NCBI GenBank assembly: GCA_006218065.1
Contig: VBWE01000002.1
Span: forward strand, 177,045 to 241,044
DNA: 64,000 bases
Origin: Bacteroidota bacterium
GTDB lineage: Bacteria; Bacteroidota; Bacteroidia; Palsa-965
Direction of reading: 5' to 3'
The translations under genes and the position numbers were made by a program. Shown in pieces: positions 1 to 64,000 of this stretch (its first letter is position 1; every line of letters begins with the position of its first letter). The notes beneath the pieces were generated by a model. The model ran no database searches and was not told the DNA's origin. It saw nothing but the letters and a program-made list of their open reading frames with translations.

Positions 1-1
1 C

Positions 2-808
2 TGGAGCGCCTGTTCGTTCAATTGCCTGTTTTGTTATATCCGCGGCAGCAAATATGGCACGCAGATGGAGCGGAAACTTTCGGTGAAAACGAATGCGGCG
101 GAATTACTGGACAAACAACTTGCGCTTCGTGCGAAGAAAAATCAATACGGAATCATCGTGCTTTCATCGGCCACCGATCCGTATCTCCGGTTTGAAAAAG
201 AAGAAAAAGGGACGCGCCGCCTGCTCGAAATTATCCTCGAACATCGTTTCCCGGTACATATCATTACACGATCGGATCTCGTGCAGCGCGATTTCGACCT
301 GCTGCAGGAAATTGACCGCACCGCGATTCTGCCGGCCGACCTGGAAGGAAAACTGCACCGGAAAGCAATGGTCACGTTTTCCTTTTCGTCACTTTCGGAT
401 GAAGCCACGCATATTTTTGAACCGGGCGCAACAACCCCGTCGAAACGATTGCTCGCCCTGCAGGCGTCGAAAAAAGCAGGACTATTGTCCGGCGTGAGCC
501 TCATGCCGCTGCTGCCGTGGATCAGCGACACGGCGGAAGAACTGGAAAACAGTTTTCGTGTTTTTGCATCCGTCCCGGTGGATTATATTTTCCCCGCTTC
601 GCTCACCTTATTCGGCGAGGGAAAGAGCGACAGTAAAACGCTCGTGCTGGAAGCGGTGCGAAAACATTATCCGCAGGTAATTAAAAAGTACGAAGACTAT
701 TTTTTACGCGGCAGCGGAGTTCCCGCATACTACCACGAGGCGCTGCAGAAAAAAACGAAATCACTTTGCGAAAAATATAAACTTCGCGACCGGATCATCG
801 ATCTTTGA
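2..808 (+). CDS. Radical SAM protein, SPL / Rv2578c-like family (5' end cut by window)
   Basis: The reading frame is open from base 2, so the start lies outside the window. The first codons give WSACSFNCLFCYIRG, whose CxxxCxxC spacing is the [4Fe-4S]-binding motif of radical SAM enzymes. Further on, HIITRSDLVQRDFDLL matches the conserved strand and helix found in spore-photoproduct-lyase-like proteins of the Rv2578c/PA0069 type, whose substrate is not known. The C-terminal part, with a GEGKSDSK stretch and a YYHEALQKK helix, also fits that group. About 269 residues are visible and the N-terminal ~70 are probably missing. It runs directly into the fructosamine-kinase gene, so the two are probably co-transcribed. 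A later ATG at 65 would exclude the cysteines and is not the real start. Confidence 0.85.
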   Translation, partial: WSACSFNCLFCYIRGSKYGTQMERKLSVKTNAAELLDKQLALRAKKNQYGIIVLSSATDPYLRFEKEEKGTRRLLEIILEHRFPVHIITRSDLVQRDFDLLQEIDRTAILPADLEGKLHRKAMVTFSFSSLSDEATHIFEPGATTPSKRLLALQASKKAGLLSGVSLMPLLPWISDTAEELENSFRVFASVPVDYIFPASLTLFGEGKSDSKTLVLEAVRKHYPQVIKKYEDYFLRGSGVPAYYHEALQKKTKSLCEKYKLRDRIIDL

Positions 809-813
809 AAACT

Positions 814-1689
814 ATGCTGAACAAATCACTTGCGGATGCTGTTGCGCGCATGTTGCGGGAAAAGCAGGGCCGGCCGGCGACAATCACCGGGATCACGTCC
901 GTGGGCGGCGGCAGCATCAACCGGGCCGTGCGACTGGAAACGGACACCGGGTACTTTTTTTTGAAATGGAACGATGCGGAAAAATTTCCGGGGATGTTTG
1001 CCGCGGAAGCGCGCGGGCTTGACCTGCTGGCCAAAACCGGAACGCTTGTTGTGCCGGAAACCATTGGAACAGGAGAGACGGACACAACCGCATTCCTGCT
1101 GCTTGGGTTTCTTGAAAAAAAACAGGCGGGTGAATCCGGCTGGCGCGAAGCCGGTGCGGCGCTCGCCCGGTTGCATAAAAACACGCAGGATCGTTTCGGG
1201 CTGGACCACGATAATTATATCGGCTCGTTGCCGCAGCGCAACCGCATGCACGATAGCTGGACTGATTTTTTTACGGAAGAACGGATCCTTCCGCAGGTAA
1301 AAGCGGCATACGATGATCAGCGGATCGGCGCAGCGCAGGTGAAACAGGCTGAAAATTTATGTGCGCGACTCGGCGAAATTTTCCCGGCGGAAAAGCCCGC
1401 GCTTTTACACGGCGACCTGTGGAACGGAAATTTTATGTTCAGCGCCGAAGGTCCGGCCGTTTTTGATCCCGCGGTGTATTACGGGCATCGCGAAATGGAT
1501 TTAGCCATGACGGAACTTTTCGGCGGTTTTGATGCGGCTTTTTATGAAGGGTATGACGAAGCGTTTCCGCTGGAAAAAAACAGGCGCAAACGTATCGGCT
1601 GCTGCAACCTGTATCCTTTGCTGGTACATGTCAACCTTTTCGGCGGCAGGTATGTGCAGGATGTGAAAAGTATCCTGGCGCATTTTTGA
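814..1689 (+). CDS. Fructosamine kinase family protein
   Basis: This is a small-molecule kinase of the fructosamine/ketosamine-3-kinase family, which phosphorylates sugar adducts on amines and so helps remove glycation damage in the cytoplasm. The glycine loop VGGGSINRA, the lysine in FFLKWN and the catalytic LLHGDLWNGNF near residue 200 are all present. So is the family signature DPAVYYGHREMDLAMTELFGGF, which lies between about 218 and 240. Length (291 aa) is usual for the family. I chose ATG 814. An in-frame TTG at 805 overlaps the upstream stop as TTGA and could be the start instead, which would couple its translation to the radical SAM gene. Confidence 0.93.
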   Translation: MLNKSLADAVARMLREKQGRPATITGITSVGGGSINRAVRLETDTGYFFLKWNDAEKFPGMFAAEARGLDLLAKTGTLVVPETIGTGETDTTAFLLLGFLEKKQAGESGWREAGAALARLHKNTQDRFGLDHDNYIGSLPQRNRMHDSWTDFFTEERILPQVKAAYDDQRIGAAQVKQAENLCARLGEIFPAEKPALLHGDLWNGNFMFSAEGPAVFDPAVYYGHREMDLAMTELFGGFDAAFYEGYDEAFPLEKNRRKRIGCCNLYPLLVHVNLFGGRYVQDVKSILAHF

Positions 1690-1693
1690 AAAA

Positions 1694-3766
1694 TCAGGTC
1701 CGCAGCCCGATGATCAGCACATCGTCCACCTGCTCGAGGTTTCCGCGCCAGTTTTCGAATACTTCTTCGAGTTGTTTCTTTTGTTGTTCCACGGGCAAAC
1801 CCGATACCGACAGGAGCAATTCGTACAGCTGCTTGTATTTGAATTTTTTCCCTTTCGGACCGCCGAACTGGTCGGCAAAACCATCCGTGAACAGGTAAAG
1901 CATATCGCCTTTTTCGGTATCCACAGTGTACCGGCTGAAGGAATGGGTGTGGATGCCTTTGCCCACCGGCATTTTATCGGCAGGAAGTTCCTGTATCGCG
2001 CCTGTTTTTTTAATCAGCAAAGGGGCATTATAGGCGGCCGCATACGAAATTTGACGGCTGCTGCTGTCGATACTGCACAAAACACCATCCATGCCGTCGC
2101 TCGCGCCGTCTTTCGAAACACTGTCCAGCAAACGTTTGCGTACATGATCCAGTATTTCGCCCGTGCTGCCGATATTTTTTTCGGTGATAGCTTCGTTCAG
2201 GAAAGAAATATTGAGCAGCGACATGAATGCGCCGGGAACACCATGCCCGGTACTGTCGCAAACCGCGAGATAAAATTTTCCGCCCTGCCTGGTAGCCCAG
2301 TAAAAATCGCCGCTTACGATATCTTTCGGCCTGAACAGCACGAAATACTCGTCCAGTTGTTCTTTCAGTAAAGCATCATGTGCAAGCAGGGTATATTGAA
2401 TCCGGCGGGCATAGTTGATCGAGTCCAGTATCTCGCGGTTTTTTTCTTCCACGATATGTTTCTGCACTTCCATTTCCTGTTTCTGTGCGCTGATGATCGT
2501 ATTCGAGCGTTGTTTCTGCCGGTAGCCGGCGAAAATGGTAATGGCCAGCAATAGCAGCAGGGCTAACCCGGCGATCAGGGCGTTACGCACCAGCCGTTGC
2601 CGTTTCGCTTCTTCTTCCGTTTTCAACTGTTCTTCTTTTTGTTTCTGATCGAACTGGTACCGGAGATCCTTCGCGGTAAGTTCTTTCGTGTTTTTTTCGC
2701 TGAGAATACTGTCTTTGGATTCCGTGTACCCGAGGTGATAATCAATAGCCTGTTTATAATCGCCCCGGGCCATACTGGCTTCATAGAGACACCAGTAACA
2801 CTGCTGTTGTTCATAAACGGCATCGGCCGCTTTGGCCAGTTCCAGTCCGCGTGTGCACCAGGCTATAGCCGAATCGTTTTGCCCGCGCGTATTGGCCAGC
2901 GCTCCGAGATTGGAAAGAGAAACGGATACGCCCTGCTGATCATCAAATGATTCATTCAATGCGAGCGCTTCGCGGAAAGCTTTTTCTCCTTCATCGGTTC
3001 TGTTCAGGCCGAGCAAAGCCGATCCTTTATTGTTGAGCAGCGGGGCCAGGTGATACACATCATTCAGTTCGCGCGCAACGGCAATTGCACTGTCGAGAAA
3101 TACCAACCCTTCCCGGTGTTTGCCCATGCTGTTGAGTATTTCACCCAGGTTCCCCCAGGAAGAAAGAAGATCTTCCCGGTCGCCCAGCCGCCGCCGGATG
3201 GCCAGCGCTTTTTCACAATAATCCAGTGCATTTTTCCAGTCGTTCTGACCGAAATAAATCATGCAGATGTTATTGTATCCTTTCGCCACCACATCGGCAT
3301 CCGTTTTTTTTGGAGCCATATCGATGCCCTTCAGGTACATCTCAATGGCGCGCGACGGCTCGGAACGGATGTTGTAAACATTTCCGAAATTAATGTACAG
3401 CGTGGCCATGCCGGAACTGTCTTTTAAAATCCTGCGGATAACAAAAGCCTGTTCAAGATAACCGAGCGATTCGTCCGTCCTCCCGGTCATTCCTTTCATC
3501 GCTGCAAGATCGCCGAGTATCTGTGCTTCTTCTTTCCGTAGTTTTTTGCTGCGTACGAATGCCAGTCCTTCTTTTGCAACGGCTTCCGCTTTCACAGGAT
3601 CTTTCCTCCAGGAAAGCGTAAACAACTTCCGGTACACATTCGCCTTATCGGTGTCGGGCATGCTCGTTTTCAATTGCGCGCGGAGCGAATCGGCTTTACT
3701 GTTTTGCGCGGGGAGCAATGGTGCGAAAAAAAGAAATAACAAGAGAAACGTACGGGTCGGGTTCAT
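1694..3766 (-). CDS. TPR sensor with SpoIIE-type protein phosphatase domain
   Basis: Signal peptide (residues 1-20, ending LLPAQ). Then comes an all-helical tetratricopeptide region (about 40-345), a charged coiled coil (365-392), one membrane helix (393-414), a second coiled coil (415-450) and a SpoIIE/PP2C phosphatase domain (about 475-690). The phosphatase motifs are intact: FRPKDIVSGDFYW, DSTGHGVPGAFMS with metal-binding D504, LFTDGFADQFGG and the terminal QVDDVLIIGLR. The likely layout is a periplasmic TPR sensor that controls a cytoplasmic serine/threonine phosphatase. Proteins with this order are common in Bacteroidota, and their targets are mostly unknown. It converges on the fructosamine-kinase gene with a four-base gap, and no anti-sigma or STAS partner lies next to it. 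Confidence 0.9.
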   Translation of the reverse strand: MNPTRTFLLLFLFFAPLLPAQNSKADSLRAQLKTSMPDTDKANVYRKLFTLSWRKDPVKAEAVAKEGLAFVRSKKLRKEEAQILGDLAAMKGMTGRTDESLGYLEQAFVIRRILKDSSGMATLYINFGNVYNIRSEPSRAIEMYLKGIDMAPKKTDADVVAKGYNNICMIYFGQNDWKNALDYCEKALAIRRRLGDREDLLSSWGNLGEILNSMGKHREGLVFLDSAIAVARELNDVYHLAPLLNNKGSALLGLNRTDEGEKAFREALALNESFDDQQGVSVSLSNLGALANTRGQNDSAIAWCTRGLELAKAADAVYEQQQCYWCLYEASMARGDYKQAIDYHLGYTESKDSILSEKNTKELTAKDLRYQFDQKQKEEQLKTEEEAKRQRLVRNALIAGLALLLLLAITIFAGYRQKQRSNTIISAQKQEMEVQKHIVEEKNREILDSINYARRIQYTLLAHDALLKEQLDEYFVLFRPKDIVSGDFYWATRQGGKFYLAVCDSTGHGVPGAFMSLLNISFLNEAITEKNIGSTGEILDHVRKRLLDSVSKDGASDGMDGVLCSIDSSSRQISYAAAYNAPLLIKKTGAIQELPADKMPVGKGIHTHSFSRYTVDTEKGDMLYLFTDGFADQFGGPKGKKFKYKQLYELLLSVSGLPVEQQKKQLEEVFENWRGNLEQVDDVLIIGLRT

Positions 3767-3984
3767 GCTCCTAAAATAAGAAGGAAACCGGTAACAGGTT
3801 CTAAATTGGAATGATGCAGCCCGCTCCCCGGCGCCTTTTTACTTTTTCCGGCTCCTGTTTTCATTGATTTTCGGAAACCTGGCGACAACCCCGGCGCGGA
3901 CCGATGGCCGGCACAAAACATAACGTGTGTTAAAAAACAAGGATCAGGCAGGGCCGCCGCCTTTTTGTTTTTTAAATTGACACA

Positions 3985-4419
3985 ATGAAAACCCCGAGGA
4001 AAACTTTGCCGGCGCTTTTCCTGTACAGCGTACTTCCTTTATTTGCGGGAGGAATGCTCTACGTTTTGTACCGGCCGCTCACGCTCCGTTTTTTTGCGTG
4101 TATACAAAATACCGCTGCGGAAAATTTTCTCCTGGATCTGCGCGAAACGGCCGGCGGAATATCTTTTCCCGGCTGGATAATTTATAATCTTCCCTGTGGA
4201 TTATGGCTCTTCGCTTTTGTAAATGCTTTGTTCCTGTTTCGCGCATCGCGATCTGTCATCATGCTGGCTGTTGCGTTTCCGCTGCTTTCGGAATTGGCGC
4301 AGGCGACCGGCTGGCTCAGCGGTACTTTTGATATCCTCGACCTGCTGGCGTACTCTGCAGGAGCGGGATGCGGATTATTCCTGTTCCGGCGAAAACAGTT
4401 TAACCTGCAACCCGCATGA
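3985..4419 (+). CDS. VanZ-like small membrane protein
   Basis: 144 residues with about four membrane helices. The C-terminal part, FPLLSELAQATGWLSGTFDILDLLAYSAG, has the SExxQ...GR/T..DxxDxxxNxxG pattern of VanZ-family proteins. VanZ itself gives low-level teicoplanin resistance, but most members have no known role, so no function is claimed. The start is clear: ATG 3985 follows an A/T-rich stretch. Its last four bases (ATGA, 4416-4419) overlap the start of the next gene, which is good evidence for an operon. The 218-bp spacer upstream, shared with the divergent phosphatase gene, should hold both promoters, but I see no strong consensus box there. Confidence 0.7.
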   Translation: MKTPRKTLPALFLYSVLPLFAGGMLYVLYRPLTLRFFACIQNTAAENFLLDLRETAGGISFPGWIIYNLPCGLWLFAFVNALFLFRASRSVIMLAVAFPLLSELAQATGWLSGTFDILDLLAYSAGAGCGLFLFRRKQFNLQPA

Positions 4420-4817
4420 AAAAGAAAATCCCGGTGATTATTGTTTTTGCCTTTTTCACCTGGCTGGGCTGGGCCTGCGGAATAGGCGATGCATTTGTGA
4501 CAGAAGAAATCGAGAGCATTGAAAATCCCCGCGACCGGGCCTGGGCCTGGAGGGTGGAATGGTTTTACCAGGAAAAAGGAAGACACCCGACGAAAGCGGA
4601 AGCGGACAGCATGCGGCGTGAATTCGATGCGTCATGGCCCGACAGCAGCAAAACAGGAGAGGTAAAACCCGGGAAGAAAAAGTCGCAGAAAAAGAAAAAT
4701 CCCGATACGGCAAATTCAAAACCCGACACAGCTTTTACGCCACCTGTTCCGCCGCCGGATATTGTTCCTCCACCGGAAGTTGTTCCGCAGCCTGCCGATA
4801 CAAACCTGGAAGAATGA
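4416..4817 (+). CDS. Small exported protein with proline-rich tail, function unknown
   Basis: 133 residues. It has an N-terminal hydrophobic segment (about 5-22, ending LGWACG) that could be a signal peptide or anchor; the cysteine is not in a clean lipobox. A charged middle follows (RDRAWAWRVEWFYQEKGRHPTKAEADSMRREFD), then a lysine-rich stretch and a proline-rich tail with repeated PPP/PPE units (about 108-130). Tails like this often cross or contact the cell wall. It starts inside the stop of the VanZ-like gene (ATGA overlap), so the two are translationally coupled. I do not recognise a family. Confidence 0.6.
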   Translation: MKKKIPVIIVFAFFTWLGWACGIGDAFVTEEIESIENPRDRAWAWRVEWFYQEKGRHPTKAEADSMRREFDASWPDSSKTGEVKPGKKKSQKKKNPDTANSKPDTAFTPPVPPPDIVPPPEVVPQPADTNLEE

Positions 4818-4871
4818 AGTACGCGCAGCAAATTTCCGCCGGGTTGGTGGTCTTGCCCGCAGAATTCCCGC

Positions 4872-4903
4872 TTTGCGAAAATCACCTGCGCTGCCTACCT
4901 TCG
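4872..4903 (+). promoter_or_regulatory. Promoter for the RidA gene
   Basis: TTTG at 4872-4875, a 20-base spacer and TACCTTCG at 4896-4903. This fits the Bacteroidota primary-sigma consensus (TTTG, 19-21 bases, TAnnTTTG) with one mismatch. The ATG follows five bases later, so the leader would be almost absent. Confidence 0.6.
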
Positions 4904-4907
4904 CAGC

Positions 4908-5327
4908 ATGTCAGAACAATCCATTAACTCTTCCAAAGCGCCCGAACCGGTTGGTTTGTATCCGCACGCACGCCGTGTCGGCAATCTTTTATTTCTATCC
5001 GGCGTGGGACCACGGGAACGCGGAACGAAAAAAATTCCCGGCGTGGAACTGGACGAAAACGGAAATATTACTTCGTATGATATCGCCGTGCAGTGCCGCT
5101 CCGTTTTCCAGAACGTGCGTTATATACTGGAAGAGTCCGGGAGCAACTGGAATAAAATTGTGGACGTAACCGTTTTTCTCACGAACATGAAAGACGATTT
5201 TCCCGTGTACAATAAACTCTGGGCCGAATATTTCGCGGAAAATCCGCCCTGCCGCACCACGCTCGAAATCAATTGCCTGCCCACGCCCATCGCCATCGAG
5301 CTGAAAGTGATTGCCACGATCGACTGA
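4908..5327 (+). CDS. RidA/YjgF family deaminase
   Basis: 139 residues of the RidA/YjgF/YER057c fold. The family pattern is visible in order: LLFLSGVGPRERGT, QCRSVFQNVRYILEESG, VDVTVFLTNMKDDFPVYNKLWAEYF, and the C-terminal PPCRTTLEINCLP with the arginine that binds the carboxylate of the substrate. RidA proteins hydrolyse reactive enamine/imine intermediates made by PLP enzymes. The SGVGPR stretch is also typical of 2-aminomuconate-deaminase-like members, so that role is an alternative, but no kynurenine-pathway gene lies nearby. The gene has its own promoter and converges with the next gene without any gap. Confidence 0.9.
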   Translation: MSEQSINSSKAPEPVGLYPHARRVGNLLFLSGVGPRERGTKKIPGVELDENGNITSYDIAVQCRSVFQNVRYILEESGSNWNKIVDVTVFLTNMKDDFPVYNKLWAEYFAENPPCRTTLEINCLPTPIAIELKVIATID

Positions 5328-6791
5328 TCAGCCCGGGTTTTTCAGCCGGATCACGTGTATGCTTCCGAAAGTTCCGACGGTTTCGCCGAGGAACGGTTTG
5401 ATTTTTTCATCCGACTCGATCTTTCGCGAATCACTGTAGAGATACTGCGCTCCTTTGCCAAGAAGATCGTTCAGCCTTTCCGGCGTTAAATTATCGTCGA
5501 AAAAATTCCAGCCTTTTTTCCCGGTATAATAGAAACCGATATTCGCCGACATGTCGTTCCCGATGATGATTCTCGCGTCCGGCGGAACAGCCGACCGCAA
5601 TTGCGTTTTATAAGTCAGCAGGTCGGCGTTAAACCCGGGATCTTTTTCATCCCAGCGGGAATCGCAGCGGAGGAAAGCAGCCAGCGGCAGGATGACGAGC
5701 AGGATCAGCGTAACGATTTTCGATAAGCCGCCGGCATGGAACATACGCAGGGCGCCGAAACTCACCGCGAGGAAAAGTAATGGCAGGAACGGCATCAGGT
5801 AATAATCATGCACCAGCGTGATCGCGTTCAGTTCGAAGAAATAATACAACAGTACGCCGGCCAGCCAGCACAGGAGCGCGGCGGCATATTTGTGCCGGAA
5901 TAATTTTTTCCTGAAAAAAAGAAAAACCGCCAGCACGAAAAATAAAACTGAGCCGTAGTTCAGCAGGAATTCCGGCAGGGTGGAGATGAGGTTCCCGAAA
6001 AGAATGTCGAAAATGGCCGAAGCGTTTAACGTATTGCCGAGCATCCCGCTGGTAACCATATTGTTTTTCCCCCCGCCGATCACCTGCAGGTACCAGGCCC
6101 CGCCCAGGGCGAGCCCGGCGATTATTACCAGCGAAGTGACAAGGAAAGATTTGCCGGACAGTTTTTTCTCCCGCAGTTTTTTCCACAGCCATCCGCCGAA
6201 CAACGCGAAATAAACCAGGAACGGAAGTTTGCAAAGCATACCCAGTGTGAGCAAAAAAACGCAGCCCGTCAGTGTTTGTATTTTTTCATCTTTCATCCAG
6301 GTGAAAAAATACGCCGCGCCCCAGGTCGAAAAACACAAAGCGAGATTATCCGGCAGCGGGTTGACCGTGTAATAATAGAACAGCGGAGAAAAGCAAAGCG
6401 TCCAGGCGGCAAGCGGGGCGGCCTTTTTCCGGTCGAATACTTCCCGCGCCAGTTTGCCCATACCCGCGAGCGTAAGCAGCCCGACCAGGAAAACAAATAT
6501 GCGCGTCAGCCAGAGCGCGTCGCCGCATACGCGGTGCAGCCCGGCGGCCAGCCACTGGAAAAGCGGGAATTCCATGCGGAGAATATCGGTTCCTTCCTGC
6601 AGCGAATTCACCCGCGGATTCAGGATATTGAAATCATCCTGCGCAAAATGCACGATGTTCAGTTGCGTCTGCGTTTGCCGCCAGGCATGCGGCCCGACCA
6701 GTTCCATGTTGAAAATACGGGCATGCAGCAGGGCGCTTACCACGGCTGTGAACAGGAGAAAATAAAAAAAACGGGTTCGTAAAACCGGCAT
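5328..6791 (-). CDS. GT-C type membrane glycosyltransferase (GT39/ArnT-like)
   Basis: About 487 residues and roughly 11 membrane helices. The first periplasmic loop has the MELVGPHAWRQTQT segment that Bacteroidota GT39/ArnT-like enzymes share. These use a polyprenyl-phosphate sugar donor and transfer the sugar on the outer face of the inner membrane. PLPDNLALCF at about 150 is a second typical loop. The C-terminal 100 residues form a soluble domain. I chose ATG 6791 (MPVLRTRFF), directly before the first helix. An ATG at 6908 is in frame but would add 39 unlikely residues that run through an intergenic inverted repeat. Acceptor unknown. It diverges from another polytopic protein at 6968 that may act in the same pathway. 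Confidence 0.75.
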   Translation of the reverse strand: MPVLRTRFFYFLLFTAVVSALLHARIFNMELVGPHAWRQTQTQLNIVHFAQDDFNILNPRVNSLQEGTDILRMEFPLFQWLAAGLHRVCGDALWLTRIFVFLVGLLTLAGMGKLAREVFDRKKAAPLAAWTLCFSPLFYYYTVNPLPDNLALCFSTWGAAYFFTWMKDEKIQTLTGCVFLLTLGMLCKLPFLVYFALFGGWLWKKLREKKLSGKSFLVTSLVIIAGLALGGAWYLQVIGGGKNNMVTSGMLGNTLNASAIFDILFGNLISTLPEFLLNYGSVLFFVLAVFLFFRKKLFRHKYAAALLCWLAGVLLYYFFELNAITLVHDYYLMPFLPLLFLAVSFGALRMFHAGGLSKIVTLILLVILPLAAFLRCDSRWDEKDPGFNADLLTYKTQLRSAVPPDARIIIGNDMSANIGFYYTGKKGWNFFDDNLTPERLNDLLGKGAQYLYSDSRKIESDEKIKPFLGETVGTFGSIHVIRLKNPG

Positions 6792-6843
6792 GAAAAGCGA
6801 AGGTACTGAGAAACTGTTTGGAGTATGCGCCGATATGAAAATG

Positions 6844-6926
6844 TCAAATGCAAAACGCCAAATGTAAAATTTCAAAGGGATGGCCGGGTTCACTGTATCA
6901 TTTTGCATTTGGGGTTTTGCATTTGA
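6844..6926. repeat. Long intergenic inverted repeat made of CAAATG-like words
   Basis: Arms at 6845-6870 and 6900-6925 pair with 24 of 26 matches around a 29-base loop. Each arm is itself built from repeated near-copies of CAAATGCAAAA. It sits between two divergent membrane-protein genes, partly under the -35 region of the right-hand one. See the findings for the wider family. Confidence 0.85.
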
Positions 6927-6954
6927 AATGGAATGCCCGAAAGAACTACTCCAC

Positions 6955-6962
6955 TATCTTTG
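6955..6962 (+). promoter_or_regulatory. -7 promoter box of the 6968 gene
   Basis: TATCTTTG, a perfect TAnnTTTG box, five bases before ATG 6968. No TTTG lies at the usual 19-21 base distance; the nearest is at 6922-6925. It supports ATG 6968 over the ATG at 6848. Confidence 0.5.
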
Positions 6963-6967
6963 AGCGG

Positions 6968-8536
6968 ATGCAGTCACTTCAGCGCAAGCCGTTTTTTATA
7001 CGTTACGAGCCGGTTATTTTCCTGGCCCTGCTGCTGGCGTACCTGTTGCCGGTTCTCGGGTTTCGTTATTTCCCTACGCTCGACGGACCCGTGCACCTTT
7101 ATAATGCGAACATCATCGGCAAACTGCTCGGCGGCGATCCGCACTACGCGCCGTTTTTCGAACTGAGCCTGTACCCGGAACCGAATATGCTCGGGCATTT
7201 CCTGCTTGGTTTTTTCAACACGTTTTTACCGGCCTGGCTGGCGGAAAAGATCGTGCTTGTTTTGTACGCTGCCGGCATGGCTTTTTCGTTCCGGATGCTG
7301 GTGCGGAAAATCAAGCCCGATGCGCTTTTCGTGGATTATCTCGTTTTTCCGTTCATCTATTCGTTTACGTTCTGCATCGGTTTTTTCAATTTCTGCCTCA
7401 GTGTTCCCCTGTGCTTTTTCAGCCTGTATGCCTGGCTGAATTACCGCGAACAACCTGGTATGCTGCGCGGGCTGGGTTTATCCGTTTTGCTCCTGCTCAC
7501 GTATTTCGCGCATGCCAGCGGATTTTTTATGACGCTGCTGGTTGCCGGGATCGTGATCAGCGCGGAATTTTTCCGCGACATTTTCCGGAAAACGCCGGGG
7601 GCATTTCTCCGCGGATTTTTGCGGAACGGAATACTGCTCACGCTTGCAGCTATCCCGGCCATTTGTTTCACCATTTCGTTCCTGCTTCGCCATGGGGAAG
7701 AAAGCAGCGGTGCAAAAAGAGAAACCGCCGAACTGCTCGAATGGCTTTTCCGTGCAGGTCCGCTGGTCACGCTTTTCGAACCGGAAGAAACGCCTTTCAG
7801 TTACACCGTTGCCGTGATACTCGGTTTGCTCCTGCTCGCCGCGATTTTTTTCTCGTTTCGCCGCAAACCGGGAAGAAACGCAAGCGGTTTGTCTGCGGCA
7901 GCGATTGTTACACTCGCATTATATTTCCTGCTTCCCGATGAAATGGCTTCGGGCGGTTATGTTTCGGTGCGGCTACTGCTCTTCTTTTATTTGCTGCTTA
8001 TCCTGTGGATGGCTGTGCAGCCCCTGCCCCGGTACATTGCAGCGATTGCGGTAACGCTTGTCCTCGGCGTTAATTTTTTCCACCTGCACTATCATTATAA
8101 AGTGGCGGGCAGGATGAGCGGCGAAGCGGAGGTTTTTACTGCAGCAGCGCAGCACATTCCTGCAGGATCGACCGTTTTGCCGCTGAATTATTCCCTCGAC
8201 TGGCTGCACAGCAATTTCGCTTCGTACATGGCCGCCGACAAAGCGATCATCGTACTGGATAATTACGAAGCCGTCAAGCCGCATTTTTTCACGCGCTGGA
8301 CAAAACAGGGCTGGCCGTACGATATCGGCAATTATTATGACAGCCATACGCCCTGTGTGAACCTCGAAGCGTACAAAAAAACATCGGGACGTAACGTGGA
8401 TTTCGTGGCGCTCTGGCACTGGAACGAAACGATGACCGATTCCTGCACGATGGATTTGCGCCGCCAGCTGGGCAGTCTTTATATGCCGGTTTTTACTTCG
8501 GATGACAAGATGCTGCGGCTGTTTAGACGTAAGTAA
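6968..8536 (+). CDS. Polytopic membrane protein, probably GT-C superfamily
   Basis: 522 residues. About ten hydrophobic helices are followed by a soluble C-terminal domain of about 130 residues. The first periplasmic loop has FPTLDGPVHLYNANII; an acidic DGPxHL motif at this place is usual for GT-C-like membrane proteins of Bacteroidota, but no family can be named with certainty. The soluble part (from about 390) has HIPAGSTVLPLNYS and LVSL-like segments reminiscent of the C-terminal domain of such transferases. ATG 6968 is preferred because the perfect -7 box lies just in front of it and because residues from an ATG at 6848 would be encoded by an intergenic repeat. Confidence 0.6.
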   Translation: MQSLQRKPFFIRYEPVIFLALLLAYLLPVLGFRYFPTLDGPVHLYNANIIGKLLGGDPHYAPFFELSLYPEPNMLGHFLLGFFNTFLPAWLAEKIVLVLYAAGMAFSFRMLVRKIKPDALFVDYLVFPFIYSFTFCIGFFNFCLSVPLCFFSLYAWLNYREQPGMLRGLGLSVLLLLTYFAHASGFFMTLLVAGIVISAEFFRDIFRKTPGAFLRGFLRNGILLTLAAIPAICFTISFLLRHGEESSGAKRETAELLEWLFRAGPLVTLFEPEETPFSYTVAVILGLLLLAAIFFSFRRKPGRNASGLSAAAIVTLALYFLLPDEMASGGYVSVRLLLFFYLLLILWMAVQPLPRYIAAIAVTLVLGVNFFHLHYHYKVAGRMSGEAEVFTAAAQHIPAGSTVLPLNYSLDWLHSNFASYMAADKAIIVLDNYEAVKPHFFTRWTKQGWPYDIGNYYDSHTPCVNLEAYKKTSGRNVDFVALWHWNETMTDSCTMDLRRQLGSLYMPVFTSDDKMLRLFRRK

Positions 8537-8588
8537 AACCGACATTTTCCCATGGGATAAGTTTATTCCTCCCGTCATCGGAAGCCTG

Positions 8589-8628
8589 GCCGCAGATTGT
8601 CGCAAATCAATCTGCGTAAATCTGCGGC
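8589..8628. repeat. CGCAGATT-type palindromic repeat, copy 1
   Basis: GCCGCAGATT (8589-8598) pairs perfectly with AATCTGCGGC (8619-8628), with a further AATCTGCG word inside. A second copy with the same ends lies at 47250-47307. It lies between the end of a membrane-protein gene and the sdh promoter and may act as a transcription stop for the first. Confidence 0.75.
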
Positions 8629-8698
8629 TGAAATAAACGACAATTATCCGCCATTTATGCCCTCTTGCTTAGAACTGCTCTAAATTAGCCTGTGCTTA

Positions 8699-8730
8699 TT
8701 TGGCAAAAGCCCCCCTGCTTGTTACATTTG
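8699..8730 (+). promoter_or_regulatory. Promoter of the sdhCAB operon
   Basis: TTTG at 8699-8702, exactly 20 bases, then TACATTTG at 8723-8730: a perfect match to the Bacteroidota housekeeping promoter. It leaves an unusually long leader of about 80 bases before sdhC, unlike most promoters in this window. Confidence 0.8.
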
Positions 8731-8814
8731 CCTTCGTAAAAATAAAACATTCGCAGCCGGCTGTTTGTTCTTTTCGCGGGCTGAAAACGGATTTCGGAAA
8801 ATATACTTCCTGTT

Positions 8815-9528
8815 ATGGCAAATAAAGTATCCCAGTACCTGCAGTCGTCCATCGGCAAGAAAACCGTGATGGCTGCCACGGGCCTGTTCCTGGTTGTTTT
8901 CCTGCTCGAGCATTTGTACACCAACGTACTTCTTTTTTTCGGCGACGGCGGAAAAGCATTCAATGACGCTTCGCACGGCATGGTGCACAGCATCATCATC
9001 CGCATCATCGAAGTGGTGCTGTTCGTATCCATCGTGCTGCACGTGATCCAGGCGCTGATGCTCACGGGACAAAACAACAAAGCGCGCCCGGTAAAATATG
9101 CCGTGAGCGGGGTGAGCAAAACGAGCAGCTGGTTTTCGCGCAATATGCTGCTTACCGGGAGTATTATTTTCTTCTTCATCGTCGTGCACCTCTACAATTT
9201 CTTCGTGCCGTACCGTGTAACCGGAACAGTAAACGGCCCCGAAGATCCGGCCAACAACTTAGCCATTGCCGTGGCCGAAGCCCTGGGCGACCCGATGTAT
9301 GCTGCGCTTTACCTCGTTTCGGTTTTATTCCTCGCTTTCCACCTGAATCACGGTTTCCAGTCTGCTTTTCAAACTGCCGGGCTGAACAACCGCCGGTATG
9401 CGCCGCTCTGGAAAATGGCCGGTTCTTTTTTGGCCTTCATTGTATTCGGACTTGGATTTGCATCTTTCCCGGTCCTGTTCTACCTCTCCAAAGTGATGGA
9501 ATGGGACCTGTTGAACTGGGCGAAATAA
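8815..9528 (+). CDS. sdhC: Succinate dehydrogenase cytochrome b subunit
   Basis: Membrane anchor of respiratory complex II, which binds heme and passes electrons from succinate to quinone. 237 residues with five membrane helices, the single-subunit form (SdhC and SdhD fused) used by Bacteroidota and by Wolinella-type fumarate reductases. Helix 1 ([19 protein letters not shown]), helix 2 ([20 protein letters not shown]), helix 4 and helix 5 carry the histidines expected to hold two hemes: H48-region LEHLY, HSIII, VLHVIQ, VVHLYNF and [12 protein letters not shown]. It is the first gene of the operon; sdhA starts 31 bases later. Confidence 0.97.
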
Positions 9529-9559
9529 TTTTAGTAAAACGATTATCCTGCACCGCGAT

Positions 9560-11542
9560 ATGAGCAGCAAAATAAATTCCAGAATTCCCGAAGGATCACT
9601 TGAACAGAAGTGGACCACGTACCGTTCAACCACCGCGCTGGTGAACCCGGCCAACAAGCGCAGCCTCGAGATCATCGTCGTGGGCTCCGGGCTTGCGGGC
9701 GCTTCGGCAGCCGCTTCGCTGGCGGAACTGGGTTATAAAGTGAAGTGTTTTTGCTTCCAGGATTCGCCGCGCCGTGCACATTCCATCGCTGCGCAGGGCG
9801 GGATCAACGCCGCGAAAAACTACCAGAACGACGGCGACAGCGTTTACCGTCTTTTCTACGATACGATCAAAGGTGGCGATTACCGCGCCCGCGAAGCCAA
9901 CGTGCATCGCCTGGCCGAAGTCAGCGCCAGCATCATTGACCAGTGCGTGGCCCAGGGCGTTCCTTTTGCGCGGGAGTACGGCGGACTGCTTGCCAACCGT
10001 TCATTCGGCGGAACGCAGGTGCAGCGTACTTTCTACGCTTCGGGCCAGACCGGGCAGCAGCTTTTGCTCGGCGCATACAGCGCGCTCGAACGCCAGGTCG
10101 GTCTCGGCAGCGTGAAAATGTACAACCGCCACGAGATGCTCGAAATTGTGAATATCGAAGGCAAATGCCGCGGCATCATCGCAAGAAATCTCGTTACCGG
10201 TGAAATCACACGCCACTTCGGTCATGCCGTGCTGCTTTGCACCGGCGGTTACGGAAACGTGTTTTTTCTTTCCACCAACGCCATGGGCAGCAACGTTACC
10301 GCCGCCTGGAAGGCGCATAAAAAAGGAGCGTTCTTCGGCAATCCCTGCTTCACGCAGATTCACCCGACCTGTATCCCGGTAAGCGGCGATCACCAGTCGA
10401 AACTGACGCTCATGTCGGAATCGCTGCGTAACGACGGCCGCATCTGGGTTCCGAAAAAGCAGGGCGATACGCGCAAAGCCAGTGAAATCCCGGAAGACGA
10501 ACGCGACTATTACCTCGAGCGCCGTTATCCCGCGTTTGGAAATCTCGTTCCCCGCGACGTGGCTTCGCGCGCGGCAAAAGAACGCTGCGACGCCGGTTAC
10601 GGTGTGGGCGCTTCGAAAATGGCCGTGTATCTCGATTATACCGCAGCTATTGAACGTTACGGGAAAACAAAAGCCACGCAACTCAACGAAAATAATCCCG
10701 GCGAAGCGCGCATCCGCGAACTCGGCAAACAGGTTGTTGCGGAGAAATACGGAAACCTTTTCGAGATGTATGAAAAGATCACCGGCGAAAATCCCTACGA
10801 AGTTCCGATGCGCATTTACCCGGCTGTGCATTATACCATGGGCGGACTCTGGGTGGATTATGAACTGATGACCACTGTTCCCGGGCTTTACGCGCTGGGC
10901 GAAGCGAATTTCAGCGACCACGGTGCAAACCGGCTTGGCGCTTCGGCGCTGATGCAGGGACTGGCCGACGGATACTTCGTGATTCCGTACACGATCGGAA
11001 CATACCTGAGCAACGAGATCCGGACCAAACCGGTTCCCACGGACCACGAAGCATTTGTGGAAGCGGAAAAAGATGTCCGTGAAAATATTGCACGCATGAT
11101 GAACGTGAAAGGCAGCAAAACGGTGGATCATTTCCACAAGCGCCTCGGGAAAATCATGTGGGAAAAATGCGGCATGGCCCGTAACGAAAAAGGACTGAAC
11201 GAAGCGATCGTGGAAATCCGCGCCCTGCGCGAAGAGTTCTGGCGCGATGTCCGTATTCCCGGCTCCGCCGACGAGCTCAATCCCGAACTCGAAAAAGCCG
11301 GCCGCGTGGCCGATTTCCTCGAACTGGGCGAACTCATGTGCATGGATGCGCTGAACCGCGCTGAATCGTGCGGCGGGCATTTCCGCGAAGAATCGCAGGC
11401 CGAAGACGGCGAAGCGATGCGTGATGATGCGAACTTCATGTACGTGGCCGCCTGGGAATATAAAGGGAATACGCAATTCGAAATGCATAAAGAAACACTG
11501 GTGTACGAAAAAGTAAAACCGTCGCAGCGTTCTTATAAATAA
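9560..11542 (+). CDS. sdhA: Succinate dehydrogenase flavoprotein subunit
   Basis: Catalytic subunit that oxidises succinate to fumarate with covalently bound FAD. 660 residues. The dinucleotide-binding loop [11 protein letters not shown] is at 42-52, and H74 in [16 protein letters not shown] is the residue to which FAD is attached. Substrate-site segments [17 protein letters not shown] and [10 protein letters not shown], and the capping-domain return [38 protein letters not shown] (positions 420-460), are all intact. The long C-terminal helical domain ends in the usual way. The 660-residue form is the longer type paired with five-helix cytochrome b subunits. Spacing to sdhB is 22 bases. Confidence 0.97.
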
Positions 11543-11564
11543 TCTTCGTGAAATACCGGATACT

Positions 11565-12341
11565 ATGAAACTGACACTCAAAGTCTGGAGACAAAAGAAC
11601 GCCAAAGACAGCGGCAAGTTCGCCACGTACCAGCTGAACGAAGTATCGCCCGACATGTCGTTCCTCGAAATGTTCGACGTGCTGAACGAAGAACTGGTGG
11701 GCAAAGGAGAAGACCCCGTTGCTTTCGATCACGACTGCCGCGAAGGCATTTGCGGGATGTGCAGCATGTACATCAACGGGCGTGCGCACGGGCCGATGAG
11801 CGGCACAACCACCTGCCAGTTGCACATGCGCAAATTCAAAGACGGTGATACGATTACCGTGGAGCCCTGGCGTGCCGGCGCTTTCCCGGTTCTGAAAGAT
11901 CTCGTGGTGGATCGTTCGGCATTCGACCGCATCATCGCCGCAGGCGGTTATGTTTCGGTAAATACCGGCAGCGCCAAAGACGCGAACAATATTCCCGTGC
12001 CCAAGCACGATGCCGACGCGGCTTTTGCAGCAGCAGCCTGTATCGGTTGCGGGGCCTGTGTGGCAGCATGTAAAAATGCTTCGGCTATGCTTTTTGCTTC
12101 GGCTAAAATTTCACAGCTTGCGCTTCTTCCCCAGGGAAAAGTGGAGCGCACCGACCGCGTACTGAATATGGTGAAACAGATGGACGCCGAAGGTTTCGGC
12201 AGTTGCACCAACACCGGTTCATGCGAAGCGGAATGCCCCAAAAATATTTCACTCGAAAATATCGCCACGATGAACCGCGAATACCTGCTCGCTACGGTAA
12301 GCAAGCAGCCTGACTTCGGCGGAACCGGCGGCGCAGGTTGA
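11565..12341 (+). CDS. sdhB: Succinate dehydrogenase iron-sulfur subunit
   Basis: Electron-transfer subunit of complex II. 258 residues with three clusters readable from cysteines: [2Fe-2S] from C58, C63, C66 and C84 ([10 protein letters not shown]...C); [4Fe-4S] from C159, C162 and C165 (CIGCGAC); and [3Fe-4S] with C169, C214, C220 and C224 shared among the last two ([14 protein letters not shown]). The order and spacing fit the family. It is the last gene of the operon and is followed by a strong terminator. Confidence 0.97.
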
Positions 12342-12363
12342 TTTGCTGCTGTAAAACAGTCGC

Positions 12364-12404
12364 AAAAAATCCCCGCTGAAAAAATATTCCGGCGGGGATT
12401 TTTT
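12364..12404 (+). terminator. Terminator of the sdhCAB operon (works in both directions)
   Basis: An AAAATCCCCGC stem pairs with GCGGGGATTTT around a 15-base loop, ending in a run of T. The A-run on the left gives a T-run on the other strand, so it can also stop the convergent gene 12419-14446. Confidence 0.9.
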
Positions 12405-12418
12405 ATGCGCAATGCTTT

Positions 12419-14446
12419 TTATTTTTTCCGCGGCTCCATTCTCGTCTTCAGGTTAAACAGCGGGATATCCGCCGTAAGCCCTATGTTGATCATCTTCCAC
12501 GCCGGTGCGGTGATCGTAGTGTTATTGGTGATATCGATCTTGCGCAAATCCGGACCGTATTGCGTCCCCAGGTGGATGGCAAGCGGACTGTTCCGGATCC
12601 CGATAATCCCGTAAATGCCCGGCGCCCATACATTCTGCCACTGCAGTGTGGGCAATTGCGTGGAGCCATCCTGCAACCGGAAAGAAGTAATTGCACCGAC
12701 ATCGATCAGCGGAAGAAAAATGCTGAATGACCAGCCGTCTTTTTGAAGCGGCTTGGCGGTCGTCGATTGGTTCGGGCGTTTAAATCCCCAACTGAAAGCA
12801 AGGCCTACCGGTGCGGTGAAACCATAATGCCATCCTTTGCTGTTGGCTTTCGTGATGGAATCGTTTCCGATCAGTTTTTCGTAGCCGCCGAAAAATCCTG
12901 CATAGCTGTTGATGGCAAGATTGAAATAGCTGTCGCGCTTGATGCGGTAACTGCCCACGGGCAAAGCGGCGGATTCCAGTGCGTCCACCATTTCTTCGGA
13001 TGATTGTGCATTGATAATCGTTACCATGAAGGTGCCGTATTTGCTGAGGTTGGTTTTCAGGGTATCGTTTTTAACAAATTCATTGCTCAGCTTTATGGCA
13101 ACGGTAAGCGCCACACCGTATTGCCTGTTATTGACGGCGCCGATCATCTGCAGGATATCATCCGCCAGGGGCAGGTAAATGTTTTTCATGTCGGCAGCCG
13201 CAGTCATCGCTGACCCGGTCCAGCTTTTGATTTCTGTGATCACTGCCGTAAAACGAAAAACAGAAGAGGCATAGCCGATGAAATCATCGACCGTGGCTTT
13301 GTCCAGTTTTGATTTAGCGTTATTCAGCTGAAGCTGCATCTGGTCAAGTTCCTGTGCGACGGATCCGAGGTACGAACAGAAAATGACTCCCGAATTGGTC
13401 AGCCCGTTAATAATATCGGTCAATAATTTTCCATTGAATTTGATCTTCGCCAGTACATCTTTTTCCCGTTCGTACATCAGCCCGAGAAAAAGCTGGCGCA
13501 ACCGGGCATTGCCCGGAAGAGTGAGTTGCTGTACCTGTGCAGATGTAGCCCAGAAGCGCGTGGGATTGCCGGAGCCGAGGCTTCGCGAGATCACTCCTCC
13601 CAACCGCATGGTGGAAGCCAGGTCGTTGCCGGTGAGTGAATCCAGCCAGTTCGAACTGCTGACCTGGTCGATGACCTGCGGCGGCGTGGCCCCGTTCTCC
13701 ATTGCCCCGAGCGCCTGCGCGTAAAGAACAAAAACATAAAAACCGTCTGTACGGTTTGCTTTCGGTGTTTTTTTCAGCAGCAATTGCGTGATGTTCTCCG
13801 GCATGCTTTCGAAATCCGCATTGAAATCTTCCGAAAGCGTTTTCAGAAAACTGGTGTAGTTGTATGGTTCAACGGTTTTCAGTAAAGTAGTCGTATTCGG
13901 GAACAGGATCGTCAGCGAATTGTCCTTCGAAAGAACTTCCCTGAATTTATCGAGATAGGCGATGTTGATCTCCTGTTTGAATCGTTCCGCGATGAAAGAG
14001 CCGATCGCATCGATGGCCATGGTGGGAGAGGGCAGGCCCGCTACGCCGCCGGTTCCCGACTGTGGAAGTGCGGGAGAAGTGCCGGGTGATGCAGTTTTTT
14101 TTGTTTTGTAGCTCAGTGAACCGGAACTGAAAACCTGGTCGAGGAACGGGTTTGTCGGTTGGAACATGGCCACAGCTACCGTATCAGGGATTTTTTTATC
14201 CGTTGCATTTGTATTGACTGCTTTCCTGTTTACGCTGAACGCGTTCTGCTTATAGGCATTCATAATGCGCATGACGGCTTCCACGTCGGCGGAATCTTTC
14301 ACCGGTTTGCCGAGCAGCATATCCAGTACAAGCGCATCCTGGAGCGGTACTCCCGTTGGCATCAGCTGTGAAGATTGTTGTGCATGTAAATTCATGCCGG
14401 CGGCGAGAAAAAATCCGGCGAGGAAAAAGCGTTTTATTTTTTTCAT
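12419..14446 (-). CDS. Large secreted or outer-membrane protein, unknown
   Basis: 675 residues with a clear signal peptide (MKKIKRFFLAGFFLAAGMNLHAQ). The first 450 residues are mostly helical, with no recognisable domain. The last 170 (from about GFFGGYEKLIG) alternate in polarity and contain GLAFSWGF, SFSIFLPLIDVGAI and APGIYGIIGIRNSPLAIHLG, which look like the closing strands of an outer-membrane barrel. I do not recognise the family. It lies 18 bases downstream of a trypsin-like protease gene on the same strand, so the two probably form an operon and may act together at the cell surface. Confidence 0.7.
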   Translation of the reverse strand: MKKIKRFFLAGFFLAAGMNLHAQQSSQLMPTGVPLQDALVLDMLLGKPVKDSADVEAVMRIMNAYKQNAFSVNRKAVNTNATDKKIPDTVAVAMFQPTNPFLDQVFSSGSLSYKTKKTASPGTSPALPQSGTGGVAGLPSPTMAIDAIGSFIAERFKQEINIAYLDKFREVLSKDNSLTILFPNTTTLLKTVEPYNYTSFLKTLSEDFNADFESMPENITQLLLKKTPKANRTDGFYVFVLYAQALGAMENGATPPQVIDQVSSSNWLDSLTGNDLASTMRLGGVISRSLGSGNPTRFWATSAQVQQLTLPGNARLRQLFLGLMYEREKDVLAKIKFNGKLLTDIINGLTNSGVIFCSYLGSVAQELDQMQLQLNNAKSKLDKATVDDFIGYASSVFRFTAVITEIKSWTGSAMTAAADMKNIYLPLADDILQMIGAVNNRQYGVALTVAIKLSNEFVKNDTLKTNLSKYGTFMVTIINAQSSEEMVDALESAALPVGSYRIKRDSYFNLAINSYAGFFGGYEKLIGNDSITKANSKGWHYGFTAPVGLAFSWGFKRPNQSTTAKPLQKDGWSFSIFLPLIDVGAITSFRLQDGSTQLPTLQWQNVWAPGIYGIIGIRNSPLAIHLGTQYGPDLRKIDITNNTTITAPAWKMINIGLTADIPLFNLKTRMEPRKK

Positions 14447-14464
14447 GGTGTGTGTGGTTTCTTT

Positions 14465-15286
14465 TCAATAAATAGTCATCCCGAGAAAATTCAGAATCGC
14501 ATCCATCGGGATAGCGTACGTGAACTGCTGATCACTTCCGATGACCATGCCCAAAGCAAAAGCGCCGTCGTGAATCATGGCGCCGGAATCGCCGGGCTGG
14601 CTGACCGGCTGCGGATTATTTCCCGGCACGCCGGAGATGGCGATCAGCTGGCTCATCTGCACCAGTTGCCCGTTGTACGAAAAAGAAGCGGTTGCATTAT
14701 AATTAACGATAAACCCGTTGCGCATACCCGTGCTGAAGCCAAGCATGGTGACCGCAGTCTGGCTGATCTTATCCTGTTCAGTCACCGCCCGGTATTGATT
14801 AAAGCCGGCAGCGGGCTGAATTGCGCCGAGCTGTTCGGGCGAAAGAGAAACAAGCGCAACATCAAGCGTATTGGTAAAAACAGCAAAGGCCCAGGTTCCC
14901 AGCGGCGTGGGAACAGGCTGTTCAATCACAGGCAGGATGCCCGATCCGGGTTGCAGGTACCCGCCGTAATTGGATGCGCTGCCCCGGGTCATCACATGGC
15001 TGCAGGTGAGCAGGTAGAATTGCCCGTTGCCCTGCAAAGCGCAGCAAACCGTGCCTTCGAAAAACGGGTATTCCTGCGTGGCGAGCCCGCTGCCCGGACC
15101 GCTGTGTGGTTGTGCGAGCTGCGGATCGTGCGGTATAAAAAACGGCGAAGTCTTGCCTGTCATAAAAAACGGGGCCGGTGTTTCTGCAGAAAAAAGCATC
15201 AGCGCTGCCTGCTGGTCGGGATCGGCAGGGCAATTTGTAAAATATATTGCAGGGGAAACAGAAAAACTGCGGAGAAAAATCAACAA
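14465..15286 (-). CDS. Trypsin-like serine protease (S1-type triad)
   Basis: The catalytic triad of a chymotrypsin-fold protease can be read directly: H97 in LLTCSHVM, D142 in TLDVALVSLS and S234 in PGDSGAMI, in the right order and spacing. C96 before the histidine is unusual but tolerated. Around the triad are the expected strands (FEGTVCCALQGNGQFY, TMLGFSTGMRNG, LGMVIGSDQQFTYAIPMDAIL), so this looks like an active enzyme and not a pseudogene. Its start is uncertain: TTG 15286 gives 273 residues without a signal peptide, ATG 15199 gives 244. With no export signal visible, it may be cytoplasmic or use an unusual N-terminus. It leads the operon with the secreted protein behind it. Confidence 0.72.
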   Translation of the reverse strand: MLIFLRSFSVSPAIYFTNCPADPDQQAALMLFSAETPAPFFMTGKTSPFFIPHDPQLAQPHSGPGSGLATQEYPFFEGTVCCALQGNGQFYLLTCSHVMTRGSASNYGGYLQPGSGILPVIEQPVPTPLGTWAFAVFTNTLDVALVSLSPEQLGAIQPAAGFNQYRAVTEQDKISQTAVTMLGFSTGMRNGFIVNYNATASFSYNGQLVQMSQLIAISGVPGNNPQPVSQPGDSGAMIHDGAFALGMVIGSDQQFTYAIPMDAILNFLGMTIY

Positions 15287-15423
15287 CAGCTAAAACCGTT
15301 GAAAAGTCACGTTATAAAAGGAGCAACCGCTTTTCGTCCTGTTTGTAATACTCCCGAGGGGCATTCCGGACAAAAAACGGCTGCTTTTAACGTTTTTCAG
15401 CAAAAATCATTCCATGTTTCGCT

Positions 15424-15445
15424 TTTTACCAGTAATTTGGTAAAA
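15424..15445. promoter_or_regulatory. Inverted-repeat operator candidate in front of rpoN
   Basis: TTTTACCA (15424-15431) and TGGTAAAA (15438-15445) are perfect inverted repeats around six bases, ending 19 bases before the rpoN start. The spacer and right arm hold a near -7 sequence (TAATTTGG), so a bound protein could block the promoter. It is too short of G/C and T-tract to be a terminator. Confidence 0.45.
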
Positions 15446-15464
15446 TCGTTGCCAGAACAGGCTT

Positions 15465-16958
15465 ATGCTAAAGCAGGGATTATATCAGAAGCAGCTCCAG
15501 AAGCTCTCTCCGCAGCAGATTCAACTGATGAAACTGCTGCAGTTGCCCACCGTGGCCCTGGAGCAGCGCATCAAGGAAGAGATTGAAACCAATCCTGCGC
15601 TCGAAGAGGGCCGGGAAGAGGAAGATGACGATCGCAAAGACGATATCTCGGAAGACGACGACGGCGTTTTTGACAATAAGGAAGAAGGCGCAGACGACGG
15701 GGATGACGAGCGCCGGAAAGAAAAAGACGATTTTACGCTTGACGAATACATGGACGAGGACGAAGGATATTCGTACCGCGAACATGTAAACAATTCGAGT
15801 CCCGACGACGAACGCCGCGAATCGCCGCTTTCGCAGGGGCCCGGTTTCCAGGAACTTTTGCTTTCGCAGCTCGGGTTGCACGACCTGGACGATCAGCAGT
15901 ACCATATCGCTTCATACCTGCTCGGGAACCTGGACGAAGACGGTTACCTGCGCCGGGATCTGGATGCGATCGTGGATGATATCGCTTTTACACAGAATAT
16001 CACCACCACAACGGATGAATTACAGACGCTGTTGAAAGTGATCCAGCAATTCGATCCGCCGGGCATCGGCGCGCGCGACCTGCAGGAATGCCTGCTGCTC
16101 CAGCTTCGCCGCAAACGCCCGCGCACCGAGTTCACTATCCTGGCCATCCGTGTGATCGAAGAACACATGGAAGAATTTTCCAAAAAACATTACGAAAAAA
16201 TTTCGCGCCGGCTCGGCATTACCGAAGAGTCGCTGAAAATGGTGATTAAGGAAATCGTAAAGCTCAACCCGCGCCCGGGCAATTCAGCCGCCGATTCGCA
16301 GCGCATGGTGCAGGATATCGTTCCCGATTTTTATGTTTTCGCCAACGAAGCCGGGAAACTCGAACTCCAGGTCAATTCGCGCAATGTGCCCGACCTGCGC
16401 GTCAGCAACATGTACCAGGGCATGCTGCAGCAATACGCCAAGAGCAAGGAAAAAAGCACGAAAGAAGCCGTTCCGTTCATCAAGCAGAAAATCGATTCGG
16501 CCAAATGGTTCATCGATGCGCTGCGCCAGCGCCAGAATACGTTATTACTGACGATGGACGCGATCATGAATCACCAGAAAGAATTTTTCCTGCAGGGCGA
16601 TGAAACCAAGCTGAAGCCGATGATCCTGAAAGACATCGCCGATAAAGTAGGTCTCGATATTTCCACCGTTTCCCGCGTGGCGAACAGCAAATACGTACAA
16701 ACGCCTTACGGCACGTTCCTGCTCAAGTTCTTTTTCTCCGAGTCGCTTTCTACCGACAGCGGCGAAGAAGTATCGACGCGCGAAGTGAAAAAAATTCTGT
16801 CCGACTGCATCGAAGCCGAAGACAAACACGATCCGCTGACAGACGACGCGCTTGCGAAAATTCTCAAAGACCGCGGGTACAATATCGCGCGCCGCACGGT
16901 TGCCAAGTATCGCGAGCAGATGGATATTCCCGTTGCACGCATGCGTAAACAACTGTAA
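15465..16958 (+). CDS. rpoN: RNA polymerase sigma-54 factor
   Basis: Alternative sigma factor that needs enhancer-binding AAA+ activators. 497 residues in the standard three-part form: region I with glutamine and leucine repeats (LQKLSPQQIQLMKLLQLP, 11-28); a very acidic region II (about 48-115, DEEDDD type); and the core-binding and DNA-binding region III. The RpoN box ARRTVAKYRE is at 475-484 and the helix-turn-helix (KDIADKVGLDISTVSRVANSKY) at about 388-410. The downstream gene starts four bases after the stop. An NtrY-like kinase is also in the window at 53501, but no NtrC-type activator is. Confidence 0.97.
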   Translation: MLKQGLYQKQLQKLSPQQIQLMKLLQLPTVALEQRIKEEIETNPALEEGREEEDDDRKDDISEDDDGVFDNKEEGADDGDDERRKEKDDFTLDEYMDEDEGYSYREHVNNSSPDDERRESPLSQGPGFQELLLSQLGLHDLDDQQYHIASYLLGNLDEDGYLRRDLDAIVDDIAFTQNITTTTDELQTLLKVIQQFDPPGIGARDLQECLLLQLRRKRPRTEFTILAIRVIEEHMEEFSKKHYEKISRRLGITEESLKMVIKEIVKLNPRPGNSAADSQRMVQDIVPDFYVFANEAGKLELQVNSRNVPDLRVSNMYQGMLQQYAKSKEKSTKEAVPFIKQKIDSAKWFIDALRQRQNTLLLTMDAIMNHQKEFFLQGDETKLKPMILKDIADKVGLDISTVSRVANSKYVQTPYGTFLLKFFFSESLSTDSGEEVSTREVKKILSDCIEAEDKHDPLTDDALAKILKDRGYNIARRTVAKYREQMDIPVARMRKQL

Positions 16959-16961
16959 CGG

Positions 16962-17630
16962 ATGAACGGGCAGGTTTTTGAAACGTCGAAAAACGAGCGA
17001 ACCGCCGCCAGTATCCTTTCCTGGATTTTTCATCCCATACTGATGGTGAGCTACGCCAGCGCACTGTACTTCGTCGCTTTTCCCTACATCCGCATTACGG
17101 CCAATACGGAGCGTGTGCAACTGATGCTGCTGATGATCCTGCTGCTTACTTTTTTCCTGCCGGGACTTTCTACGTTCATCATGTTCCGCCGCGGACGTTT
17201 AAGCCAGATGCAGCTTGGCGAGCGGAAAGAACGATTGTTCCCGCTCGTGTACACGGCAATCATTTACATGATCGCTTTATTTATGATCCGCGGAAAAGGA
17301 TTTCCCGGTTTTATAGAAGTCTTCCTGCTGGGTTCCATCGCTTCGCTGCTCCTTGCGTCCGTGATCAATTTCCGGGTGAAGGTCAGTTTGCATGCGCTCG
17401 GCATCGGCGGCCTGGCCGGCGGCATGCTGGCTGCGTATCTTCATCTGCAGCACGGGAACCTGTGGATACTGGCGCTGATCTTCCTGCTCTGCGGGATGAT
17501 CGGAACGGCGCGCCTTGTTTTACATGCCCATCGCCCGGGCGAAATTTATCTGGGCTTATTATCAGGCTTTTGCATCGAATTCTGCGCAGTTTTTTTCCTC
17601 GCATTTGGCAGACTGGAATTCTTATCGTAA
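16962..17630 (+). CDS. Membrane protein, possibly a degenerate PAP2-fold protein
   Basis: 222 residues and six membrane helices. Three segments lie in the order expected for PAP2 phosphatases: GERKERLFPL (for KxxxxxxRP), SLHALGIGG (for SGH) and RLVLHAHRPGEIYLG (for SRxxxxxHxxxD). The residues are only partly conserved, so it may bind lipid phosphates without acting as a classic phosphatase. Its start is four bases after rpoN, so it is co-transcribed with that gene, an arrangement I believe is seen in other Bacteroidota. Its stop codon (17628-17630) falls inside the promoter/operator of arsR. Confidence 0.55.
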   Translation: MNGQVFETSKNERTAASILSWIFHPILMVSYASALYFVAFPYIRITANTERVQLMLLMILLLTFFLPGLSTFIMFRRGRLSQMQLGERKERLFPLVYTAIIYMIALFMIRGKGFPGFIEVFLLGSIASLLLASVINFRVKVSLHALGIGGLAGGMLAAYLHLQHGNLWILALIFLLCGMIGTARLVLHAHRPGEIYLGLLSGFCIEFCAVFFLAFGRLEFLS

Positions 17631-17635
17631 TATTG
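17604..17635 (+). promoter_or_regulatory. arsR promoter
   Basis: TTTG at 17604-17607, exactly 20 bases, then TAATATTG at 17628-17635: one mismatch from TAnnTTTG. The ATG follows 20 bases after the box. The -7 box lies in the middle of the ArsR-type operator, so binding would exclude RNA polymerase. Confidence 0.65.
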
Positions 17636-17639
17636 CGAT
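17624..17639. promoter_or_regulatory. ArsR operator, box 1
   Basis: ATCGTAATATTGCGAT, a 16-base palindrome with one mismatched pair. Symmetric A/T-rich centres with CG steps are typical of ArsR/SmtB sites. It covers the arsR -7 box and is repeated with 13 of 16 identical bases at 18000-18015. Confidence 0.6.
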
Positions 17640-17654
17640 GAATTTAGAATTCCG

Positions 17655-17981
17655 ATGGGACTTTCAAAAACAGACGAATTTACCGTAAAGGATGTCAAGC
17701 TGTCGCTGGTGGCCAAAGCGCTGGCGCATCCGGCGCGGGTGGCGATTCTCCAACTGCTCGTGGAAAAGCAAAGCTGTATCTGCGGCGATATTGTTGACGA
17801 ACTTCCGTTGTCGCAGAGCACCGTTTCGCAGCACCTGAAGGAGTTGAAGGAAGCCGGTCTGATCAAAGGCGACATCGAAGGGAAAACGGTTTGCTACTGT
17901 ATCGACGCGGATAACTGGGCGAAAGCCAAAGAAGCGTTCGGGCAGTTTTTCCGTTCCTTCAAGGGGAATAGTTGCTGCTGA
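17655..17981 (+). CDS. arsR: ArsR-family arsenic-responsive repressor
   Basis: 108-residue winged-helix repressor. The helix-turn-helix ([19 protein letters not shown]) is at 55-73 and the wing ([10 protein letters not shown]) follows. Two cysteine groups could sense As(III): C36 and C38 (QSCICGDIV) before helix 3, and C107-C108 at the very end (GNSCC), with C81 and C83 in the wing. The family releases its operator when trivalent arsenic or antimony binds three cysteines. The operator-like palindrome over its promoter and a second one downstream fit self-control and control of arsM. It opens the arsenic block. Confidence 0.93.
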
Positions 17982-17999
17982 TTTTTTTTGACCGAATCC

Positions 18000-18015
18000 A
18001 TCGTCAGATTACGAT
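18000..18015. promoter_or_regulatory. ArsR operator, box 2
   Basis: ATCGTCAGATTACGAT, with arms ATCGT and ACGAT, is 13/16 identical to box 1 at 17624-17639. It lies 19 bases after the arsR stop and 64 bases before the cysteine-rich peptide. TTTG at 17987-17990 is in front of it, but the matching -7 box is weak. Confidence 0.55.
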
Positions 18016-18079
18016 CAATTAAACCGCCGAACCAATTCCCCGCTCTGCGGAAAAGGGTGAGGCCTAAAAACAAAACAAC

Positions 18080-18163
18080 ATGAAAACGAACGAAATCGTG
18101 CATAACAATTCCTGCTGCTGCGGGGGATGCACCGGCGGATGCTGCGGAAGCGGATGCTGCTGA
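18080..18163 (+). CDS. 27-residue cysteine-rich peptide in the arsenic operon
   Basis: A short frame from ATG 18080 to TGA 18163. It begins MKTNEIVHNNS and then turns into a dense cysteine run, CCCGGCTGGCCGSGCC, giving eight cysteines in 27 residues. The A-rich leader (AAAAACAAAACAAC) is typical of Bacteroidota translation starts. The tail GSGCC is also the last five residues of the neighbouring ArsM, and ArsR ends NSCC, so the cluster shares vicinal-cysteine endings. The obvious idea, by analogy with metallothioneins, is binding of As(III); nothing here proves that. It sits between an ArsR-type box and a terminator-like hairpin, so it may be made on its own short mRNA. Too short for usual gene finders. 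I know no named family. Confidence 0.7.
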   Translation: MKTNEIVHNNSCCCGGCTGGCCGSGCC

Positions 18164-18169
18164 ACCATT

Positions 18170-18212
18170 GCGCTGCATGGTCCCGGTACCTCCGGATCAT
18201 GCAGCGCTTTTT
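18170..18212 (+). terminator. Hairpin with T-tract between the peptide and arsM
   Basis: GCGCTGCATG (18170-18179) and CATGCAGCGC (18198-18207) form a perfect 10-bp stem with an 18-base loop, followed by TTTTT. It starts six bases after the peptide stop. It would stop much of the transcript before arsM, or stabilise a short peptide mRNA after processing. Confidence 0.75.
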
Positions 18213-18234
18213 CATGATATAAAAAGAAAAGACC

Positions 18235-19080
18235 ATGTCTACTTCAGAAGAACTCAAAAATGTTGTCCGCGAAAAGTACGCGATCATCGCCGGGCAGACC
18301 AAAGAACAGAACGAAAGTTCCTGCTGCGGTATTTCAGGATGCTGCGGAACGGTTGACTATGCTGTTTTCAGCGAAGCGTATGAAAAACACGAAGGCTATG
18401 TCAGTGAAGCCGATCTCGGGCTGGGCTGCGGCATTCCAACGGAGTTCGCCAAAATCAACCCCGGCGATACCGTGCTCGACCTCGGTTCAGGCGCAGGTAA
18501 CGATTGTTTTGTGGCGCGCGCCATCGTGGGTGAAAAAGGAAAAGTGCTGGGCGTTGATTTCACAGACCAGATGATTGCCAAAGCGCGGGCAAACGCAGAA
18601 AAACTCGGTTTCAACAACGTGGAATTCCGTCACGGCGACATCGAGCAACTGCCCGTAGGCGGAAACAGCATCGACGTGGTCATCAGCAATTGTGTGCTGA
18701 ATCTCGTTCCGGATAAAGCCAAAGCGTTCGGCGAAATTTTCCGGGTGCTGAAACCGGGCGGACATTTCAGCGTGAGTGATATCGTACTTTCCGGCGAACT
18801 TCCCGAACAAATCAAAGGAGCTGCTGAAATGTATGCGGGCTGTGTTTCAGGCGCCATCCGCAAAGAAACGTATATCAAGCTGCTGGAAGACGCCGGTTTC
18901 ATTAACATCCGCATCGAAAAAGAACGCGCCATCGTTATCCCGGAAGAAATTCTGCTCAGCTATTGCAGCAAAGAAGAGCTTGAAAAATTCAGCGACAAGG
19001 GCAAAGGAATTTTCAGCATAACCGTTTACGGTGAAAAACACAAAAGCGCCTGCTGCACGCCGGGCAGCGGATGCTGCTAA
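18235..19080 (+). CDS. arsM: Arsenite methyltransferase
   Basis: Uses S-adenosylmethionine to methylate As(III) to mono-, di- and trimethylated forms, some of them volatile. 281 residues. The SAM-binding glycine motif VLDLGSGAGND is at 80-90. The three conserved As-binding cysteines are C65 (LGLGCGIP), C153 (ISNCVLNL) and C203 (YAGCVSGA). Two extra cysteine patches are notable: C30, C31, C36 and C37 near the N-terminus (SSCCGISGCCG) and a tail ending CCTPGSGCC. The upstream hairpin may reduce its expression relative to the peptide. Confidence 0.97.
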   Translation: MSTSEELKNVVREKYAIIAGQTKEQNESSCCGISGCCGTVDYAVFSEAYEKHEGYVSEADLGLGCGIPTEFAKINPGDTVLDLGSGAGNDCFVARAIVGEKGKVLGVDFTDQMIAKARANAEKLGFNNVEFRHGDIEQLPVGGNSIDVVISNCVLNLVPDKAKAFGEIFRVLKPGGHFSVSDIVLSGELPEQIKGAAEMYAGCVSGAIRKETYIKLLEDAGFINIRIEKERAIVIPEEILLSYCSKEELEKFSDKGKGIFSITVYGEKHKSACCTPGSGCC

Positions 19081-19148
19081 AAAAACACAATCATGAAAAA
19101 CAGGACCTGCACTGCAATTTCAATCGCCATGCAATATAAATTAGTACC

Positions 19149-19910
19149 ATGAAAATTGCATTGATCAGTGATATTCACGCCAACCTGCCGGCGCTCGAAG
19201 CCGTGCTGCAGGATATCGACGGGCGAAATCCCGATATGATTTTCTGCCTCGGTGATCTTGTCGGTTACGCGCCCTGGCCGAACGAAGTCATCGACCTTAT
19301 CCGCTCGCGGAGGATTCCGACGATCGCCGGCAATTACGACGAAGGCATCGGCCTGCACAGCGACGAATGCGGATGCGCGTATAAAACCGACGAAGAAAAA
19401 GCGATGGGTAAAATATCCATCCGCCTGACGAACGAATGGACTACGGAAGACCGCCGGCTTTACCTGCGCCGGCTTCCCGCGCACATCGCACTCGATTTTC
19501 AGTTCGGGACGGAAAAAATCAAACTGCTCCTGGTACACGGCAGTCCGCGAAAAATAAACGAATACCTTTTCGAGGACCGCGAAGACAAAAGCCTGCTGCG
19601 CATCATGAAGGAAGAAGGCGCGGATATTATGGCTTTCGGCCATACGCACAAACCCTGGCACCGGGCGATGAGCGACGGCGAACAATTTGTCCATGCGGTA
19701 AATACGGGTTCTGTCGGAAAACCGAAAGACGGCGATCCGCGCGCAGGTTACGTGATGCTGCACCTGGATGAAAAATCTTCGCTGAAAAATGCCGCAGGTA
19801 TCCGCGTCGAATTTATCCGCGTCGGTTATGACGTCGGAAAAACAGCCCAAGCAATTGAACAGTCGGGCCTGCCGGTGGAGTATGCCGGCATGCTTCGCAA
19901 AGCGTATTAA
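19149..19910 (+). CDS. Calcineurin-like metallophosphoesterase
   Basis: 253 residues of the YfcE/MJ0936-type phosphoesterase fold. Metal ligands: D8 and H10 in ISDIHANLPA, D36 in CLGDLVGYAP, N58 in IAGNYDE, H136 in LLVHGSP, and H160 and H162 in AFGHTHKPW. These enzymes usually cleave phosphodiesters or phosphomonoesters with Mn or Fe. It lies between arsM and an aquaporin in the arsenic block; a role on an arsenic- or phosphate-containing compound can only be guessed from this. ATG 19149 overlaps (ATGA) the stop of a 19-codon frame that begins at 19093. Confidence 0.85.
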   Translation: MKIALISDIHANLPALEAVLQDIDGRNPDMIFCLGDLVGYAPWPNEVIDLIRSRRIPTIAGNYDEGIGLHSDECGCAYKTDEEKAMGKISIRLTNEWTTEDRRLYLRRLPAHIALDFQFGTEKIKLLLVHGSPRKINEYLFEDREDKSLLRIMKEEGADIMAFGHTHKPWHRAMSDGEQFVHAVNTGSVGKPKDGDPRAGYVMLHLDEKSSLKNAAGIRVEFIRVGYDVGKTAQAIEQSGLPVEYAGMLRKAY

Positions 19911-19925
19911 CCGGCTTCTTCTTTT

Positions 19926-20582
19926 ATGCGGATAAAAAAACTGGCGGCGGAATTACTCGGAACCTTTATCATCGTTTTTTTCGGAACGGGTGCAATCGTT
20001 GCCGACCAGGAAAACGGCGGAGCAATTACGCATACCGGTATCTCGCTCGCATTCGGTTTGGCCGTGGCCGTTTCGATCATTTTTTTCGGAAAATTATCCG
20101 GCGCACATTTTAATCCTGCCGTCAGCCTCGGTTTTGCCATGGCCGGACGCTTCGCCTGGAAAGATGTATCACCTTACATCATCGCGCAGCTTGCCGGTGC
20201 TTTTGCCGGAAGCATGCTGCTGAAAATATTTTTTCCTGCAAATGAGAAACTCGGCACAACACTTCCGTCGGGAACGGAATTGCAATCGTTCCTGCTCGAA
20301 CTGTTGCTGACGTTTCTGCTCATGCTGGTCATCCTGCGCGCGTCGGCGAATAAAAAACTGGTCACCGCGGTGGTCGCTTCGATCGTCGGTTTGGTTGTCG
20401 GCCTGGAAGCGTATTTCGCGGGACCGTACTGCGGAGCGTCTATGAATTCCGCCCGCTCGCTCGCACCCGCCGTCGTTTCGGGGCATACGGAAAGTCTCTG
20501 GCTTTACCTTGTTGCACCGACCGGGGGCGCGGTTCTCGCCGTTTTTGCGGACCGGCTGATTCCCGGGAATAAAAAAGCGTAA
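19926..20582 (+). CDS. Aquaporin-type channel (MIP family) of the arsenic operon
   Basis: 218 residues and six membrane helices with two half-helices. The first half has the canonical HFNPAVSLG; the second has MNSARSLAPAVV, where NPA is changed to NSA. Aquaglyceroporins pass arsenite and, in Sinorhizobium, AqpS in the ars operon serves in arsenic resistance. Here, with arsM and no arsenite pump nearby, it may let out uncharged As(OH)3 or methylated forms; that is inference. It begins 15 bases after the metallophosphoesterase gene and ends two bases before a convergent gene. Gene name aqpS would be the nearest, but I leave it blank. Confidence 0.85.
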   Translation: MRIKKLAAELLGTFIIVFFGTGAIVADQENGGAITHTGISLAFGLAVAVSIIFFGKLSGAHFNPAVSLGFAMAGRFAWKDVSPYIIAQLAGAFAGSMLLKIFFPANEKLGTTLPSGTELQSFLLELLLTFLLMLVILRASANKKLVTAVVASIVGLVVGLEAYFAGPYCGASMNSARSLAPAVVSGHTESLWLYLVAPTGGAVLAVFADRLIPGNKKA

Positions 20583-20584
20583 AA

Positions 20585-21538
20585 CTATTTCGTAAGGTCG
20601 AGGTTCTGTTCCGTCGTTTCCCCGGAAATTACATCGGCGCTGAATGATTTATCCGGAAATCCGTTTGCTTTTACGGTGATGATGGCCAGCCCGGCAATTG
20701 CGCTGAAGGTGTACATGCCTTTGGCATCGGTTTTCACCTGCGTTCCGTCGGAGAGCGTAAGTGTTGCGTCGGCAACCGGTTTTCCTGTCGCCGGGTCGTA
20801 GACCATTCCACGGATCGTACCTTTCTGTGCAGCTTTCAGGGCGGAAGGATTGATCTGCAGTTTGATGAAATCAATGGCGAACCCGTCGTTGGCACCGGTG
20901 GTTTTGTCGTCGATTTCCAGCGTAACCACAGGCGCTTTAAGTGAATCGAGAAAATCGGCGGGGACTTTGATCGTGATCAGTTTCCCGATCGGGCCGGTTT
21001 GATTCAGTGCATTGATCGCGTTGCTGATGAAAGGGGCGGATCGTCCGTTTAATGTCGCTTCGAATTTGCTGCAGAATACCGGCGACTGGAAATCGTCGAC
21101 GAACATCTGGATGGATGCGGACTGGATCACGGTTTCTTTCGGAATGCCGACGGGTATATGAAACGGGAACTGCGTGCGCCCGTATTTGAACCTGGTAGAA
21201 TCGTATTCATAACTGTACCCGTCTCCGCCGCAGGCGTTTTCAACGGAACGCATCGAAGAAGGAAGCTGGATCATATCGAAACCCAGCGTGTCTTTCGTAT
21301 TACGGATCCAGGGAAAATTATGCGGCGGCGTGGAGCGTCCTGAGAAAGGAGAAAAATTTGCGGGCCATCCAAAGCCGAGGTTGTCGATATCGCCCATGCG
21401 AATCATGTATTGCGCTTCGCCCGTATTCTGAAGTTTCACATACTGGGATTTCCAGTTTCCGTCGGCAGGCGTATTTTGTCCGTATGCAAAACCGGAAAAA
21501 ACGATAACCGGTGAAAACAGCAGGCTGAATTTGTTCAT
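20585..21538 (-). CDS. Secreted protein with carboxypeptidase-regulatory-like domain
   Basis: 317 residues. Signal peptide (MNKFSLLFSPVIVFSGFAYGQ). The middle (about 40-230) is a beta-rich domain that I do not recognise, with many aromatic residues and the segment FAIDFIKLQINPSALK. The C-terminal 80 residues (GTIRGMVYDPATGKPVADATLTLSDG...YTFSAIAGLAIITVKANGF) form a typical carboxypeptidase-regulatory-like beta-sandwich. It is monocistronic: it converges with the aquaporin on one side and has a spacer of 200 bases on the other, with a perfect TACTTTTG box just before the start. Confidence 0.75.
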   Translation of the reverse strand: MNKFSLLFSPVIVFSGFAYGQNTPADGNWKSQYVKLQNTGEAQYMIRMGDIDNLGFGWPANFSPFSGRSTPPHNFPWIRNTKDTLGFDMIQLPSSMRSVENACGGDGYSYEYDSTRFKYGRTQFPFHIPVGIPKETVIQSASIQMFVDDFQSPVFCSKFEATLNGRSAPFISNAINALNQTGPIGKLITIKVPADFLDSLKAPVVTLEIDDKTTGANDGFAIDFIKLQINPSALKAAQKGTIRGMVYDPATGKPVADATLTLSDGTQVKTDAKGMYTFSAIAGLAIITVKANGFPDKSFSADVISGETTEQNLDLTK

Positions 21539-21552
21539 GGCATTTGTTTTTT

Positions 21553-21560
21553 CAAAAGTA
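21553..21560 (-). promoter_or_regulatory. -7 box of the 21538 gene
   Basis: The minus strand reads TACTTTTG, a perfect TAnnTTTG, 14 bases before the start. No TTTG at the -33 distance. Confidence 0.45.
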
Positions 21561-21724
21561 GGGAAACGATACTGATCGCAGGGTTTAAATTATTTGCCGG
21601 AAGTTTTTAAAGCCGGGATAATTTCTGCAGCCCGCAAAATGCCGCAAACAGGGGCTTCCGGGTTCAACAACGCAGTGTTAACAAAACAATAGCGCAAAAA
21701 ACTTCGGGATTCGTTTCTTTCCTT

Positions 21725-21732
21725 TATTTTTG
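21725..21732 (+). promoter_or_regulatory. -7 box of the 21748 gene
   Basis: TATTTTTG, perfect TAnnTTTG, with TTCG 18 bases upstream (21703-21706). It lies 15 bases before ATG 21748 and so excludes the earlier TTG at 21730. Confidence 0.5.
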
Positions 21733-21747
21733 TGCCGTTATTCCCTT

Positions 21748-22029
21748 ATGCAATCGAAAGAAGACATACTTAAAAAATATTTCGCCAAAGCGGACATCGG
21801 CGGCACGGTGAGTGTCAATGATATCCGCGATAAAGATTTTAACGGCGACGCATTGTCTGAAAAAGAACGCCAGGCTTTGCGCAATTTCGATCATTACCGC
21901 CTGACCGAACTGAACAAGCAGCAGAACGACATGGATTTCCACGAATGCTACCGCAAGTTGCAGGTACTCGCCAACCTGGCCGATTACCGGGAATTCCTGA
22001 AAGAAGGTTATTTTTTCGAAGAAAAATAA
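21748..22029 (+). CDS. Small conserved-looking cytoplasmic protein, unknown
   Basis: 93 residues, no signal peptide or membrane segment, rich in charged residues and predicted helical (KEDILKKYFAKADIG, LSEKERQALRNFDHYRL, HECYRKLQVLANLADYREFL). No family is recognised. ATG 21748 fits the upstream promoter. It is monocistronic, with its own promoter box and a strong terminator behind it, which supports a real gene despite the small size. Confidence 0.65.
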   Translation: MQSKEDILKKYFAKADIGGTVSVNDIRDKDFNGDALSEKERQALRNFDHYRLTELNKQQNDMDFHECYRKLQVLANLADYREFLKEGYFFEEK

Positions 22030-22053
22030 TTACCTGGCAAATACTTCAGATAG

Positions 22054-22092
22054 AAAGACCTTCGCTTTACCGGTGAAGGTCTTTCCCTTTTT
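22054..22092. terminator. Terminator between convergent genes
   Basis: AAAGACCTTC (22054-22063) pairs with GAAGGTCTTT (22075-22084) around an 11-base loop, then CCCTTTTT. It can serve the plus-strand gene before it and, less strongly, the minus-strand gene ending at 22099. Confidence 0.85.
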
Positions 22093-22098
22093 AAAGGC

Positions 22099-22491
22099 TT
22101 ATTTATTGTTCTTCTTTAAAATATCTGCGCCGCGTTTTTTCATTTTCGCTGTCCAGGGCGAGAGCGGGCCGTTCGCGTAAGTGGTTTTGTTTTTTGTAAT
22201 TTTTATTCCCTGCAGTGTTGCCGGCTGATAACCCTTGCTCCAGTATTTAATGGTATACGTTCCCGGTGCAAGCGATTTGATCGTGGTGAGACCCGTCACG
22301 TCGGAATCGGTCGCGTAAACCACGCGCCTTGTTTTTTCATCGATGAGTTGCACATGCACTATTCCCGGCGATTCCTCTCCTACGGTGGCTGTAAAACTCA
22401 GCCCGCCGGTATTCGCAGGGGCTGTATCCTGTGCGCCGGCAGGGAAAAAGGGGATGACAAGCATCAGCAGGACGAATAGTTGCTTAATCAT
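22099..22491 (-). CDS. Small secreted carboxypeptidase-regulatory/PEGA-like protein
   Basis: 130 residues. Signal peptide MIKQLFVLLMLVIPFFPAGAQ, then one beta-sandwich domain in which HVQLIDEKTRRVVYATDSDV and LAPGTYTIKYWSKGYQPATL give the usual strand and turn pattern of carboxypeptidase-regulatory or PEGA domains. The tail is basic (KMKKRGADILKKNNK). It overlaps the upstream gene by eight bases (start 22491 lies within the end of 22484-22975), so it is the second gene of a two-gene operon with a paralogue-like partner. Role unknown. Confidence 0.65.
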   Translation of the reverse strand: MIKQLFVLLMLVIPFFPAGAQDTAPANTGGLSFTATVGEESPGIVHVQLIDEKTRRVVYATDSDVTGLTTIKSLAPGTYTIKYWSKGYQPATLQGIKITKNKTTYANGPLSPWTAKMKKRGADILKKNNK

Positions 22492-22975
22492 TTTTCGGCA
22501 CCAGTCTTATGGAACGGGTTTTTTTCAGGAAAACAATGGCTTTGCGTTCTGCCGGACGCCTGTCTGTCCATGCCGATAACGTGTACCTGTTGGCAGGAAC
22601 AGTATATGTTTCTTTGCTTGCAGTCAACCGGAAATCCACCAGGTAGCCGGGCAAAATCAAACTGTCTGTTTTAAACTTGCCCGCGGTATCCGACATTCCG
22701 ATCCAGACCAGGCTGTCGTCATAAAAAACATAACTTTTCACTTTTCTCCAGTGCCGCACGCGTCCTTTCGTTTCCAGGCTTGCCGAAAATCCCATGGTGA
22801 CAAAAATCCGCACCTCCGCACCCGCAATAACCTGGTTGCTGGCCGAATCTTTAACTACACCTTCGATCGTCACAGGCTGCATAATAGAAAAATCACTGCG
22901 CTGTGCAAGGGCTGAAGCAGGGGTCAGCAACGCTGCAAGCAGGAAGAGCAGGATGGGGGCTGTTTTGTGCAGCAT
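22484..22975 (-). CDS. Secreted carboxypeptidase-regulatory-like protein
   Basis: 163 residues. The signal peptide is MLHKTAPILLFLLAALLTPASALAQ. Then VTIEGVVKDSASNQVIAGAEVRIFV is a clear carboxypeptidase-regulatory-like start, but the second half is interrupted by a charged insert (GRVRHWRKVKSYVFYDDSLVW) before the closing strands FRLTASKETYTVPANRYTLSAW. ATG 22975 is chosen since the longer frame to 23134 runs into a palindromic element. A broken relative with the same domain start lies just upstream at 23286-23419, so this may be a local gene family. Co-transcribed with the 22491 gene. Confidence 0.65.
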   Translation of the reverse strand: MLHKTAPILLFLLAALLTPASALAQRSDFSIMQPVTIEGVVKDSASNQVIAGAEVRIFVTMGFSASLETKGRVRHWRKVKSYVFYDDSLVWIGMSDTAGKFKTDSLILPGYLVDFRLTASKETYTVPANRYTLSAWTDRRPAERKAIVFLKKTRSIRLVPKND

Positions 22976-23016
22976 GGTGTTATAACAAAAGTATGCGGAA
23001 AAGATACAGGTCCTTG

Positions 23017-23284
23017 ACTCACCCCCCGGCCCCCTCTCTCCGACGTTGTAGGTTGCGTATAAACAAAAGTCGAATTTGCGACAACGTCGCAAAGAGGGGG
23101 AGCCACAACTTAAGTTAAAGAGGGGGAGCCACAACTTAAGTTACTGGAACTACTTTAACACTTGCGTCAAAGACGCAAGTGTTAAAGTATTACGACATCC
23201 CCTCTTTACGGGGGAGTGATGTAAAGACAGTATTTTGGAAAACTAACGAAACTCACCCGGAGAGAGGGGGGCCGGGGGGTGAGT
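23017..23284. repeat. 268-bp compound palindromic element
   Basis: Outer arms 23017-23041 and 23259-23284 are inverted copies with a single-base length difference, rich in C/G (CCCCCCGGCCCCC). Inside are: an inner inverted pair built on CGACGTTGT; two perfect tandem copies of a 26-bp unit (23091-23116, 23117-23142); a perfect 18-bp hairpin with a 3-base loop (23151-23168 and 23172-23189); and a shorter ACATCCCC/GGGGGAGTGATGT pair. It codes for nothing. A similar arm pair is at 57891-57973. Confidence 0.8.
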
Positions 23285-23285
23285 T

Positions 23286-23419
23286 ATGGACTCCGACTCC
23301 CGGAATTTTTTCACGGGTAGCGGAATCCATAACGGTGGCCTGGAAAATCATTTTTTCTCCTCTTGTCCGGAAACGAAGCAGGGCGATAAAAAGAGGAATA
23401 TGATCAGGAGGTTGCGCAT
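23286..23419 (-). pseudogene. 5' remnant of a carboxypeptidase-regulatory-like gene
   Basis: From ATG 23419 the minus strand reads a good signal peptide, MRNLLIIFLFLSPCFVSGQ, then EEKK and a stop. If one A is added to the run of six A just before that stop, reading goes on as MIFQATVMDSATREKIPGVGV, a typical carboxypeptidase-regulatory-like domain start, and then hits the edge of the palindromic element at 23284. So the gene has lost its frame in a homopolymer and its 3' end to the element. A living relative is at 22484-22975. Confidence 0.6.
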
Positions 23420-23434
23420 CTGCGGGGAAAAGAA

Positions 23435-23471
23435 AAAGGCAGTTCGTAAAATGAACTGCCTTTCTTTTTGT
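23435..23471 (-). terminator. Terminator of the slyD-like gene
   Basis: An 11-bp perfect stem (AAAGGCAGTTC, 23435-23445, with GAACTGCCTTT, 23453-23463). On the minus strand it is followed by TTTTTCTTTT. It lies just beyond the stop at 23475. Confidence 0.8.
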
Positions 23472-23474
23472 TTT

Positions 23475-23993
23475 TTAGTGGTGGTGTCCGCCGGGACCAT
23501 GAACATGACCGTGGTCGAGTTCTTCGGCAGTAGCGGGGCGCACAAGCAGCACTTCGCCGGTAAAGTGAAGCTCTTTTCCTGCGAGCGGGTGGTTGAAATC
23601 CATGCGCACATGATTCAGCGCTACTTCTTTCACAACACCCATCAGGCGGTGTCCTTCGTTGTCCATCATCGGCAGCGAATTTCCGACGACAACCATTTCG
23701 GTATCGAGTTTCCCGCTTTCGTCGAGGAAAGCCTGGATCGGGATATTGACGATGTTTTCGATCTGGTAAACGCCGTACCCGTTTTCTGCGGTGATCCGGA
23801 AGTCGAATGAATCGCCGGCAATTTTTCCCGAAAGATTTTTTTCAAATTCGGGAAGCAAACCTCCGGAACCGAAGAGGAACGTAAACGGTTCTTCCGGGCT
23901 TGTCTTTTCAACGGTTTGCTCAGCGCTTCCGTTTTCATCGGGCACAGTAAGATGATAGCTCACCGAGACCACGTGTTTATCTGCAATGTTCAT
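23475..23993 (-). CDS. slyD: FKBP-type peptidyl-prolyl isomerase, SlyD-like
   Basis: 172 residues. The FKBP-fold halves (VVSVSYHLTVPDENG... and LLPEFEKNLSGKIAGDSFDFRITAENGYG) are split by the insert-in-flap domain (VNIPIQAFLDESGKLDTEMVVVGN...HVRMDFNHPLAGKELHFTGEVLLV). That is the SlyD arrangement: a prolyl isomerase with chaperone activity. The histidine-rich tail DHGHVHGPGGHHH (about 160-172) can bind nickel or other metals, as SlyD does in hydrogenase maturation. On the minus strand TATCTTCG (24014-24021) lies 20 bases before the start. It is monocistronic with its own terminator. Confidence 0.92.
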   Translation of the reverse strand: MNIADKHVVSVSYHLTVPDENGSAEQTVEKTSPEEPFTFLFGSGGLLPEFEKNLSGKIAGDSFDFRITAENGYGVYQIENIVNIPIQAFLDESGKLDTEMVVVGNSLPMMDNEGHRLMGVVKEVALNHVRMDFNHPLAGKELHFTGEVLLVRPATAEELDHGHVHGPGGHHH

Positions 23994-24113
23994 GAATTAA
24001 GGTTTAATTTGCGCGAAGATACGATGAAAAAAGGCTGTTCAAGCCCGCTTTTGCTGTTTTTTTGACTTCCACGAATGGCCGTTTTTGTGTCGGAATAAAA
24101 CAGTTTTTCAGGT

Positions 24114-24121
24114 TATCTTTG
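24114..24121 (+). promoter_or_regulatory. -7 box of the methionine aminotransferase gene
   Basis: TATCTTTG, perfect TAnnTTTG; the nearest TTTG upstream (24084-24087) is 26 bases away, longer than usual. It gives a leader of about 27 bases before ATG 24154. Confidence 0.5.
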
Positions 24122-24153
24122 GCCGCTCTTCTATTCATGAATTTTTGATTTTT

Positions 24154-25311
24154 ATGCCGACTTACAACGGAACCATTGCCAGTAAACTGCCCCGTGCAGG
24201 CACCACCATTTTCAGCGTGATGTCGAAGATGGCGGCTGAACACAAGGCAATCAATCTTTCCCAGGGCTTTCCCGATTTCGAATGCCCTGCCGATCTTGTA
24301 GAACAAGTGAACCAGGCCATGCAGGCCGGGCATAACCAGTACGCGCCCATGCCCGGACTGATGCTGCTCCGCGAACGCATCGCCGAAAAAACCGAAGAAC
24401 TCTACGGCGCCAAATACGATCCCGAAACGGAAATAACCGTTACCGCCGGGGCCACGCAGGCCATTTATACCGCCATCGCCGCCACCATCCGCGAAGGCGA
24501 CGAAGTGATCATTTTCGAACCGGCGTACGATTGTTACGAACCGGCCATCGAACTCAACGGCGGAAAAACAATTTACATGCAGCTCCAGGCTCCCGATTAT
24601 TCCATCAACTGGGATGCCGTGAAAAAAGTGGTGAATCATCATACACGCATGATCATCATCAATACCCCGCATAATCCCACGGGCGCCGTGATGACTGCGG
24701 CGGATATGGAAAAGCTCGATAAGCTTACGAGGAACACCGACATCCTTATTTTGTCGGATGAAGTGTACGAGCATATTCTTTTCGACGAGCGCCGCCACGA
24801 AAGTGCGGCCCGCTACCCGCGTCTTGCCGACCGGAGTTTCATCGTATCATCGTTCGGGAAAACGTATCATACTACGGGATGGAAAATAGGATATTGCGTC
24901 GCTCCGAAAAACCTGATGGCCGAATTCCGGAAAGTACACCAGTTCCTGGTTTTCGCCTGCAATACGCCGATGCAGTACGGGCTGGCAGAGTACCTGAAAA
25001 AGAAAAAGCATTACCAGTCGCTCGGCAGTTTCTACCAGAAGAAAAGAGACAAGTTTGTGAAACTGCTGAAAGGTTCGCACTTCGCGCTCGATCCCTGCGC
25101 CGGCACGTATTTCCAGCTGCTGCGGTACAACAACATCTCCAAAGAAAAAGATACCGATTACGCCGTGCGCCTGATCAAGGAACATGGCGTGGCTTCGATC
25201 CCGATTTCCGTTTTTTATCACAAACCGGTTTTCGACGGCGTGCTGCGTTTCTGTTTTGCCAAAAAAGACGAAACGCTGGAACGCGCAGCGGAAATTCTCT
25301 GTAAAGTCTGA
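24154..25311 (+). CDS. Methionine aminotransferase (YbdL/KAT-like)
   Basis: PLP-dependent fold-type I aminotransferase of 385 residues. The phosphate and ring contacts are NTPHNPTG (about 170-177), LSDEVYE (D202) and the Schiff-base lysine K236 in SFGKTYHTTGWKIGYCVAP. The segment AINLSQGFPDFECP and the SFGKTYHxTGWK stretch are close to those of E. coli YbdL, which prefers methionine, and of kynurenine/glutamine transaminases. It would turn the 2-oxo acid of methionine salvage back into methionine. ATG 24154 is preferred over 24085 because of the promoter box. An omega-amidase-type nitrilase at 27709 may complete the glutamine-dependent form of this reaction. Confidence 0.9.
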   Translation: MPTYNGTIASKLPRAGTTIFSVMSKMAAEHKAINLSQGFPDFECPADLVEQVNQAMQAGHNQYAPMPGLMLLRERIAEKTEELYGAKYDPETEITVTAGATQAIYTAIAATIREGDEVIIFEPAYDCYEPAIELNGGKTIYMQLQAPDYSINWDAVKKVVNHHTRMIIINTPHNPTGAVMTAADMEKLDKLTRNTDILILSDEVYEHILFDERRHESAARYPRLADRSFIVSSFGKTYHTTGWKIGYCVAPKNLMAEFRKVHQFLVFACNTPMQYGLAEYLKKKKHYQSLGSFYQKKRDKFVKLLKGSHFALDPCAGTYFQLLRYNNISKEKDTDYAVRLIKEHGVASIPISVFYHKPVFDGVLRFCFAKKDETLERAAEILCKV

Positions 25312-25881
25312 TTACGTTTCGATCGGCAGGAAAATGACGCGGCATTTGACCATCCGCGAATAAAAATCCAGTTGCGGACGCTGGCGTCGCCTCGAAAAAA
25401 CAAAAGTATCCAGCCCGGTCCAGCAAAGAAACCAGCCGGCCGGTTCAAAAATCACCAGCAGGAGATTACGCGCGAGGCTTTTACTGTCGAGCATAACAAC
25501 AATGCCCGCCGCGAACAGGATAAGCATACCGGCTGCGGTCATCAGTATCCCGTTCCTGCGGAGGCGGTTCTGTTCAGCGCCCGTTTCGGTATGTTTTTTC
25601 CTGAAGTACCCGTGTATTCTCTTCACGATGATCTCTTCCGTTTCCGGGGCGCGTTTTTCGGCGGGCATCAGCAACTGGATTTCCACGATACCGTCGGAAT
25701 CTTCGCGATACCGTTTATTGATCTCGGCGAGAAAATCATCCGAAATATTCCGCGATGCAAAAGGGCGCGGATCGAAATCCGAAAAAATATCGTCATACAC
25801 ATCCAGCCATAAACCGATGTGCCGTCCCTTCGTGCCGGCCGGTTTCTGACTTTTTGCTGCTGCTGTTTTTTCCGTGTTCAT
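25312..25881 (-). CDS. Membrane protein downstream of nrdJ, unknown
   Basis: 189 residues. The N-terminal 105 are soluble (GLWLDVYDDIFSDFDPRPF, DDFLAEINKRYREDSDGIVEIQLLMP), then come two membrane helices (ILMTAAGMLILFAAGIVVML and LLLVIFEPAGWFLCWTGLDTFVF) and a short basic end. It starts three bases after the nrdJ stop on the same strand, so the two are co-transcribed. I do not recognise a family, and membrane proteins are not usual partners of ribonucleotide reductase. Its stop touches the convergent aminotransferase stop. Confidence 0.7.
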   Translation of the reverse strand: MNTEKTAAAKSQKPAGTKGRHIGLWLDVYDDIFSDFDPRPFASRNISDDFLAEINKRYREDSDGIVEIQLLMPAEKRAPETEEIIVKRIHGYFRKKHTETGAEQNRLRRNGILMTAAGMLILFAAGIVVMLDSKSLARNLLLVIFEPAGWFLCWTGLDTFVFSRRRQRPQLDFYSRMVKCRVIFLPIET

Positions 25882-25884
25882 CGT

Positions 25885-27621
25885 TCAGGTGCTGCAGACT
25901 TTACAGGATATTCCCGGCCGCAGTACAACCTGCCCGCGCGATCCCTCGCGGAAAACGGTAATGCCTTTCAATCCGAGTTTCCACGCCTGCATAAAAATGG
26001 CTCCTGTTTCGGCAACGGTGGTTTTTGCGGGCAGGTTGATCGTTTTGGAAACCGCGTTATCCGTGAACTGCTGGAATACGGACTGGTGCAGCAAATGCCG
26101 CGACGGATCGATTTCATAGGCCGTGAGAAAAACCTGTTTTATTTCCGGCGGCAACGCGGTTCCGGCGAGTGTTCCTTCCTGCATCACATGAGTTGAAATA
26201 TCTTCGTATGCGATGCCCATCTCGCCAAGAGTTTCGGCAAAAACAGGATTGATCTCTTCCAGGTCGGCGCCGCCCAGGGCATGTTCCCGGCGGAATGCCA
26301 GCGCAAAAACAGGTTCGATGGAAGAAGATGCACCAGCGATCACAGAAATTGTTCCGGTGGGAGCAATGGCTGTGCAGGTGGCGTTGCGCATGCGCGTTCC
26401 CGGGTAATATTTGCTCTCCGGCCAGTTCGGAAACACGCCGCGTTCCGCCGCGAGGGCTGCGGATGCTTCGTGACTTTTTTCGCGAATGAACTGCATAAGT
26501 TTTTTCCCGAGCGCAACGGCTTCATCCGAAGCATACGGGATACGCAGCCGCATCAGCAGGTCGGCCCAGCCCATTACGCCGAGCCCGATTTTACGGTTGG
26601 CTTTGACAACGGTTTCCGTTTGCGGCAGTATATACGCATTCACATCGATCACATCGTCGAGAAAACGGATCGCGGTTTTTACGGTCGTTTCCAGTTTGTT
26701 CCAGTCGATTTTCCACCGGTCGTTTTCACGCAGGATCATTTTCGCGAGATTGACCGAACCGAGGTTGCAGGCTTCGAACGGAAGCAGGGGAACTTCTCCG
26801 CAGGGGTTTGTACAATTGATGCGGCCCGCGGCAGGAACAGGATTTGCTTCTTCGATCCGGTCGAGAAAAACAATTCCCGGGTCGCCGCTTTCCCAGGCCA
26901 TTTCAGCGAGCAGGTTCCACAGTTCACGCGCGGGGATTTCCTGTGCGACGTTTCCCGAAGCCGGGTGAAGAAGCGACCACGACGTATTCGCTTCCACTGC
27001 ACGCATGAACGCATCGGTAATGCCGACGGAAAGATTGAAATTCGTAATCGTGCCGGGTTCTTTTTTTGCCGTGATGAATGCGGCGATATCGGGATGCGTG
27101 ATATCCAGTATGCCCATATTCGCCCCACGGCGTTTTCCTCCCTGCCGGATTTTATCCGTGGCCGCATCGAAAATTTTGATGAAGGACAAAGGTCCAGTAG
27201 CCCGGCCCGGTTCCGGTCCGAGCGGATCGCCCGCCGGCCGTATTTTCGAAAAGTTTAATCCCGTACCGCCGCCGCTCTGGTGAATGAGCGCAGCCTGGCG
27301 GAGTGTGGTGAAAATAGAATCGATGCTGTCGTCCACCGGCAATACGAAACAGGCGCTCAACTGTTGCCTTTCCATCCCGGCATTCATCAGCGTAGGGGAA
27401 TTGGGCAGGAAAAGCAAATCGTTCATCAGGGTAAAAAAAATATCCGCACACGATTCCGCATCACCTCCGTACTGCAGTTCCGCCTGTGCCACCGCCTGCG
27501 CCACGCGCCGGAACAATCCGCCGGGCGTTTCTGCGGCGCGGTTATCCTGCTCACGGAGCAGGTAACGGCTTTGCAGCACACGCAGGGCATTCGCATGCAG
27601 GTTCGGTTCTTCCACGATCAT
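25885..27621 (-). CDS. nrdJ: Adenosylcobalamin-dependent ribonucleotide reductase (class II)
   Basis: Reduces ribonucleotides to deoxyribonucleotides with a radical made from adenosylcobalamin. 578 residues, without an ATP-cone. C91 (QLSACFVLP) and C285 (FEACNLGSV) are the redox pair; N272, C274 and E276 (NPCGEV) form the active-site triad, C274 being the thiyl radical. The C-terminal C573/C576 (ISCKVC) is the shuttle pair. QSGGGTGLNFSKIRP and GKRRGANMGIL are the usual class II segments. Oxygen does not affect this class. A perfect TAATTTTG box lies five bases before the start; the 87-bp spacer is too short for a cobalamin riboswitch. Confidence 0.94.
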   Translation of the reverse strand: MIVEEPNLHANALRVLQSRYLLREQDNRAAETPGGLFRRVAQAVAQAELQYGGDAESCADIFFTLMNDLLFLPNSPTLMNAGMERQQLSACFVLPVDDSIDSIFTTLRQAALIHQSGGGTGLNFSKIRPAGDPLGPEPGRATGPLSFIKIFDAATDKIRQGGKRRGANMGILDITHPDIAAFITAKKEPGTITNFNLSVGITDAFMRAVEANTSWSLLHPASGNVAQEIPARELWNLLAEMAWESGDPGIVFLDRIEEANPVPAAGRINCTNPCGEVPLLPFEACNLGSVNLAKMILRENDRWKIDWNKLETTVKTAIRFLDDVIDVNAYILPQTETVVKANRKIGLGVMGWADLLMRLRIPYASDEAVALGKKLMQFIREKSHEASAALAAERGVFPNWPESKYYPGTRMRNATCTAIAPTGTISVIAGASSSIEPVFALAFRREHALGGADLEEINPVFAETLGEMGIAYEDISTHVMQEGTLAGTALPPEIKQVFLTAYEIDPSRHLLHQSVFQQFTDNAVSKTINLPAKTTVAETGAIFMQAWKLGLKGITVFREGSRGQVVLRPGISCKVCST

Positions 27622-27625
27622 ACTT

Positions 27626-27633
27626 CAAAATTA
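27626..27633 (-). promoter_or_regulatory. -7 box of nrdJ
   Basis: The minus strand reads TAATTTTG (perfect TAnnTTTG) four bases before ATG 27621, so the mRNA would be nearly leaderless. Confidence 0.5.
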
Positions 27634-27671
27634 GCCCGGCGATAAAGGCCTGCCGATGATTTTGGTCAGTT

Positions 27672-27703
27672 TTTCCACCCGCCCGCAGTTTCGCGTATTT
27701 TTG
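27672..27703 (+). promoter_or_regulatory. Promoter of the nitrilase-like gene
   Basis: TTTC (27672-27675), 20 bases, TATTTTTG (27696-27703). It is one mismatch off the consensus and five bases before ATG 27709. Confidence 0.6.
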
Positions 27704-27708
27704 TGCAG

Positions 27709-28512
27709 ATGAGCCTGAAAACGGATTTGCGCATTACTTTGGTTCAAACGTCGCTGGTTTGGGAAAACCGCGATGCCAATCTCGCCATGCTTTCTAAAAA
27801 ACTGGACGGCATCGCGGAGCAAACGGATCTTATCGTGCTGCCGGAAATGTTTACCACCGGTTTTTCGATGAAGCCGGAAAACCTGGCGGAGCCCGCAAAC
27901 GGCCCGGCCCTCGAATGGATGCGGAAAACCGCTGCACAAAAAAAATGCACGATCACCGGCAGCGTCATCGCAAAAGAAAACGGGAATTATTTCAACCGGC
28001 TATATTGGGTAAACGCCTCCGGCGAAGTGCAGCAGTACGATAAACGCCACCTGTTCCGTATGGCCGGGGAACACAATCACTATACCGGCGGCACAAAAAA
28101 TATCACGGTTGAACTAAAAGGCTGGCGTATTCGTCCGCAGATTTGCTACGATCTGCGTTTTCCGGTCTGGAGCCGTAATGCCTGGACAAAAAACCTGGAA
28201 GCGGAATACGACGTGTTGATTTATGTGGCCAACTGGCCCGAACGCCGAAGCCATCCGTGGAAATCCTTACTCGTTGCGCGCGCGATCGAAAACCAGGCAT
28301 ACGTGATCGGCGTGAATCGCGTAGGTAATGACGGAAATGCGATTTCACATTCCGGCGATTCGGCCGCAATTGATTTTAAAGGAGAACTGCTGGCGAATAT
28401 GATTCCGGGAAAAGAAGAAATAACAACCTGTTCGCTTTCGTATGCTGCGCTGGAAGATTTCCGGAAGATTTTCCCGGTGGGAATGGATGCGGATGAATTT
28501 AAAATAATGTAA
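27709..28512 (+). CDS. Omega-amidase / nitrilase-family hydrolase (YafV-like)
   Basis: 267 residues. The nitrilase catalytic residues are E44 (LIVLPEMFTTGFSM), K110 (QYDKRHLFRM) and C146 (RPQICYDLRFPVW), with E117 (AGEHNHYTGG) close by. GEHxxYxxG and RFPVWSRN mark the YafV/Nit2-type omega-amidases, which hydrolyse 2-oxoglutaramate or 2-oxosuccinamate left by glutamine and asparagine transaminases. It fits the methionine aminotransferase at 24154, though nrdJ and its partner lie between. ATG 27709 is chosen over GTG 27703, which is the last base of the -7 box. Confidence 0.92.
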   Translation: MSLKTDLRITLVQTSLVWENRDANLAMLSKKLDGIAEQTDLIVLPEMFTTGFSMKPENLAEPANGPALEWMRKTAAQKKCTITGSVIAKENGNYFNRLYWVNASGEVQQYDKRHLFRMAGEHNHYTGGTKNITVELKGWRIRPQICYDLRFPVWSRNAWTKNLEAEYDVLIYVANWPERRSHPWKSLLVARAIENQAYVIGVNRVGNDGNAISHSGDSAAIDFKGELLANMIPGKEEITTCSLSYAALEDFRKIFPVGMDADEFKIM

Positions 28513-28552
28513 GAATATTGAAAAAAATGGTATGCTGATTAACCGATTCTTC

Positions 28553-28650
28553 AATTGAGAAAATTTGAAAATGCCCCCATTTTCTCAATTATTAAGCATG
28601 CTCCAGAAAACCAACGATGAGAAAATTTGAAAGCAGTGAGCATTTTCTCA
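28553..28650. repeat. Two tandem hairpins with a copied radA start
   Basis: Hairpin A (28553-28590) has perfect 12-bp arms, AATTGAGAAAAT and its complement. Hairpin B (28618-28650) has perfect 9-bp arms of the same sequence. Between them, 28598-28614 repeats 15 of 17 bases of the true radA start at 28673-28689. So the region arose by an imperfect tandem duplication of about 75 bp. Confidence 0.7.
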
Positions 28651-28672
28651 ATTTTCAAATTAATTATAAAAC

Positions 28673-30046
28673 ATGGCCCAGAAAACCAAAACCACTTATT
28701 TCTGCCAGAACTGCGGCACGCAATCGTCCAAATGGATCGGGAAATGCCCTTCGTGCAACGAATGGAATACTTACGTGGAAGAAGTCATCAGCAAAGGCGA
28801 TGACGGCAAACACCGCGATGTGATCAGTTCCACGCGGCAGCGTTCTCCCAAACCACAACTGCTGAACGAGATCGTGGTGGGCGGTGAAACGCGTCTTCCT
28901 GTTTCCGATAAAGAACTGGCGCGTGTGCTCGGCGGCGGGCTTGTTCCCGGGTCGCTGGTGCTTTTCGGCGGCGAACCGGGAATCGGGAAAAGTACGCTGA
29001 TGCTGCAGCTGGCCGTGAGTTTGAAAAACATGAAAGTGCTTTACATCTCGGGCGAAGAAAGCGAACAGCAGATCCGCATGCGCGCCGAACGGCTCGGGAT
29101 GAGCAATACGAATTGTTATATCCTGACGGAAACCGGCACGCAGAATATTTTCAAGCAGATCGAAAAACTCGAACCGAATCTCGTGATCGTCGATTCGATA
29201 CAGACGCTTTTTTCGTCGCATGTCGAATCTTCGCCCGGAAGTGTTTCGCAGGTTCGCGAATGCACGGCCGAACTGCTTCGCTTCGCGAAAGAAAGCGGTA
29301 CGCCGGTTTTACTGATCGGCCACATCACCAAGGACGGCTCGATCGCGGGACCGAAAGTACTTGAACACATGGTCGATACCGTTTTACAGTTCGAGGGCGA
29401 CCGCAACCACGTGTACCGTTTGCTGCGCACCACAAAAAACCGTTTCGGCTCGACCAACGAACTCGGCATTTACGAAATGCAGGGCAGCGGTTTGCGCGAA
29501 GTAAGCAATCCTTCCGAAATCCTGATCACCTCGCGTGACGAACCGGTAAGTGGTGTGGCTATTGCCGCGATGCTCGAAGGCATGCGCCCGATGCTGGTAG
29601 AAATACAGGCGCTGGTGAGCACCGCAGCCTACGGTACACCGCAGCGCTCGTCCACCGGTTTTGATCTGCGCCGTCTCGCCATGCTGCTCGCAGTCCTCGA
29701 AAAACGCTGCGGGTTCCGCCTCGGCGCGAAAGATGTTTTCCTCAACATCGCGGGCGGGCTCAAAGTGGAAGACCCGGGTATCGACCTGGCGGTGGTGTGC
29801 GCGGTGCTTTCCTCGAATGCGGATATTCCCGTTTCGCCGCGCGCCTGCTTTGCAGCGGAAGTCGGACTGAGCGGGGAAATCCGCCCGGTGAACCGTATCG
29901 AGCAGCGCATATCCGAAGCGGAAAAACTCGGCTTCGAGGAAATCTACATCTCGAAATATTACAAAGGTTTGAAGCCCGGCAACTTCGGCATCAAGCTCCA
30001 TATGGTGGGAAAGATCGAAGAAGTGTTCGGCGGTTTGTTCGGGTAG
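28673..30046 (+). CDS. radA: DNA repair protein RadA (Sms)
   Basis: RecA-like ATPase that extends recombination intermediates and helps branch migration. 457 residues. A zinc finger (C11, C14, C25, C28), the Walker A loop GGEPGIGKST (98-107), the RadA-specific KNRFG motif (254-258) and the C-terminal Lon-protease-like domain (about 290-457, with SAYG-like VSTAAYGTPQRSSTGFD, AKDVFLNIAGG and CFAAEVGLSGEIRPVNRIEQR) are all complete. The upstream spacer carries repeats that copy its start codon area. Confidence 0.97.
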   Translation: MAQKTKTTYFCQNCGTQSSKWIGKCPSCNEWNTYVEEVISKGDDGKHRDVISSTRQRSPKPQLLNEIVVGGETRLPVSDKELARVLGGGLVPGSLVLFGGEPGIGKSTLMLQLAVSLKNMKVLYISGEESEQQIRMRAERLGMSNTNCYILTETGTQNIFKQIEKLEPNLVIVDSIQTLFSSHVESSPGSVSQVRECTAELLRFAKESGTPVLLIGHITKDGSIAGPKVLEHMVDTVLQFEGDRNHVYRLLRTTKNRFGSTNELGIYEMQGSGLREVSNPSEILITSRDEPVSGVAIAAMLEGMRPMLVEIQALVSTAAYGTPQRSSTGFDLRRLAMLLAVLEKRCGFRLGAKDVFLNIAGGLKVEDPGIDLAVVCAVLSSNADIPVSPRACFAAEVGLSGEIRPVNRIEQRISEAEKLGFEEIYISKYYKGLKPGNFGIKLHMVGKIEEVFGGLFG

Positions 30047-30114
30047 TACACGGGCAATTGTTCACCGCTAAGGCGCGAAGACGCTAACTGGTCCGCTGCG
30101 TTTTCCAGATGCTC

Positions 30115-32460
30115 TTATTTCCTGATCACGAGTTTTTCGCTGAAGACATCTTTGCCTGCTTCCACGCGCAGGACGTAAAGCCCTTCGGGCAGCCTGGCTA
30201 CATCGAGCTGCTGGCGGGAACCGGTAATTTTTTCGCGGCGGATTTCCTGGCCCAGCATATTGGTGAGTATAATCGTTCCTGTCCACGATGCTTTCGGGGG
30301 AAGCAGGATCGTTACACTTTCCTGCGCGGGATTCGGGAAAACGGCAACTGCCGGGAACTGCGGCGCGATCAGCTGGTTTTGCGAGAGGATGAACCCGGTA
30401 TCGTTGGAGAACATAGTCGTCTGCCCGAAATATTCCGCGAGGAAAATAAATCCTTCCTTGCAGTATAAATCCTGCGGACCATAATCCGTGGTGCGGTAAA
30501 ATTCACGGCCGTGGCGATGATAACCGACCTGGGCCAGGTCGCCATAACGCAGCGCGTAAAGATCATGTTCCTGGTAAACGATATACACACCGAAACTGTC
30601 GGCTGCTGCGAATTTGGGCAGATCCACGGTGGAAGAAACAGGCATCGCATAAGGACCACCGACCTGCGTGAGCTGGTTCGTTCCGTTGAAATAGTATTTG
30701 TAAATCCCGTCGAACGCGTTGAGCCAATGATCGACCACGGCGAATACGGTATCGTTCCAGAGCGCGATCGTTTTGAAATTGCTCAGTCCGCCGCCGGGAA
30801 TAGCTATGCTCGCCCGCAGCGGAAAAGTATTCCCGGTGATGTCATAAACCGAAATGGAATCGCTGCTCATCACGAAAAGATTGCCGCCGGTAGAATCTAC
30901 TGCGATATCGATCTCTCCGCCGCTGTACTGCCGGTTCAGTTCGAAGAAAGGCGCTGCAGGATTTGCTGCATTGATCACTACAAGATTATCGGAGCCGGTA
31001 TCGTAAATGCTGATCGCTTTATGCTGCCAGGTGCGCGAACGGCGCGGATCGACAAAGGCGGTGAACTGGTTGACTGAACCGACCTGTGCGAGCGTCGTGG
31101 CATTGAATACCCGGAAGTCGTTGTTGCTGTAATAATGCCCGTAAACATATTGCCCGTCGCCCGAAAAGCTCGCGCCCCAGCAGAATTCGTTTATCGTATC
31201 TGCACTCATCAGTTGCGGATTTGTTGGTGATGAAATGTCGTAAATGCGAAAACCGTATCCTTCATTGGCCTGCAGCAAACGATTGCCTCTGCGGTCGCCG
31301 CCTTTGCACCAGCCCCCGGTAAGCGTATTACCGAGATCAGTTCCGCCGGTGGGCAGCGTGGCCAGGTCGATTGTTTTTATGCCGTACCATTCGGAAGCGA
31401 CGTACATTTTTTTCCGGTTCACCGCCACATCGAAATGCCAGAGGCCTGCATAAACGGCGTTGATCAGCTTCACCGGCATGGATGCCGTCGCGCGGAAAAT
31501 GTACGTATGCCCGTAAGCCGGTATTATGGTATTCATAGAATCTGGCGCACCCAGTGCGGCGACGTAAATCGTATCGTTGATGTTTACCGCCTTCATCGGC
31601 TGGCTGATCTGTATATAAGGCAAAGCGCCCTGCCCGATCATCCGGCTGTAAACCTGTGTGGGATTTTGCGGGTTGCTCACGTCGAGCGAATAAAAAATAC
31701 CACTGGGATCAAAAAGATTCGCATACGATTCCGTTCCGCCGAGTACGTGCAAGAGGTTTGTATTGATTCCAAAAATCACATCTTCCGGATCGGCAAAAGT
31801 TTGTGTATGGTAATGCAGCTGCGGAAACCCGGTCGCCGCCGCATCCACCAGGTAAACACCTGTAACGGTGTCGGCCTGTACGTTGGCGCTGTATGTGGCT
31901 ACCGTGTATGCAAGCAGGTTTCCTTTCACGTCACATCCGCGCACGCGTGCGTTCGGAAGCCAGGAAGGCAAATGGCCGAACCTGTCGATCATCGTAATTC
32001 CCGGGGTACCCGTGGTGTCAAGTTTGAATGCGGCCATTTTTCTTTTATAAGCCACAAAAAGCGTATCGCCTTTGATCGCCAGGTTGTATGCCGCTTCCGT
32101 CGCGGTGTCGGGCAGGTAATGCGCTTCCTGCTGAAGTGACGCAGGAAGCGAAGATGTACCGAACATGTAAACGCCGTCGTGATTTGCTGCGACGATCACA
32201 TGTGTGCCGAACATTTTCAGGTCGGCGATGTTCGACCCCAGTCTTGCTTCCGTCAGCATGCTCACCAGGGTTCCTGCGACCGTGTCCGTACTGTAAACCA
32301 TAAGTGTATTGCCGGCTCCCGTGAGCAGGTAGTTGTTATAGTATTCCACTTCGTAGCAGCCCGCACCGGTAGTTGAACTGATGCGCTGTAAAGTTCCCGG
32401 CGATTGCGCTGAAACGAGAAACGGGAATAAAACAACCAGGATAACGACAAGCCTTTTCAT
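30115..32460 (-). CDS. Secreted beta-propeller-like protein with T9SS sorting domain
   Basis: 781 residues. Signal peptide MKRLVVILVVLFPFLVSAQ from ATG 32460. The body consists of repeated four-stranded units of 40-60 residues in LVIVD/YVTN-like style (NLAIKGDTLFVAYKRKMAAFKLD, KMYVASEWYGIKTIDLATL, RLLQANEGYGFRIYDISSPTNPQLMS, NLVVINAANPAAPFF). So it is probably a propeller-fold surface protein. The last 80 residues (VAVFPNPAQESVTILLPP...MLGQEIRREKIT...LPEGLYVLRVEAGKDVFSEKLVIRK) are a type A sorting domain that sends it through the T9SS. Function beyond that is unknown. It shares this route with the gene at 32609. Confidence 0.85.
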   Translation of the reverse strand: MKRLVVILVVLFPFLVSAQSPGTLQRISSTTGAGCYEVEYYNNYLLTGAGNTLMVYSTDTVAGTLVSMLTEARLGSNIADLKMFGTHVIVAANHDGVYMFGTSSLPASLQQEAHYLPDTATEAAYNLAIKGDTLFVAYKRKMAAFKLDTTGTPGITMIDRFGHLPSWLPNARVRGCDVKGNLLAYTVATYSANVQADTVTGVYLVDAAATGFPQLHYHTQTFADPEDVIFGINTNLLHVLGGTESYANLFDPSGIFYSLDVSNPQNPTQVYSRMIGQGALPYIQISQPMKAVNINDTIYVAALGAPDSMNTIIPAYGHTYIFRATASMPVKLINAVYAGLWHFDVAVNRKKMYVASEWYGIKTIDLATLPTGGTDLGNTLTGGWCKGGDRRGNRLLQANEGYGFRIYDISSPTNPQLMSADTINEFCWGASFSGDGQYVYGHYYSNNDFRVFNATTLAQVGSVNQFTAFVDPRRSRTWQHKAISIYDTGSDNLVVINAANPAAPFFELNRQYSGGEIDIAVDSTGGNLFVMSSDSISVYDITGNTFPLRASIAIPGGGLSNFKTIALWNDTVFAVVDHWLNAFDGIYKYYFNGTNQLTQVGGPYAMPVSSTVDLPKFAAADSFGVYIVYQEHDLYALRYGDLAQVGYHRHGREFYRTTDYGPQDLYCKEGFIFLAEYFGQTTMFSNDTGFILSQNQLIAPQFPAVAVFPNPAQESVTILLPPKASWTGTIILTNMLGQEIRREKITGSRQQLDVARLPEGLYVLRVEAGKDVFSEKLVIRK

Positions 32461-32517
32461 GACAGGTATTTTTGGATTATTTGGTAGTAGCAATTCGCGT
32501 TCATTTATTTCTTGGTT

Positions 32518-32582
32518 TTTCTTCGTGTCGTAGTGCCTTTGTGGCGAAAGCTATACAGACTACCAGGACACGAAGACACGAA
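32518..32582. repeat. Inverted repeat of ACACGAAGACACGAA type
   Basis: Arms 32522-32541 and 32563-32582 match at 15 of 20 bases. The right arm is built from two CACGAAGACACGAA-like words. It is in the spacer between the two T9SS cargo genes. Confidence 0.6.
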
Positions 32583-32608
32583 ATGATTTCAAATGTCCGG
32601 ACAACCGG

Positions 32609-33910
32609 TTATTCGATAACCAGTTTTCCCTTGCCAAGCAGTTTCCCATTCTCATCCGTAACCCGGTAGAAATAAAATCCGGGAGAAAGATTTTCGCGTG
32701 CGCATGTTGCCGATTGTCCTGTAAAAGAACTTGTACGGACTTTTTTCCCCAGCGCATCAAAAAGAAAAAATTGATTTACGCCGGAACTGTTTTCACTTAA
32801 TGTGATCGTTGCAGTATGGCTGAACGGGTTGGGAGCGATCGTGATTTCATTTCCCGCGGCAGGAATTTCCGGCGCAGCGGTAATGGCGCAGTGCGATTGC
32901 CAGAGCGCATAAGCAGGATAGGCAACGCCGGTAGAATCGTACATGGAAATGCTGCAGAAAACGGCGTCTTCGATTGTCTGGTTATAATCCATCATATAGT
33001 GCAGGAAAAGCCAGTTCACCGCTTCCACGTTCTGCCCGCTGATCATGGTAAAAAGTTTGTTCACGTAAGCCGATTGCTCGGCCGGCGAAGCGCCCCAGGG
33101 AGCCAGCCCGAAATCATCCGCCGGCCAGCCGGTTTCAGTAATCACTACCGGTTTGTTTCCCACGGTATCGAAAAACGGCTGGAGGTAATTGTTCGGAACG
33201 GAATTCACATCCAGGTACTGCAGGAACGGATACGTATTTACGGCAACCACATCCATTTTCGCCGTGTCGATCAGCGTGAGCGCAGACCAGTGCGGCGCAG
33301 TCCAGGGAATGGGATTCAGGTTATCCCCGTTCCCGGAAAGATGCTCGTAATTGAATACTGTTCCGACTTTGGTTTGCGGTGAATGTGCTTTGATGGTATC
33401 GTAGGCTTCGTGATAAAAGCTGACCCAGTTCAGGTAATCCAGCGAATCGGTTTCGATGTAAAAGTTGACTTCATTCCCGACAAAAAGATACGCCGGGTTC
33501 TGGTCGGCTGTGCTGGCGAGTGTTTGCAGGTAAAGACTCCGCGTAGCGGCATTCGTCCAGTTATTGGCGCCGCCCTGCGGATCGAGGTAAAGCGTAGAAG
33601 GATACGTAGCCCAGCCGAGCGTTACCATACTGGTATAATTATACGGCGTGGGCGTACTCCCGGAAATCAACCCGGCCACTGCGGGCACATTCCCGGCTGC
33701 GGAAGCGGAATCGTACCAGCGCGCGCTGCCGTAGATCACCGAGCCGGGACAGTTTTGCGTGACCTCCGTAAAAAATTGCGGCAGGCTGTCGAACGTAAAC
33801 GGAAAACCTTCGGGTGAAAGACTGAATCCTGTGAGCGGCGCCTGGCTGTATGCGCCGGAAGGAACCAGCAGGAAAACAAGCGGGATAAATTTTTGCAGAA
33901 ATCTCTTCAT
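32609..33910 (-). CDS. GH17-like secreted glycoside hydrolase with T9SS sorting domain
   Basis: 433 residues. Signal peptide (1-22), a TIM-barrel-type catalytic part (about 25-345) and a T9SS sorting domain (about 355-433). VGNEVNFY (E147) is the acid/base segment, and VVITETGWPADD (E259) is the nucleophile in a sequence that fits the GH17 pattern (E-[ST]-G-W-P). GH17 enzymes cut beta-1,3-glucans; a nearby clan GH-A family, such as GH53, cannot be excluded by eye. A perfect TACTTTTG box with TTCG upstream precedes the start. It lies upstream of the propeller protein and may be co-regulated with it. Confidence 0.75.
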   Translation of the reverse strand: MKRFLQKFIPLVFLLVPSGAYSQAPLTGFSLSPEGFPFTFDSLPQFFTEVTQNCPGSVIYGSARWYDSASAAGNVPAVAGLISGSTPTPYNYTSMVTLGWATYPSTLYLDPQGGANNWTNAATRSLYLQTLASTADQNPAYLFVGNEVNFYIETDSLDYLNWVSFYHEAYDTIKAHSPQTKVGTVFNYEHLSGNGDNLNPIPWTAPHWSALTLIDTAKMDVVAVNTYPFLQYLDVNSVPNNYLQPFFDTVGNKPVVITETGWPADDFGLAPWGASPAEQSAYVNKLFTMISGQNVEAVNWLFLHYMMDYNQTIEDAVFCSISMYDSTGVAYPAYALWQSHCAITAAPEIPAAGNEITIAPNPFSHTATITLSENSSGVNQFFLFDALGKKVRTSSFTGQSATCARENLSPGFYFYRVTDENGKLLGKGKLVIE

Positions 33911-33914
33911 GAGT

Positions 33915-33945
33915 CAAAAGTAAACCCATCTCCCGGTTCTGCGAA
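33915..33945 (-). promoter_or_regulatory. Promoter of the GH17-like gene
   Basis: On the minus strand: TTCG (33942-33945), 19 bases, TACTTTTG (33915-33922), then the start four bases later. Confidence 0.55.
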
Positions 33946-33957
33946 AATAAAAGAACA

Positions 33958-34048
33958 AAAACTTAGTTATATAAAACTACACTTAAATATATAATAATCT
34001 GTATTTCATATATTTGCAATATATAAATATATTTTTTCTTAGTATTTC
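33958..34048 (+). promoter_or_regulatory. Strongly A/T-rich promoter region of the 34049 gene
   Basis: About 90 bases that are almost only A and T, with repeated TATATAA words, unlike the rest of the window. A perfect -7 box, TATATTTG, lies at 34009-34016, but no TTTG at the normal distance. The high A/T may bend or melt DNA. Confidence 0.5.
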
Positions 34049-35536
34049 ATGAAGAAACAGGAAGAGCTTTTCGACCTCATCCAAAGCCTGGACAAGCAGG
34101 AAAAAGTGCATTTCAAAATGAACGCAAGCCGCCGCGATGGTGACAAAAAATACCTGCAGCTTTTCGACGCGATTCATGCGCAGAAAAAATACGATGAACC
34201 GGCGCTCCGGAAAAAATTCGCCGGCGAACCGTTCATGCGCCAGTTTTCCGTGGCTAAAAATTACCTGTACAATACTTTGCTGCGTTCGTTGCGGCAGTAT
34301 CATGCGGAGAGCAACCTGGAAAACGTGCTGCGCGACGGCATTCATACGGTTGAAATTCTTTACAACAAAGGATTGTACGTTCAGGCCGACCGGCTCTGCG
34401 CGCGCATGATAAAAAAAGCGGCGGACAGCGAACGCCACCTGCGGCTTTTCGAAGCGCTGCGCTGGCGGAGAATGATTCAGCGTATCCAGGGTTATCCGGA
34501 ATTAGACGGCAAACAGCTCAGGAAAATAACCAAGGAAGAATCGGATGTGTTTTCGGCGCTGAAAAACTGGTGGGAATACGATCTGCTCAGCGACCGTTAT
34601 TTTATCCTGGCCACGCACGGCGGGTACCTGAGTAAAGAACAGCAGTCGGAACTGCATGCGCTTTTGTCGAACCCGCTGCTCGGCAGCGAAAACCGGGCAA
34701 TATCCAACCGGTCGCGCAGTACGTTTTACCGCATCGTCAGCCGCATTCACCACAACCTCGGGAATCTCGAGCGAAGCCAGCAGTACGCGGAAAAACTCAT
34801 CCGGCTGTACGAAGAACTTCCGAAAAACCAGTTTGCCGAAGAACGTTACAATTACATTATCGTGCTGTACAACCAGCTGATCCTGCTCACGTACCTGAAA
34901 AGAAACAAGGCGTTTGAAAATACGATCGCCAAACTGCGGCGCATCGTCCCGGTGAACAACAAGGAAAGGACGACTATTTTTTACACCTATCTCACGGAAC
35001 TCGATTTCTACATTGCGAACAAACGCTACGCGGAAGGATGTGCGCTCGAACAGCCCGTGGCCGAAGGATTGAAACGATACGAAGGCAAAATGAACGTGCA
35101 GGTGGAATGTTCGCTGTCGTTCAACCTCTGCGTGGTATTTATCCGCAGCGGGCGTTTCAATGAAGCTTTACGCTGGGCAAACCGGATCATCAACAGCAGC
35201 CGTTACCAGACCGTGGACGATTTTTATTACGCCACGCGGTTGCTTTACCTGATCATTCATTACGAGCTGGGTAATTACGATACGCTGGAATACCTCGCCG
35301 AATCAACTGACCGTTACCTGAAGAAACATGCGTATTACGGGCAACTCGAAGAAGTGCTGCTCGATTTTCTCGGAACCTGTTTGCCGGGATGCACGTCGGA
35401 AAAAGAAAAAATTACGGAACTGCGTTTGCTGAAGAAAAAAATTGCCGCCGCTGCAAAGCTTCCGGGTGCGGATAAATCCCTGCACTATTTTGATTTCTCC
35501 GTTTGGGTGGAGGACAAACTCCGGATTAAAAACTGA
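34049..35536 (+). CDS. Helical-repeat (TPR-like) cytoplasmic protein, unknown
   Basis: 495 residues, all predicted helical, without signal peptide. The N-terminal ELFDLIQSLDKQEKVHFKMNASRRDGDKKY looks like a short DNA- or protein-contact module that I have seen at the head of similar Bacteroidota proteins. The rest (about 90-480) is made of helix pairs of 35-40 residues in TPR style, such as YNKGLYVQADRLCARMI and LGNLERSQQYAEKLIRLYEELP. No named domain. It has its own A/T-rich promoter and stands alone, followed by an intergenic inverted repeat. Confidence 0.7.
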   Translation: MKKQEELFDLIQSLDKQEKVHFKMNASRRDGDKKYLQLFDAIHAQKKYDEPALRKKFAGEPFMRQFSVAKNYLYNTLLRSLRQYHAESNLENVLRDGIHTVEILYNKGLYVQADRLCARMIKKAADSERHLRLFEALRWRRMIQRIQGYPELDGKQLRKITKEESDVFSALKNWWEYDLLSDRYFILATHGGYLSKEQQSELHALLSNPLLGSENRAISNRSRSTFYRIVSRIHHNLGNLERSQQYAEKLIRLYEELPKNQFAEERYNYIIVLYNQLILLTYLKRNKAFENTIAKLRRIVPVNNKERTTIFYTYLTELDFYIANKRYAEGCALEQPVAEGLKRYEGKMNVQVECSLSFNLCVVFIRSGRFNEALRWANRIINSSRYQTVDDFYYATRLLYLIIHYELGNYDTLEYLAESTDRYLKKHAYYGQLEEVLLDFLGTCLPGCTSEKEKITELRLLKKKIAAAAKLPGADKSLHYFDFSVWVEDKLRIKN

Positions 35537-35537
35537 T

Positions 35538-35643
35538 GTTCAATGTTTCATGTTTAAAGTTTAATGTTTTGTATTCGTAATGGACACGAGTCTTCGGAGT
35601 GCACCAGGGTCAAACATGAAACTTTAAACATGAAACATTGAAC
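35538..35643. repeat. Long inverted repeat made of TTCAATGTTT-like words
   Basis: Arms 35538-35569 and 35612-35643 pair with 31 of 32 matches around 42 bases. Each arm holds successive near-copies of AATGTTT/CATGTTT. It sits exactly in the spacer between two convergent genes. Confidence 0.9.
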
Positions 35644-35649
35644 GTGAAA

Positions 35650-36657
35650 TCAGTTCACAGACACTTCCAGCAAACGTATTATCCCGGTCGCAGCATCCAC
35701 TTCTGCTTCCGCGCCCACCGGGATCGTGAACTTGTCGCGCGTATGCCCGAAACTGCTGTTGGTGAAAACAGGAACGTCGATTTTGCGCAGGTGGTCGTCG
35801 AATACCTGTTGCAGCGTGAGCGATTTCTCCGGTTCTTCCGGGTCGCATTTGGTACATTTTCCGAAAACAACCGCTTTTACCTGCGTGAGTATTCCCGCCA
35901 GTTTCAGCTGCGTGAGCATGCGGTCCACGGCATACGGTTCTTCGTCGGTTTCTTCGATGAATAAAATTTTGTCTTTCCAGTCGGGCAGGTAACCGCTTCC
36001 GACCAGGCTGCAGATCACCGTGAGGTTTCCCCCGCACAAAATCCCGCGCGCTTTCCCGGGTGTGATTACCTGCACCGCGTCTTCCACCGGGTTTTTCAGT
36101 TCTGCGCGTTCTCCTTTGGAAACAATGCGCAGAAAATGATCCATCGTAAATTCTCCGAGCGAAGAATTGCCAACCGGTCCATGAAAAGTAATCAAACCGG
36201 TTTTCTGAAAAATGGCGAGCAGCAAGGTGGTGATGTCGCTAAAACCCGTGATGATTTTCGGGTTGCGTTCAATCGCTGCGAAATCGAGCAGGTGCAGCAA
36301 ACGCGCGCAACCCCATCCGCCGCGCATAGCCATGATCGCTTTTACTTCCTTGTTTTTGAAAAGCGCATTCAGTTCGTTCGCGCGGAATTCGTCTTTGCCT
36401 GCGAGATACCCGTAACGCGCCTGCAGGGTTTTTCCCTGCTGGACACGAAAGCCCGCAGCTTCGAGCGCAACGGTGACTTTGGAAATGCTTTCTTCGTTGA
36501 AAATAGCGCCGGCAGGAGCGGTGAGCGCCACAAGGTCGCCTTTGTCCAGGCGTGGAGCGCGGATGCGGGACTTGATTTCTCCCGCGGCAAAACCCGACAA
36601 AGGAAGCAGGAGTGAAGCGGCGGCAAGGCCCTGTAAAAAATCGCGGCGATCAGACAT
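35650..36657 (-). CDS. LD-carboxypeptidase (peptidase S66), Tat-type signal
   Basis: 335 residues. Removes the terminal D-alanine from the tetrapeptide of recycled murein. From ATG 36657 it begins MSDRRDFLQGLAAASLLLPL, a twin-arginine signal, so it is probably exported folded. Catalytic residues of the S66 family follow: S140 in TGFSDITTL, the glutamate in FIEETDEEP and the histidine in SFGHTRDK, with MRGGWGCARLL and HGPVGNSS around them. Most S66 enzymes are cytoplasmic, so a Tat-exported form is a point of note, though frequent in Bacteroidota. An ATG at 36738 is in frame but would bury the RR motif. Confidence 0.88.
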   Translation of the reverse strand: MSDRRDFLQGLAAASLLLPLSGFAAGEIKSRIRAPRLDKGDLVALTAPAGAIFNEESISKVTVALEAAGFRVQQGKTLQARYGYLAGKDEFRANELNALFKNKEVKAIMAMRGGWGCARLLHLLDFAAIERNPKIITGFSDITTLLLAIFQKTGLITFHGPVGNSSLGEFTMDHFLRIVSKGERAELKNPVEDAVQVITPGKARGILCGGNLTVICSLVGSGYLPDWKDKILFIEETDEEPYAVDRMLTQLKLAGILTQVKAVVFGKCTKCDPEEPEKSLTLQQVFDDHLRKIDVPVFTNSSFGHTRDKFTIPVGAEAEVDAATGIIRLLEVSVN

Positions 36658-36851
36658 CAGACTAAGATACACAAGAAGAAACGAAAGAGCCACCTTCCGC
36701 TGCATGTGGGTATGCGAAAAGCGACTCTTTGTATTCACTCGCCCGGTTATATCATCTCATGGGGAAATAATAATCGGTGTTATGAGAGAACGCAGGCGAC
36801 ATTTCTTATCCATAAACTGCAGCGGCAGTTTAACATCTCTTGTGATTTGGC

Positions 36852-36900
36852 CCTGGATTACGCCGGAAAGAATCAGCGCAAATCAGCGTGATCTGCGGCC
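36852..36900. repeat. Half-copy of CGCAGATT/AATCAGCG-type repeat
   Basis: The words AATCAGCG, AATCAGCG and GATCTGCGGCC occur in a row, the same vocabulary as the palindromes at 8589 and 47250, but without a clear matching second arm. Confidence 0.4.
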
Positions 36901-36926
36901 AATTTTCTACGAGATAGGGAATACGC

Positions 36927-39900
36927 TTATTTCGAAATTCTCCAGTTTACACCCAGGCTGAACAGCCTGCCCGCAACCGGGCCCCACTGCTGCGAAGCGT
37001 CAAATCCTGTTTCGAACGGCTGTTCAGCTCCGGCTACCGGGTTGTTCATCCGGTAATCCAGGATATTGAACGCGGCCGCATTAAACGTCCACTTCCCGAG
37101 CTGCTTCGCAGCATGCAGGTTGAACAATGTATACGCAGGTGCGTACGTGCTCATGCCCGATCCGTTTTGAGGAAGCCGCTGCCGGCCGATGAGGTTCGAA
37201 GACATTCCGAATTCCCAGAATTTAGTCCAGCTTTTTTCCCACAGGTGTGATTTGATTTGCACCAGGGCGCGGTGCTGCGGGTGAAGCGCTTCGGATAAAT
37301 CGCCGCAGGTATATGCAATACGTTTATCGCGGAATATGTACGTTACGTTAAAGGATTGCCTGCGGTATTCCATAAGTAATTGCGCCTGCAGCAGGTTGGT
37401 ATGCGCGTTTCCGTCGAGGTTATAAAAACTGGTGCGGCCTTGTTCTGAATCGCGGTCGATGACGACCATGTGCAGGTATTCGCTGCGGTAAAATCCGGCA
37501 TTCGCAGACATGATCAGTTTGTCGCGGTGAAGGGAATAATTGATGCCGCCGCCGTACGTGTAACTTTGTTCCGGGACTAAATTTCCCGTTACGGAAATCA
37601 CAGAAGCGCTTTGCAGCAGGTGCAGGTTGTCGGCAAGCGTATTGGTCACGCGATTATTTCCGCCAGCCTGCGCAAAAATTTTCAGGTCCTCCGACAAGGA
37701 AATTTTTAGTTTGCTTACTGGAGTGAACAGCCATCCGAACAGGTTATGATAATCTGCGCGAGCCCCGGCGGTAATTTCAAAGCGGGTGAAGTTCATGAAT
37801 TTCGCTTCGGCAAAAACACCGGGCATGTATTCGCGGCGCGTACCGGTACTGTCGTTCAGCTGCTCTTCCAGTGAAGCCGCCGAGAACGAAGCGCCTGCCT
37901 TGAAGAACATCTTGTGGATAAATTTATGCTCGTACACCAAATTGCTGCGCAGCCGCTGTTCCTGCGCAGCATACTGTTGCAGTCCTGCAAGCGCCTGTAC
38001 TTCGCTCGCGGTTCCGTTGATGCTCATGCTGAGCAAGCTGCCGCCGGGAAAATGCATATACGTTTCATGGGCCGCACCGATCATCCGTGTCCGGTTGTGC
38101 ATCCCGTACAGGCTGCTGCTGTCCGGGATCATCTCGGGCGTAAAGCCGCGTTGTCCGCCTGTGCGTGAAATGCCTGCAGCCAGCGCGGAAGTCTGGTGAC
38201 TGAACCGTATGCTGCTGTCGCGGAGATCGAATTGTTTTCCCTTATAATACCAGCGGTTCAAAATCAGTCCCGTATTCCCGGCCGGCAAATCGGCGAAACC
38301 GTCGTGGTTATTATCCGCGAAACCACTCATGCGATCGCCGTATGCGCTGAAACTTGTTTCCACCTGCTGCCCGAATTTATGCCCGATACGGACATCACCG
38401 TTCACCCGGCCGAAATGATTTCCCCCGGCTGAAATTTCCGCACTGTTTCCGTACATCCGGCTCAGCTTGCTTTCCTGCCATTCGGGCGATTGCTCCGGAC
38501 CGTTCACGATGGAAGCGGTTACGAAACCGTAACTCAGGGTGTTTATCCAGCGCAGCGGAATTACGGCGCCGAGCGCGTTGCCGGAAACGGACGGACCATT
38601 ATCAAACGGTAAAATGCGTTGTTCGCCCTGGTTCGTATTCCCGGGATTGTACAGGTAATGATAATCCGTTTGCACCTGCCCGTATGTGTTTTGAACCTGC
38701 AGCATTCTGCCATGGGAACTGATATCGATAAGCGGTTGTTTGTAATTGACAACTTCTACAAGCTGGCAGGCCTGCACGTTGACCACTCCGCCGGTTACAT
38801 TTCCATACGAAGCCGGAACGCCGCCGGTAGTGATTGTAACGGAGGAAACAGACTTCGACGACATGTGCGAATATCCGTAATGCGAAACCGCTTTATCGGA
38901 AACGCCCTGCGGCAGCGGAACGGGAATAACCATCGTGGTATCTTCCTGAGTTTTGTTGCGCACCCTGTCGTAAACGGCGATGAACGACGTGTATTTCGTG
39001 AGCAAATTATAATTCAGCCCGAGCCGCGTGATTTCTTTTACGCGCGCGCTGTCGAAACCGTATTCATTATAATCCGACAGCAGGCGGATGCGTTCCCTGG
39101 CCCAGAGTGAGCGGAGTGCGCGGTTGCTGTTTCGTGTTTTTACTTTGCCGATATCGACGGTGCTATTGTACGGACGGTTCCCGTTCATGCCGCTTACGGT
39201 GATCGCACCCTGCGTGGATCCTTTGTATTTGCCGATGATGACGATCGGTTTTTCCGCGAAGAGATCCGGAACGGCCGAAGGTTCGGTATCGTACACCTGC
39301 ATGTCGCCGAAATCCACCTGCACTTTCGTCAGTACCGGCGACGAAATATATTTCCGGAATTTTTCCGCCACTTTCGGCGCTTCGTTCGTATTCAGCACGA
39401 TGAACGGCTCGCCGCTTCCGCAATGCGCGAGGCCTTCGAGCAGGAAACGGTTCACGCTGCTGCCGATACCGAATGCAAAAACACTCGTATTCCCGACATT
39501 TTCACGGATCGATTTATAAACAGATGCTTCATTGCCGATAAATCCGTCGGTGCAGATGACGATGGAGCGCGCATAGTTTTCCCGGCGCGGCAAAGCCATC
39601 GCACGGTCCATCGCGTTTTTCAGTTCCGTGCCTCCCGATCCGTTCTGCCTGCCGATCAGTGCAATCGCCGAATCGATATTGGCTTTTGTCGCCGGCAGCG
39701 ATTTTTCCGACAGGATGTTCGCGTAACCGGCAAACAGGACGAGGTTAAAACGATCCGACTCCCGCAGGTTTCCGACCAGGTCGCGCAAAAGTTGCTTGGA
39801 TGTTTCGAGCGGGTAACCGTACATCGAACCCGAAACATCCATCACGAAAATATATTCGCGGCCTGGAATACTGTCGGGTGCAACGCGTTTGGGCGGCTGC

Positions 39901-40772
39901 ATGGTGAACAGGAAAAAGTTCTCGCCGTTTTCTTTGTAAGTCACCAACCCGTTGCGGATCGTATTTCCCGCAAGCCGGTAGCGCAAAACAAAATCCCGGT
40001 TGCCGCCTTTTTTTTCTTCGGGGTCGAGCAGCACAGTGGCCATGTCTTCTTCTTCGAACGAGAGTTGAATTTTATGACTCGGGCTGGAAATATCGCTGAC
40101 CGGAACGCCGGCCGAAATTTTCAGGTTGATGCCGAACGTGTAAAGCGGCGTTTCTTTTTCGTGCTGCGTGGGAACGTTGATCACGTTTGCCGGTTTATAG
40201 CCGCCCGGAGAAACCTGCGCCACCGGGTCGAGATCGGCGGGACTGTTGTACCGCGGCCCGACCACGGTAGGATAAACAAATTCGTAAACGCCTTCTTCCG
40301 GCACGATGGTTTCCGTGTACGAAAGTTCCACCGTGATCGAATCGCCGGGGAGTATATTCGCTACGTTCACCTGGAAAATATTCGGGCGGTGCTGTTCGAG
40401 CAGCGAAGCGGTTTTTCCTTCGGCTTTCGCGAGGTTATAATCAGCGCGGGCTTCTTCTTTTTCTTTGATCTTCGCGACGAGCGTTTTTTTTCCTACCTGC
40501 ATTTTCATGCCGTAAACGGCGGCGCGGGTGGAGCCCGGGAAAACATAAATCGCTTCGATCGGTTTTGCGCCGCGGTTCACATACACCTGTTTCACCTGTA
40601 CATCCGCGACCATGCCGGCAACGGAAACTTCGGCGCCGGTGTGCAGGAGCGGGAGCGAGGCGGCGCTGTCGCCGATGTAGAAATAAGGCGATGTGGTTTT
40701 GTCGGGTTGCTGGGCAAGTAGCGGGCCGGCGAGGACTGCCGGAAGGAAGAGGAGGAGTAAACGGGATTTCAT
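36927..40772 (-). CDS. VIT-VWA protein fused to a TonB-receptor-like outer-membrane barrel
   Basis: 1281 residues from ATG 40772. Signal peptide (1-21); VIT domain (about 45-160, VQVKQVYVNRGAKPIEAIYVFPG); von Willebrand A domain (about 306-475) with a complete MIDAS: D312, S314, S316 (MDVSGSM), T382 and D409. The usual VIT-VWA C-terminal part follows (RALRSLWARERIRLLSDYN, GLNYNLLTKYTSFIAVYD, to about 610). Then SVTITTGGVPASYGNVTGGVVNV (644-666) is the sequence found in the plug of Bacteroidota carboxypeptidase-like TonB receptors, and the last 550 residues alternate as in a 22-strand barrel, ending in FSLGVNWRISK. No full plug or TonB box was seen. An ion-dependent adhesion module on a receptor-type barrel is unusual. 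Confidence 0.75.
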   Translation of the reverse strand: MKSRLLLLFLPAVLAGPLLAQQPDKTTSPYFYIGDSAASLPLLHTGAEVSVAGMVADVQVKQVYVNRGAKPIEAIYVFPGSTRAAVYGMKMQVGKKTLVAKIKEKEEARADYNLAKAEGKTASLLEQHRPNIFQVNVANILPGDSITVELSYTETIVPEEGVYEFVYPTVVGPRYNSPADLDPVAQVSPGGYKPANVINVPTQHEKETPLYTFGINLKISAGVPVSDISSPSHKIQLSFEEEDMATVLLDPEEKKGGNRDFVLRYRLAGNTIRNGLVTYKENGENFFLFTMQPPKRVAPDSIPGREYIFVMDVSGSMYGYPLETSKQLLRDLVGNLRESDRFNLVLFAGYANILSEKSLPATKANIDSAIALIGRQNGSGGTELKNAMDRAMALPRRENYARSIVICTDGFIGNEASVYKSIRENVGNTSVFAFGIGSSVNRFLLEGLAHCGSGEPFIVLNTNEAPKVAEKFRKYISSPVLTKVQVDFGDMQVYDTEPSAVPDLFAEKPIVIIGKYKGSTQGAITVSGMNGNRPYNSTVDIGKVKTRNSNRALRSLWARERIRLLSDYNEYGFDSARVKEITRLGLNYNLLTKYTSFIAVYDRVRNKTQEDTTMVIPVPLPQGVSDKAVSHYGYSHMSSKSVSSVTITTGGVPASYGNVTGGVVNVQACQLVEVVNYKQPLIDISSHGRMLQVQNTYGQVQTDYHYLYNPGNTNQGEQRILPFDNGPSVSGNALGAVIPLRWINTLSYGFVTASIVNGPEQSPEWQESKLSRMYGNSAEISAGGNHFGRVNGDVRIGHKFGQQVETSFSAYGDRMSGFADNNHDGFADLPAGNTGLILNRWYYKGKQFDLRDSSIRFSHQTSALAAGISRTGGQRGFTPEMIPDSSSLYGMHNRTRMIGAAHETYMHFPGGSLLSMSINGTASEVQALAGLQQYAAQEQRLRSNLVYEHKFIHKMFFKAGASFSAASLEEQLNDSTGTRREYMPGVFAEAKFMNFTRFEITAGARADYHNLFGWLFTPVSKLKISLSEDLKIFAQAGGNNRVTNTLADNLHLLQSASVISVTGNLVPEQSYTYGGGINYSLHRDKLIMSANAGFYRSEYLHMVVIDRDSEQGRTSFYNLDGNAHTNLLQAQLLMEYRRQSFNVTYIFRDKRIAYTCGDLSEALHPQHRALVQIKSHLWEKSWTKFWEFGMSSNLIGRQRLPQNGSGMSTYAPAYTLFNLHAAKQLGKWTFNAAAFNILDYRMNNPVAGAEQPFETGFDASQQWGPVAGRLFSLGVNWRISK

Positions 40773-40880
40773 GCAGCAGCGTTTTAATATCAACTATTAA
40801 AACGCAGGCGCGTTGCTTATTCCATAAAACAGCGCAGGATTAACAATAGCTTAATGATTTCTCCGTGCCGGAGAATCGTA

Positions 40881-41417
40881 TTACTGGCAGGAACCGTCGG
40901 GCTTCGCGCATTGCATTTCAGGCGCGATCCAGCCTTTGACGATTTTCCCGTTCTTGTCTTTTCCGCGAACCAGGGCCCACTGGCCGCAGCAGCCGTCAAC
41001 GCCCACTTCCTGCATCCCATAAAGCTGCGCAGCTTCCCCGCTTTCGTGGTTCGGGCCTTTGTACAACGAAAGTATTCCGCCGTCGAAATTCCGGGTGTAA
41101 ATACCGGCCACGCCCGCAACCCAGCCTTCTTTCGCCCCTTCATTGCCGTCGCCCGAAACGGTTTCGAGTTGCAGCCAGCCGCGCTTCGACGCTTTCACGT
41201 CCACCATCAGGGCTTCATCGTCGGCTTTCAGTTTAAACGTCACTTTCCCGTTCGGGCGGCTGACCACGTTCACGCTCGTGGTATCATCGTAGTTGATGAA
41301 TGCCTTCAGTTTGCAGGGACATTCCGCTTTGGGTTTGCCTTTGAAAGAAAAAGCGAGTACGGCAACCGCGACCGTTGCGGCGAGAATGATGCGGGGATGG
41401 ATGGTTTTCATAGTCAT
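40881..41417 (-). CDS. Secreted SH3-like domain protein
   Basis: 178 residues. After an N-terminal signal/anchor segment (IILAATVAVAVLAFSF) there are two possible SH3b-like parts: NYDDTTSVNVVSRPNGKVTFKL to RGWLQLETV (about 42-90) and a second in CGQWALVRGKDKNGKIVKGWIAPEMQC. Bacterial SH3 domains often bind peptidoglycan. Six cysteines, including C33-P-C35 and C141-C142, may make disulfides in the periplasm. It overlaps the preceding gene by four bases (ATGA, 41414-41417), so it is coupled to it. Confidence 0.65.
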   Translation of the reverse strand: MTMKTIHPRIILAATVAVAVLAFSFKGKPKAECPCKLKAFINYDDTTSVNVVSRPNGKVTFKLKADDEALMVDVKASKRGWLQLETVSGDGNEGAKEGWVAGVAGIYTRNFDGGILSLYKGPNHESGEAAQLYGMQEVGVDGCCGQWALVRGKDKNGKIVKGWIAPEMQCAKPDGSCQ

Positions 41418-41815
41418 AGTTTAACGCAGGATACTATTTCGGAATAGGATTCGATCAATGCTTCGGGAAGTTTGGTCATGTCGCTGAGCGGCTTTCCCTC
41501 CAGCGCTTTCAGTTCAGCGAGTGTATAATGTGAAGCCAGTTTCCCGGCAACGGCTTCGCTGAGGCAATCGCATTCGCGTTTCACGAGGAAGCGTGCAGCA
41601 ACGTCACCGATTTTTGCCCAGATGCCGTCACCTTCAAGATCGCCTTTCTCTTTCACGTATTCGATAACAGCATTGCCTAATCCGTGGCAATCCGCTTTCA
41701 GCAATTCCACGGCAACGGCTTTGCGGTTTGCAAACGTATCGGCATCCGCGCCGCAACGGCTAAGTGTAACGGTAACTAGAAGTACAACCAGTAACGATAA
41801 AAGAAAATGCCTCAT
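41414..41815 (-). CDS. Small secreted protein, possibly lipoprotein
   Basis: 133 residues from ATG 41815. Signal segment MRHFLLSLLVVLLVTVTLSRC; the cysteine could be lipidated but R before it is unusual. The rest is predicted helical with cysteines (C at KADCHGLG, RECDCLSE and IVSCVKL) and an ending SEIVSCVKL that is often seen in small helical secreted proteins of Bacteroidota. A near -7 box (CATCTTTG on the minus strand, 41821-41828) fits this start rather than the ATG at 41857. First gene of a pair with the SH3-like protein. Function unknown. Confidence 0.6.
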   Translation of the reverse strand: MRHFLLSLLVVLLVTVTLSRCGADADTFANRKAVAVELLKADCHGLGNAVIEYVKEKGDLEGDGIWAKIGDVAARFLVKRECDCLSEAVAGKLASHYTLAELKALEGKPLSDMTKLPEALIESYSEIVSCVKL

Positions 41816-41846
41816 TGAATCAAAGATGGAAAAATCGGGGAGAAAA

Positions 41847-42028
41847 ACAAAAAGCAATTGGCAAAAAGCAAACTTTCGATTTTTTAAAACATCAAAACGA
41901 AAACGTCACACGGAGCGCAGACGAAGTGTGTGTAACGTGGTCTCATTTACACACACTTCGTCTGCGCTCCGTGTGACGTCCTTTTATTTTTTGCCTTTTG
42001 CTATTGCCCTTTGCTTTTTAATTACAAG
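41847..42028. repeat. Two-layer intergenic palindrome (family with 58442-58652), copy 1
   Basis: Inner layer: arms 41903-41935 and 41947-41979 form a perfect 33-bp inverted repeat with an 11-base loop (CGTGGTCTCAT). Outer layer: GGCAAAAAGCAAA-like words on the left (41847-41872) face TTTGCCTTTTGC-like words on the right (41990-42018). Both layers reappear at 58442-58652. Confidence 0.92.
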
Positions 42029-42031
42029 GCC

Positions 42032-43045
42032 CTAGTTTGAACCAAGCACCTTCAGCAGTTCATCCAGTTTCGGTGTGAGGATGATTTCCGTGCGGCGGTT
42101 TTTGGCGCGGGCGTCGGTGGTTTTTGCGGGATCGAGCGGGAAGTGTTCGCCACGGCCGGCAGCGGTGATCCGCTTGGGATCGATGGTGCTTCCGCCGAGA
42201 ATGATTTTCGTAACCGAAGTGGCGCGCATCGCGCTGAGGTCCCAGTTGTCCTTGATATCGCCCGAACCTTTCATCGGTACATCGTCGGTGTGACCTTCGA
42301 CCATCACGTTGACATCCGCATTCTGTTCGAACAGGCGAGCCAGTTTTTTAAGCGCTTCTTCACCTTTGGGCTGAACTTTGGTGCTTCCCGAAGCGAAGAG
42401 CAGCGTCTCGTCCATCGACACGTAAATTTTGCCGTTCTTCTGCGTGATCGCGAGACCTTTTCCTTCAAAGCCGAGCAGGGCGTCCTGTACTTTTTTCTTC
42501 AGTTCGTTGACTGCGGCGTCTTTCTGTTTGAGAATGTCTTCCAGTTCTTTCACGCGGGCTTCGCGCTGCTGGAGCGTAAGACGAAGCGCTTCGAGGCTGG
42601 CCTGCAATTCGGCGAGCGAGGCTTCTTTTTTCTTCAGCTCGTCCTGTTTTTTAAAAAGCTCTTCCTGGGTGGTGCCGAGCTGGCCGACTAATTTCGAATT
42701 CTGGTTTTCGGTTTCTGCGCGAAGCTGTTTGTACAGGCTGTTCAGGATTTCGTAGTTCTTCACCAGGTCGTTATACTGCGAGCTTTTGATCCGGGCAGTG
42801 GTGCCGTATGTATTCGTGTCGTTCTGCAGACCGGTAACGCGTTTCTGGATATCAGCTACCTGCTTGGTCAGCTCATTCACCTGTGTTTCGAACTTCGACG
42901 CGTTTTCTTTCGTCGTTTTCAGTTCGGTTTCACAACTGGCGCGTTTGGCCTGCTCTTCTTCGAGCTTGCGGGCGGGAACACAGGAGAAAAGCGTCACGGC
43001 TAATGTGAAAGCCATGACCGGAAGGAAAGTACGTTTGTGCATCAT
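42032..43045 (-). CDS. OmpA-family lipoprotein with coiled coil
   Basis: 337 residues. Signal and lipobox MMHKRTFLPVMAFTLAVTLFSC (LFSC), then a long coiled coil (about 30-190, heptads of K/E/L/Q) and a C-terminal OmpA domain (about 205-330). The latter has ASGSTKVQPKGEEALKKLA, VMVEGHTDDVPM and AKNRRTEIILTP, with the D and R that bind meso-diaminopimelate in peptidoglycan. It should tie the outer membrane to the wall. On the minus strand TATCTTTG (43070-43077) marks the promoter. The stop is close to an intergenic palindrome. Confidence 0.9.
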   Translation of the reverse strand: MMHKRTFLPVMAFTLAVTLFSCVPARKLEEEQAKRASCETELKTTKENASKFETQVNELTKQVADIQKRVTGLQNDTNTYGTTARIKSSQYNDLVKNYEILNSLYKQLRAETENQNSKLVGQLGTTQEELFKKQDELKKKEASLAELQASLEALRLTLQQREARVKELEDILKQKDAAVNELKKKVQDALLGFEGKGLAITQKNGKIYVSMDETLLFASGSTKVQPKGEEALKKLARLFEQNADVNVMVEGHTDDVPMKGSGDIKDNWDLSAMRATSVTKIILGGSTIDPKRITAAGRGEHFPLDPAKTTDARAKNRRTEIILTPKLDELLKVLGSN

Positions 43046-43069
43046 AAAAGTGTTTTTCACTTGACAGGT

Positions 43070-43077
43070 CAAAGATA
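43070..43077 (-). promoter_or_regulatory. -7 box of the OmpA-family gene
   Basis: TATCTTTG on the minus strand, 24 bases before ATG 43045. No clear -33 box. Confidence 0.5.
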
Positions 43078-43163
43078 ATCCGAAATCCGGAATGCGGTTG
43101 CGGGGCATTTTCAGCAACTTTTAAGCCAAACCTTTCGTTATAAAGAAACAGGATCCCGTTTCT

Positions 43164-43880
43164 ATGGACAAGCTGAATAAAGACTGGCTGACTGAACGCT
43201 GTGTCGATTTTGAATACAAAAAATACATGCTGCTCGCGTATCTCCAGCATGTCGATTCGTGTTACCGGCTCAACAAACTGTACCCGCCGCTGGCCGACCT
43301 GATTGAGCATTACCGGACGGCGAAGCTGCTGAAAGAGAGCAAGCAGAACCTGTCGGATGCTTTTCCGCAGCGGCTCCAGGGCTTTGATGACGAAAAATTC
43401 AGGCTGACGTATGATAAGGTAATCAGTGACGATGCCCTGATGCGCGAGATGGAAAACATACTTGATTTTTCACTTCCGCGTTTCGAGGAATACGTGCAGG
43501 AGGGCCGTGCGATTTTCGAATACATGGAGCGCGAAATGGTGATCCGGCCGGTAGGCATTTCACCGCTCGATCCGAACAGCGGCTATCTTTTCCTGAAGGA
43601 TCTTCGCGCGGAGACGCGCGTTTACGAATACACGATTACGATCTTCGAGCAGCCCGGCTCGCGGTACCGGGCCATTCATACCACGTATGTGAAAACATAC
43701 CGGCGAAGCATCACGAAAACGTTCAACTGGATCAAGGAGCAACTGATCTGCAAAAATCCCGCATTGCCCAACCCGGCGGTTTTCGCCGTGGAAAGCGGGC
43801 TGGATATACCGGTGGAAGAAACGTTTCTGCCGATTGCGAAGCGTTTGCTTGTGCGGGAGGTTGAAGCAGGAAAGCAGTAG
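43164..43880 (+). CDS. Conserved-looking cytoplasmic protein, unknown
   Basis: 238 residues, no signal peptide. The N-terminal half is helical (LTERCVDFEYKKYMLLAYLQHVDSCYRLNKLYPPLADLIEHYRTAKLL). The second half is more mixed and includes MVIRPVGISPLDPNSGYLFLKDLRAETRVYEYTITIFEQPG, which seems a beta-domain. Start ATG 43164 is clear. It stands alone between divergent and convergent genes. I believe it belongs to a Bacteroidota-only group, but have no name or function for it. Confidence 0.65.
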   Translation: MDKLNKDWLTERCVDFEYKKYMLLAYLQHVDSCYRLNKLYPPLADLIEHYRTAKLLKESKQNLSDAFPQRLQGFDDEKFRLTYDKVISDDALMREMENILDFSLPRFEEYVQEGRAIFEYMEREMVIRPVGISPLDPNSGYLFLKDLRAETRVYEYTITIFEQPGSRYRAIHTTYVKTYRRSITKTFNWIKEQLICKNPALPNPAVFAVESGLDIPVEETFLPIAKRLLVREVEAGKQ

Positions 43881-43906
43881 CCGCACGCGGAATATAAGAG
43901 CGTAAA

Positions 43907-44443
43907 TCAAAAACCGCAACCGATGCTCAGGCCGGCGGAAGCATAAAAACCGTCTTTAAATGAGTTTTTGAAGTTTCTGGTCATAAAACCGAGGATGCTC
44001 GGTCGTATCTGTATTCCTCTTGGCGTATGCTGAAATCGGTAGCCGAGACGAAAAATATACATCTGGGCGAAATAATCCGATGAAAATACAGACCCATGTG
44101 CAGTACTATAGTGATTACCGGATAAGAACGTCACTCCGGCTCCGAATTCAAACAGATGCCTGCGAGGGCCATACAACATAACCAATTCCATGGGATATGA
44201 TTTCAAATCATCAAAGAAACCGCGTCCAAGCCCGGCGCGAATACCCAGGTGTGACCCTTCGTCAAAATTCAGAATAATCCGCTCGTAATTGAAAGAACAA
44301 AGCAAGCCATTACCAGCGGCTTCAGCGTAAATGCTGTTATGCGGATAACTCGTATTAAATGAATCGGCTTGTTGAGCGGATATCTGCCGGCAGAATAGCG
44401 CCAGGATGAGGAGAGAAATAATCTGCGAGTATCTTTTTATCAT
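43907..44443 (-). CDS. Small outer-membrane beta-barrel protein
   Basis: 178 residues. Signal peptide (1-24, ending ISAQ), then regularly spaced amphipathic strands: SIYAEAAGNGLLCSFNYERII, HLGIRAGLGRGFF, HLFEFGAGVTFLSG, AQMYIFRLGYRFQH and FYASAGLSIGCGF at the very end. An aromatic or hydrophobic last residue is the usual signal for barrel insertion. This looks like an 8-strand barrel. It is separated by a terminator from the peptide-binding protein gene upstream on the same strand. Confidence 0.65.
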   Translation of the reverse strand: MIKRYSQIISLLILALFCRQISAQQADSFNTSYPHNSIYAEAAGNGLLCSFNYERIILNFDEGSHLGIRAGLGRGFFDDLKSYPMELVMLYGPRRHLFEFGAGVTFLSGNHYSTAHGSVFSSDYFAQMYIFRLGYRFQHTPRGIQIRPSILGFMTRNFKNSFKDGFYASAGLSIGCGF

Positions 44444-44452
44444 GCCATCTTA

Positions 44453-44493
44453 GTTAAAAAATACAGCCCCCTTCGTTTTACGGAGGGGGCTGT
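44453..44493 (-). terminator. Terminator of the oligopeptide-binding protein gene
   Basis: A 13-bp stem (44463-44475 with 44481-44493, one G-T pair) and 5-base loop. On the minus strand it is followed by TATTTTTTAAC. It stops the 46309-44519 transcript before the barrel gene. Confidence 0.9.
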
Positions 44494-44518
44494 GATGATA
44501 TTGTACCTGTATGCTGCC

Positions 44519-46309
44519 TTATTTTTTCTCTGCTTCTGCAGGAGTTTTTGTTTTGTCCTCGATATCCAGCCATACGCGCGAAAGATCGCGGTATTCCATC
44601 GGGTTGATGTCGAGGCCGCGGACATATTTCTGTACGAGGCGGTCGTTGATCTCGTAATAGATGGGCATGATCGCCGCATCGTCCATCATCGCCTGGTCGG
44701 CCATCCGGTAAAGTTCCAGGCGCCGGGCGGGGTTGGCTTCGCGCAGTGACGCTTCAAAAAGCGAATCGAAACGGGCGCTCTGGTAACGCGTGGTGTTCGT
44801 GTACGAAGGTTCATCCATCGTAGCCGGAACATGCTTGCCGTAAAACAGCGTCAGGAAGGTTTCCGGATCCGGGTAGTCGGCGCTCCAGCTCACTTTAAAG
44901 TAATTCGACTTGCCTGTCTGCAAAGCCTGCAACTGCTGGCTGAGTGGAAGCGGGTCGATGGTAACTTCCACGCCGAGGTTTTCTTTCAGCATGTTTTTCA
45001 CCGCTTCGGCCACTTTCAGGTTCCGGTCGTTACCGCCGTTGTTGATGGACAGGCTGATCGGGGGAAGTCCTTTGCCGCCCGCAAAACCGGCTTCGGCAAG
45101 CAGTTTCTTCGCCATCTCCACATCGTAGGTATAGCCTTTGATCGATTTGTAATCGTAACCCGCGATGCTGGGCGGAACAACGCCGTAGTCAGCGCTCATG
45201 GCATCGCCCTGGAGTACGTTAACGGCAATTTTATTCCGGTCGATAGCGTAGTTCATCGCCTGGCGCAGTTTCGGATTATCGAAAGGCTTGTTCAGGTGCT
45301 GGAAGCCGTAGAACGTAAGTGACATACCGGTAACGCTCTGGAGATCCCAGTTCGTTGCGCCGGCTTTGGCTTCCAGGGTATCGCCCATAATTTCAGAAAC
45401 CATTTCGACCGGGAGGCGGAACATCATTTCCAGTTTGCCGCTCTTGAAAGCGAGCAGTTCGGAATGACGGTCCTTGATGAATTCACAACGTACGCCGTCG
45501 AGGTAAGGCAGGCGGTTTCCTTCGGAATCAAAATCCCAGTAAACCGGGTTGTATTCGAGAATCACGACTTCGCCTTCTTTGGCGTTTTTGAGGATGAAAG
45601 GCCCGGTGCCGACACACTTGATGCGCATGTCTTCGCCGTATGCCTTATGGGCTTCTTCCGGGTAAATCCAGCATCCCGGCATGGAAAGTACGCTCAGGAA
45701 AGCGGCAAAAGGATTAAGCAGCTGGATTTCCAGGGTAGTATCGTTCACGACTTTTACGCCGGATACGCCGCCTGCAGTTTGCTTTTTGGTGCGCGAAGCT
45801 TCGTAATGCTCGTTAGCGCCGGCAACGCGGTCCTTGAACGTGAGCAGGAACTGCTGGTTTGTGCCTTTTTCATCATAGGTGCAAAGACGATCGAAGCAGT
45901 ATTTCACGTCCTTGGCCGTCATGGTCTTGCCTTTACCGTCGGCGAAGCAGGGATTGTCGTGGAATTTCACATTGCCGCGCAGGTGGAAAACAAAGCGGGT
46001 TGCGCTGTCGAGCACTTCCCAGCTCGAAGCCAGGCAGGGAGTGGCAATCAAAGTTTTCTGGTCGAGCTTGACCAGGCCTTCGTAAATCTGTTGGGCAATG
46101 TGCATCGAGGGCTGGTCAATTACGTTGAGCGGGTACAGACTGCGGAAGTCTTCCACCTCGTTCATGCGGAAAACTCCGCCGTATTTCACTTTGCCTTTGG
46201 CGACTCGATTAGAATCGGTACCCCCGGGGTCGCCGCCACATCCCTTACAGCCTGCCAATAGTGCGCTGACTACAGCTACCAGGAAGAGGGGCGTAAGAAA
46301 ACGTTTCAT
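44519..46309 (-). CDS. Oligopeptide ABC transporter substrate-binding lipoprotein
   Basis: 596 residues, SBP family 5 (OppA/DppA type). A lipobox (SALLAGC, C21) is followed by a glycine-rich tether, then the two-lobed binding protein: LYPLNVIDQPSMHIAQQIYEGLVKLD, ASSWEVLDSATRFVFHLRGNVKFHD, GTGPFILKNAKEGEVVILEYNPVYW and LRQAMNYAIDRNKIAVNVLQGDA are family segments in order. It would hand peptides to a DppBCDF-like importer, but no permease or ATPase gene is next to it. It has its own terminator. Confidence 0.93.
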   Translation of the reverse strand: MKRFLTPLFLVAVVSALLAGCKGCGGDPGGTDSNRVAKGKVKYGGVFRMNEVEDFRSLYPLNVIDQPSMHIAQQIYEGLVKLDQKTLIATPCLASSWEVLDSATRFVFHLRGNVKFHDNPCFADGKGKTMTAKDVKYCFDRLCTYDEKGTNQQFLLTFKDRVAGANEHYEASRTKKQTAGGVSGVKVVNDTTLEIQLLNPFAAFLSVLSMPGCWIYPEEAHKAYGEDMRIKCVGTGPFILKNAKEGEVVILEYNPVYWDFDSEGNRLPYLDGVRCEFIKDRHSELLAFKSGKLEMMFRLPVEMVSEIMGDTLEAKAGATNWDLQSVTGMSLTFYGFQHLNKPFDNPKLRQAMNYAIDRNKIAVNVLQGDAMSADYGVVPPSIAGYDYKSIKGYTYDVEMAKKLLAEAGFAGGKGLPPISLSINNGGNDRNLKVAEAVKNMLKENLGVEVTIDPLPLSQQLQALQTGKSNYFKVSWSADYPDPETFLTLFYGKHVPATMDEPSYTNTTRYQSARFDSLFEASLREANPARRLELYRMADQAMMDDAAIMPIYYEINDRLVQKYVRGLDINPMEYRDLSRVWLDIEDKTKTPAEAEKK

Positions 46310-46404
46310 AAATAGCGTTTTGGTATTGGAATCGGTTCCAGCCGACTAAAATACAAAATTCTATGTATCACACGTCTTGCCCGACGAATCTGAAGGAAAT
46401 CGAT

Positions 46405-47175
46405 TCAGATGGCCAGCTCCACCAAAATCGGGCAATGGTCGGAATGGACGGCCTCGGGCAGGATGGCTGCGCGTTCCAGGGCCTTTTCGAGCGGGGCGGA
46501 TACCATGTGATAATCGATACGCCAGCCGAGATTTTTAGAACGGGAATTGAAACGCTGGCTCCACCAGGTGTAATTATGGGGCTCCGCATTGAAATACCGG
46601 AACGAATCGATAAAGCCGCTGTCCATGAACTTCCCGATCCATTCCCGCTCCGGCGGAAGGAAGCCGGATGATTTGGCATTGCTCACCGGGTTGTGAATGT
46701 CGATAGGTTTGTGGCAGATGTTCCAGTCGCCCGAAATAACCAGGTTGGGCCGTTGCTTTTTCAGCCCGTCAATATATTTCTGGAAATCATCCATGCACAC
46801 ATACTTGAATTCCTGCCGCAGCTCGCCCGACGTTCCCGAGGGCATGTACAGGCTCATCACCGAAAAATCGCCATAATCGGCGCGCAGGATACGACCCTCG
46901 TCATCGTAGCGCGAAATGCCGCAGCCCACTTCCACGTGATCCGGCTGCTTTTTCGAAAGAATCGCCACGCCGCTGTATCCTTTTTTCTGCGCCGAATGCC
47001 AGAAATGGTATTTGAACCCCGCGTCTTCGAAAAGTTTCAGGTCAAGCTGTCCCTGCTCGGCTTTGATCTCCTGCAGGCAAACAATATCCGGGTTCACCGC
47101 TTTTACCCAGTCGATCCAGCCTTTTTTCAGCGCGGCCCTGATTCCGTTTACGTTGTACGAGATAATTTTAGTCAT
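46405..47175 (-). CDS. xth: Exodeoxyribonuclease III
   Basis: AP endonuclease and 3'-5' exonuclease of base-excision repair. 256 residues from ATG 47175. Metal and catalytic residues in order: N7 (YNVNGIRAA), E34 (CLQEIKAE), Y104 (MSLYMPSG), D141 and N143 (SGDWNICH), and the terminal VHSDHCPILVEL with D and H. TWWSQR and GWRIDYHMVS complete the family signature. On the minus strand a TACATTTG box (47200-47207) lies before the start; the ATG at 47202 would overlap it, so 47175 is preferred. Confidence 0.96.
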   Translation of the reverse strand: MTKIISYNVNGIRAALKKGWIDWVKAVNPDIVCLQEIKAEQGQLDLKLFEDAGFKYHFWHSAQKKGYSGVAILSKKQPDHVEVGCGISRYDDEGRILRADYGDFSVMSLYMPSGTSGELRQEFKYVCMDDFQKYIDGLKKQRPNLVISGDWNICHKPIDIHNPVSNAKSSGFLPPEREWIGKFMDSGFIDSFRYFNAEPHNYTWWSQRFNSRSKNLGWRIDYHMVSAPLEKALERAAILPEAVHSDHCPILVELAI

Positions 47176-47199
47176 GTTTGTGCGTTTATCCGGGGCAGG

Positions 47200-47207
47200 C
47201 AAATGTA
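47200..47207 (-). promoter_or_regulatory. -7 box of xth
   Basis: TACATTTG on the minus strand, 24 bases before ATG 47175. Confidence 0.5.
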
Positions 47208-47249
47208 AACAATCAGGTGAAGTTCATTTCCAGGGTCAGCGTAAAGTCA

Positions 47250-47307
47250 GCCGCAGATTTCGCAGATTTACGCAGACCAATCTGCGATAATCCGCGTAAT
47301 CTGCGGC
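47250..47307. repeat. CGCAGATT-type palindromic repeat, copy 2
   Basis: GCCGCAGATT (47250-47259) pairs with AATCTGCGGC (47298-47307), the same ends as the copy at 8589-8628. Inside, CGCAGATTTACGCAG and AATCTGCG words pair again. Confidence 0.75.
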
Positions 47308-47417
47308 AAAACATTCAAAAAACAGGAGCATGGACTTGTGCTGTGCAAACAATCGCGCCGGAAAAGTTTCCCGGTGATAATTCGTAACTTTAATACTTGT
47401 TCACCCGGCAAATCGTG

Positions 47418-50400
47418 ATGCATCGATTGTTCCTGCTGTTTTTGACGGCGCTTCCGTTTTATTCGGCGGCGCAGGAAAAGGGACTTCCGCGCGTGAAAAT
47501 CGTGGTGCTGCAAAGCGATACGATCGTGCTGGATACGCTCAGCCTCGTTCCGGGTTCGGTGAGTGTTTTGCACAACGGGCTCCCGCTTCCGCCGGCCGAT
47601 TTCAGGATAGACCATGCTTCTGCGCGGCTCATCCTGCTCAACCGCGAACTGAAAAGCGATTCTGTTTCCGTTTTGTATTCCGTGTACCCGCTGCTGTTCA
47701 CCGCGGAGAAAAAGCATAAAGATCTCGGAAAGCTGCGCGCGGACCCGGACGGGAATTACAACCCGTTCCTTTATAACCCGGCCACGCAAAAAACCCAGCA
47801 GGATCTTTTCAAAGTGGACGGGCTGAATAAAAGCGGCAGCATCTCGCGCGGGATTTCGTTCGGCAATAACCAGGACGTGGTGGTGAATTCGAACCTGAAC
47901 CTGCAGCTTTCGGGAAAACTGACGGATAATATCGAACTGCTGATGGCGGCCACCGACGATAATATCCCGATCCAGCCCGACGGGAATACGCAGCAACTGC
48001 AGGATTTCGACAAAGTGTATATCCAGCTTTCCGACAAGCGCACGAAACTGATCGCCGGTGATTTCCAGGCGTCGCGGCCGAACAGCTATTTTATGAATTT
48101 CAACAAACGCGCGCAGGGATTATTCATCGGCAGCAAACAGCCGCTCGGAAAGGATACGCTGAAGAACGGCCGGCTGCTGCTTACCGGGAGCGCGGCGGTT
48201 TCGCGCGGAAAATTCGGGCGGCAGATTTTCCAGGGCATCGAGGGAAACCAGGGCCCGTACCGGCTGCGCGGCGCGGAGAACGAGCTGTTTATCGTGGTGC
48301 TTTCCGGGACGGAAAAAGTATTTATCGACGGCGTGCTGCTGAAGCGCGGGCAGGAATATGATTACATCATCGATTACAATACCGCCGAAGTAACCTTCAC
48401 TGCGCGCCAGTTTATTACCAAGGACAAACGCATCGTGGTGGAGTTTCAATATTCCGACCGGAATTATGCGCGCTCGCTGCTGCATGCCGGTGCGGATTAT
48501 AAAAAAGAAAAACTGGGCCTGCGGATTAATTTTTACAACGAGCAGGATAACCGCAATCAGCCGCTTCAGCAGCAACTCACGCAGGCCGACAAATTAGTGA
48601 TGGCCGCAGTAGGCGATACGCTTTCCAGCGCCGTAGTCCAGGGCGCCGACAGTATCGAGTTCAACGACGATGAAGTGCTGTACAAAAAAAGAGACACGAT
48701 CGCGAACAGTGTTTTGTATCCCGGCGTGTTCGTGTATTCGGTCGATCCCGACAGCGCGTTTTACCGGGTGAGTTTTTCAAACGTGGGCCAGGGAAACGGC
48801 GATTACGTGCTCGTGAGTTCCGCGGCCAACGGGCGCGTGTTCCGGTGGACGGCGCCGGTGGGCAATATCCGCCAGGGCGCGTATGCACCGCTCATCCAGC
48901 TCATCACGCCCAAGAAAAAACAGATGATCACCGGCGCAGCCGATTTCCAGCTCGGCAAAAAAACGCGGCTCGGGCTGGAAGGCGCGTTCAGCCGGAACGA
49001 TCTCAATACGTTTTCGCGCATCGATTCGAAAGACGATGACGGGTACGCCGGGCGTCTCGTTTTCCAGCACGATAAAGAGTGGGGAGATTCGCTTCCCTGG
49101 AAGCTCACCGCCACGGCCGATTACGAATTAGTGAACCGGTTTTTCTCGCAGGTAGAACGTTTCCGCAGCGCGGAATTCGAGCGCGACTGGAATCTCGGCT
49201 GGGGCGCCACGCGGCCGGTTACCGGCGATCAGCACATTGCCGGCGCAGGAATTTCGCTGGGCAGGAAAAACCGCGGAACGGCCGGCTATTGTTTCAATAC
49301 GTTCCTAGAAGGCAGCGATTTCACCGGGATACGCCATGTGCTGAACGGTTTGTATAACCGCAAAGGATTTTCTTTTTCAGCCGACGGAAGTTACCTTGAT
49401 ACGAAAGGTTCGGCGGGTGCGACCAATTTTATCCGGCAGAAAGCGCGTGTTTCGCAGCGCATCGGGAAAATCAGGATCAGCCTGCGCGATGAACTGGAAC
49501 AGAATCTCGTGCACAAACCTTCCGGCGATACGCTGCAGCCGCTCAGCTTCAGTTATTTCGAATGGGAAGCTTCCGCAGGCAACAGCGATACGACGCGCAA
49601 CCGGTACAGCGCGTTTTATAAACAGCGTACGGATTTCCTGCCGCTGGGCAGTTCGCTGCAGCGTGCTACGTTTGCGGAAAGCGCGGGCATGACCATCGAG
49701 CTGCTGAAGCATATGAACCACCAGTTCCGCACCACAACCGCTGTGCGCCGGCTCGATATCAGCAACAGTGCACTAACTGTGCAGAAGCCGGACCAGTCGC
49801 TGGTGGGCCGCGTGGAATACAGCCTGCGCGCCTGGAAAGGCGTGCTGACCTCGTCCACTTTTTACGAGGCCGGATCGGGGCTGGAACAGAAAAAAGAATT
49901 CACGTACATCGAAGTCGCGCCGGGGCAGGGTGCGTTTACCTGGACGGATTACAACGGGAACAACGTAAAAGAACTGAACGAGTTCGAGATCGCGCAGTTT
50001 CCCGACCAGGCTACGTTCATCCGTGTTTTTGTCCCGACCAACGAGTACATCAAAGTGTATTCGAATCAGTTCAGTCAAAGCATCCAGTTACGTCCGGGCG
50101 TAGCCTGGAGCGCGAAAAAGGGCGTGCGGAAAACCATCGCGCTGTTTTCCAACCAAACCGTTTACCGCATCGACCGGAAAACGACTGAGGATATAAATGG
50201 TTCTGCGCTCAACCCGTTCGAGCAGGAGACTGCGGATACGTCGCTGGTTTCGCTGGGCGGATCATTCCGCAGTACGACGTATTTCAACCAGATGGGCAGC
50301 AAATTCGGTTTCGATTACAGCCGGCAGGATATCCGCGGGAAAACGCTGCTCACCAACGGGCTCGAATCGCGCGCGCATGTTTTTGATGAAGGTCGCCTGC

Positions 50401-50900
50401 GCTGGAATTTTACGCGCGTGCTGAGTTTGCAAACCGTTTACCGTCGCGGAACAAAAAGCACGACGTCCGAATTTTTCAGTTCCCGGAATTTCGACCTGCA
50501 TTATTTCGATGCGGAGCCGCGTTTCAGCATTCAGCCCGGCACTTCTTTCCGTGTCGGTTTCAATTATCGCTATTCCGAAAAAAGAAACCATGCCGATCTC
50601 GGCGGCCAGTTTGCCGTGGTGAATAAAGGCGGTGTGGAATTGAAATACAATGTGCTTTCCAAAGGAAGTTTCCTGGCGGAAGCGAATTATTTCCACATCA
50701 ATTTTAATTCGGCTCCGAATACGTCGATCGCCTACGAAATGCTGGAAGGACTGAAAGCGGGGAAAAACATTACGTGGAAATTAACCTGGCAGCGCACGCT
50801 GGCAAATAATATGCAGCTCAACATCGGCTATGACGGACGCAAATCACCCGGCATCAAAACCATCCATACTGGTTCGGCGCAGGTGCGGGCGTATTTTTAA
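47418..50900 (+). CDS. Very large outer-membrane/surface protein, unknown
   Basis: 1160 residues from ATG 47418. Signal peptide MHRLFLLFLTALPFYSAAQ. A domain of about 90 residues follows, then SISRGISFGNNQDVVVNSNLNLQLSGKLTDNIELLMAATDDNIPIQ and a series of beta hairpins over the rest of the protein. Conserved-looking segments: GDFQASRPNSYFMNFNKRAQGLFIGSKQ, QGIEGNQGPYRLRGAENELFIVVLSGTEKVFIDGVLLKRGQEYDYIIDYNTAEVTFT, and EFQYSDRNYARSLLHAGADYK. Strand alternation in the last 700 residues and the end TGSAQVRAYF suggest a large barrel. It is of a size with the Bacteroidota SprA translocon but I do not see its signatures, so no function is claimed. Confidence 0.7.
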   Translation: MHRLFLLFLTALPFYSAAQEKGLPRVKIVVLQSDTIVLDTLSLVPGSVSVLHNGLPLPPADFRIDHASARLILLNRELKSDSVSVLYSVYPLLFTAEKKHKDLGKLRADPDGNYNPFLYNPATQKTQQDLFKVDGLNKSGSISRGISFGNNQDVVVNSNLNLQLSGKLTDNIELLMAATDDNIPIQPDGNTQQLQDFDKVYIQLSDKRTKLIAGDFQASRPNSYFMNFNKRAQGLFIGSKQPLGKDTLKNGRLLLTGSAAVSRGKFGRQIFQGIEGNQGPYRLRGAENELFIVVLSGTEKVFIDGVLLKRGQEYDYIIDYNTAEVTFTARQFITKDKRIVVEFQYSDRNYARSLLHAGADYKKEKLGLRINFYNEQDNRNQPLQQQLTQADKLVMAAVGDTLSSAVVQGADSIEFNDDEVLYKKRDTIANSVLYPGVFVYSVDPDSAFYRVSFSNVGQGNGDYVLVSSAANGRVFRWTAPVGNIRQGAYAPLIQLITPKKKQMITGAADFQLGKKTRLGLEGAFSRNDLNTFSRIDSKDDDGYAGRLVFQHDKEWGDSLPWKLTATADYELVNRFFSQVERFRSAEFERDWNLGWGATRPVTGDQHIAGAGISLGRKNRGTAGYCFNTFLEGSDFTGIRHVLNGLYNRKGFSFSADGSYLDTKGSAGATNFIRQKARVSQRIGKIRISLRDELEQNLVHKPSGDTLQPLSFSYFEWEASAGNSDTTRNRYSAFYKQRTDFLPLGSSLQRATFAESAGMTIELLKHMNHQFRTTTAVRRLDISNSALTVQKPDQSLVGRVEYSLRAWKGVLTSSTFYEAGSGLEQKKEFTYIEVAPGQGAFTWTDYNGNNVKELNEFEIAQFPDQATFIRVFVPTNEYIKVYSNQFSQSIQLRPGVAWSAKKGVRKTIALFSNQTVYRIDRKTTEDINGSALNPFEQETADTSLVSLGGSFRSTTYFNQMGSKFGFDYSRQDIRGKTLLTNGLESRAHVFDEGRLRWNFTRVLSLQTVYRRGTKSTTSEFFSSRNFDLHYFDAEPRFSIQPGTSFRVGFNYRYSEKRNHADLGGQFAVVNKGGVELKYNVLSKGSFLAEANYFHINFNSAPNTSIAYEMLEGLKAGKNITWKLTWQRTLANNMQLNIGYDGRKSPGIKTIHTGSAQVRAYF

Positions 50901-51067
50901 GATGTTGTTTGACCGGCATTTGCCCTTAAATCCACCCATTTCCCGCGATAATGCTCCTTGTTTTTGGCTATCAACACCTAAAACCGGTAGCCTTATATCT
51001 ATTTGATAAACAATAATTTAACATAAAAAATGCACAAAAATAATTGCTAATAAACGTAAAACTAAAG
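50901..51067. other. A/T-rich spacer, nothing recognised
   Basis: The first part of the 600-bp gap between 50900 and 51502. It turns A/T-rich towards 51060 and has no reading frame of note, no long repeat and no clear terminator for the gene before it. The rest of the gap holds the candidate ncRNA. Confidence 0.5.
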
Positions 51068-51099
51068 ATTGCGGTTAGCCGGTCGTTTCTTCATATTTG
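51068..51099 (+). promoter_or_regulatory. Promoter of the candidate ncRNA
   Basis: ATTG (51068-51071), exactly 20 bases, CATATTTG (51092-51099): one mismatch in each box against TTTG and TAnnTTTG. Transcription would start near 51105, with no coding gene behind it on this strand until 52529. Confidence 0.55.
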
Positions 51100-51104
51100 T
51101 TAAG

Positions 51105-51366
51105 CCAAACATCTCCAACCGAGTAGTTAACCCGTGGTGCGGCACGAACACCCGGAAAGTCGAACGGAAAAATACGCAGAACAAATGGAGACCTTGATCA
51201 TTCTCGAATGGTAAAAAAAAGCCCAGGATCAACCGGCAAAAGCCGGAATGACCGGGGCAAATTGGCCGGGTTACCGCCGGCCGGACAAACGAACAGGCAG
51301 CATTTGGGACGGCATGTCCCGGTGATTGTAACAGATCCCGTTCCGTAAAAGGGGCGGGATTTTTTT
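51105..51366 (+). ncRNA. Candidate structured non-coding RNA, about 260 nt
   Basis: A promoter-like pair at 51068-51099, several strong stem-loops and a perfect terminator (51335-51366) define a transcript without a credible reading frame. Stems visible: CCGGC-AAAA-GCCGG (about 51235-51249), GGCCGG-CCGGCC (about 51264-51284) and GGGAC-GGCAT-GTCCC (about 51306-51320). The downstream gene is on the other strand, so it is not a leader. It does not show RNase P, tmRNA or SRP RNA signatures; a 6S-like RNA cannot be excluded by eye. Start is inferred and the end is well defined. Confidence 0.45.
51335..51366 (+). terminator. Terminator of the candidate ncRNA
   Basis: ATCCCGTTCC (51335-51344) pairs with GGGGCGGGAT (51351-51360), two G-T pairs, loop GTAAAA, then TTTTTT. 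Confidence 0.88.
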
Positions 51367-51501
51367 ATGGTTACTGGTTTTGTCAGGCTTGAATGTCAAA
51401 TTTCGAATGCCGAACTCCGAAGTTTTTACCAGCATCTTGCTAAACAAAAACACCGGCCCTGAATTGTTCAAGACCGGTGTCCGTTTCTTTTGGAATAAAA
51501 T

Positions 51502-52446
51502 TTACTCCAGGGTCAGCGTGGTTTTGCCGATGGTGGCTTTGTCGGCCGTAATTTCGATGATGTATTTGCCGGGCAGCAGTTCGTCTTCCTCCTTGGCTTT
51601 CGCGCAGTACACGAGTACGGTCATCGGCTGGTTGTTGTAATCGATATTTTTCTTGGCCGCGTAGAATCCTTTGGCGCCGTCGAATTCGAACATGTGATCG
51701 TTGTCCGCCGAGCGTGTCATTTCCTTGCCGTCGGGCGTGATGATGCGGATAAAAATTTCTTTCGGTCCCGATTTGGTCAGTTTGTTTTCAGCGACATCAA
51801 ACGTTACTTTGATTTTCTCGGCGCGTTTGGCTTTGTTGGTTTCGTCTTCTTTTTTCCCGCCGCGTGAAAAACGGACGCCGGTCGCTTTTACATTCAGCGT
51901 GGTGAGCAGCGCAGCCCTGTCGATACGGCCCTGCAGGGCTTCCTTATCGGACTGCAGCGATTTACTTTTATCTTTTTCAACGCTCAGGTCGCCTTCCACT
52001 TTTTTCTTTTCGTCGCGGAGCGTATTGTTGACGGTTGCGAGCGAATCGATCTGGCGGATATAGCCTTTCATGATCTTGCGCAGCGTTTCTGTTTCGCGGC
52101 GAAGCTGGGCGATGATCACCGCGTTGTTTTTATTTTTTTCGGCCTGCTCGAGCAGTTCGGCGATGTATGCGCGTTTTTCATCCAGCTCTTTGGCCAGCGC
52201 GGCATCGTTGGTCTGTAACTGTGCGAAATCTTCCTGCAGATCGAGCAGTTGCGCCTGGACGTTTTCTTTTTCAACTACGACTTGGTTGATGTGCACGACC
52301 TGCTGATCGCCGCGTTTTTTCTGTTCCCAGTATTGCCAGGCCAGCACACCGCAAAGGCAGGTGAGCAGGAAAATGACGGTCAGATAAAGCGCGTGAAGTC
52401 TTGTTTTCTTCTCTTTAGGTTCAGAAGATGCCTGCTTGTTTTCCAT
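51502..52446 (-). CDS. Membrane-anchored coiled-coil protein
   Basis: 314 residues. A short charged N-terminus, one membrane helix (LYLTVIFLLTCLCGVLAWQYW, 20-40), a long coiled coil (about 55-185) with typical heptads, and a C-terminal beta domain of about 115 residues (KIKVTFDVAENKLTKSGPKEIFIRIITPDGKEM...PMTVLVYCAKAKEEDELLPGKYIIEITADKATIGKTTLTLE). The domain should be periplasmic. I believe proteins with this order are common in Bacteroidota without assigned function. It diverges from comF with 82 bases between the starts. Confidence 0.7.
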   Translation of the reverse strand: MENKQASSEPKEKKTRLHALYLTVIFLLTCLCGVLAWQYWEQKKRGDQQVVHINQVVVEKENVQAQLLDLQEDFAQLQTNDAALAKELDEKRAYIAELLEQAEKNKNNAVIIAQLRRETETLRKIMKGYIRQIDSLATVNNTLRDEKKKVEGDLSVEKDKSKSLQSDKEALQGRIDRAALLTTLNVKATGVRFSRGGKKEDETNKAKRAEKIKVTFDVAENKLTKSGPKEIFIRIITPDGKEMTRSADNDHMFEFDGAKGFYAAKKNIDYNNQPMTVLVYCAKAKEEDELLPGKYIIEITADKATIGKTTLTLE

Positions 52447-52528
52447 AGTGGTATCCCTTCCGGATAAAAGGGCTTCAAAAACTATTCCTATTTTTCACCG
52501 CAAAATTAAACAATCCAACGGAGTAGTC

Positions 52529-53242
52529 ATGCGAACTATTGCAGCGGGCATCAAAACTTTTACAGCGGACTTCTTTTCGCTGATTTATCCGCAGCTGTGC
52601 CCGGCCTGCGACGGCCCGGTTTACCGGCACGAGAAAAGCCTCTGCACGGCCTGTATTCACAGTCTTCCGCGCACCGGCTACCACCTGCAGGCAGGGAACC
52701 CGGTAAGCCGTCTTTTTTACGGGCGGGTGCCGCTGGAAGCCGCCGCCGCTTTCCTTGTTTTCCAGAAAGACGGCCGGGTGCAGCAAATGATCCACCAGCT
52801 GAAGTATAAAGGTAACCGCGGCGTGGGTGTGGAGTCGGGTGCGCTTTTCGGGACCGATCTGAAAAAATCGCCCCTTTTCGCCGATGTTTCCTGCGTGATC
52901 CCCGTGCCGCTCCATTCCAGCAAACTCCGGAAACGCGGATATAACCAGGCTGCCTGTTTCGCCGAAGGCATTGCCTCATCCATGCAGATCAGCTGCGACA
53001 CCGGCAGCCTCATCCGCCGGAAAGCCACGGCCACGCAAACCCGGAAAAACCGTTTCGACCGCTGGCAGAACGTGGAAGAGGTTTTTGCAATCGGCGAATC
53101 CGCCCATCTCGAAAACAGGCATATCCTGCTCGTCGACGATGTGATTACTACCGGCGCCACCCTCGAAGCCTGCGCGGTAAAACTGCTTGAAATTCCCGGT
53201 ACAAGGGTGAGTATTGCTGCGCTGGCGGCGGCTAGTTTATAA
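52529..53242 (+). CDS. comF: ComF-family protein (phosphoribosyltransferase fold)
   Basis: 237 residues from ATG 52529. An N-terminal zinc finger (CPACDGPVYRHEKSLCTAC, two CxxC pairs, about 23-41) and a C-terminal phosphoribosyltransferase domain with the PRPP motif ILLVDDVITTGATLEAC (about 200-216). Also typical are QLKYKGNRG and KLRKRGYNQA. ComF/GntX proteins take part in DNA uptake; their exact reaction is unknown. A longer frame from 52436 would run from the divergent gene's start and is not likely. An intergenic inverted repeat follows. Confidence 0.92.
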   Translation: MRTIAAGIKTFTADFFSLIYPQLCPACDGPVYRHEKSLCTACIHSLPRTGYHLQAGNPVSRLFYGRVPLEAAAAFLVFQKDGRVQQMIHQLKYKGNRGVGVESGALFGTDLKKSPLFADVSCVIPVPLHSSKLRKRGYNQAACFAEGIASSMQISCDTGSLIRRKATATQTRKNRFDRWQNVEEVFAIGESAHLENRHILLVDDVITTGATLEACAVKLLEIPGTRVSIAALAAASL

Positions 53243-53285
53243 TAGCCTGTTTAAAATTCCTTCGGAATAGTTTTCAATCCAATTT

Positions 53286-53413
53286 CAAGCGGCAGTAGGC
53301 AGTGGCAGTAGCAGCAGCAGTCATTTGGTACGCTTCGCATGTTGCCTGGATCTTCCGGGAACATTGCTGTAATACGGAGACTGCTGACTGCCGCCTGCCA
53401 CTGCCACTTGAAA
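53286..53413. repeat. Long inverted repeat made of GGCAGTAGGCAGT-like words
   Basis: Left arm 53283-53322 and right arm 53379-53413 are inverted near-copies with small gaps, each a run of GGCAGT/GCAG words. It lies just after comF and ends 74 bases before the promoter of the kinase gene. Confidence 0.8.
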
Positions 53414-53461
53414 GTGACATATCCCGAAGGGATTTTAAACTAACTATATCCCGGCACGATA

Positions 53462-53494
53462 TTCGCGGCGATCCGGCAGGCCTGTCTATATTTG
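53462..53494 (+). promoter_or_regulatory. Promoter of the NtrY-like kinase gene
   Basis: TTCG (53462-53465), 21 bases, then TATATTTG (53487-53494), a perfect -7 box six bases before ATG 53501. Confidence 0.6.
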
Positions 53495-53500
53495 TCCTAT

Positions 53501-56500
53501 ATGCGCGAAACGCTGCGTAAGATTTTCAGGAACCGGTTTATTCTTCCCCTGCTCGCCCTGCTTTGCCTGGCGCTGGCTTACCTGCTTACGGGCGGACCGG
53601 GAGAAAACGCCACGCCCAACCTGGCGCCGTTCAAAAAAGAGCTGCACCGGAAAGAACAAAGACTGCATGCCGAAGTGGACAGCCTGTCCCGGTTCTCGAA
53701 GGGAAAAACATACACGGAACTTTTCAGCAAACGCCCGGATTATTATAACAGTCTTTTTGCGGAAGAAGGCATCGTCCTGCTGATTTACGAAAACGATACG
53801 CTGAAATTCTGGTCGGATAATTCCACGGCCGTGGAAAATTACATGAAAGAGGTTTGCCTCGACGACCGGATGGCCAAACTGCGCAACGGCTGGTTCGAAG
53901 TGATCAAAAACGCGCAGGGGTCGCGTATCATCACCGGGCTGCTCCTGGTCAAGCACGAATACGCCTACCAGAACCAGTACCTGATCAACGCATTCCAGGA
54001 AGAATATCACCTGCCCGATGAAACGAAACTGCAGGTCAACGATCCGACTTCGAGCAATGCCGTTCATACCGCCGCCGGTGATTACCTGTTCTCGCTGGTT
54101 TTCAAATCGGCCGACCAGCCGCACGCACTTTGGAGAGACTGGCTGAATATCCTGCTTAACCTGGCCGGGTTTATTCTCATCGTCCTGTTTATCCGCAGTG
54201 AATGTGAATTGCTCATTCCCGCCATCGGGGCCTGGTGGGCGTCGCTGCTTTTCGCCTGCACCATTATCCTGCTGCGTTTGCTGGCTATCCGCGTGCGTTT
54301 CCCGGAATCGTTTTACGAACTGAAATTGTTCAGCCCGGCGCTTTACGGCGATGCCACTTCGATCTGGCTTCCTTCGCTGGGCGATTTCCTGATCAATACG
54401 CTGCTGCTGTTTTACCTGGGCTGGTTTATTTCACGGCGCATGCGCAGGAGCAAGTATGAAATTCCCGCACCGAAAAAAATAACTGCAGCGCAATTCCGTA
54501 TTTCTTTCAGCATGGCGCTCCTGCTGCTCACCGCGCTGATGGCCTGGGCGATCAACGGTATGTTTTCGGGACTTATCCAGAACTCGGACATTTCGTTCAA
54601 CGTGAATAATATTTTCAGCCTGAACGCATACAGCTACATCGGCATCATCATCATGGCCCTGCTCCTGTTCGCGTTTTTTATTATCAGCAACCTCGTGGCC
54701 GAGATCATGCGGAAATTCGGGTTCACCACCGGGCGCATGCTGCTGCTCTGTTTTGCCGCAGCGGTCCTGCATACGGGAATCACGCATCTTTTCGGCGTGC
54801 GCGACCTGATCGACATCCTCTGGCCTTTCGTCATTTTTGCACTCATCATCATGGCGAAGCACAAGGACGAAGGCATGTATTCGTTTTCGGTGATCGTGAT
54901 GCTTGTTTTCCTGTTCTCGTTTTATTCCGTGCACATCCTGCTCAAGCAAACGCATATAAAAGAGCGCGACACCCGGCAGGTGTATGCGGAGAAACTGGCT
55001 GCGGAGCAGGATCCGGTTGCGGAGCAACTGTACACGGAGTTTTCGGAAAAGCTGCGGTACGATACGGCGCTGATCCGCACGCTCGGTGTTTTGCCGCAAC
55101 CTGACCTGTCGGCTTTTGAAAAACGCATCCAGCAGCAGTACTTCAGCGGGTACTGGGAAAAGTACGAAGTGAAAATTTCTTTTTTCGATACCATGTGCAC
55201 GCCGCTTATCCGCTCGTCCACGCCCGGTTCGGAGAACATCGCGCATTACGATGAGATGATCGAGCAAAAAGGCGAAGTCACCATCTCACCCGATTTTCAC
55301 TATATCTACAGCAACAGCGGGAAAACCAGCTACCTCGCCCGCATCGTGCTGCAGAAAGCGGGGAAGGAGACGCATCTCGGGCAGGGAACGATTTTCATCG
55401 AGCTCGATTCGAAATTCGTTTCCGAAGAAACCGGTTTCCCTGAACTTTTACTCGATCGCGAAATCGGCCTGAGCCGCCGGCTGGTGAATTATTCGTACGC
55501 GAAATACAAGAACGGGCTGCTGCTGAACAAGTACGGCGATTACCAGTACAATCTTTCGCCCGATGTTTTCGGGAAGAGCAGCAGTACTTTCGTTTTCCGG
55601 GATATGGACGGATACAATCACCTGGTGCATCGTCCTGATCCCACCACCATCGTCGTGCTCAGCAAACCCGATTCGGGATGGCTGGGTAAAACAACCACCT
55701 TCTCGTATCTCTTCGCGTTTTTCAGCCTGCTGCTTATTGCGTCACTTTTCGGAAGGCAATTGTTTTATTCGGGGCTGAGCCTTTCGAATTTCAGTTTCAA
55801 ATACCGTATCCAGCTGGTGCTCGTTTTTATCGTACTCATTTCGCTCGCACTTTTCGGCGGCGGAACGATTTATTATATCCGGCAGCAGTACCAGGAAAAA
55901 AATGCGGAGATCATCAGCGAAAAAGCGCGCTCGGTGCTGAAAGAAATGGAAAACAAAGTGGAGGCGGAGCAGGCGTTCAGCAATACGTACCGCGATTATG
56001 CCAGCTACCTGCTGAAGAAATTTTCCAATGTTTTTTTCACCGACATCAACCTGTACGACCTGGAAGGAAACCTGTATGCTTCTTCGCGCCCGAAAGTTTT
56101 CGAAGAAGGACTGGTTTCCAAAAAAATGAATCCCGAAGCGTACCTGCAGATCGGCATCAATCACCGCACGGAATTTATCCACGATGAAAACATCGGCAAC
56201 CTGGCTTACCTGTCGGCATACCTTCCGCTGAAGAACAAGGACGGACAATTGCAGGCGTATCTCAACCTGCCGTATTTCGCCAAGCAGAGCGATCTCCAGA
56301 AAGAAATCTCCACGTTCCTCGTGGCGCTCATCAATGTGTACGTGTTACTTTTTGCACTTTCGATCCTCGCCGCGATTTTTATTTCCAATTACCTCACGCA
56401 GCCGCTCAAACTCATCCAGGAAAAAATGCGCCAGGTAAAACTCGGCAAAACCAACGAACAGATCGACTGGAAAAACCGCGATGAGATCGGCAGTTTAGTA

Positions 56501-57247
56501 AGCGAATACAACCGCATGATCGTGGAGCTGATGAACAGCGCGCAGTTACTGGCGCAGAGCGAACGGGAAAGCGCGTGGCGCGAAATGGCCAAACAGGTGG
56601 CTCACGAAATTAAAAACCCGCTCACGCCCATGCGCCTGAGCATCCAGTTGCTGCAGCAGGCGTACAAAGACAAAAAACCGGATATCGAACAGCGGCTCGA
56701 ACGCGTAACGAAAACGCTGATCGAACAGATCGATACGCTTTCGTCCATCGCCTCGGCTTTTTCCGATTTCGCGAAGATGCCCAAACCTAGTAACGAAAAA
56801 ATCGACCTGAAAGACGTCGTTTCCAGCTGCATCGAACTGTTCCAGGAAACTTCGGGGCATACCGATTTTACCTTCGATGCCGGGAAACTGGAAACCGCTT
56901 TTGTGTGGGCCGACCGTGAACAACTGATCCGTGTGTTCAACAACCTGCTGAAAAACGGACTGCAGGCGATTCCCGAAGACCGGAAAGGAGAAATTCACAT
57001 CACGCTGTCGAAGCAGAAAGAGCAGTACATCGTAACGATGAAGGACAACGGTACGGGTATCAGCGAAGATGTGATCGATAAAATATTCGTTCCGAATTTC
57101 ACCACCAAAACAACAGGCATGGGTCTCGGCCTGGCCATGGTAAAAAACATCGTGGAAACCGCAGGCGGGCGTATCTGGTTCGAAACCACGAAAGGGGCAG
57201 GCTCGACTTTCTTTGTGGCGCTGCCGGAGTATAAAGAACAGGCCTGA
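53501..57247 (+). CDS. NtrY-like sensor histidine kinase, very large
   Basis: 1248 residues. A first membrane helix (about 10-28) and periplasmic domain (30-210), then about eight membrane helices (215-480) and a second large periplasmic domain (about 485-760). After a helix near 735 and a dCACHE-like region, the last helix (about 940-965) leads into a HAMP domain, a HisKA domain with H1035 (QVAHEIKNPLTPMRLS), and an HATPase domain with N-box NNLLKNGLQAI, G1 DNGTGI and G2 GMGLGLAMVKNIV. HEIKNPLTPMR is usual for NtrY kinases, whose partner NtrX works with sigma-54; rpoN is in the window, but no response regulator is adjacent. Start by the promoter; a TTG at 53492 is inside the -7 box. Confidence 0.9.
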   Translation: MRETLRKIFRNRFILPLLALLCLALAYLLTGGPGENATPNLAPFKKELHRKEQRLHAEVDSLSRFSKGKTYTELFSKRPDYYNSLFAEEGIVLLIYENDTLKFWSDNSTAVENYMKEVCLDDRMAKLRNGWFEVIKNAQGSRIITGLLLVKHEYAYQNQYLINAFQEEYHLPDETKLQVNDPTSSNAVHTAAGDYLFSLVFKSADQPHALWRDWLNILLNLAGFILIVLFIRSECELLIPAIGAWWASLLFACTIILLRLLAIRVRFPESFYELKLFSPALYGDATSIWLPSLGDFLINTLLLFYLGWFISRRMRRSKYEIPAPKKITAAQFRISFSMALLLLTALMAWAINGMFSGLIQNSDISFNVNNIFSLNAYSYIGIIIMALLLFAFFIISNLVAEIMRKFGFTTGRMLLLCFAAAVLHTGITHLFGVRDLIDILWPFVIFALIIMAKHKDEGMYSFSVIVMLVFLFSFYSVHILLKQTHIKERDTRQVYAEKLAAEQDPVAEQLYTEFSEKLRYDTALIRTLGVLPQPDLSAFEKRIQQQYFSGYWEKYEVKISFFDTMCTPLIRSSTPGSENIAHYDEMIEQKGEVTISPDFHYIYSNSGKTSYLARIVLQKAGKETHLGQGTIFIELDSKFVSEETGFPELLLDREIGLSRRLVNYSYAKYKNGLLLNKYGDYQYNLSPDVFGKSSSTFVFRDMDGYNHLVHRPDPTTIVVLSKPDSGWLGKTTTFSYLFAFFSLLLIASLFGRQLFYSGLSLSNFSFKYRIQLVLVFIVLISLALFGGGTIYYIRQQYQEKNAEIISEKARSVLKEMENKVEAEQAFSNTYRDYASYLLKKFSNVFFTDINLYDLEGNLYASSRPKVFEEGLVSKKMNPEAYLQIGINHRTEFIHDENIGNLAYLSAYLPLKNKDGQLQAYLNLPYFAKQSDLQKEISTFLVALINVYVLLFALSILAAIFISNYLTQPLKLIQEKMRQVKLGKTNEQIDWKNRDEIGSLVSEYNRMIVELMNSAQLLAQSERESAWREMAKQVAHEIKNPLTPMRLSIQLLQQAYKDKKPDIEQRLERVTKTLIEQIDTLSSIASAFSDFAKMPKPSNEKIDLKDVVSSCIELFQETSGHTDFTFDAGKLETAFVWADREQLIRVFNNLLKNGLQAIPEDRKGEIHITLSKQKEQYIVTMKDNGTGISEDVIDKIFVPNFTTKTTGMGLGLAMVKNIVETAGGRIWFETTKGAGSTFFVALPEYKEQA

Positions 57248-57296
57248 CGTGCCGGTATTTGTGGAATTGCCGCATGCCGTGCGTCTTTCTTCAGGA

Positions 57297-57884
57297 ATGA
57301 AGAAAATTTTCCTTCTTTTTGTTTTGCTGCTGCCCGTTTTTTCACAGGCCCAGCATACTTCATCCCGCGATACCGGAATTTATTATATCGATGGCGAACG
57401 CATCCCCGGCGGCAAAACCAGCGCACCGCCGGCAGCAACCGTGAGGGGAATTGTAGCAGACAAATCGACCGGTGAACCTGTAGTTTCTGCACTTGTATAT
57501 ATTGCAGGTATAAGCTTAGGCGTGCAGTCCGATCCTGACGGAGTGTATTCGCTCACTAAAATTCCTCCCGGAACACATCACCTGGTTGGCTGTGCTGCCG
57601 GGTATATAAAACAGGATACGCTTCTTCGCCTGGATTCCGGGCAGACCAAAACAGTCCGTCTTTTTCTTTCCAGGGACAGCGTTCGCAGTACGGGTTCCGG
57701 CGGGGGAAATCAAGGAAATTCACAAGGCTGTGAAACTCCGCATAAAGCAGTCAGCCGGGAGGATATACAAAAAGTACCGCTCAGCGGGAAAAGTGTGGAG
57801 CTGTATCGCCCGTTAAAAATCTACAAATGGTGGCAATGGCGAAAAAAACATCGCCTGCGGAAGCAACTGAAACACATGGTCTGA
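57297..57884 (+). CDS. Secreted carboxypeptidase-regulatory-like protein
   Basis: 195 residues. Signal peptide MKKIFLLFVLLLPVFSQAQ; one carboxypeptidase-regulatory-like domain (about 47-130: ATVRGIVADKSTGEPVVSALVYIAG...GVYSLTKIPPGTHHLVGCAAGYIKQDTLLRLDSGQTKTVRLFL). The tail is glycine/serine-rich and then very basic (WWQWRKKHRLRKQLKHMV). The plain domain resembles the first domain of TonB receptors, but here it stands alone. It starts 49 bases after the kinase gene and may be read from it. It ends where an inverted repeat begins. Confidence 0.7.
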   Translation: MKKIFLLFVLLLPVFSQAQHTSSRDTGIYYIDGERIPGGKTSAPPAATVRGIVADKSTGEPVVSALVYIAGISLGVQSDPDGVYSLTKIPPGTHHLVGCAAGYIKQDTLLRLDSGQTKTVRLFLSRDSVRSTGSGGGNQGNSQGCETPHKAVSREDIQKVPLSGKSVELYRPLKIYKWWQWRKKHRLRKQLKHMV

Positions 57885-57890
57885 ACAATC

Positions 57891-57973
57891 TCCCGGCCCT
57901 CTTCTTTGACGCGTGGTTAATTCTGAAAAGCAATTTTGAAAAGCAAACCTGCCCGGAGAAGGGGGCCGGGGGA
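57891..57973. repeat. G/C-rich inverted repeat related to the element at 23017
   Basis: Arms TCCCGGCCCTCTTCT (57891-57905) and AGAAGGGGGCCGGGGGA (57957-57973) are inverted near-copies, followed by TGAGT as in the right end of the 23017-23284 element (GGGGGCCGGGGGGTGAGT). It lies directly between two genes. Confidence 0.7.
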
Positions 57974-57995
57974 TGAGTCTTGAAAAACAAATCTT

Positions 57996-58003
57996 TATCT
58001 TCG
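57996..58003 (+). promoter_or_regulatory. -7 box of the B12-binding protein gene
   Basis: TATCTTCG, one mismatch from TAnnTTTG, four bases before ATG 58008. The -33 box is unclear. Confidence 0.4.
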
Positions 58004-58007
58004 GGCC

Positions 58008-58415
58008 ATGAATCGCCCGATACGCGTACTCATTGCAAAGGTCGGTCTCGACGGTCACGACCGCGGAGCCAAAGTCATCGCTTCTTTCCTGCGTGATGCC
58101 GGCATGGAAGTGGTTTATACCGGCCTGCGCCAGACGCCTGACATGGTGGTGAACGCCGCTTTGCAGGAAGATGTGGATGTGATCGGCGTGAGTATTCTCT
58201 CCGGCGCGCACATGACCGTTTTCCCGAAGATCATGACGCTGATGAAAGAAAAAGGCATGCACGATGTGCTGCTCACCGGCGGCGGCATCATTCCCGATAA
58301 AGACACGAAAGCCCTGCACGAACTCGGCGTCGGAAATCTTTTCCCTCCCGGAACGGATACGAAACAGATCGTGGATTATATCACCGGCTGGGTAAAGAAA
58401 CACCGGAAGATATAG
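58008..58415 (+). CDS. Stand-alone B12-binding domain (methylmalonyl-CoA mutase C-terminal type)
   Basis: 135 residues that match the cobalamin-binding domain of methylmalonyl-CoA mutase. The base-off/His-on motif DGHDRG has H17, the ligand of cobalt, followed by [10 protein letters not shown] and the GGGIIP loop, then FPPGT. As a separate chain it can be the small subunit of a mutase whose large subunit lies elsewhere, or a B12 carrier. With nrdJ at 25885 it shows that this organism uses adenosylcobalamin. Its own promoter box lies four bases upstream. It is followed by repeats, not by a gene. Confidence 0.92.
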
Positions 58416-58518
58416 GAAACTGCTTTGCAGAAGAGCCTGTTTCAAAGGGCAAAAGGCAGGAGGCAAAAGGCAAATAACCGGAAACTGCTTCGCAGAAGGG
58501 ACTGTTTCAAAAGGCAAC
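58415..58518. repeat. Direct repeat of a 35-38 base unit
   Basis: GGAAACTGCTTTGCAGAAG begins one copy at 58415, and GGAAACTGCTTCGCAGAAG a second at 58480. Both go on with near-identical CTGTTTCAAA-GGCAA to 58450 and 58515. Each unit holds a small hairpin (CTGC-TT-GCAG). Confidence 0.7.
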
Positions 58519-58652
58519 TCACAAAAAATAAAAGGACGTCACACTGAGCGGAGACGAAGTGTGTGTAACGTGGTCTGTTTTACACACACTTCGCTTCGTC
58601 TCCGCTCAGTGTGACGTTTACTATTTTTTGCCTTTTGCCCTTTGCTTTTACC
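58442..58652. repeat. Two-layer intergenic palindrome (family with 41847-42028), copy 2
   Basis: Inner layer: arms 58536-58568 (33 nt) and 58580-58617 (38 nt, with five extra bases where TTCGC is doubled). The loop starts CGTGGTCT as in the first copy. Outer layer: GGGCAAAAGGCA words on the left, TTTTGCCTTTTGCCCTTTGC on the right. Two pairs of bases differ from the first copy, and in both arms, so that base pairing is kept. Confidence 0.92.
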
Positions 58653-58723
58653 TTTTCGTATTCCCGGACTTTCCTGTAAAACGGACTATATTTACTGCGG
58701 CACAGCTTTTGACTATAAACGGT

Positions 58724-59416
58724 ATGAACAAACTCCTTCTTTTTCCCGGGATATTTTTTTTGACCTTTCTCGGTTCCTGCACCATGGTGTATTTCACCGC
58801 GGATCAGCCCGAAGGATCACTGGCATTGAAAGAAGTTCCCGTTACGCTCTGCGGTACGTACACCAGTGAAACCGATTCGCTGATCATCACGCCGAAAGGG
58901 TTTATGACCGTGGAGCATAAAGAAAAAGTCATCGCGATGAAAGACACGGCCCTGACCGGCATCAGCAAAACGCGCGAAGGAAACTGGAAGTTCAGGAACC
59001 AGGACGCGGCAGCCTGTTATGTAAAAGAAGTAAAACAGGATTCGATCTGCTATGTAAAACGAAAAGTACTGCGGTATAACCTGAATGCCGACACTTTGCT
59101 GAAAAGCTACAAGGGCAATTATTACCTGAATATGCGCACCGAAAAAGTATGGTCAGTTTACCAGGTGAGCGTCGCCAAAAAAGGATACGTGGCCATCGAA
59201 GTTCCGTATCTCGATAAAAAAGAAATGGAAGAGATGAACAAGCGCATGGGGGCCAAAGGCGTGGATTCTACCGGCTATTATTCTTCCGTTACACCGTTCA
59301 GGCGGTATGAAAAAGAAGAACGCGCATTTGTCGTTGCCGCATCTCCCGACCAGCTGATCAAGCTGAATAAAAAAGGACTTTTCAAACCGGTAGCTACGTT
59401 CAAAAAAACGCAGTAA
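58724..59416 (+). CDS. Lipoprotein, unknown
   Basis: 230 residues from ATG 58724. Signal and lipobox MNKLLLFPGIFFLTFLGSC (C19). The mature part is rich in beta strands and lysine (ALKEVPVTLCGTYTSETDSLIITPKGFMTVEHKEKV, RKVLRYNLNADTLLKSYKGNYYLNMRTEKVWSVYQVSV), with no named domain. A stretch TATATTTA (58687-58694), one mismatch from the -7 consensus, lies 30 bases upstream. Upstream frames in the same phase run through the palindrome and are not real. It converges with the glycosidase-like gene. Confidence 0.75.
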   Translation: MNKLLLFPGIFFLTFLGSCTMVYFTADQPEGSLALKEVPVTLCGTYTSETDSLIITPKGFMTVEHKEKVIAMKDTALTGISKTREGNWKFRNQDAAACYVKEVKQDSICYVKRKVLRYNLNADTLLKSYKGNYYLNMRTEKVWSVYQVSVAKKGYVAIEVPYLDKKEMEEMNKRMGAKGVDSTGYYSSVTPFRRYEKEERAFVVAASPDQLIKLNKKGLFKPVATFKKTQ

Positions 59417-59425
59417 AAATTTCCC

Positions 59426-61333
59426 TCAGAAACAGTTAGTGACGGCCGGAGCGCGTTTAATTATAAAGGCATAATCACTGCCCGGCTGCATCGGGATATG
59501 CAGTCGTCCCGCCGCATCGCTCCGGATACAGGCACTCCAGGTTTCTTTCCCGGGCTCACGGGTACTGTAAAACGTAACGTTATATTTTTTCCGCGCCCGC
59601 ATGCCTTTCACGATAAATTTCTCTTCCGTTTTATCTGCCGGTGCGTTTGCTTCGTCATCGTCTTTCGGCAGCGGCATGGTTTTGCCCGAGCGGTCCTTAC
59701 AGTTGCGGGAAACATTTCCCCACCAGTATGATTTGTTGTGCACCCAGCCCGCCGTCATACCTCCGTACCTGGTTTGTTTGCTTTGTACGTAAAACGCTTC
59801 GAGATCCTGCGATTCAAATGCGTCACTTTCCCGGAGTACGGTCATGTCCACGTTTTTTATAAATGCCGCGAGCGCCGGGAAATTCGCCTTACGGAAACCG
59901 TCGTTCTTCCACTGCCACCAGTTTAATCCCGCGCCATACATGCCCATGAACGCGGTGGCCCACAAATCGTTGTGAAAAATAATATCGTTGCAGGATTCGA
60001 AATCATCGGCATCGCAATTATTTCCCGGCCCGTTCATGATACCCATTTCCGTAAAAAGTGCAGGCTTGTCCCATTTCCGCAGAAGTCCTTCCGGGCTGCC
60101 GTGAACCTGTTTCATCCGGCGATGCTGCCTGCGCAATTCGTTATGGTAGGAGTGCCGGCTGGTCAGTTGCATTTCCGGCTGGCTGAAAACGCGCGAAGAA
60201 ATTTTCGGACCGAAACTGGTCGAAATCAAAACCGGGCTGCGCAATTCTTCCCGGATAAACGGAACGATTTCACGCATCCAGCGGAGAAAATCATCCTCGC
60301 TCAATTCTTTCCAGTGGTCCTGTTCGCTGATCAGTTCGATGGAAGCCAGTTGCGGACTGTATCCCCAGCGGCTGAAAAAATACCGGAACCTGTTTTTGAC
60401 CAACTGCCGGCATACGCTGTCTTTCAGTATCGCCGACTGGTCGGCAGACCCGGGCAAAAGTTTTTTGTACGGATGATTTTTCCATCCCCACATATCGTCG
60501 GGAGAAACCATCATGATCATGCTGACCATGACTTTGATGTCGCGTTCTTCCGCGATGCGGAAAATACTGTCGAGCACGGCTGCGCGTTCCTGGCTGTAAT
60601 GCCCGGCTTTTTCCCATTCGAAATTCATGCTCCATTCCACCAGCACGATCCGCGCGAGATTGCCGCCGTTATTTGCGAGGTTATGCAGGTAATGGTAAAT
60701 GTCATAGTACCCGGCGTAGTACTGCGGAGCGGGGCCGGGCCGGCCTTTCAGCTCAGCCATATCCGCCCAGGCAATATTCTGCCCGATCGCGAAGAACGGT
60801 GTGTTGTCTTCGTGCACGAGCATGGTTTTGTTCCCGTGAATACGCAGCGCTCCGTGTTTGGTTGAAATGGCGCAGCGAAAACGATATTCCGGCAAACGCT
60901 TCGTTTGAATTCCCGGTCCGCTGTATTCAACCATGCATGTCCATTGACCGGTATCGGGCGGAGCAAAACGGACGCGCCAGGGATGTGTGCTGGATTCCGC
61001 TACGTACGTGTTTGATTTTTCATCGGCTTTTGTTTCCTGCATATAATACGCATCCCGGATGAACGTGTACGCCCCGCTGGTAAACGTCGCTTTTACGTGC
61101 AGCTGTTCCGGATCGTAAGGATTGAGCGCGGGTTCATTTTTGGCAAAATACGCTTCGATCATTTCATGAACAGCGGCAATGCGGAAACCGAGTTCGACAG
61201 TTTCGTAACGGCCAACGTCCCCTTTGCTGTCTTCGTTGACGACGGGCCGGATTTGCCTGATGCCGTCTTTCTGCGCAGGAAGGATCGAAGTAAAACTGCA
61301 AAGCAAAAAAGACAGGAGAAAGATTTTTTTCAC
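59426..61333 (-). CDS. DUF5060-like secreted glycoside hydrolase
   Basis: 635 residues from GTG 61333 (signal peptide VKKIFLLSFLLCSFTSILPAQ). N-terminal beta-sandwich of DUF5060 type (about 38-165: YETVELGFRIAAV...FYVR-like AYYMQETK...RVRFAPPDTGQWTCMVEYSG), then a TIM barrel (about 175-510) beginning HGNKTMLVHEDNTPFFAIGQNIAW. Two acidic residues lie where clan GH-A enzymes need them: ELISEQDHW (acid/base) and ALFTEMGIMNG (nucleophile). The end (from about 540) is a small beta domain. Substrate unknown; relatives act on plant or algal polysaccharides. An ATG at 61402 is in frame but overlaps the start of the divergent gene. Confidence 0.75.
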   Translation of the reverse strand: MKKIFLLSFLLCSFTSILPAQKDGIRQIRPVVNEDSKGDVGRYETVELGFRIAAVHEMIEAYFAKNEPALNPYDPEQLHVKATFTSGAYTFIRDAYYMQETKADEKSNTYVAESSTHPWRVRFAPPDTGQWTCMVEYSGPGIQTKRLPEYRFRCAISTKHGALRIHGNKTMLVHEDNTPFFAIGQNIAWADMAELKGRPGPAPQYYAGYYDIYHYLHNLANNGGNLARIVLVEWSMNFEWEKAGHYSQERAAVLDSIFRIAEERDIKVMVSMIMMVSPDDMWGWKNHPYKKLLPGSADQSAILKDSVCRQLVKNRFRYFFSRWGYSPQLASIELISEQDHWKELSEDDFLRWMREIVPFIREELRSPVLISTSFGPKISSRVFSQPEMQLTSRHSYHNELRRQHRRMKQVHGSPEGLLRKWDKPALFTEMGIMNGPGNNCDADDFESCNDIIFHNDLWATAFMGMYGAGLNWWQWKNDGFRKANFPALAAFIKNVDMTVLRESDAFESQDLEAFYVQSKQTRYGGMTAGWVHNKSYWWGNVSRNCKDRSGKTMPLPKDDDEANAPADKTEEKFIVKGMRARKKYNVTFYSTREPGKETWSACIRSDAAGRLHIPMQPGSDYAFIIKRAPAVTNCF

Positions 61334-61377
61334 AAGCCTAATTTCCGGTTTTATTTTCAAAACCAATCCCCGGGGCT

Positions 61378-61385
61378 TATTTTTG
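61378..61385 (+). promoter_or_regulatory. -7 box of the oxidase subunit III gene
   Basis: TATTTTTG, perfect TAnnTTTG, 15 bases before ATG 61401; TTTT lies 20 bases upstream (61354-61357). Confidence 0.5.
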
Positions 61386-61400
61386 TTGTAAACGATTATC

Positions 61401-62033
61401 ATGGCCCGACGATCTTTTCCGAAGGACGAGAAAGAACCGGCTTTCAGCTTCGGGCGGATTGAAAAATTCCACCCGCTGAAAACGATGATCTACGTGATCA
61501 TCGCGGGCATCACCGTGCTTTTCCTGACCATGATGATTTTGTTCGTGTCATCGAAGCCGGCATTTCACCTGGCCGACAAATTGTTTCCGAAATCGTTTTT
61601 CCTGAGCACGGCGGTTATCCTGGCGAGCAGTATTTTTATCCGGAAAGCGCGGAAGGCATTTGCGCGCGAAAACCCGGTCGCGCTCAGCCGGAATTTATAC
61701 ATCGCTGCGCTGCTGGCTCTTGCGTTCAGCGGCTCGCAGTATTTCGGCTGGACGCAGTTGTGGAACAGCGGCATTTACCTGAAAGGAACACCGTCGGGCG
61801 CGTTTTTATACGTGATCTCCGGCCTGCACCTGGCGCATCTTTCAGGCGGATTGCTGTTCCTGGCGCTGGCGATCATCAAAGCTGTTCGTGCAAAAAAAGA
61901 TGCCGTAAAAGGAATTGTTTATTTCACCGACCCGCTGGAAAAGGTACGTGTGGAGATGCTCGAAAAATACTGGCATTACCTCGACGGGCTCTGGATCGTA
62001 CTGTTCCTTTATTTCCTGTGGTTTTTCGTGTGA
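61401..62033 (+). CDS. Cytochrome c oxidase subunit III-like protein
   Basis: 210 residues with five membrane helices, of the heme-copper oxidase subunit III family. The C-terminal signature SGLHLAHLSGGLLFLALAI and KYWHYLDGLWIVLFLYFLWF (HxxH and YWHxxDxxW) is clear, as is GSQYFGWTQL in the third helix. Subunit III stabilises oxidases that pump protons to reduce oxygen. It stands alone, without subunits I and II, so those must lie elsewhere. It diverges from the glycosidase-like gene with 67 bases between starts. Confidence 0.88.
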   Translation: MARRSFPKDEKEPAFSFGRIEKFHPLKTMIYVIIAGITVLFLTMMILFVSSKPAFHLADKLFPKSFFLSTAVILASSIFIRKARKAFARENPVALSRNLYIAALLALAFSGSQYFGWTQLWNSGIYLKGTPSGAFLYVISGLHLAHLSGGLLFLALAIIKAVRAKKDAVKGIVYFTDPLEKVRVEMLEKYWHYLDGLWIVLFLYFLWFFV

Positions 62034-62154
62034 ACAAAAGTTTTAGGTAATTTCGCCTTCCGATTTCATCAGTAGATGAATACGAATAATTGCCCGGATG
62101 CCGCCTTCATTTCATTACGGCAGACAGGGCGGAAGACTGTGAATATGAATTATT
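62034..62154. other. Spacer before tRNA-Leu, nothing firm
   Basis: About 120 bases between the oxidase gene and the tRNA. I see no reading frame and no clear terminator. It should hold the tRNA promoter, but no good box pair could be fixed. Confidence 0.4.
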
Positions 62155-62241
62155 GCCCGAATGGCGGAATCGGTAGACGCGCTGGTCTCAAACACCAGTG
62201 AGCTCACCCTCGTGCCGGTTCGACTCCGGCTTCGGGTACCA
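62155..62241 (+). tRNA. tRNA-Leu (anticodon CAA)
   Basis: An 87-nt cloverleaf. Acceptor GCCCGAA (62155-62161) pairs with TTCGGGT (62231-62237), one G-T pair, then A and an encoded CCA. D-loop GGCGGAATCGGTAGACGC; anticodon stem CTGGT/ACCAG with loop CTCAAAC, anticodon CAA at 62189-62191 (reads UUG); a long variable arm (GAGCTCACCCTCGTG) as in class II tRNAs; and T-loop GGTTCGACTCC. It marks the border to a stretch of different character. Confidence 0.97.
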
Positions 62242-62243
62242 AG

Positions 62244-62273
62244 CCGGATCATTTAACGATGATCCGGTTTTTT
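62244..62273 (+). terminator. Terminator of tRNA-Leu
   Basis: CCGGATCAT (62244-62252) pairs perfectly with ATGATCCGG (62259-62267), 6-base loop, then TTTTTT. Confidence 0.9.
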
Positions 62274-62414
62274 GTTTCTCTTCCTCAATAAAATCAAGGC
62301 TTTCAGTTCAAAAGCAAGATTCGATATTTTACGCGCTAAATAATCCGTATTTCAATTTGCATTGAGAATGAATTAATTGCGAGTTCGAGTACGGTTCACC
62401 CTAAAAATTATATT

Positions 62415-62606
62415 ATGAGCGACTACAAAAGATTAAGTATTGAGGAATTGAGATCATTTCCTGGCTTTGAAAATTACACTGATGAAATGGCTAAAGAAAC
62501 CATTGTGAGTCTTGAAAGTTTGTCAATTCTATTTTATGAATTGCATCAAAAATCATCTCTCGAAAGGGAAAGTGGATACGAGCGAACTGAAAAGAACCGT
62601 GATTAG
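62415..62606 (+). CDS. Small unknown protein beside tRNA-Leu
   Basis: 63 residues, acidic and helical: RLSIEELRSFPGFENYTDEMAKETIVSLESLSILFYELHQK. The leader (AAAAATTATATT) suits a Bacteroidota start. The codons are much more A/T-rich than in the rest of the window, which suggests acquired DNA. In my experience small proteins with a similar PGFEN(Y/L)T...IxSL pattern occur near mobile elements of Bacteroidota, but that is a loose memory and no function is claimed. Confidence 0.5.
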   Translation: MSDYKRLSIEELRSFPGFENYTDEMAKETIVSLESLSILFYELHQKSSLERESGYERTEKNRD

Positions 62607-62686
62607 GATACAACATACAGAGAATTGGCTACTCTGACGCTTTTAAAGTTGCTGAACTTTGTGTCATAATTAAAAACATAAAAAAT

Positions 62687-62780
62687 ATGGCAACAAAAAA
62701 TTGGACAACAGACGACATTCCTTCACAGCAAGGAAAAACAATTCTGAACACAGGTACGTATCGTGACAGGAGCGTACTGA
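62687..62780 (+). pseudogene. N-terminal remnant of a short-chain dehydrogenase/reductase
   Basis: From ATG 62687 the frame reads MATKNWTTDDIPSQQGKTIL, which is the usual start of one SDR group (WT..DIPSQ.GKT-[IV]-[LV]-VTGA). It then goes wrong: NTGTYRDRSV in place of VTGANSGIG. If 16 bases (about 62744-62759) are left out, the frame gives TILVTGAY before a stop. So the glycine-rich NAD(P)-binding loop is broken and the other ~250 residues are missing. The next gene starts 18 bases later. Confidence 0.6.
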
Positions 62781-62797
62781 CCCTATTGAAATACCCA

Positions 62798-63916
62798 ATG
62801 AGAAAAGTATTAACCTTATTAACATTAATTATTATGACAACAAACACTGCATCTTACGGACAAAACACTTCGGCTAAAAATGTCGAGAAGAAACATGCAT
62901 TGATCATCATCTCATCCGGTCGACAACTGCCGTTGGCCGAGCCAGCAGAGGTCAAGTCGATCTCGACCGGGTTCTTTCTTGTCGAGTTGGCACAAGTACT
63001 TAAGGAATTTGAGAACGAATACGATTTCACCTTTGTCACACCTGACGGCAAGGCTCCCCAGCTCGACATCAATGGCATGGCTCTGTCCATGCAATACATC
63101 GAGAAGATCGGTTACAAAACCATCCCCCTCCGCAGGAAACAATACCGCAGCTCGTTCGACGTTAACAGCTTCAGGCAAAGCTATCCCAAGTTGGTCAACC
63201 GCCGAGAACAGGAACTCCAGCTACTGGAGCGTCACATGGGGAAGATTCCAGTCTCCGAATTATTACCTAACAGCGAGCCAGAACTTACACAGTATCGCTC
63301 CGAACTGATTCGCCGCCTCGACACGTTGCCAGAGATCACTTTCCACTCGCTGAAGGAACTCATCGAGCGTCACCGCAACCCGGCCGACTCGTTCAAATTC
63401 TCAAACTTTGACTTCATTCACGCACCAGGAGGGCATGCTCCTATGGTAGATTTCTTGAACAACCCGTGGCTCGGCGAAACTCTCCACTTAGCACGAGAGA
63501 ACGGCGTCATCATTTCGCTGATCTGTCACGCACCCGTGGGGGTAACCTCCACCCGGCAGCGTATTGATACGCTAGGCCGTCCCTATCTCGTGAGCGACAA
63601 CCCGTTTCTCGCTGCCTCCATCTCGACCGTTCCCAAGATTGGCGAGTTGTTCGCACTGCGGTTCCTCTACCCACATGTCCTCGGCAAGAAGACCCGAACC
63701 TCTTACTTCGTCGACAAAGCCATCAAGGAAGCTGGTTTCAAACTTGCGACCTCCATCAACATAGCCGCCCCGAAACTGGCCTACGAGCCGTCTGTGCAGC
63801 TACTCACTGGCAACGGCCCGCAAGCCATCGACATGCAGACTGCCAAGCTGCGTAGCATACTCAACAGCACCGGAGCCACCACCAAGCGTACCACTGGCAA
63901 GAAGCTGAGTAAGTAA
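62798..63916 (+). CDS. Secreted DJ-1/PfpI family protein (Hsp31-like)
   Basis: 372 residues from ATG 62798. Signal peptide MRKVLTLLTLIIMTTNTASYGQ, then a DJ-1/PfpI domain: HALIIISSG, FFLVELAQVLKEFENEYDFTFVTPDGKAPQLD, FDFIHAPGGHAPMVDF and SLICHAPVGV, where C is the nucleophile on the elbow and H follows. The E near its start (FLVELAQ) is the partner acid. The long inserts and the APGGHAPM loop resemble Hsp31-type chaperone/glyoxalase members. It prefers AAG for lysine and CTC/GAG codons, unlike its neighbours, a sign of transfer. ATG 62687 is in frame but belongs to an SDR remnant. Confidence 0.8.
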   Translation: MRKVLTLLTLIIMTTNTASYGQNTSAKNVEKKHALIIISSGRQLPLAEPAEVKSISTGFFLVELAQVLKEFENEYDFTFVTPDGKAPQLDINGMALSMQYIEKIGYKTIPLRRKQYRSSFDVNSFRQSYPKLVNRREQELQLLERHMGKIPVSELLPNSEPELTQYRSELIRRLDTLPEITFHSLKELIERHRNPADSFKFSNFDFIHAPGGHAPMVDFLNNPWLGETLHLARENGVIISLICHAPVGVTSTRQRIDTLGRPYLVSDNPFLAASISTVPKIGELFALRFLYPHVLGKKTRTSYFVDKAIKEAGFKLATSINIAAPKLAYEPSVQLLTGNGPQAIDMQTAKLRSILNSTGATTKRTTGKKLSK

Positions 63917-63950
63917 CCGTGATCGTCCACCTCTCTGGCAAGTGATCCTG

Positions 63951-63977
63951 CGGAATACTTTCGCTAGCGAAGTGTAT
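63951..63977. repeat. Short palindrome after the DJ-1 gene
   Basis: TTCGCTAGCGAA (63960-63971) is a perfect 12-base palindrome, extended by ATAC and GTAT outside. It has no T-run, so it may be a protein site or recombination site and not a terminator. Confidence 0.45.
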
Positions 63978-64000
63978 GTGCAGCCTAATCAAAAGTTCAA

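Follow-up and report, generated by a model that had tools for sequence, protein, structure and literature searches.

A candidate cysteine-pair micropeptide gene between arsR and arsM in Bacteroidota and its possible role in trapping arsenicals

The arsR–arsM spacer and its open reading frame

The locus lies in a 64,000-nucleotide stretch of Bacteroidota DNA, referred to here as the window, in which an ArsR-type box, arsR, a second ArsR-type box, a short cysteine-rich ORF, a hairpin, arsM, a metallophosphoesterase gene and an aquaporin gene follow one another:

17624-17639, no strand assigned: ArsR-type box 1, ATCGTAATATTGCGAT, before arsR (from the sequence; the same box stands before arsR at the related locus L014)
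17655-17981, plus strand: arsR (HTH_5, 3.8e-14; NF033788, 6.1e-22)
18000-18015, no strand assigned: ArsR-type box 2, ATCGTcagattACGAT, before the peptide ORF (from the sequence; relatives carry boxes at the corresponding place)
18080-18163, plus strand: ORF of the 27-residue, eight-cysteine peptide, MKTNEIVHNNSCCCGGCTGGCCGSGCC (from the sequence, shuffles and comparison with relatives)
18170-18212, plus strand: terminator-like hairpin with a 14-bp stem and a T5 tail (fold prediction)
18235-19080, plus strand: arsM, arsenite methyltransferase (NF008823, 1.2e-105)
19149-19910, plus strand: metallophosphoesterase (PF12850)
19926-20582, plus strand: aquaporin-family channel (PF00230, 8.6e-48)

The identities of arsR and arsM, assigned by profile matches, are firm, and the metallophosphoesterase gene probably belongs to the ars neighbourhood. 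ArsR of the window ends in NSCC, and its cysteine pattern (CxC, CxC, C-terminal CC) resembles that of ArsR from Arsenicibacter rosenii (PMC11868830); ArsM carries the motifs SSCCGISGCCG at its N-terminus and ACCTPGSGCC at its C-terminus. Box 2 overlaps the promoter-like -10 element (TACGAT) of a promoter-like site at 17988-18015. The hairpin begins 6 nt past the stop codon of the peptide ORF, ends 22 nt before arsM and, at 18170-18207, has a predicted minimum free energy of -30.7 kcal/mol (z -7.2). The space behind it is too short for arsM to have a promoter of its own, so that transcription from upstream probably continues into arsM. A metallophosphoesterase gene also follows arsM on the Adhaeribacter plasmid NZ_CP055152, in the order arsR-arsN2-arsM-metallophosphoesterase-acr3.

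The peptide ORF is preceded by the A-rich leader cctaaaaacaaaacaac and encodes a peptide that begins with a short polar stretch and continues with vicinal cysteine pairs. Cysteine makes up 30% of the residues and is encoded by TGC throughout; the stop codon is TGA. The terminal GSGCC is common to the peptide and to ArsM, which ends in CCTPGSGCC. The original prediction, made from the letters of this DNA, was exact in placing a 27-residue frame with eight cysteines between arsR and arsM, and likewise right about the leader, the flanking box and hairpin and the shared terminus. When the 253-nt arsR–arsM spacer was shuffled 20,000 times with its dinucleotides preserved, no shuffle contained an ORF with eight cysteines (the best had seven), and 15 of the 20,000 contained any ATG-initiated ORF of at least 16 residues with at least 20% cysteine, indicating that the ORF is neither due to chance nor explained by the composition of the spacer. 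In our judgement it is very probably a real, translated gene.

Nearest relatives and recurrence beside arsM

The order to which the window belongs is represented in our collection by 12 genomes of one family, and its genus by a single genome. Seven of the nine arsM loci of this family are devoid of the peptide; five of the nine (L004, L007, L008, L011 and L013) consist of arsR, box and arsM, with some 35-65 nt between. At L014, which belongs to another genus of the same family, arsR and a box are followed by a 44-residue ORF with 14 cysteines, MENNKNGCNCGTATSTNNNNCCNSNSNCNCNCNCCGCNCNCGCC, a hairpin and arsM. The product of this ORF is the nearest match to the window peptide and occupies the same slot; slot, start, stop, cysteine-richness and hairpin are common to both loci, whereas the sequences differ. 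At the family locus L006, arsM stands behind two ArsR-type boxes and has no adjoining arsR, although arsR is present in its relatives.

The window ORF might instead have arisen by chance or be decaying, for example as a by-product of a local duplication of the cysteine tail of ArsM or ArsR; in favour of this, the nearest relatives mostly lack the peptide, its sequence is not conserved, and a decayed copy occurs at L188. The shuffling result, the exact framing of the ORF by box, ATG, stop and hairpin, and the filled slot at L014 nevertheless make such an origin improbable.

In a wider survey, 233 distinct arsM loci, nearly all from Bacteroidota, were gathered at class and phylum level and in a second large family, and scanned for short ORFs with at least four cysteines and a terminal CC, located on the same strand within 300 nt of arsM. 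By this criterion, which was modelled on the window peptide and the earliest members of the set, nine ORFs were found, namely eight micropeptides, including the window's own, and one GDCCVxC-type protein; shuffled flanks yielded a mean of 0.08 and antisense flanks 0. A first, stricter scan had found seven ORFs near arsM and two unlike ones in all other sequence. With sampling at the genus level, the set comprises 19 intact peptides and one decayed copy, but counts from the whole sample overstate the frequency, since genera known to carry the peptide were added. The survey was centred on arsM neighbourhoods, and some loci have short downstream flanks, so that some downstream copies may be missed.

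The peptide precedes arsM in the window and at L014, L209, L226 and L301, and follows it at L059, L067, L191, L270, L273 and L277 and in the g410 clade. An ArsR-type box directly precedes the peptide in the window and at L014, L226 and L301. As in the window, where it begins at +6, a hairpin closely follows the stop codon in nearly all other cases. Presence of the peptide on the ArsM tree requires at least eight gains or losses, yet it is clustered, as none of 500 shuffles gave so low a number; in this scoring L188 was set to absent because its copy is decayed, and L299 was also set to absent, which is uncertain because the available sequence ends just upstream of arsM. Together with its absence from most loci of the window's family, this indicates that the peptide is an accessory component. 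The suspicion that a wide family had been missed is borne out insofar as similar genes recur beside arsM, but their distribution is patchy (8 of 233 loci, counted without the targeted sampling of genera). Frames in arsR–arsM spacers, also anticipated, were found in the window and at L014, whereas many members lie downstream of arsM.

The decayed copy at L188 lies 3' of arsM; its start region is homologous but has no ATG, and the last cysteine is replaced by tyrosine. The number of cysteines is even in 16 of the 17 listed peptides (4, 6, 8 or 14), as if the pair were the unit. A larger cysteine-rich GDCCVxC protein, of about 70 residues and ending in KKCC or CCN, also recurs near arsM (L043, L157 and L199).

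Codon-level constraint and kinship of the peptides

Codon-level evidence comes from relatives in another family, f36. In one clade, all eight arsM neighbours keep the pattern MNTNQ[NK]DPGCC...CC-stop, and changes in length are in-frame only. Of the codon changes that separate the members of five close pairs, 14 are synonymous and 10 nonsynonymous, with start and stop kept and no cysteine lost; the pair L261/L265 differs by five synonymous and no nonsynonymous changes. When the same numbers of substitutions were placed at random, a mean of 5.3 synonymous changes resulted (P=0.0002 for the observed 14); the retention of all cysteines had P=0.0024, the integrity of start and stop P=0.046, and all three together occurred in 0 of 20,000 trials, although the values for cysteines and for start and stop, unlike the synonymous excess, are partly built in, as intact cysteine-rich ORFs were sought. 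The predominance of synonymous changes and the retention of every cysteine indicate that the f36 relatives are translated genes under amino-acid selection. The hairpin past the stop codon persists in these relatives, with a changing stem sequence. The test covered f36 members, as the collection contains no close relative of the window's genus. The conserved frame envisaged in the original prediction exists at codon level in another family, whereas the nearest relatives of the window do not preserve the sequence of its peptide.

Size, cysteine pairs, CC terminus, the neighbourhood of arsM and the following hairpin are common to the window peptide and the f36 peptides, and the start of the former, MKTNE, resembles the MNTNQ of the latter by eye only. 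By architecture the window peptide appears to be of the same kind. A profile of the f36 peptides does not recover it, giving -0.6 bits, a score that 60 of 1000 shuffles of the same composition equalled, and so does not establish common descent with the others. With the window peptide as query, no other match was obtained in 395 genomes of the class and none in plasmids. A profile of seven peptides run over 149 genomes found two and missed known ones, so that this search is insensitive and absence from it means little. The window peptide has no Pfam or NCBIfam family at E≤1, and comparison of 15 members of the group with the same collections returned no family, a single Pfam match at E=0.2 being taken as chance; solved structures gave one weak match (granulin, E=0.29), likewise taken as chance. 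A literature search, confined to openly available papers, turned up no account of peptides like these. The window ORF is probably a small unannotated cysteine-pair gene of an arsenic operon, and a member of an unrecognised group whose products may bind arsenic.

Possible roles of the peptide

We moderately favour the view that arsR, the peptide ORF and arsM form an operon induced by arsenic, in which the ORF is a genuine micropeptide gene, one of a class patchily distributed beside arsM in Bacteroidota, and that its product traps As(III) or methylarsenite with its thiols. The peptide would be made once ArsR leaves its box and would then lower the free arsenical by binding either As(III), through three thiols, or methylarsenite, the product of greater toxicity, through two. 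As(III) needs three thiol ligands and MAs(III) two (PMC11868830), and a thiol peptide built from pairs and located beside ArsM would suit either task. Among 275 distinct ArsM proteins, 234 end in a cysteine tail and 259 have an N-terminal SCCG. The peptide, with CC-x(3-5)-CC at its extreme C-terminus, would in effect be a free copy of the tail of most Bacteroidota ArsM proteins, encoded by its own ORF, and might exchange the arsenical with the cysteine-rich ends of ArsM. An origin as a split-off ArsM tail was considered and rejected, as ArsM beside all seven first-found peptides keeps its own cysteine tail. A more specific version is tentative and in our view doubtful: that these peptides form an undescribed class of dedicated ArsM partners which hand over As(III) or trap methylarsenite and are made in excess by means of the internal terminator.

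Bacterial metallothioneins such as SmtA/BmtA and MymT are small and cysteine-rich. The window peptide is so too and may likewise bind a metal or metalloid, although eight cysteines in 27 residues are permissive only for metal thiolate binding. Unlike metallothioneins, it has about half their size or less, carries vicinal CC pairs with Gly/Asn spacers, matches no Pfam or NCBIfam family and adjoins arsM. The metallochaperone ArsD serves ArsA, which is absent from the set of neighbouring genes examined in the window. ArsD of E. coli has C-terminal vicinal cysteine pairs (PMC4562236), so that pairs of this kind within an ars operon are a feature shared with the peptide, but ArsD is a folded protein, whereas the peptide has 27 residues and no ArsD domain.

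Many soft metals are ligated by cysteine pairs, the sequence has no known feature specific to arsenic, and the mostly even cysteine numbers would also fit disulfide chemistry. The peptides might accordingly serve for other soft metals, in redox buffering or as a cysteine store under arsenic stress. Such roles are fairly unlikely in view of the recurrent setting with arsM and ArsR boxes and the match to the ArsM tail, although the argument from the setting is weaker than it looks because the survey was centred on arsM. It is extremely unlikely that the ORF encodes a RiPP-like precursor of a modified peptide: the short polar N-terminus and the cysteine-rich C-terminal half would suit one, but no modifying enzyme was seen among the identified neighbours in the window or among the ORFs read at L128, L243 and L191.

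ORFs of 16-44 codons are usually passed over by gene callers, and a recurrent part of bacterial arsenic-methylation operons may therefore have gone unnoticed. Should these peptides bind As(III) or methylarsenite, as the thiol-trap reading holds, bacteria would use dedicated mini-thiol peptides alongside ArsM, which would be relevant to the survival of methylators in the face of the toxic compounds they make and to the methylation of arsenic in soils.

In the proposed operon, most transcripts would stop at the hairpin, past the peptide but short of arsM, so that more peptide than ArsM would be made. Alternatively, the peptide may be inert and its ORF an attenuator leader, in which translation of the cysteine codons or arrest of the nascent chain by arsenic sets termination at the hairpin before arsM. 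A hairpin placed within an operon behind a short ORF or an ars gene has a precedent in the ars1 operon of Bacillus CDB3, which is attenuated by an internal hairpin that limits a downstream part (PMC4562236); in the window, too, the hairpin stands immediately behind the stop codon with arsM following too closely for a promoter of its own, and the close succession of peptide and hairpin is seen in nearly all cases. We consider attenuation quite improbable, because the relatives constrain the amino acids, unlike attenuator leaders, and leave the hairpin sequence free, and because at least at one relative's locus (L243/L258) the operon ends with the peptide, which lies after arsM, and the next gene is convergent, so that nothing is left downstream to attenuate. 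The case is weakened further by L226, where the hairpin is followed by a separate box for arsM, and no alternative pairing is evident in the predicted fold of the window. Upstream of the peptide, the leader before the ATG looks conserved at six loci (L059, L191, L209, L270, L273 and L277), where a T-run is followed by TAAAnAGTA[AT]AGCC-ATG, a degree of conservation beyond the need of an ordinary spacer.
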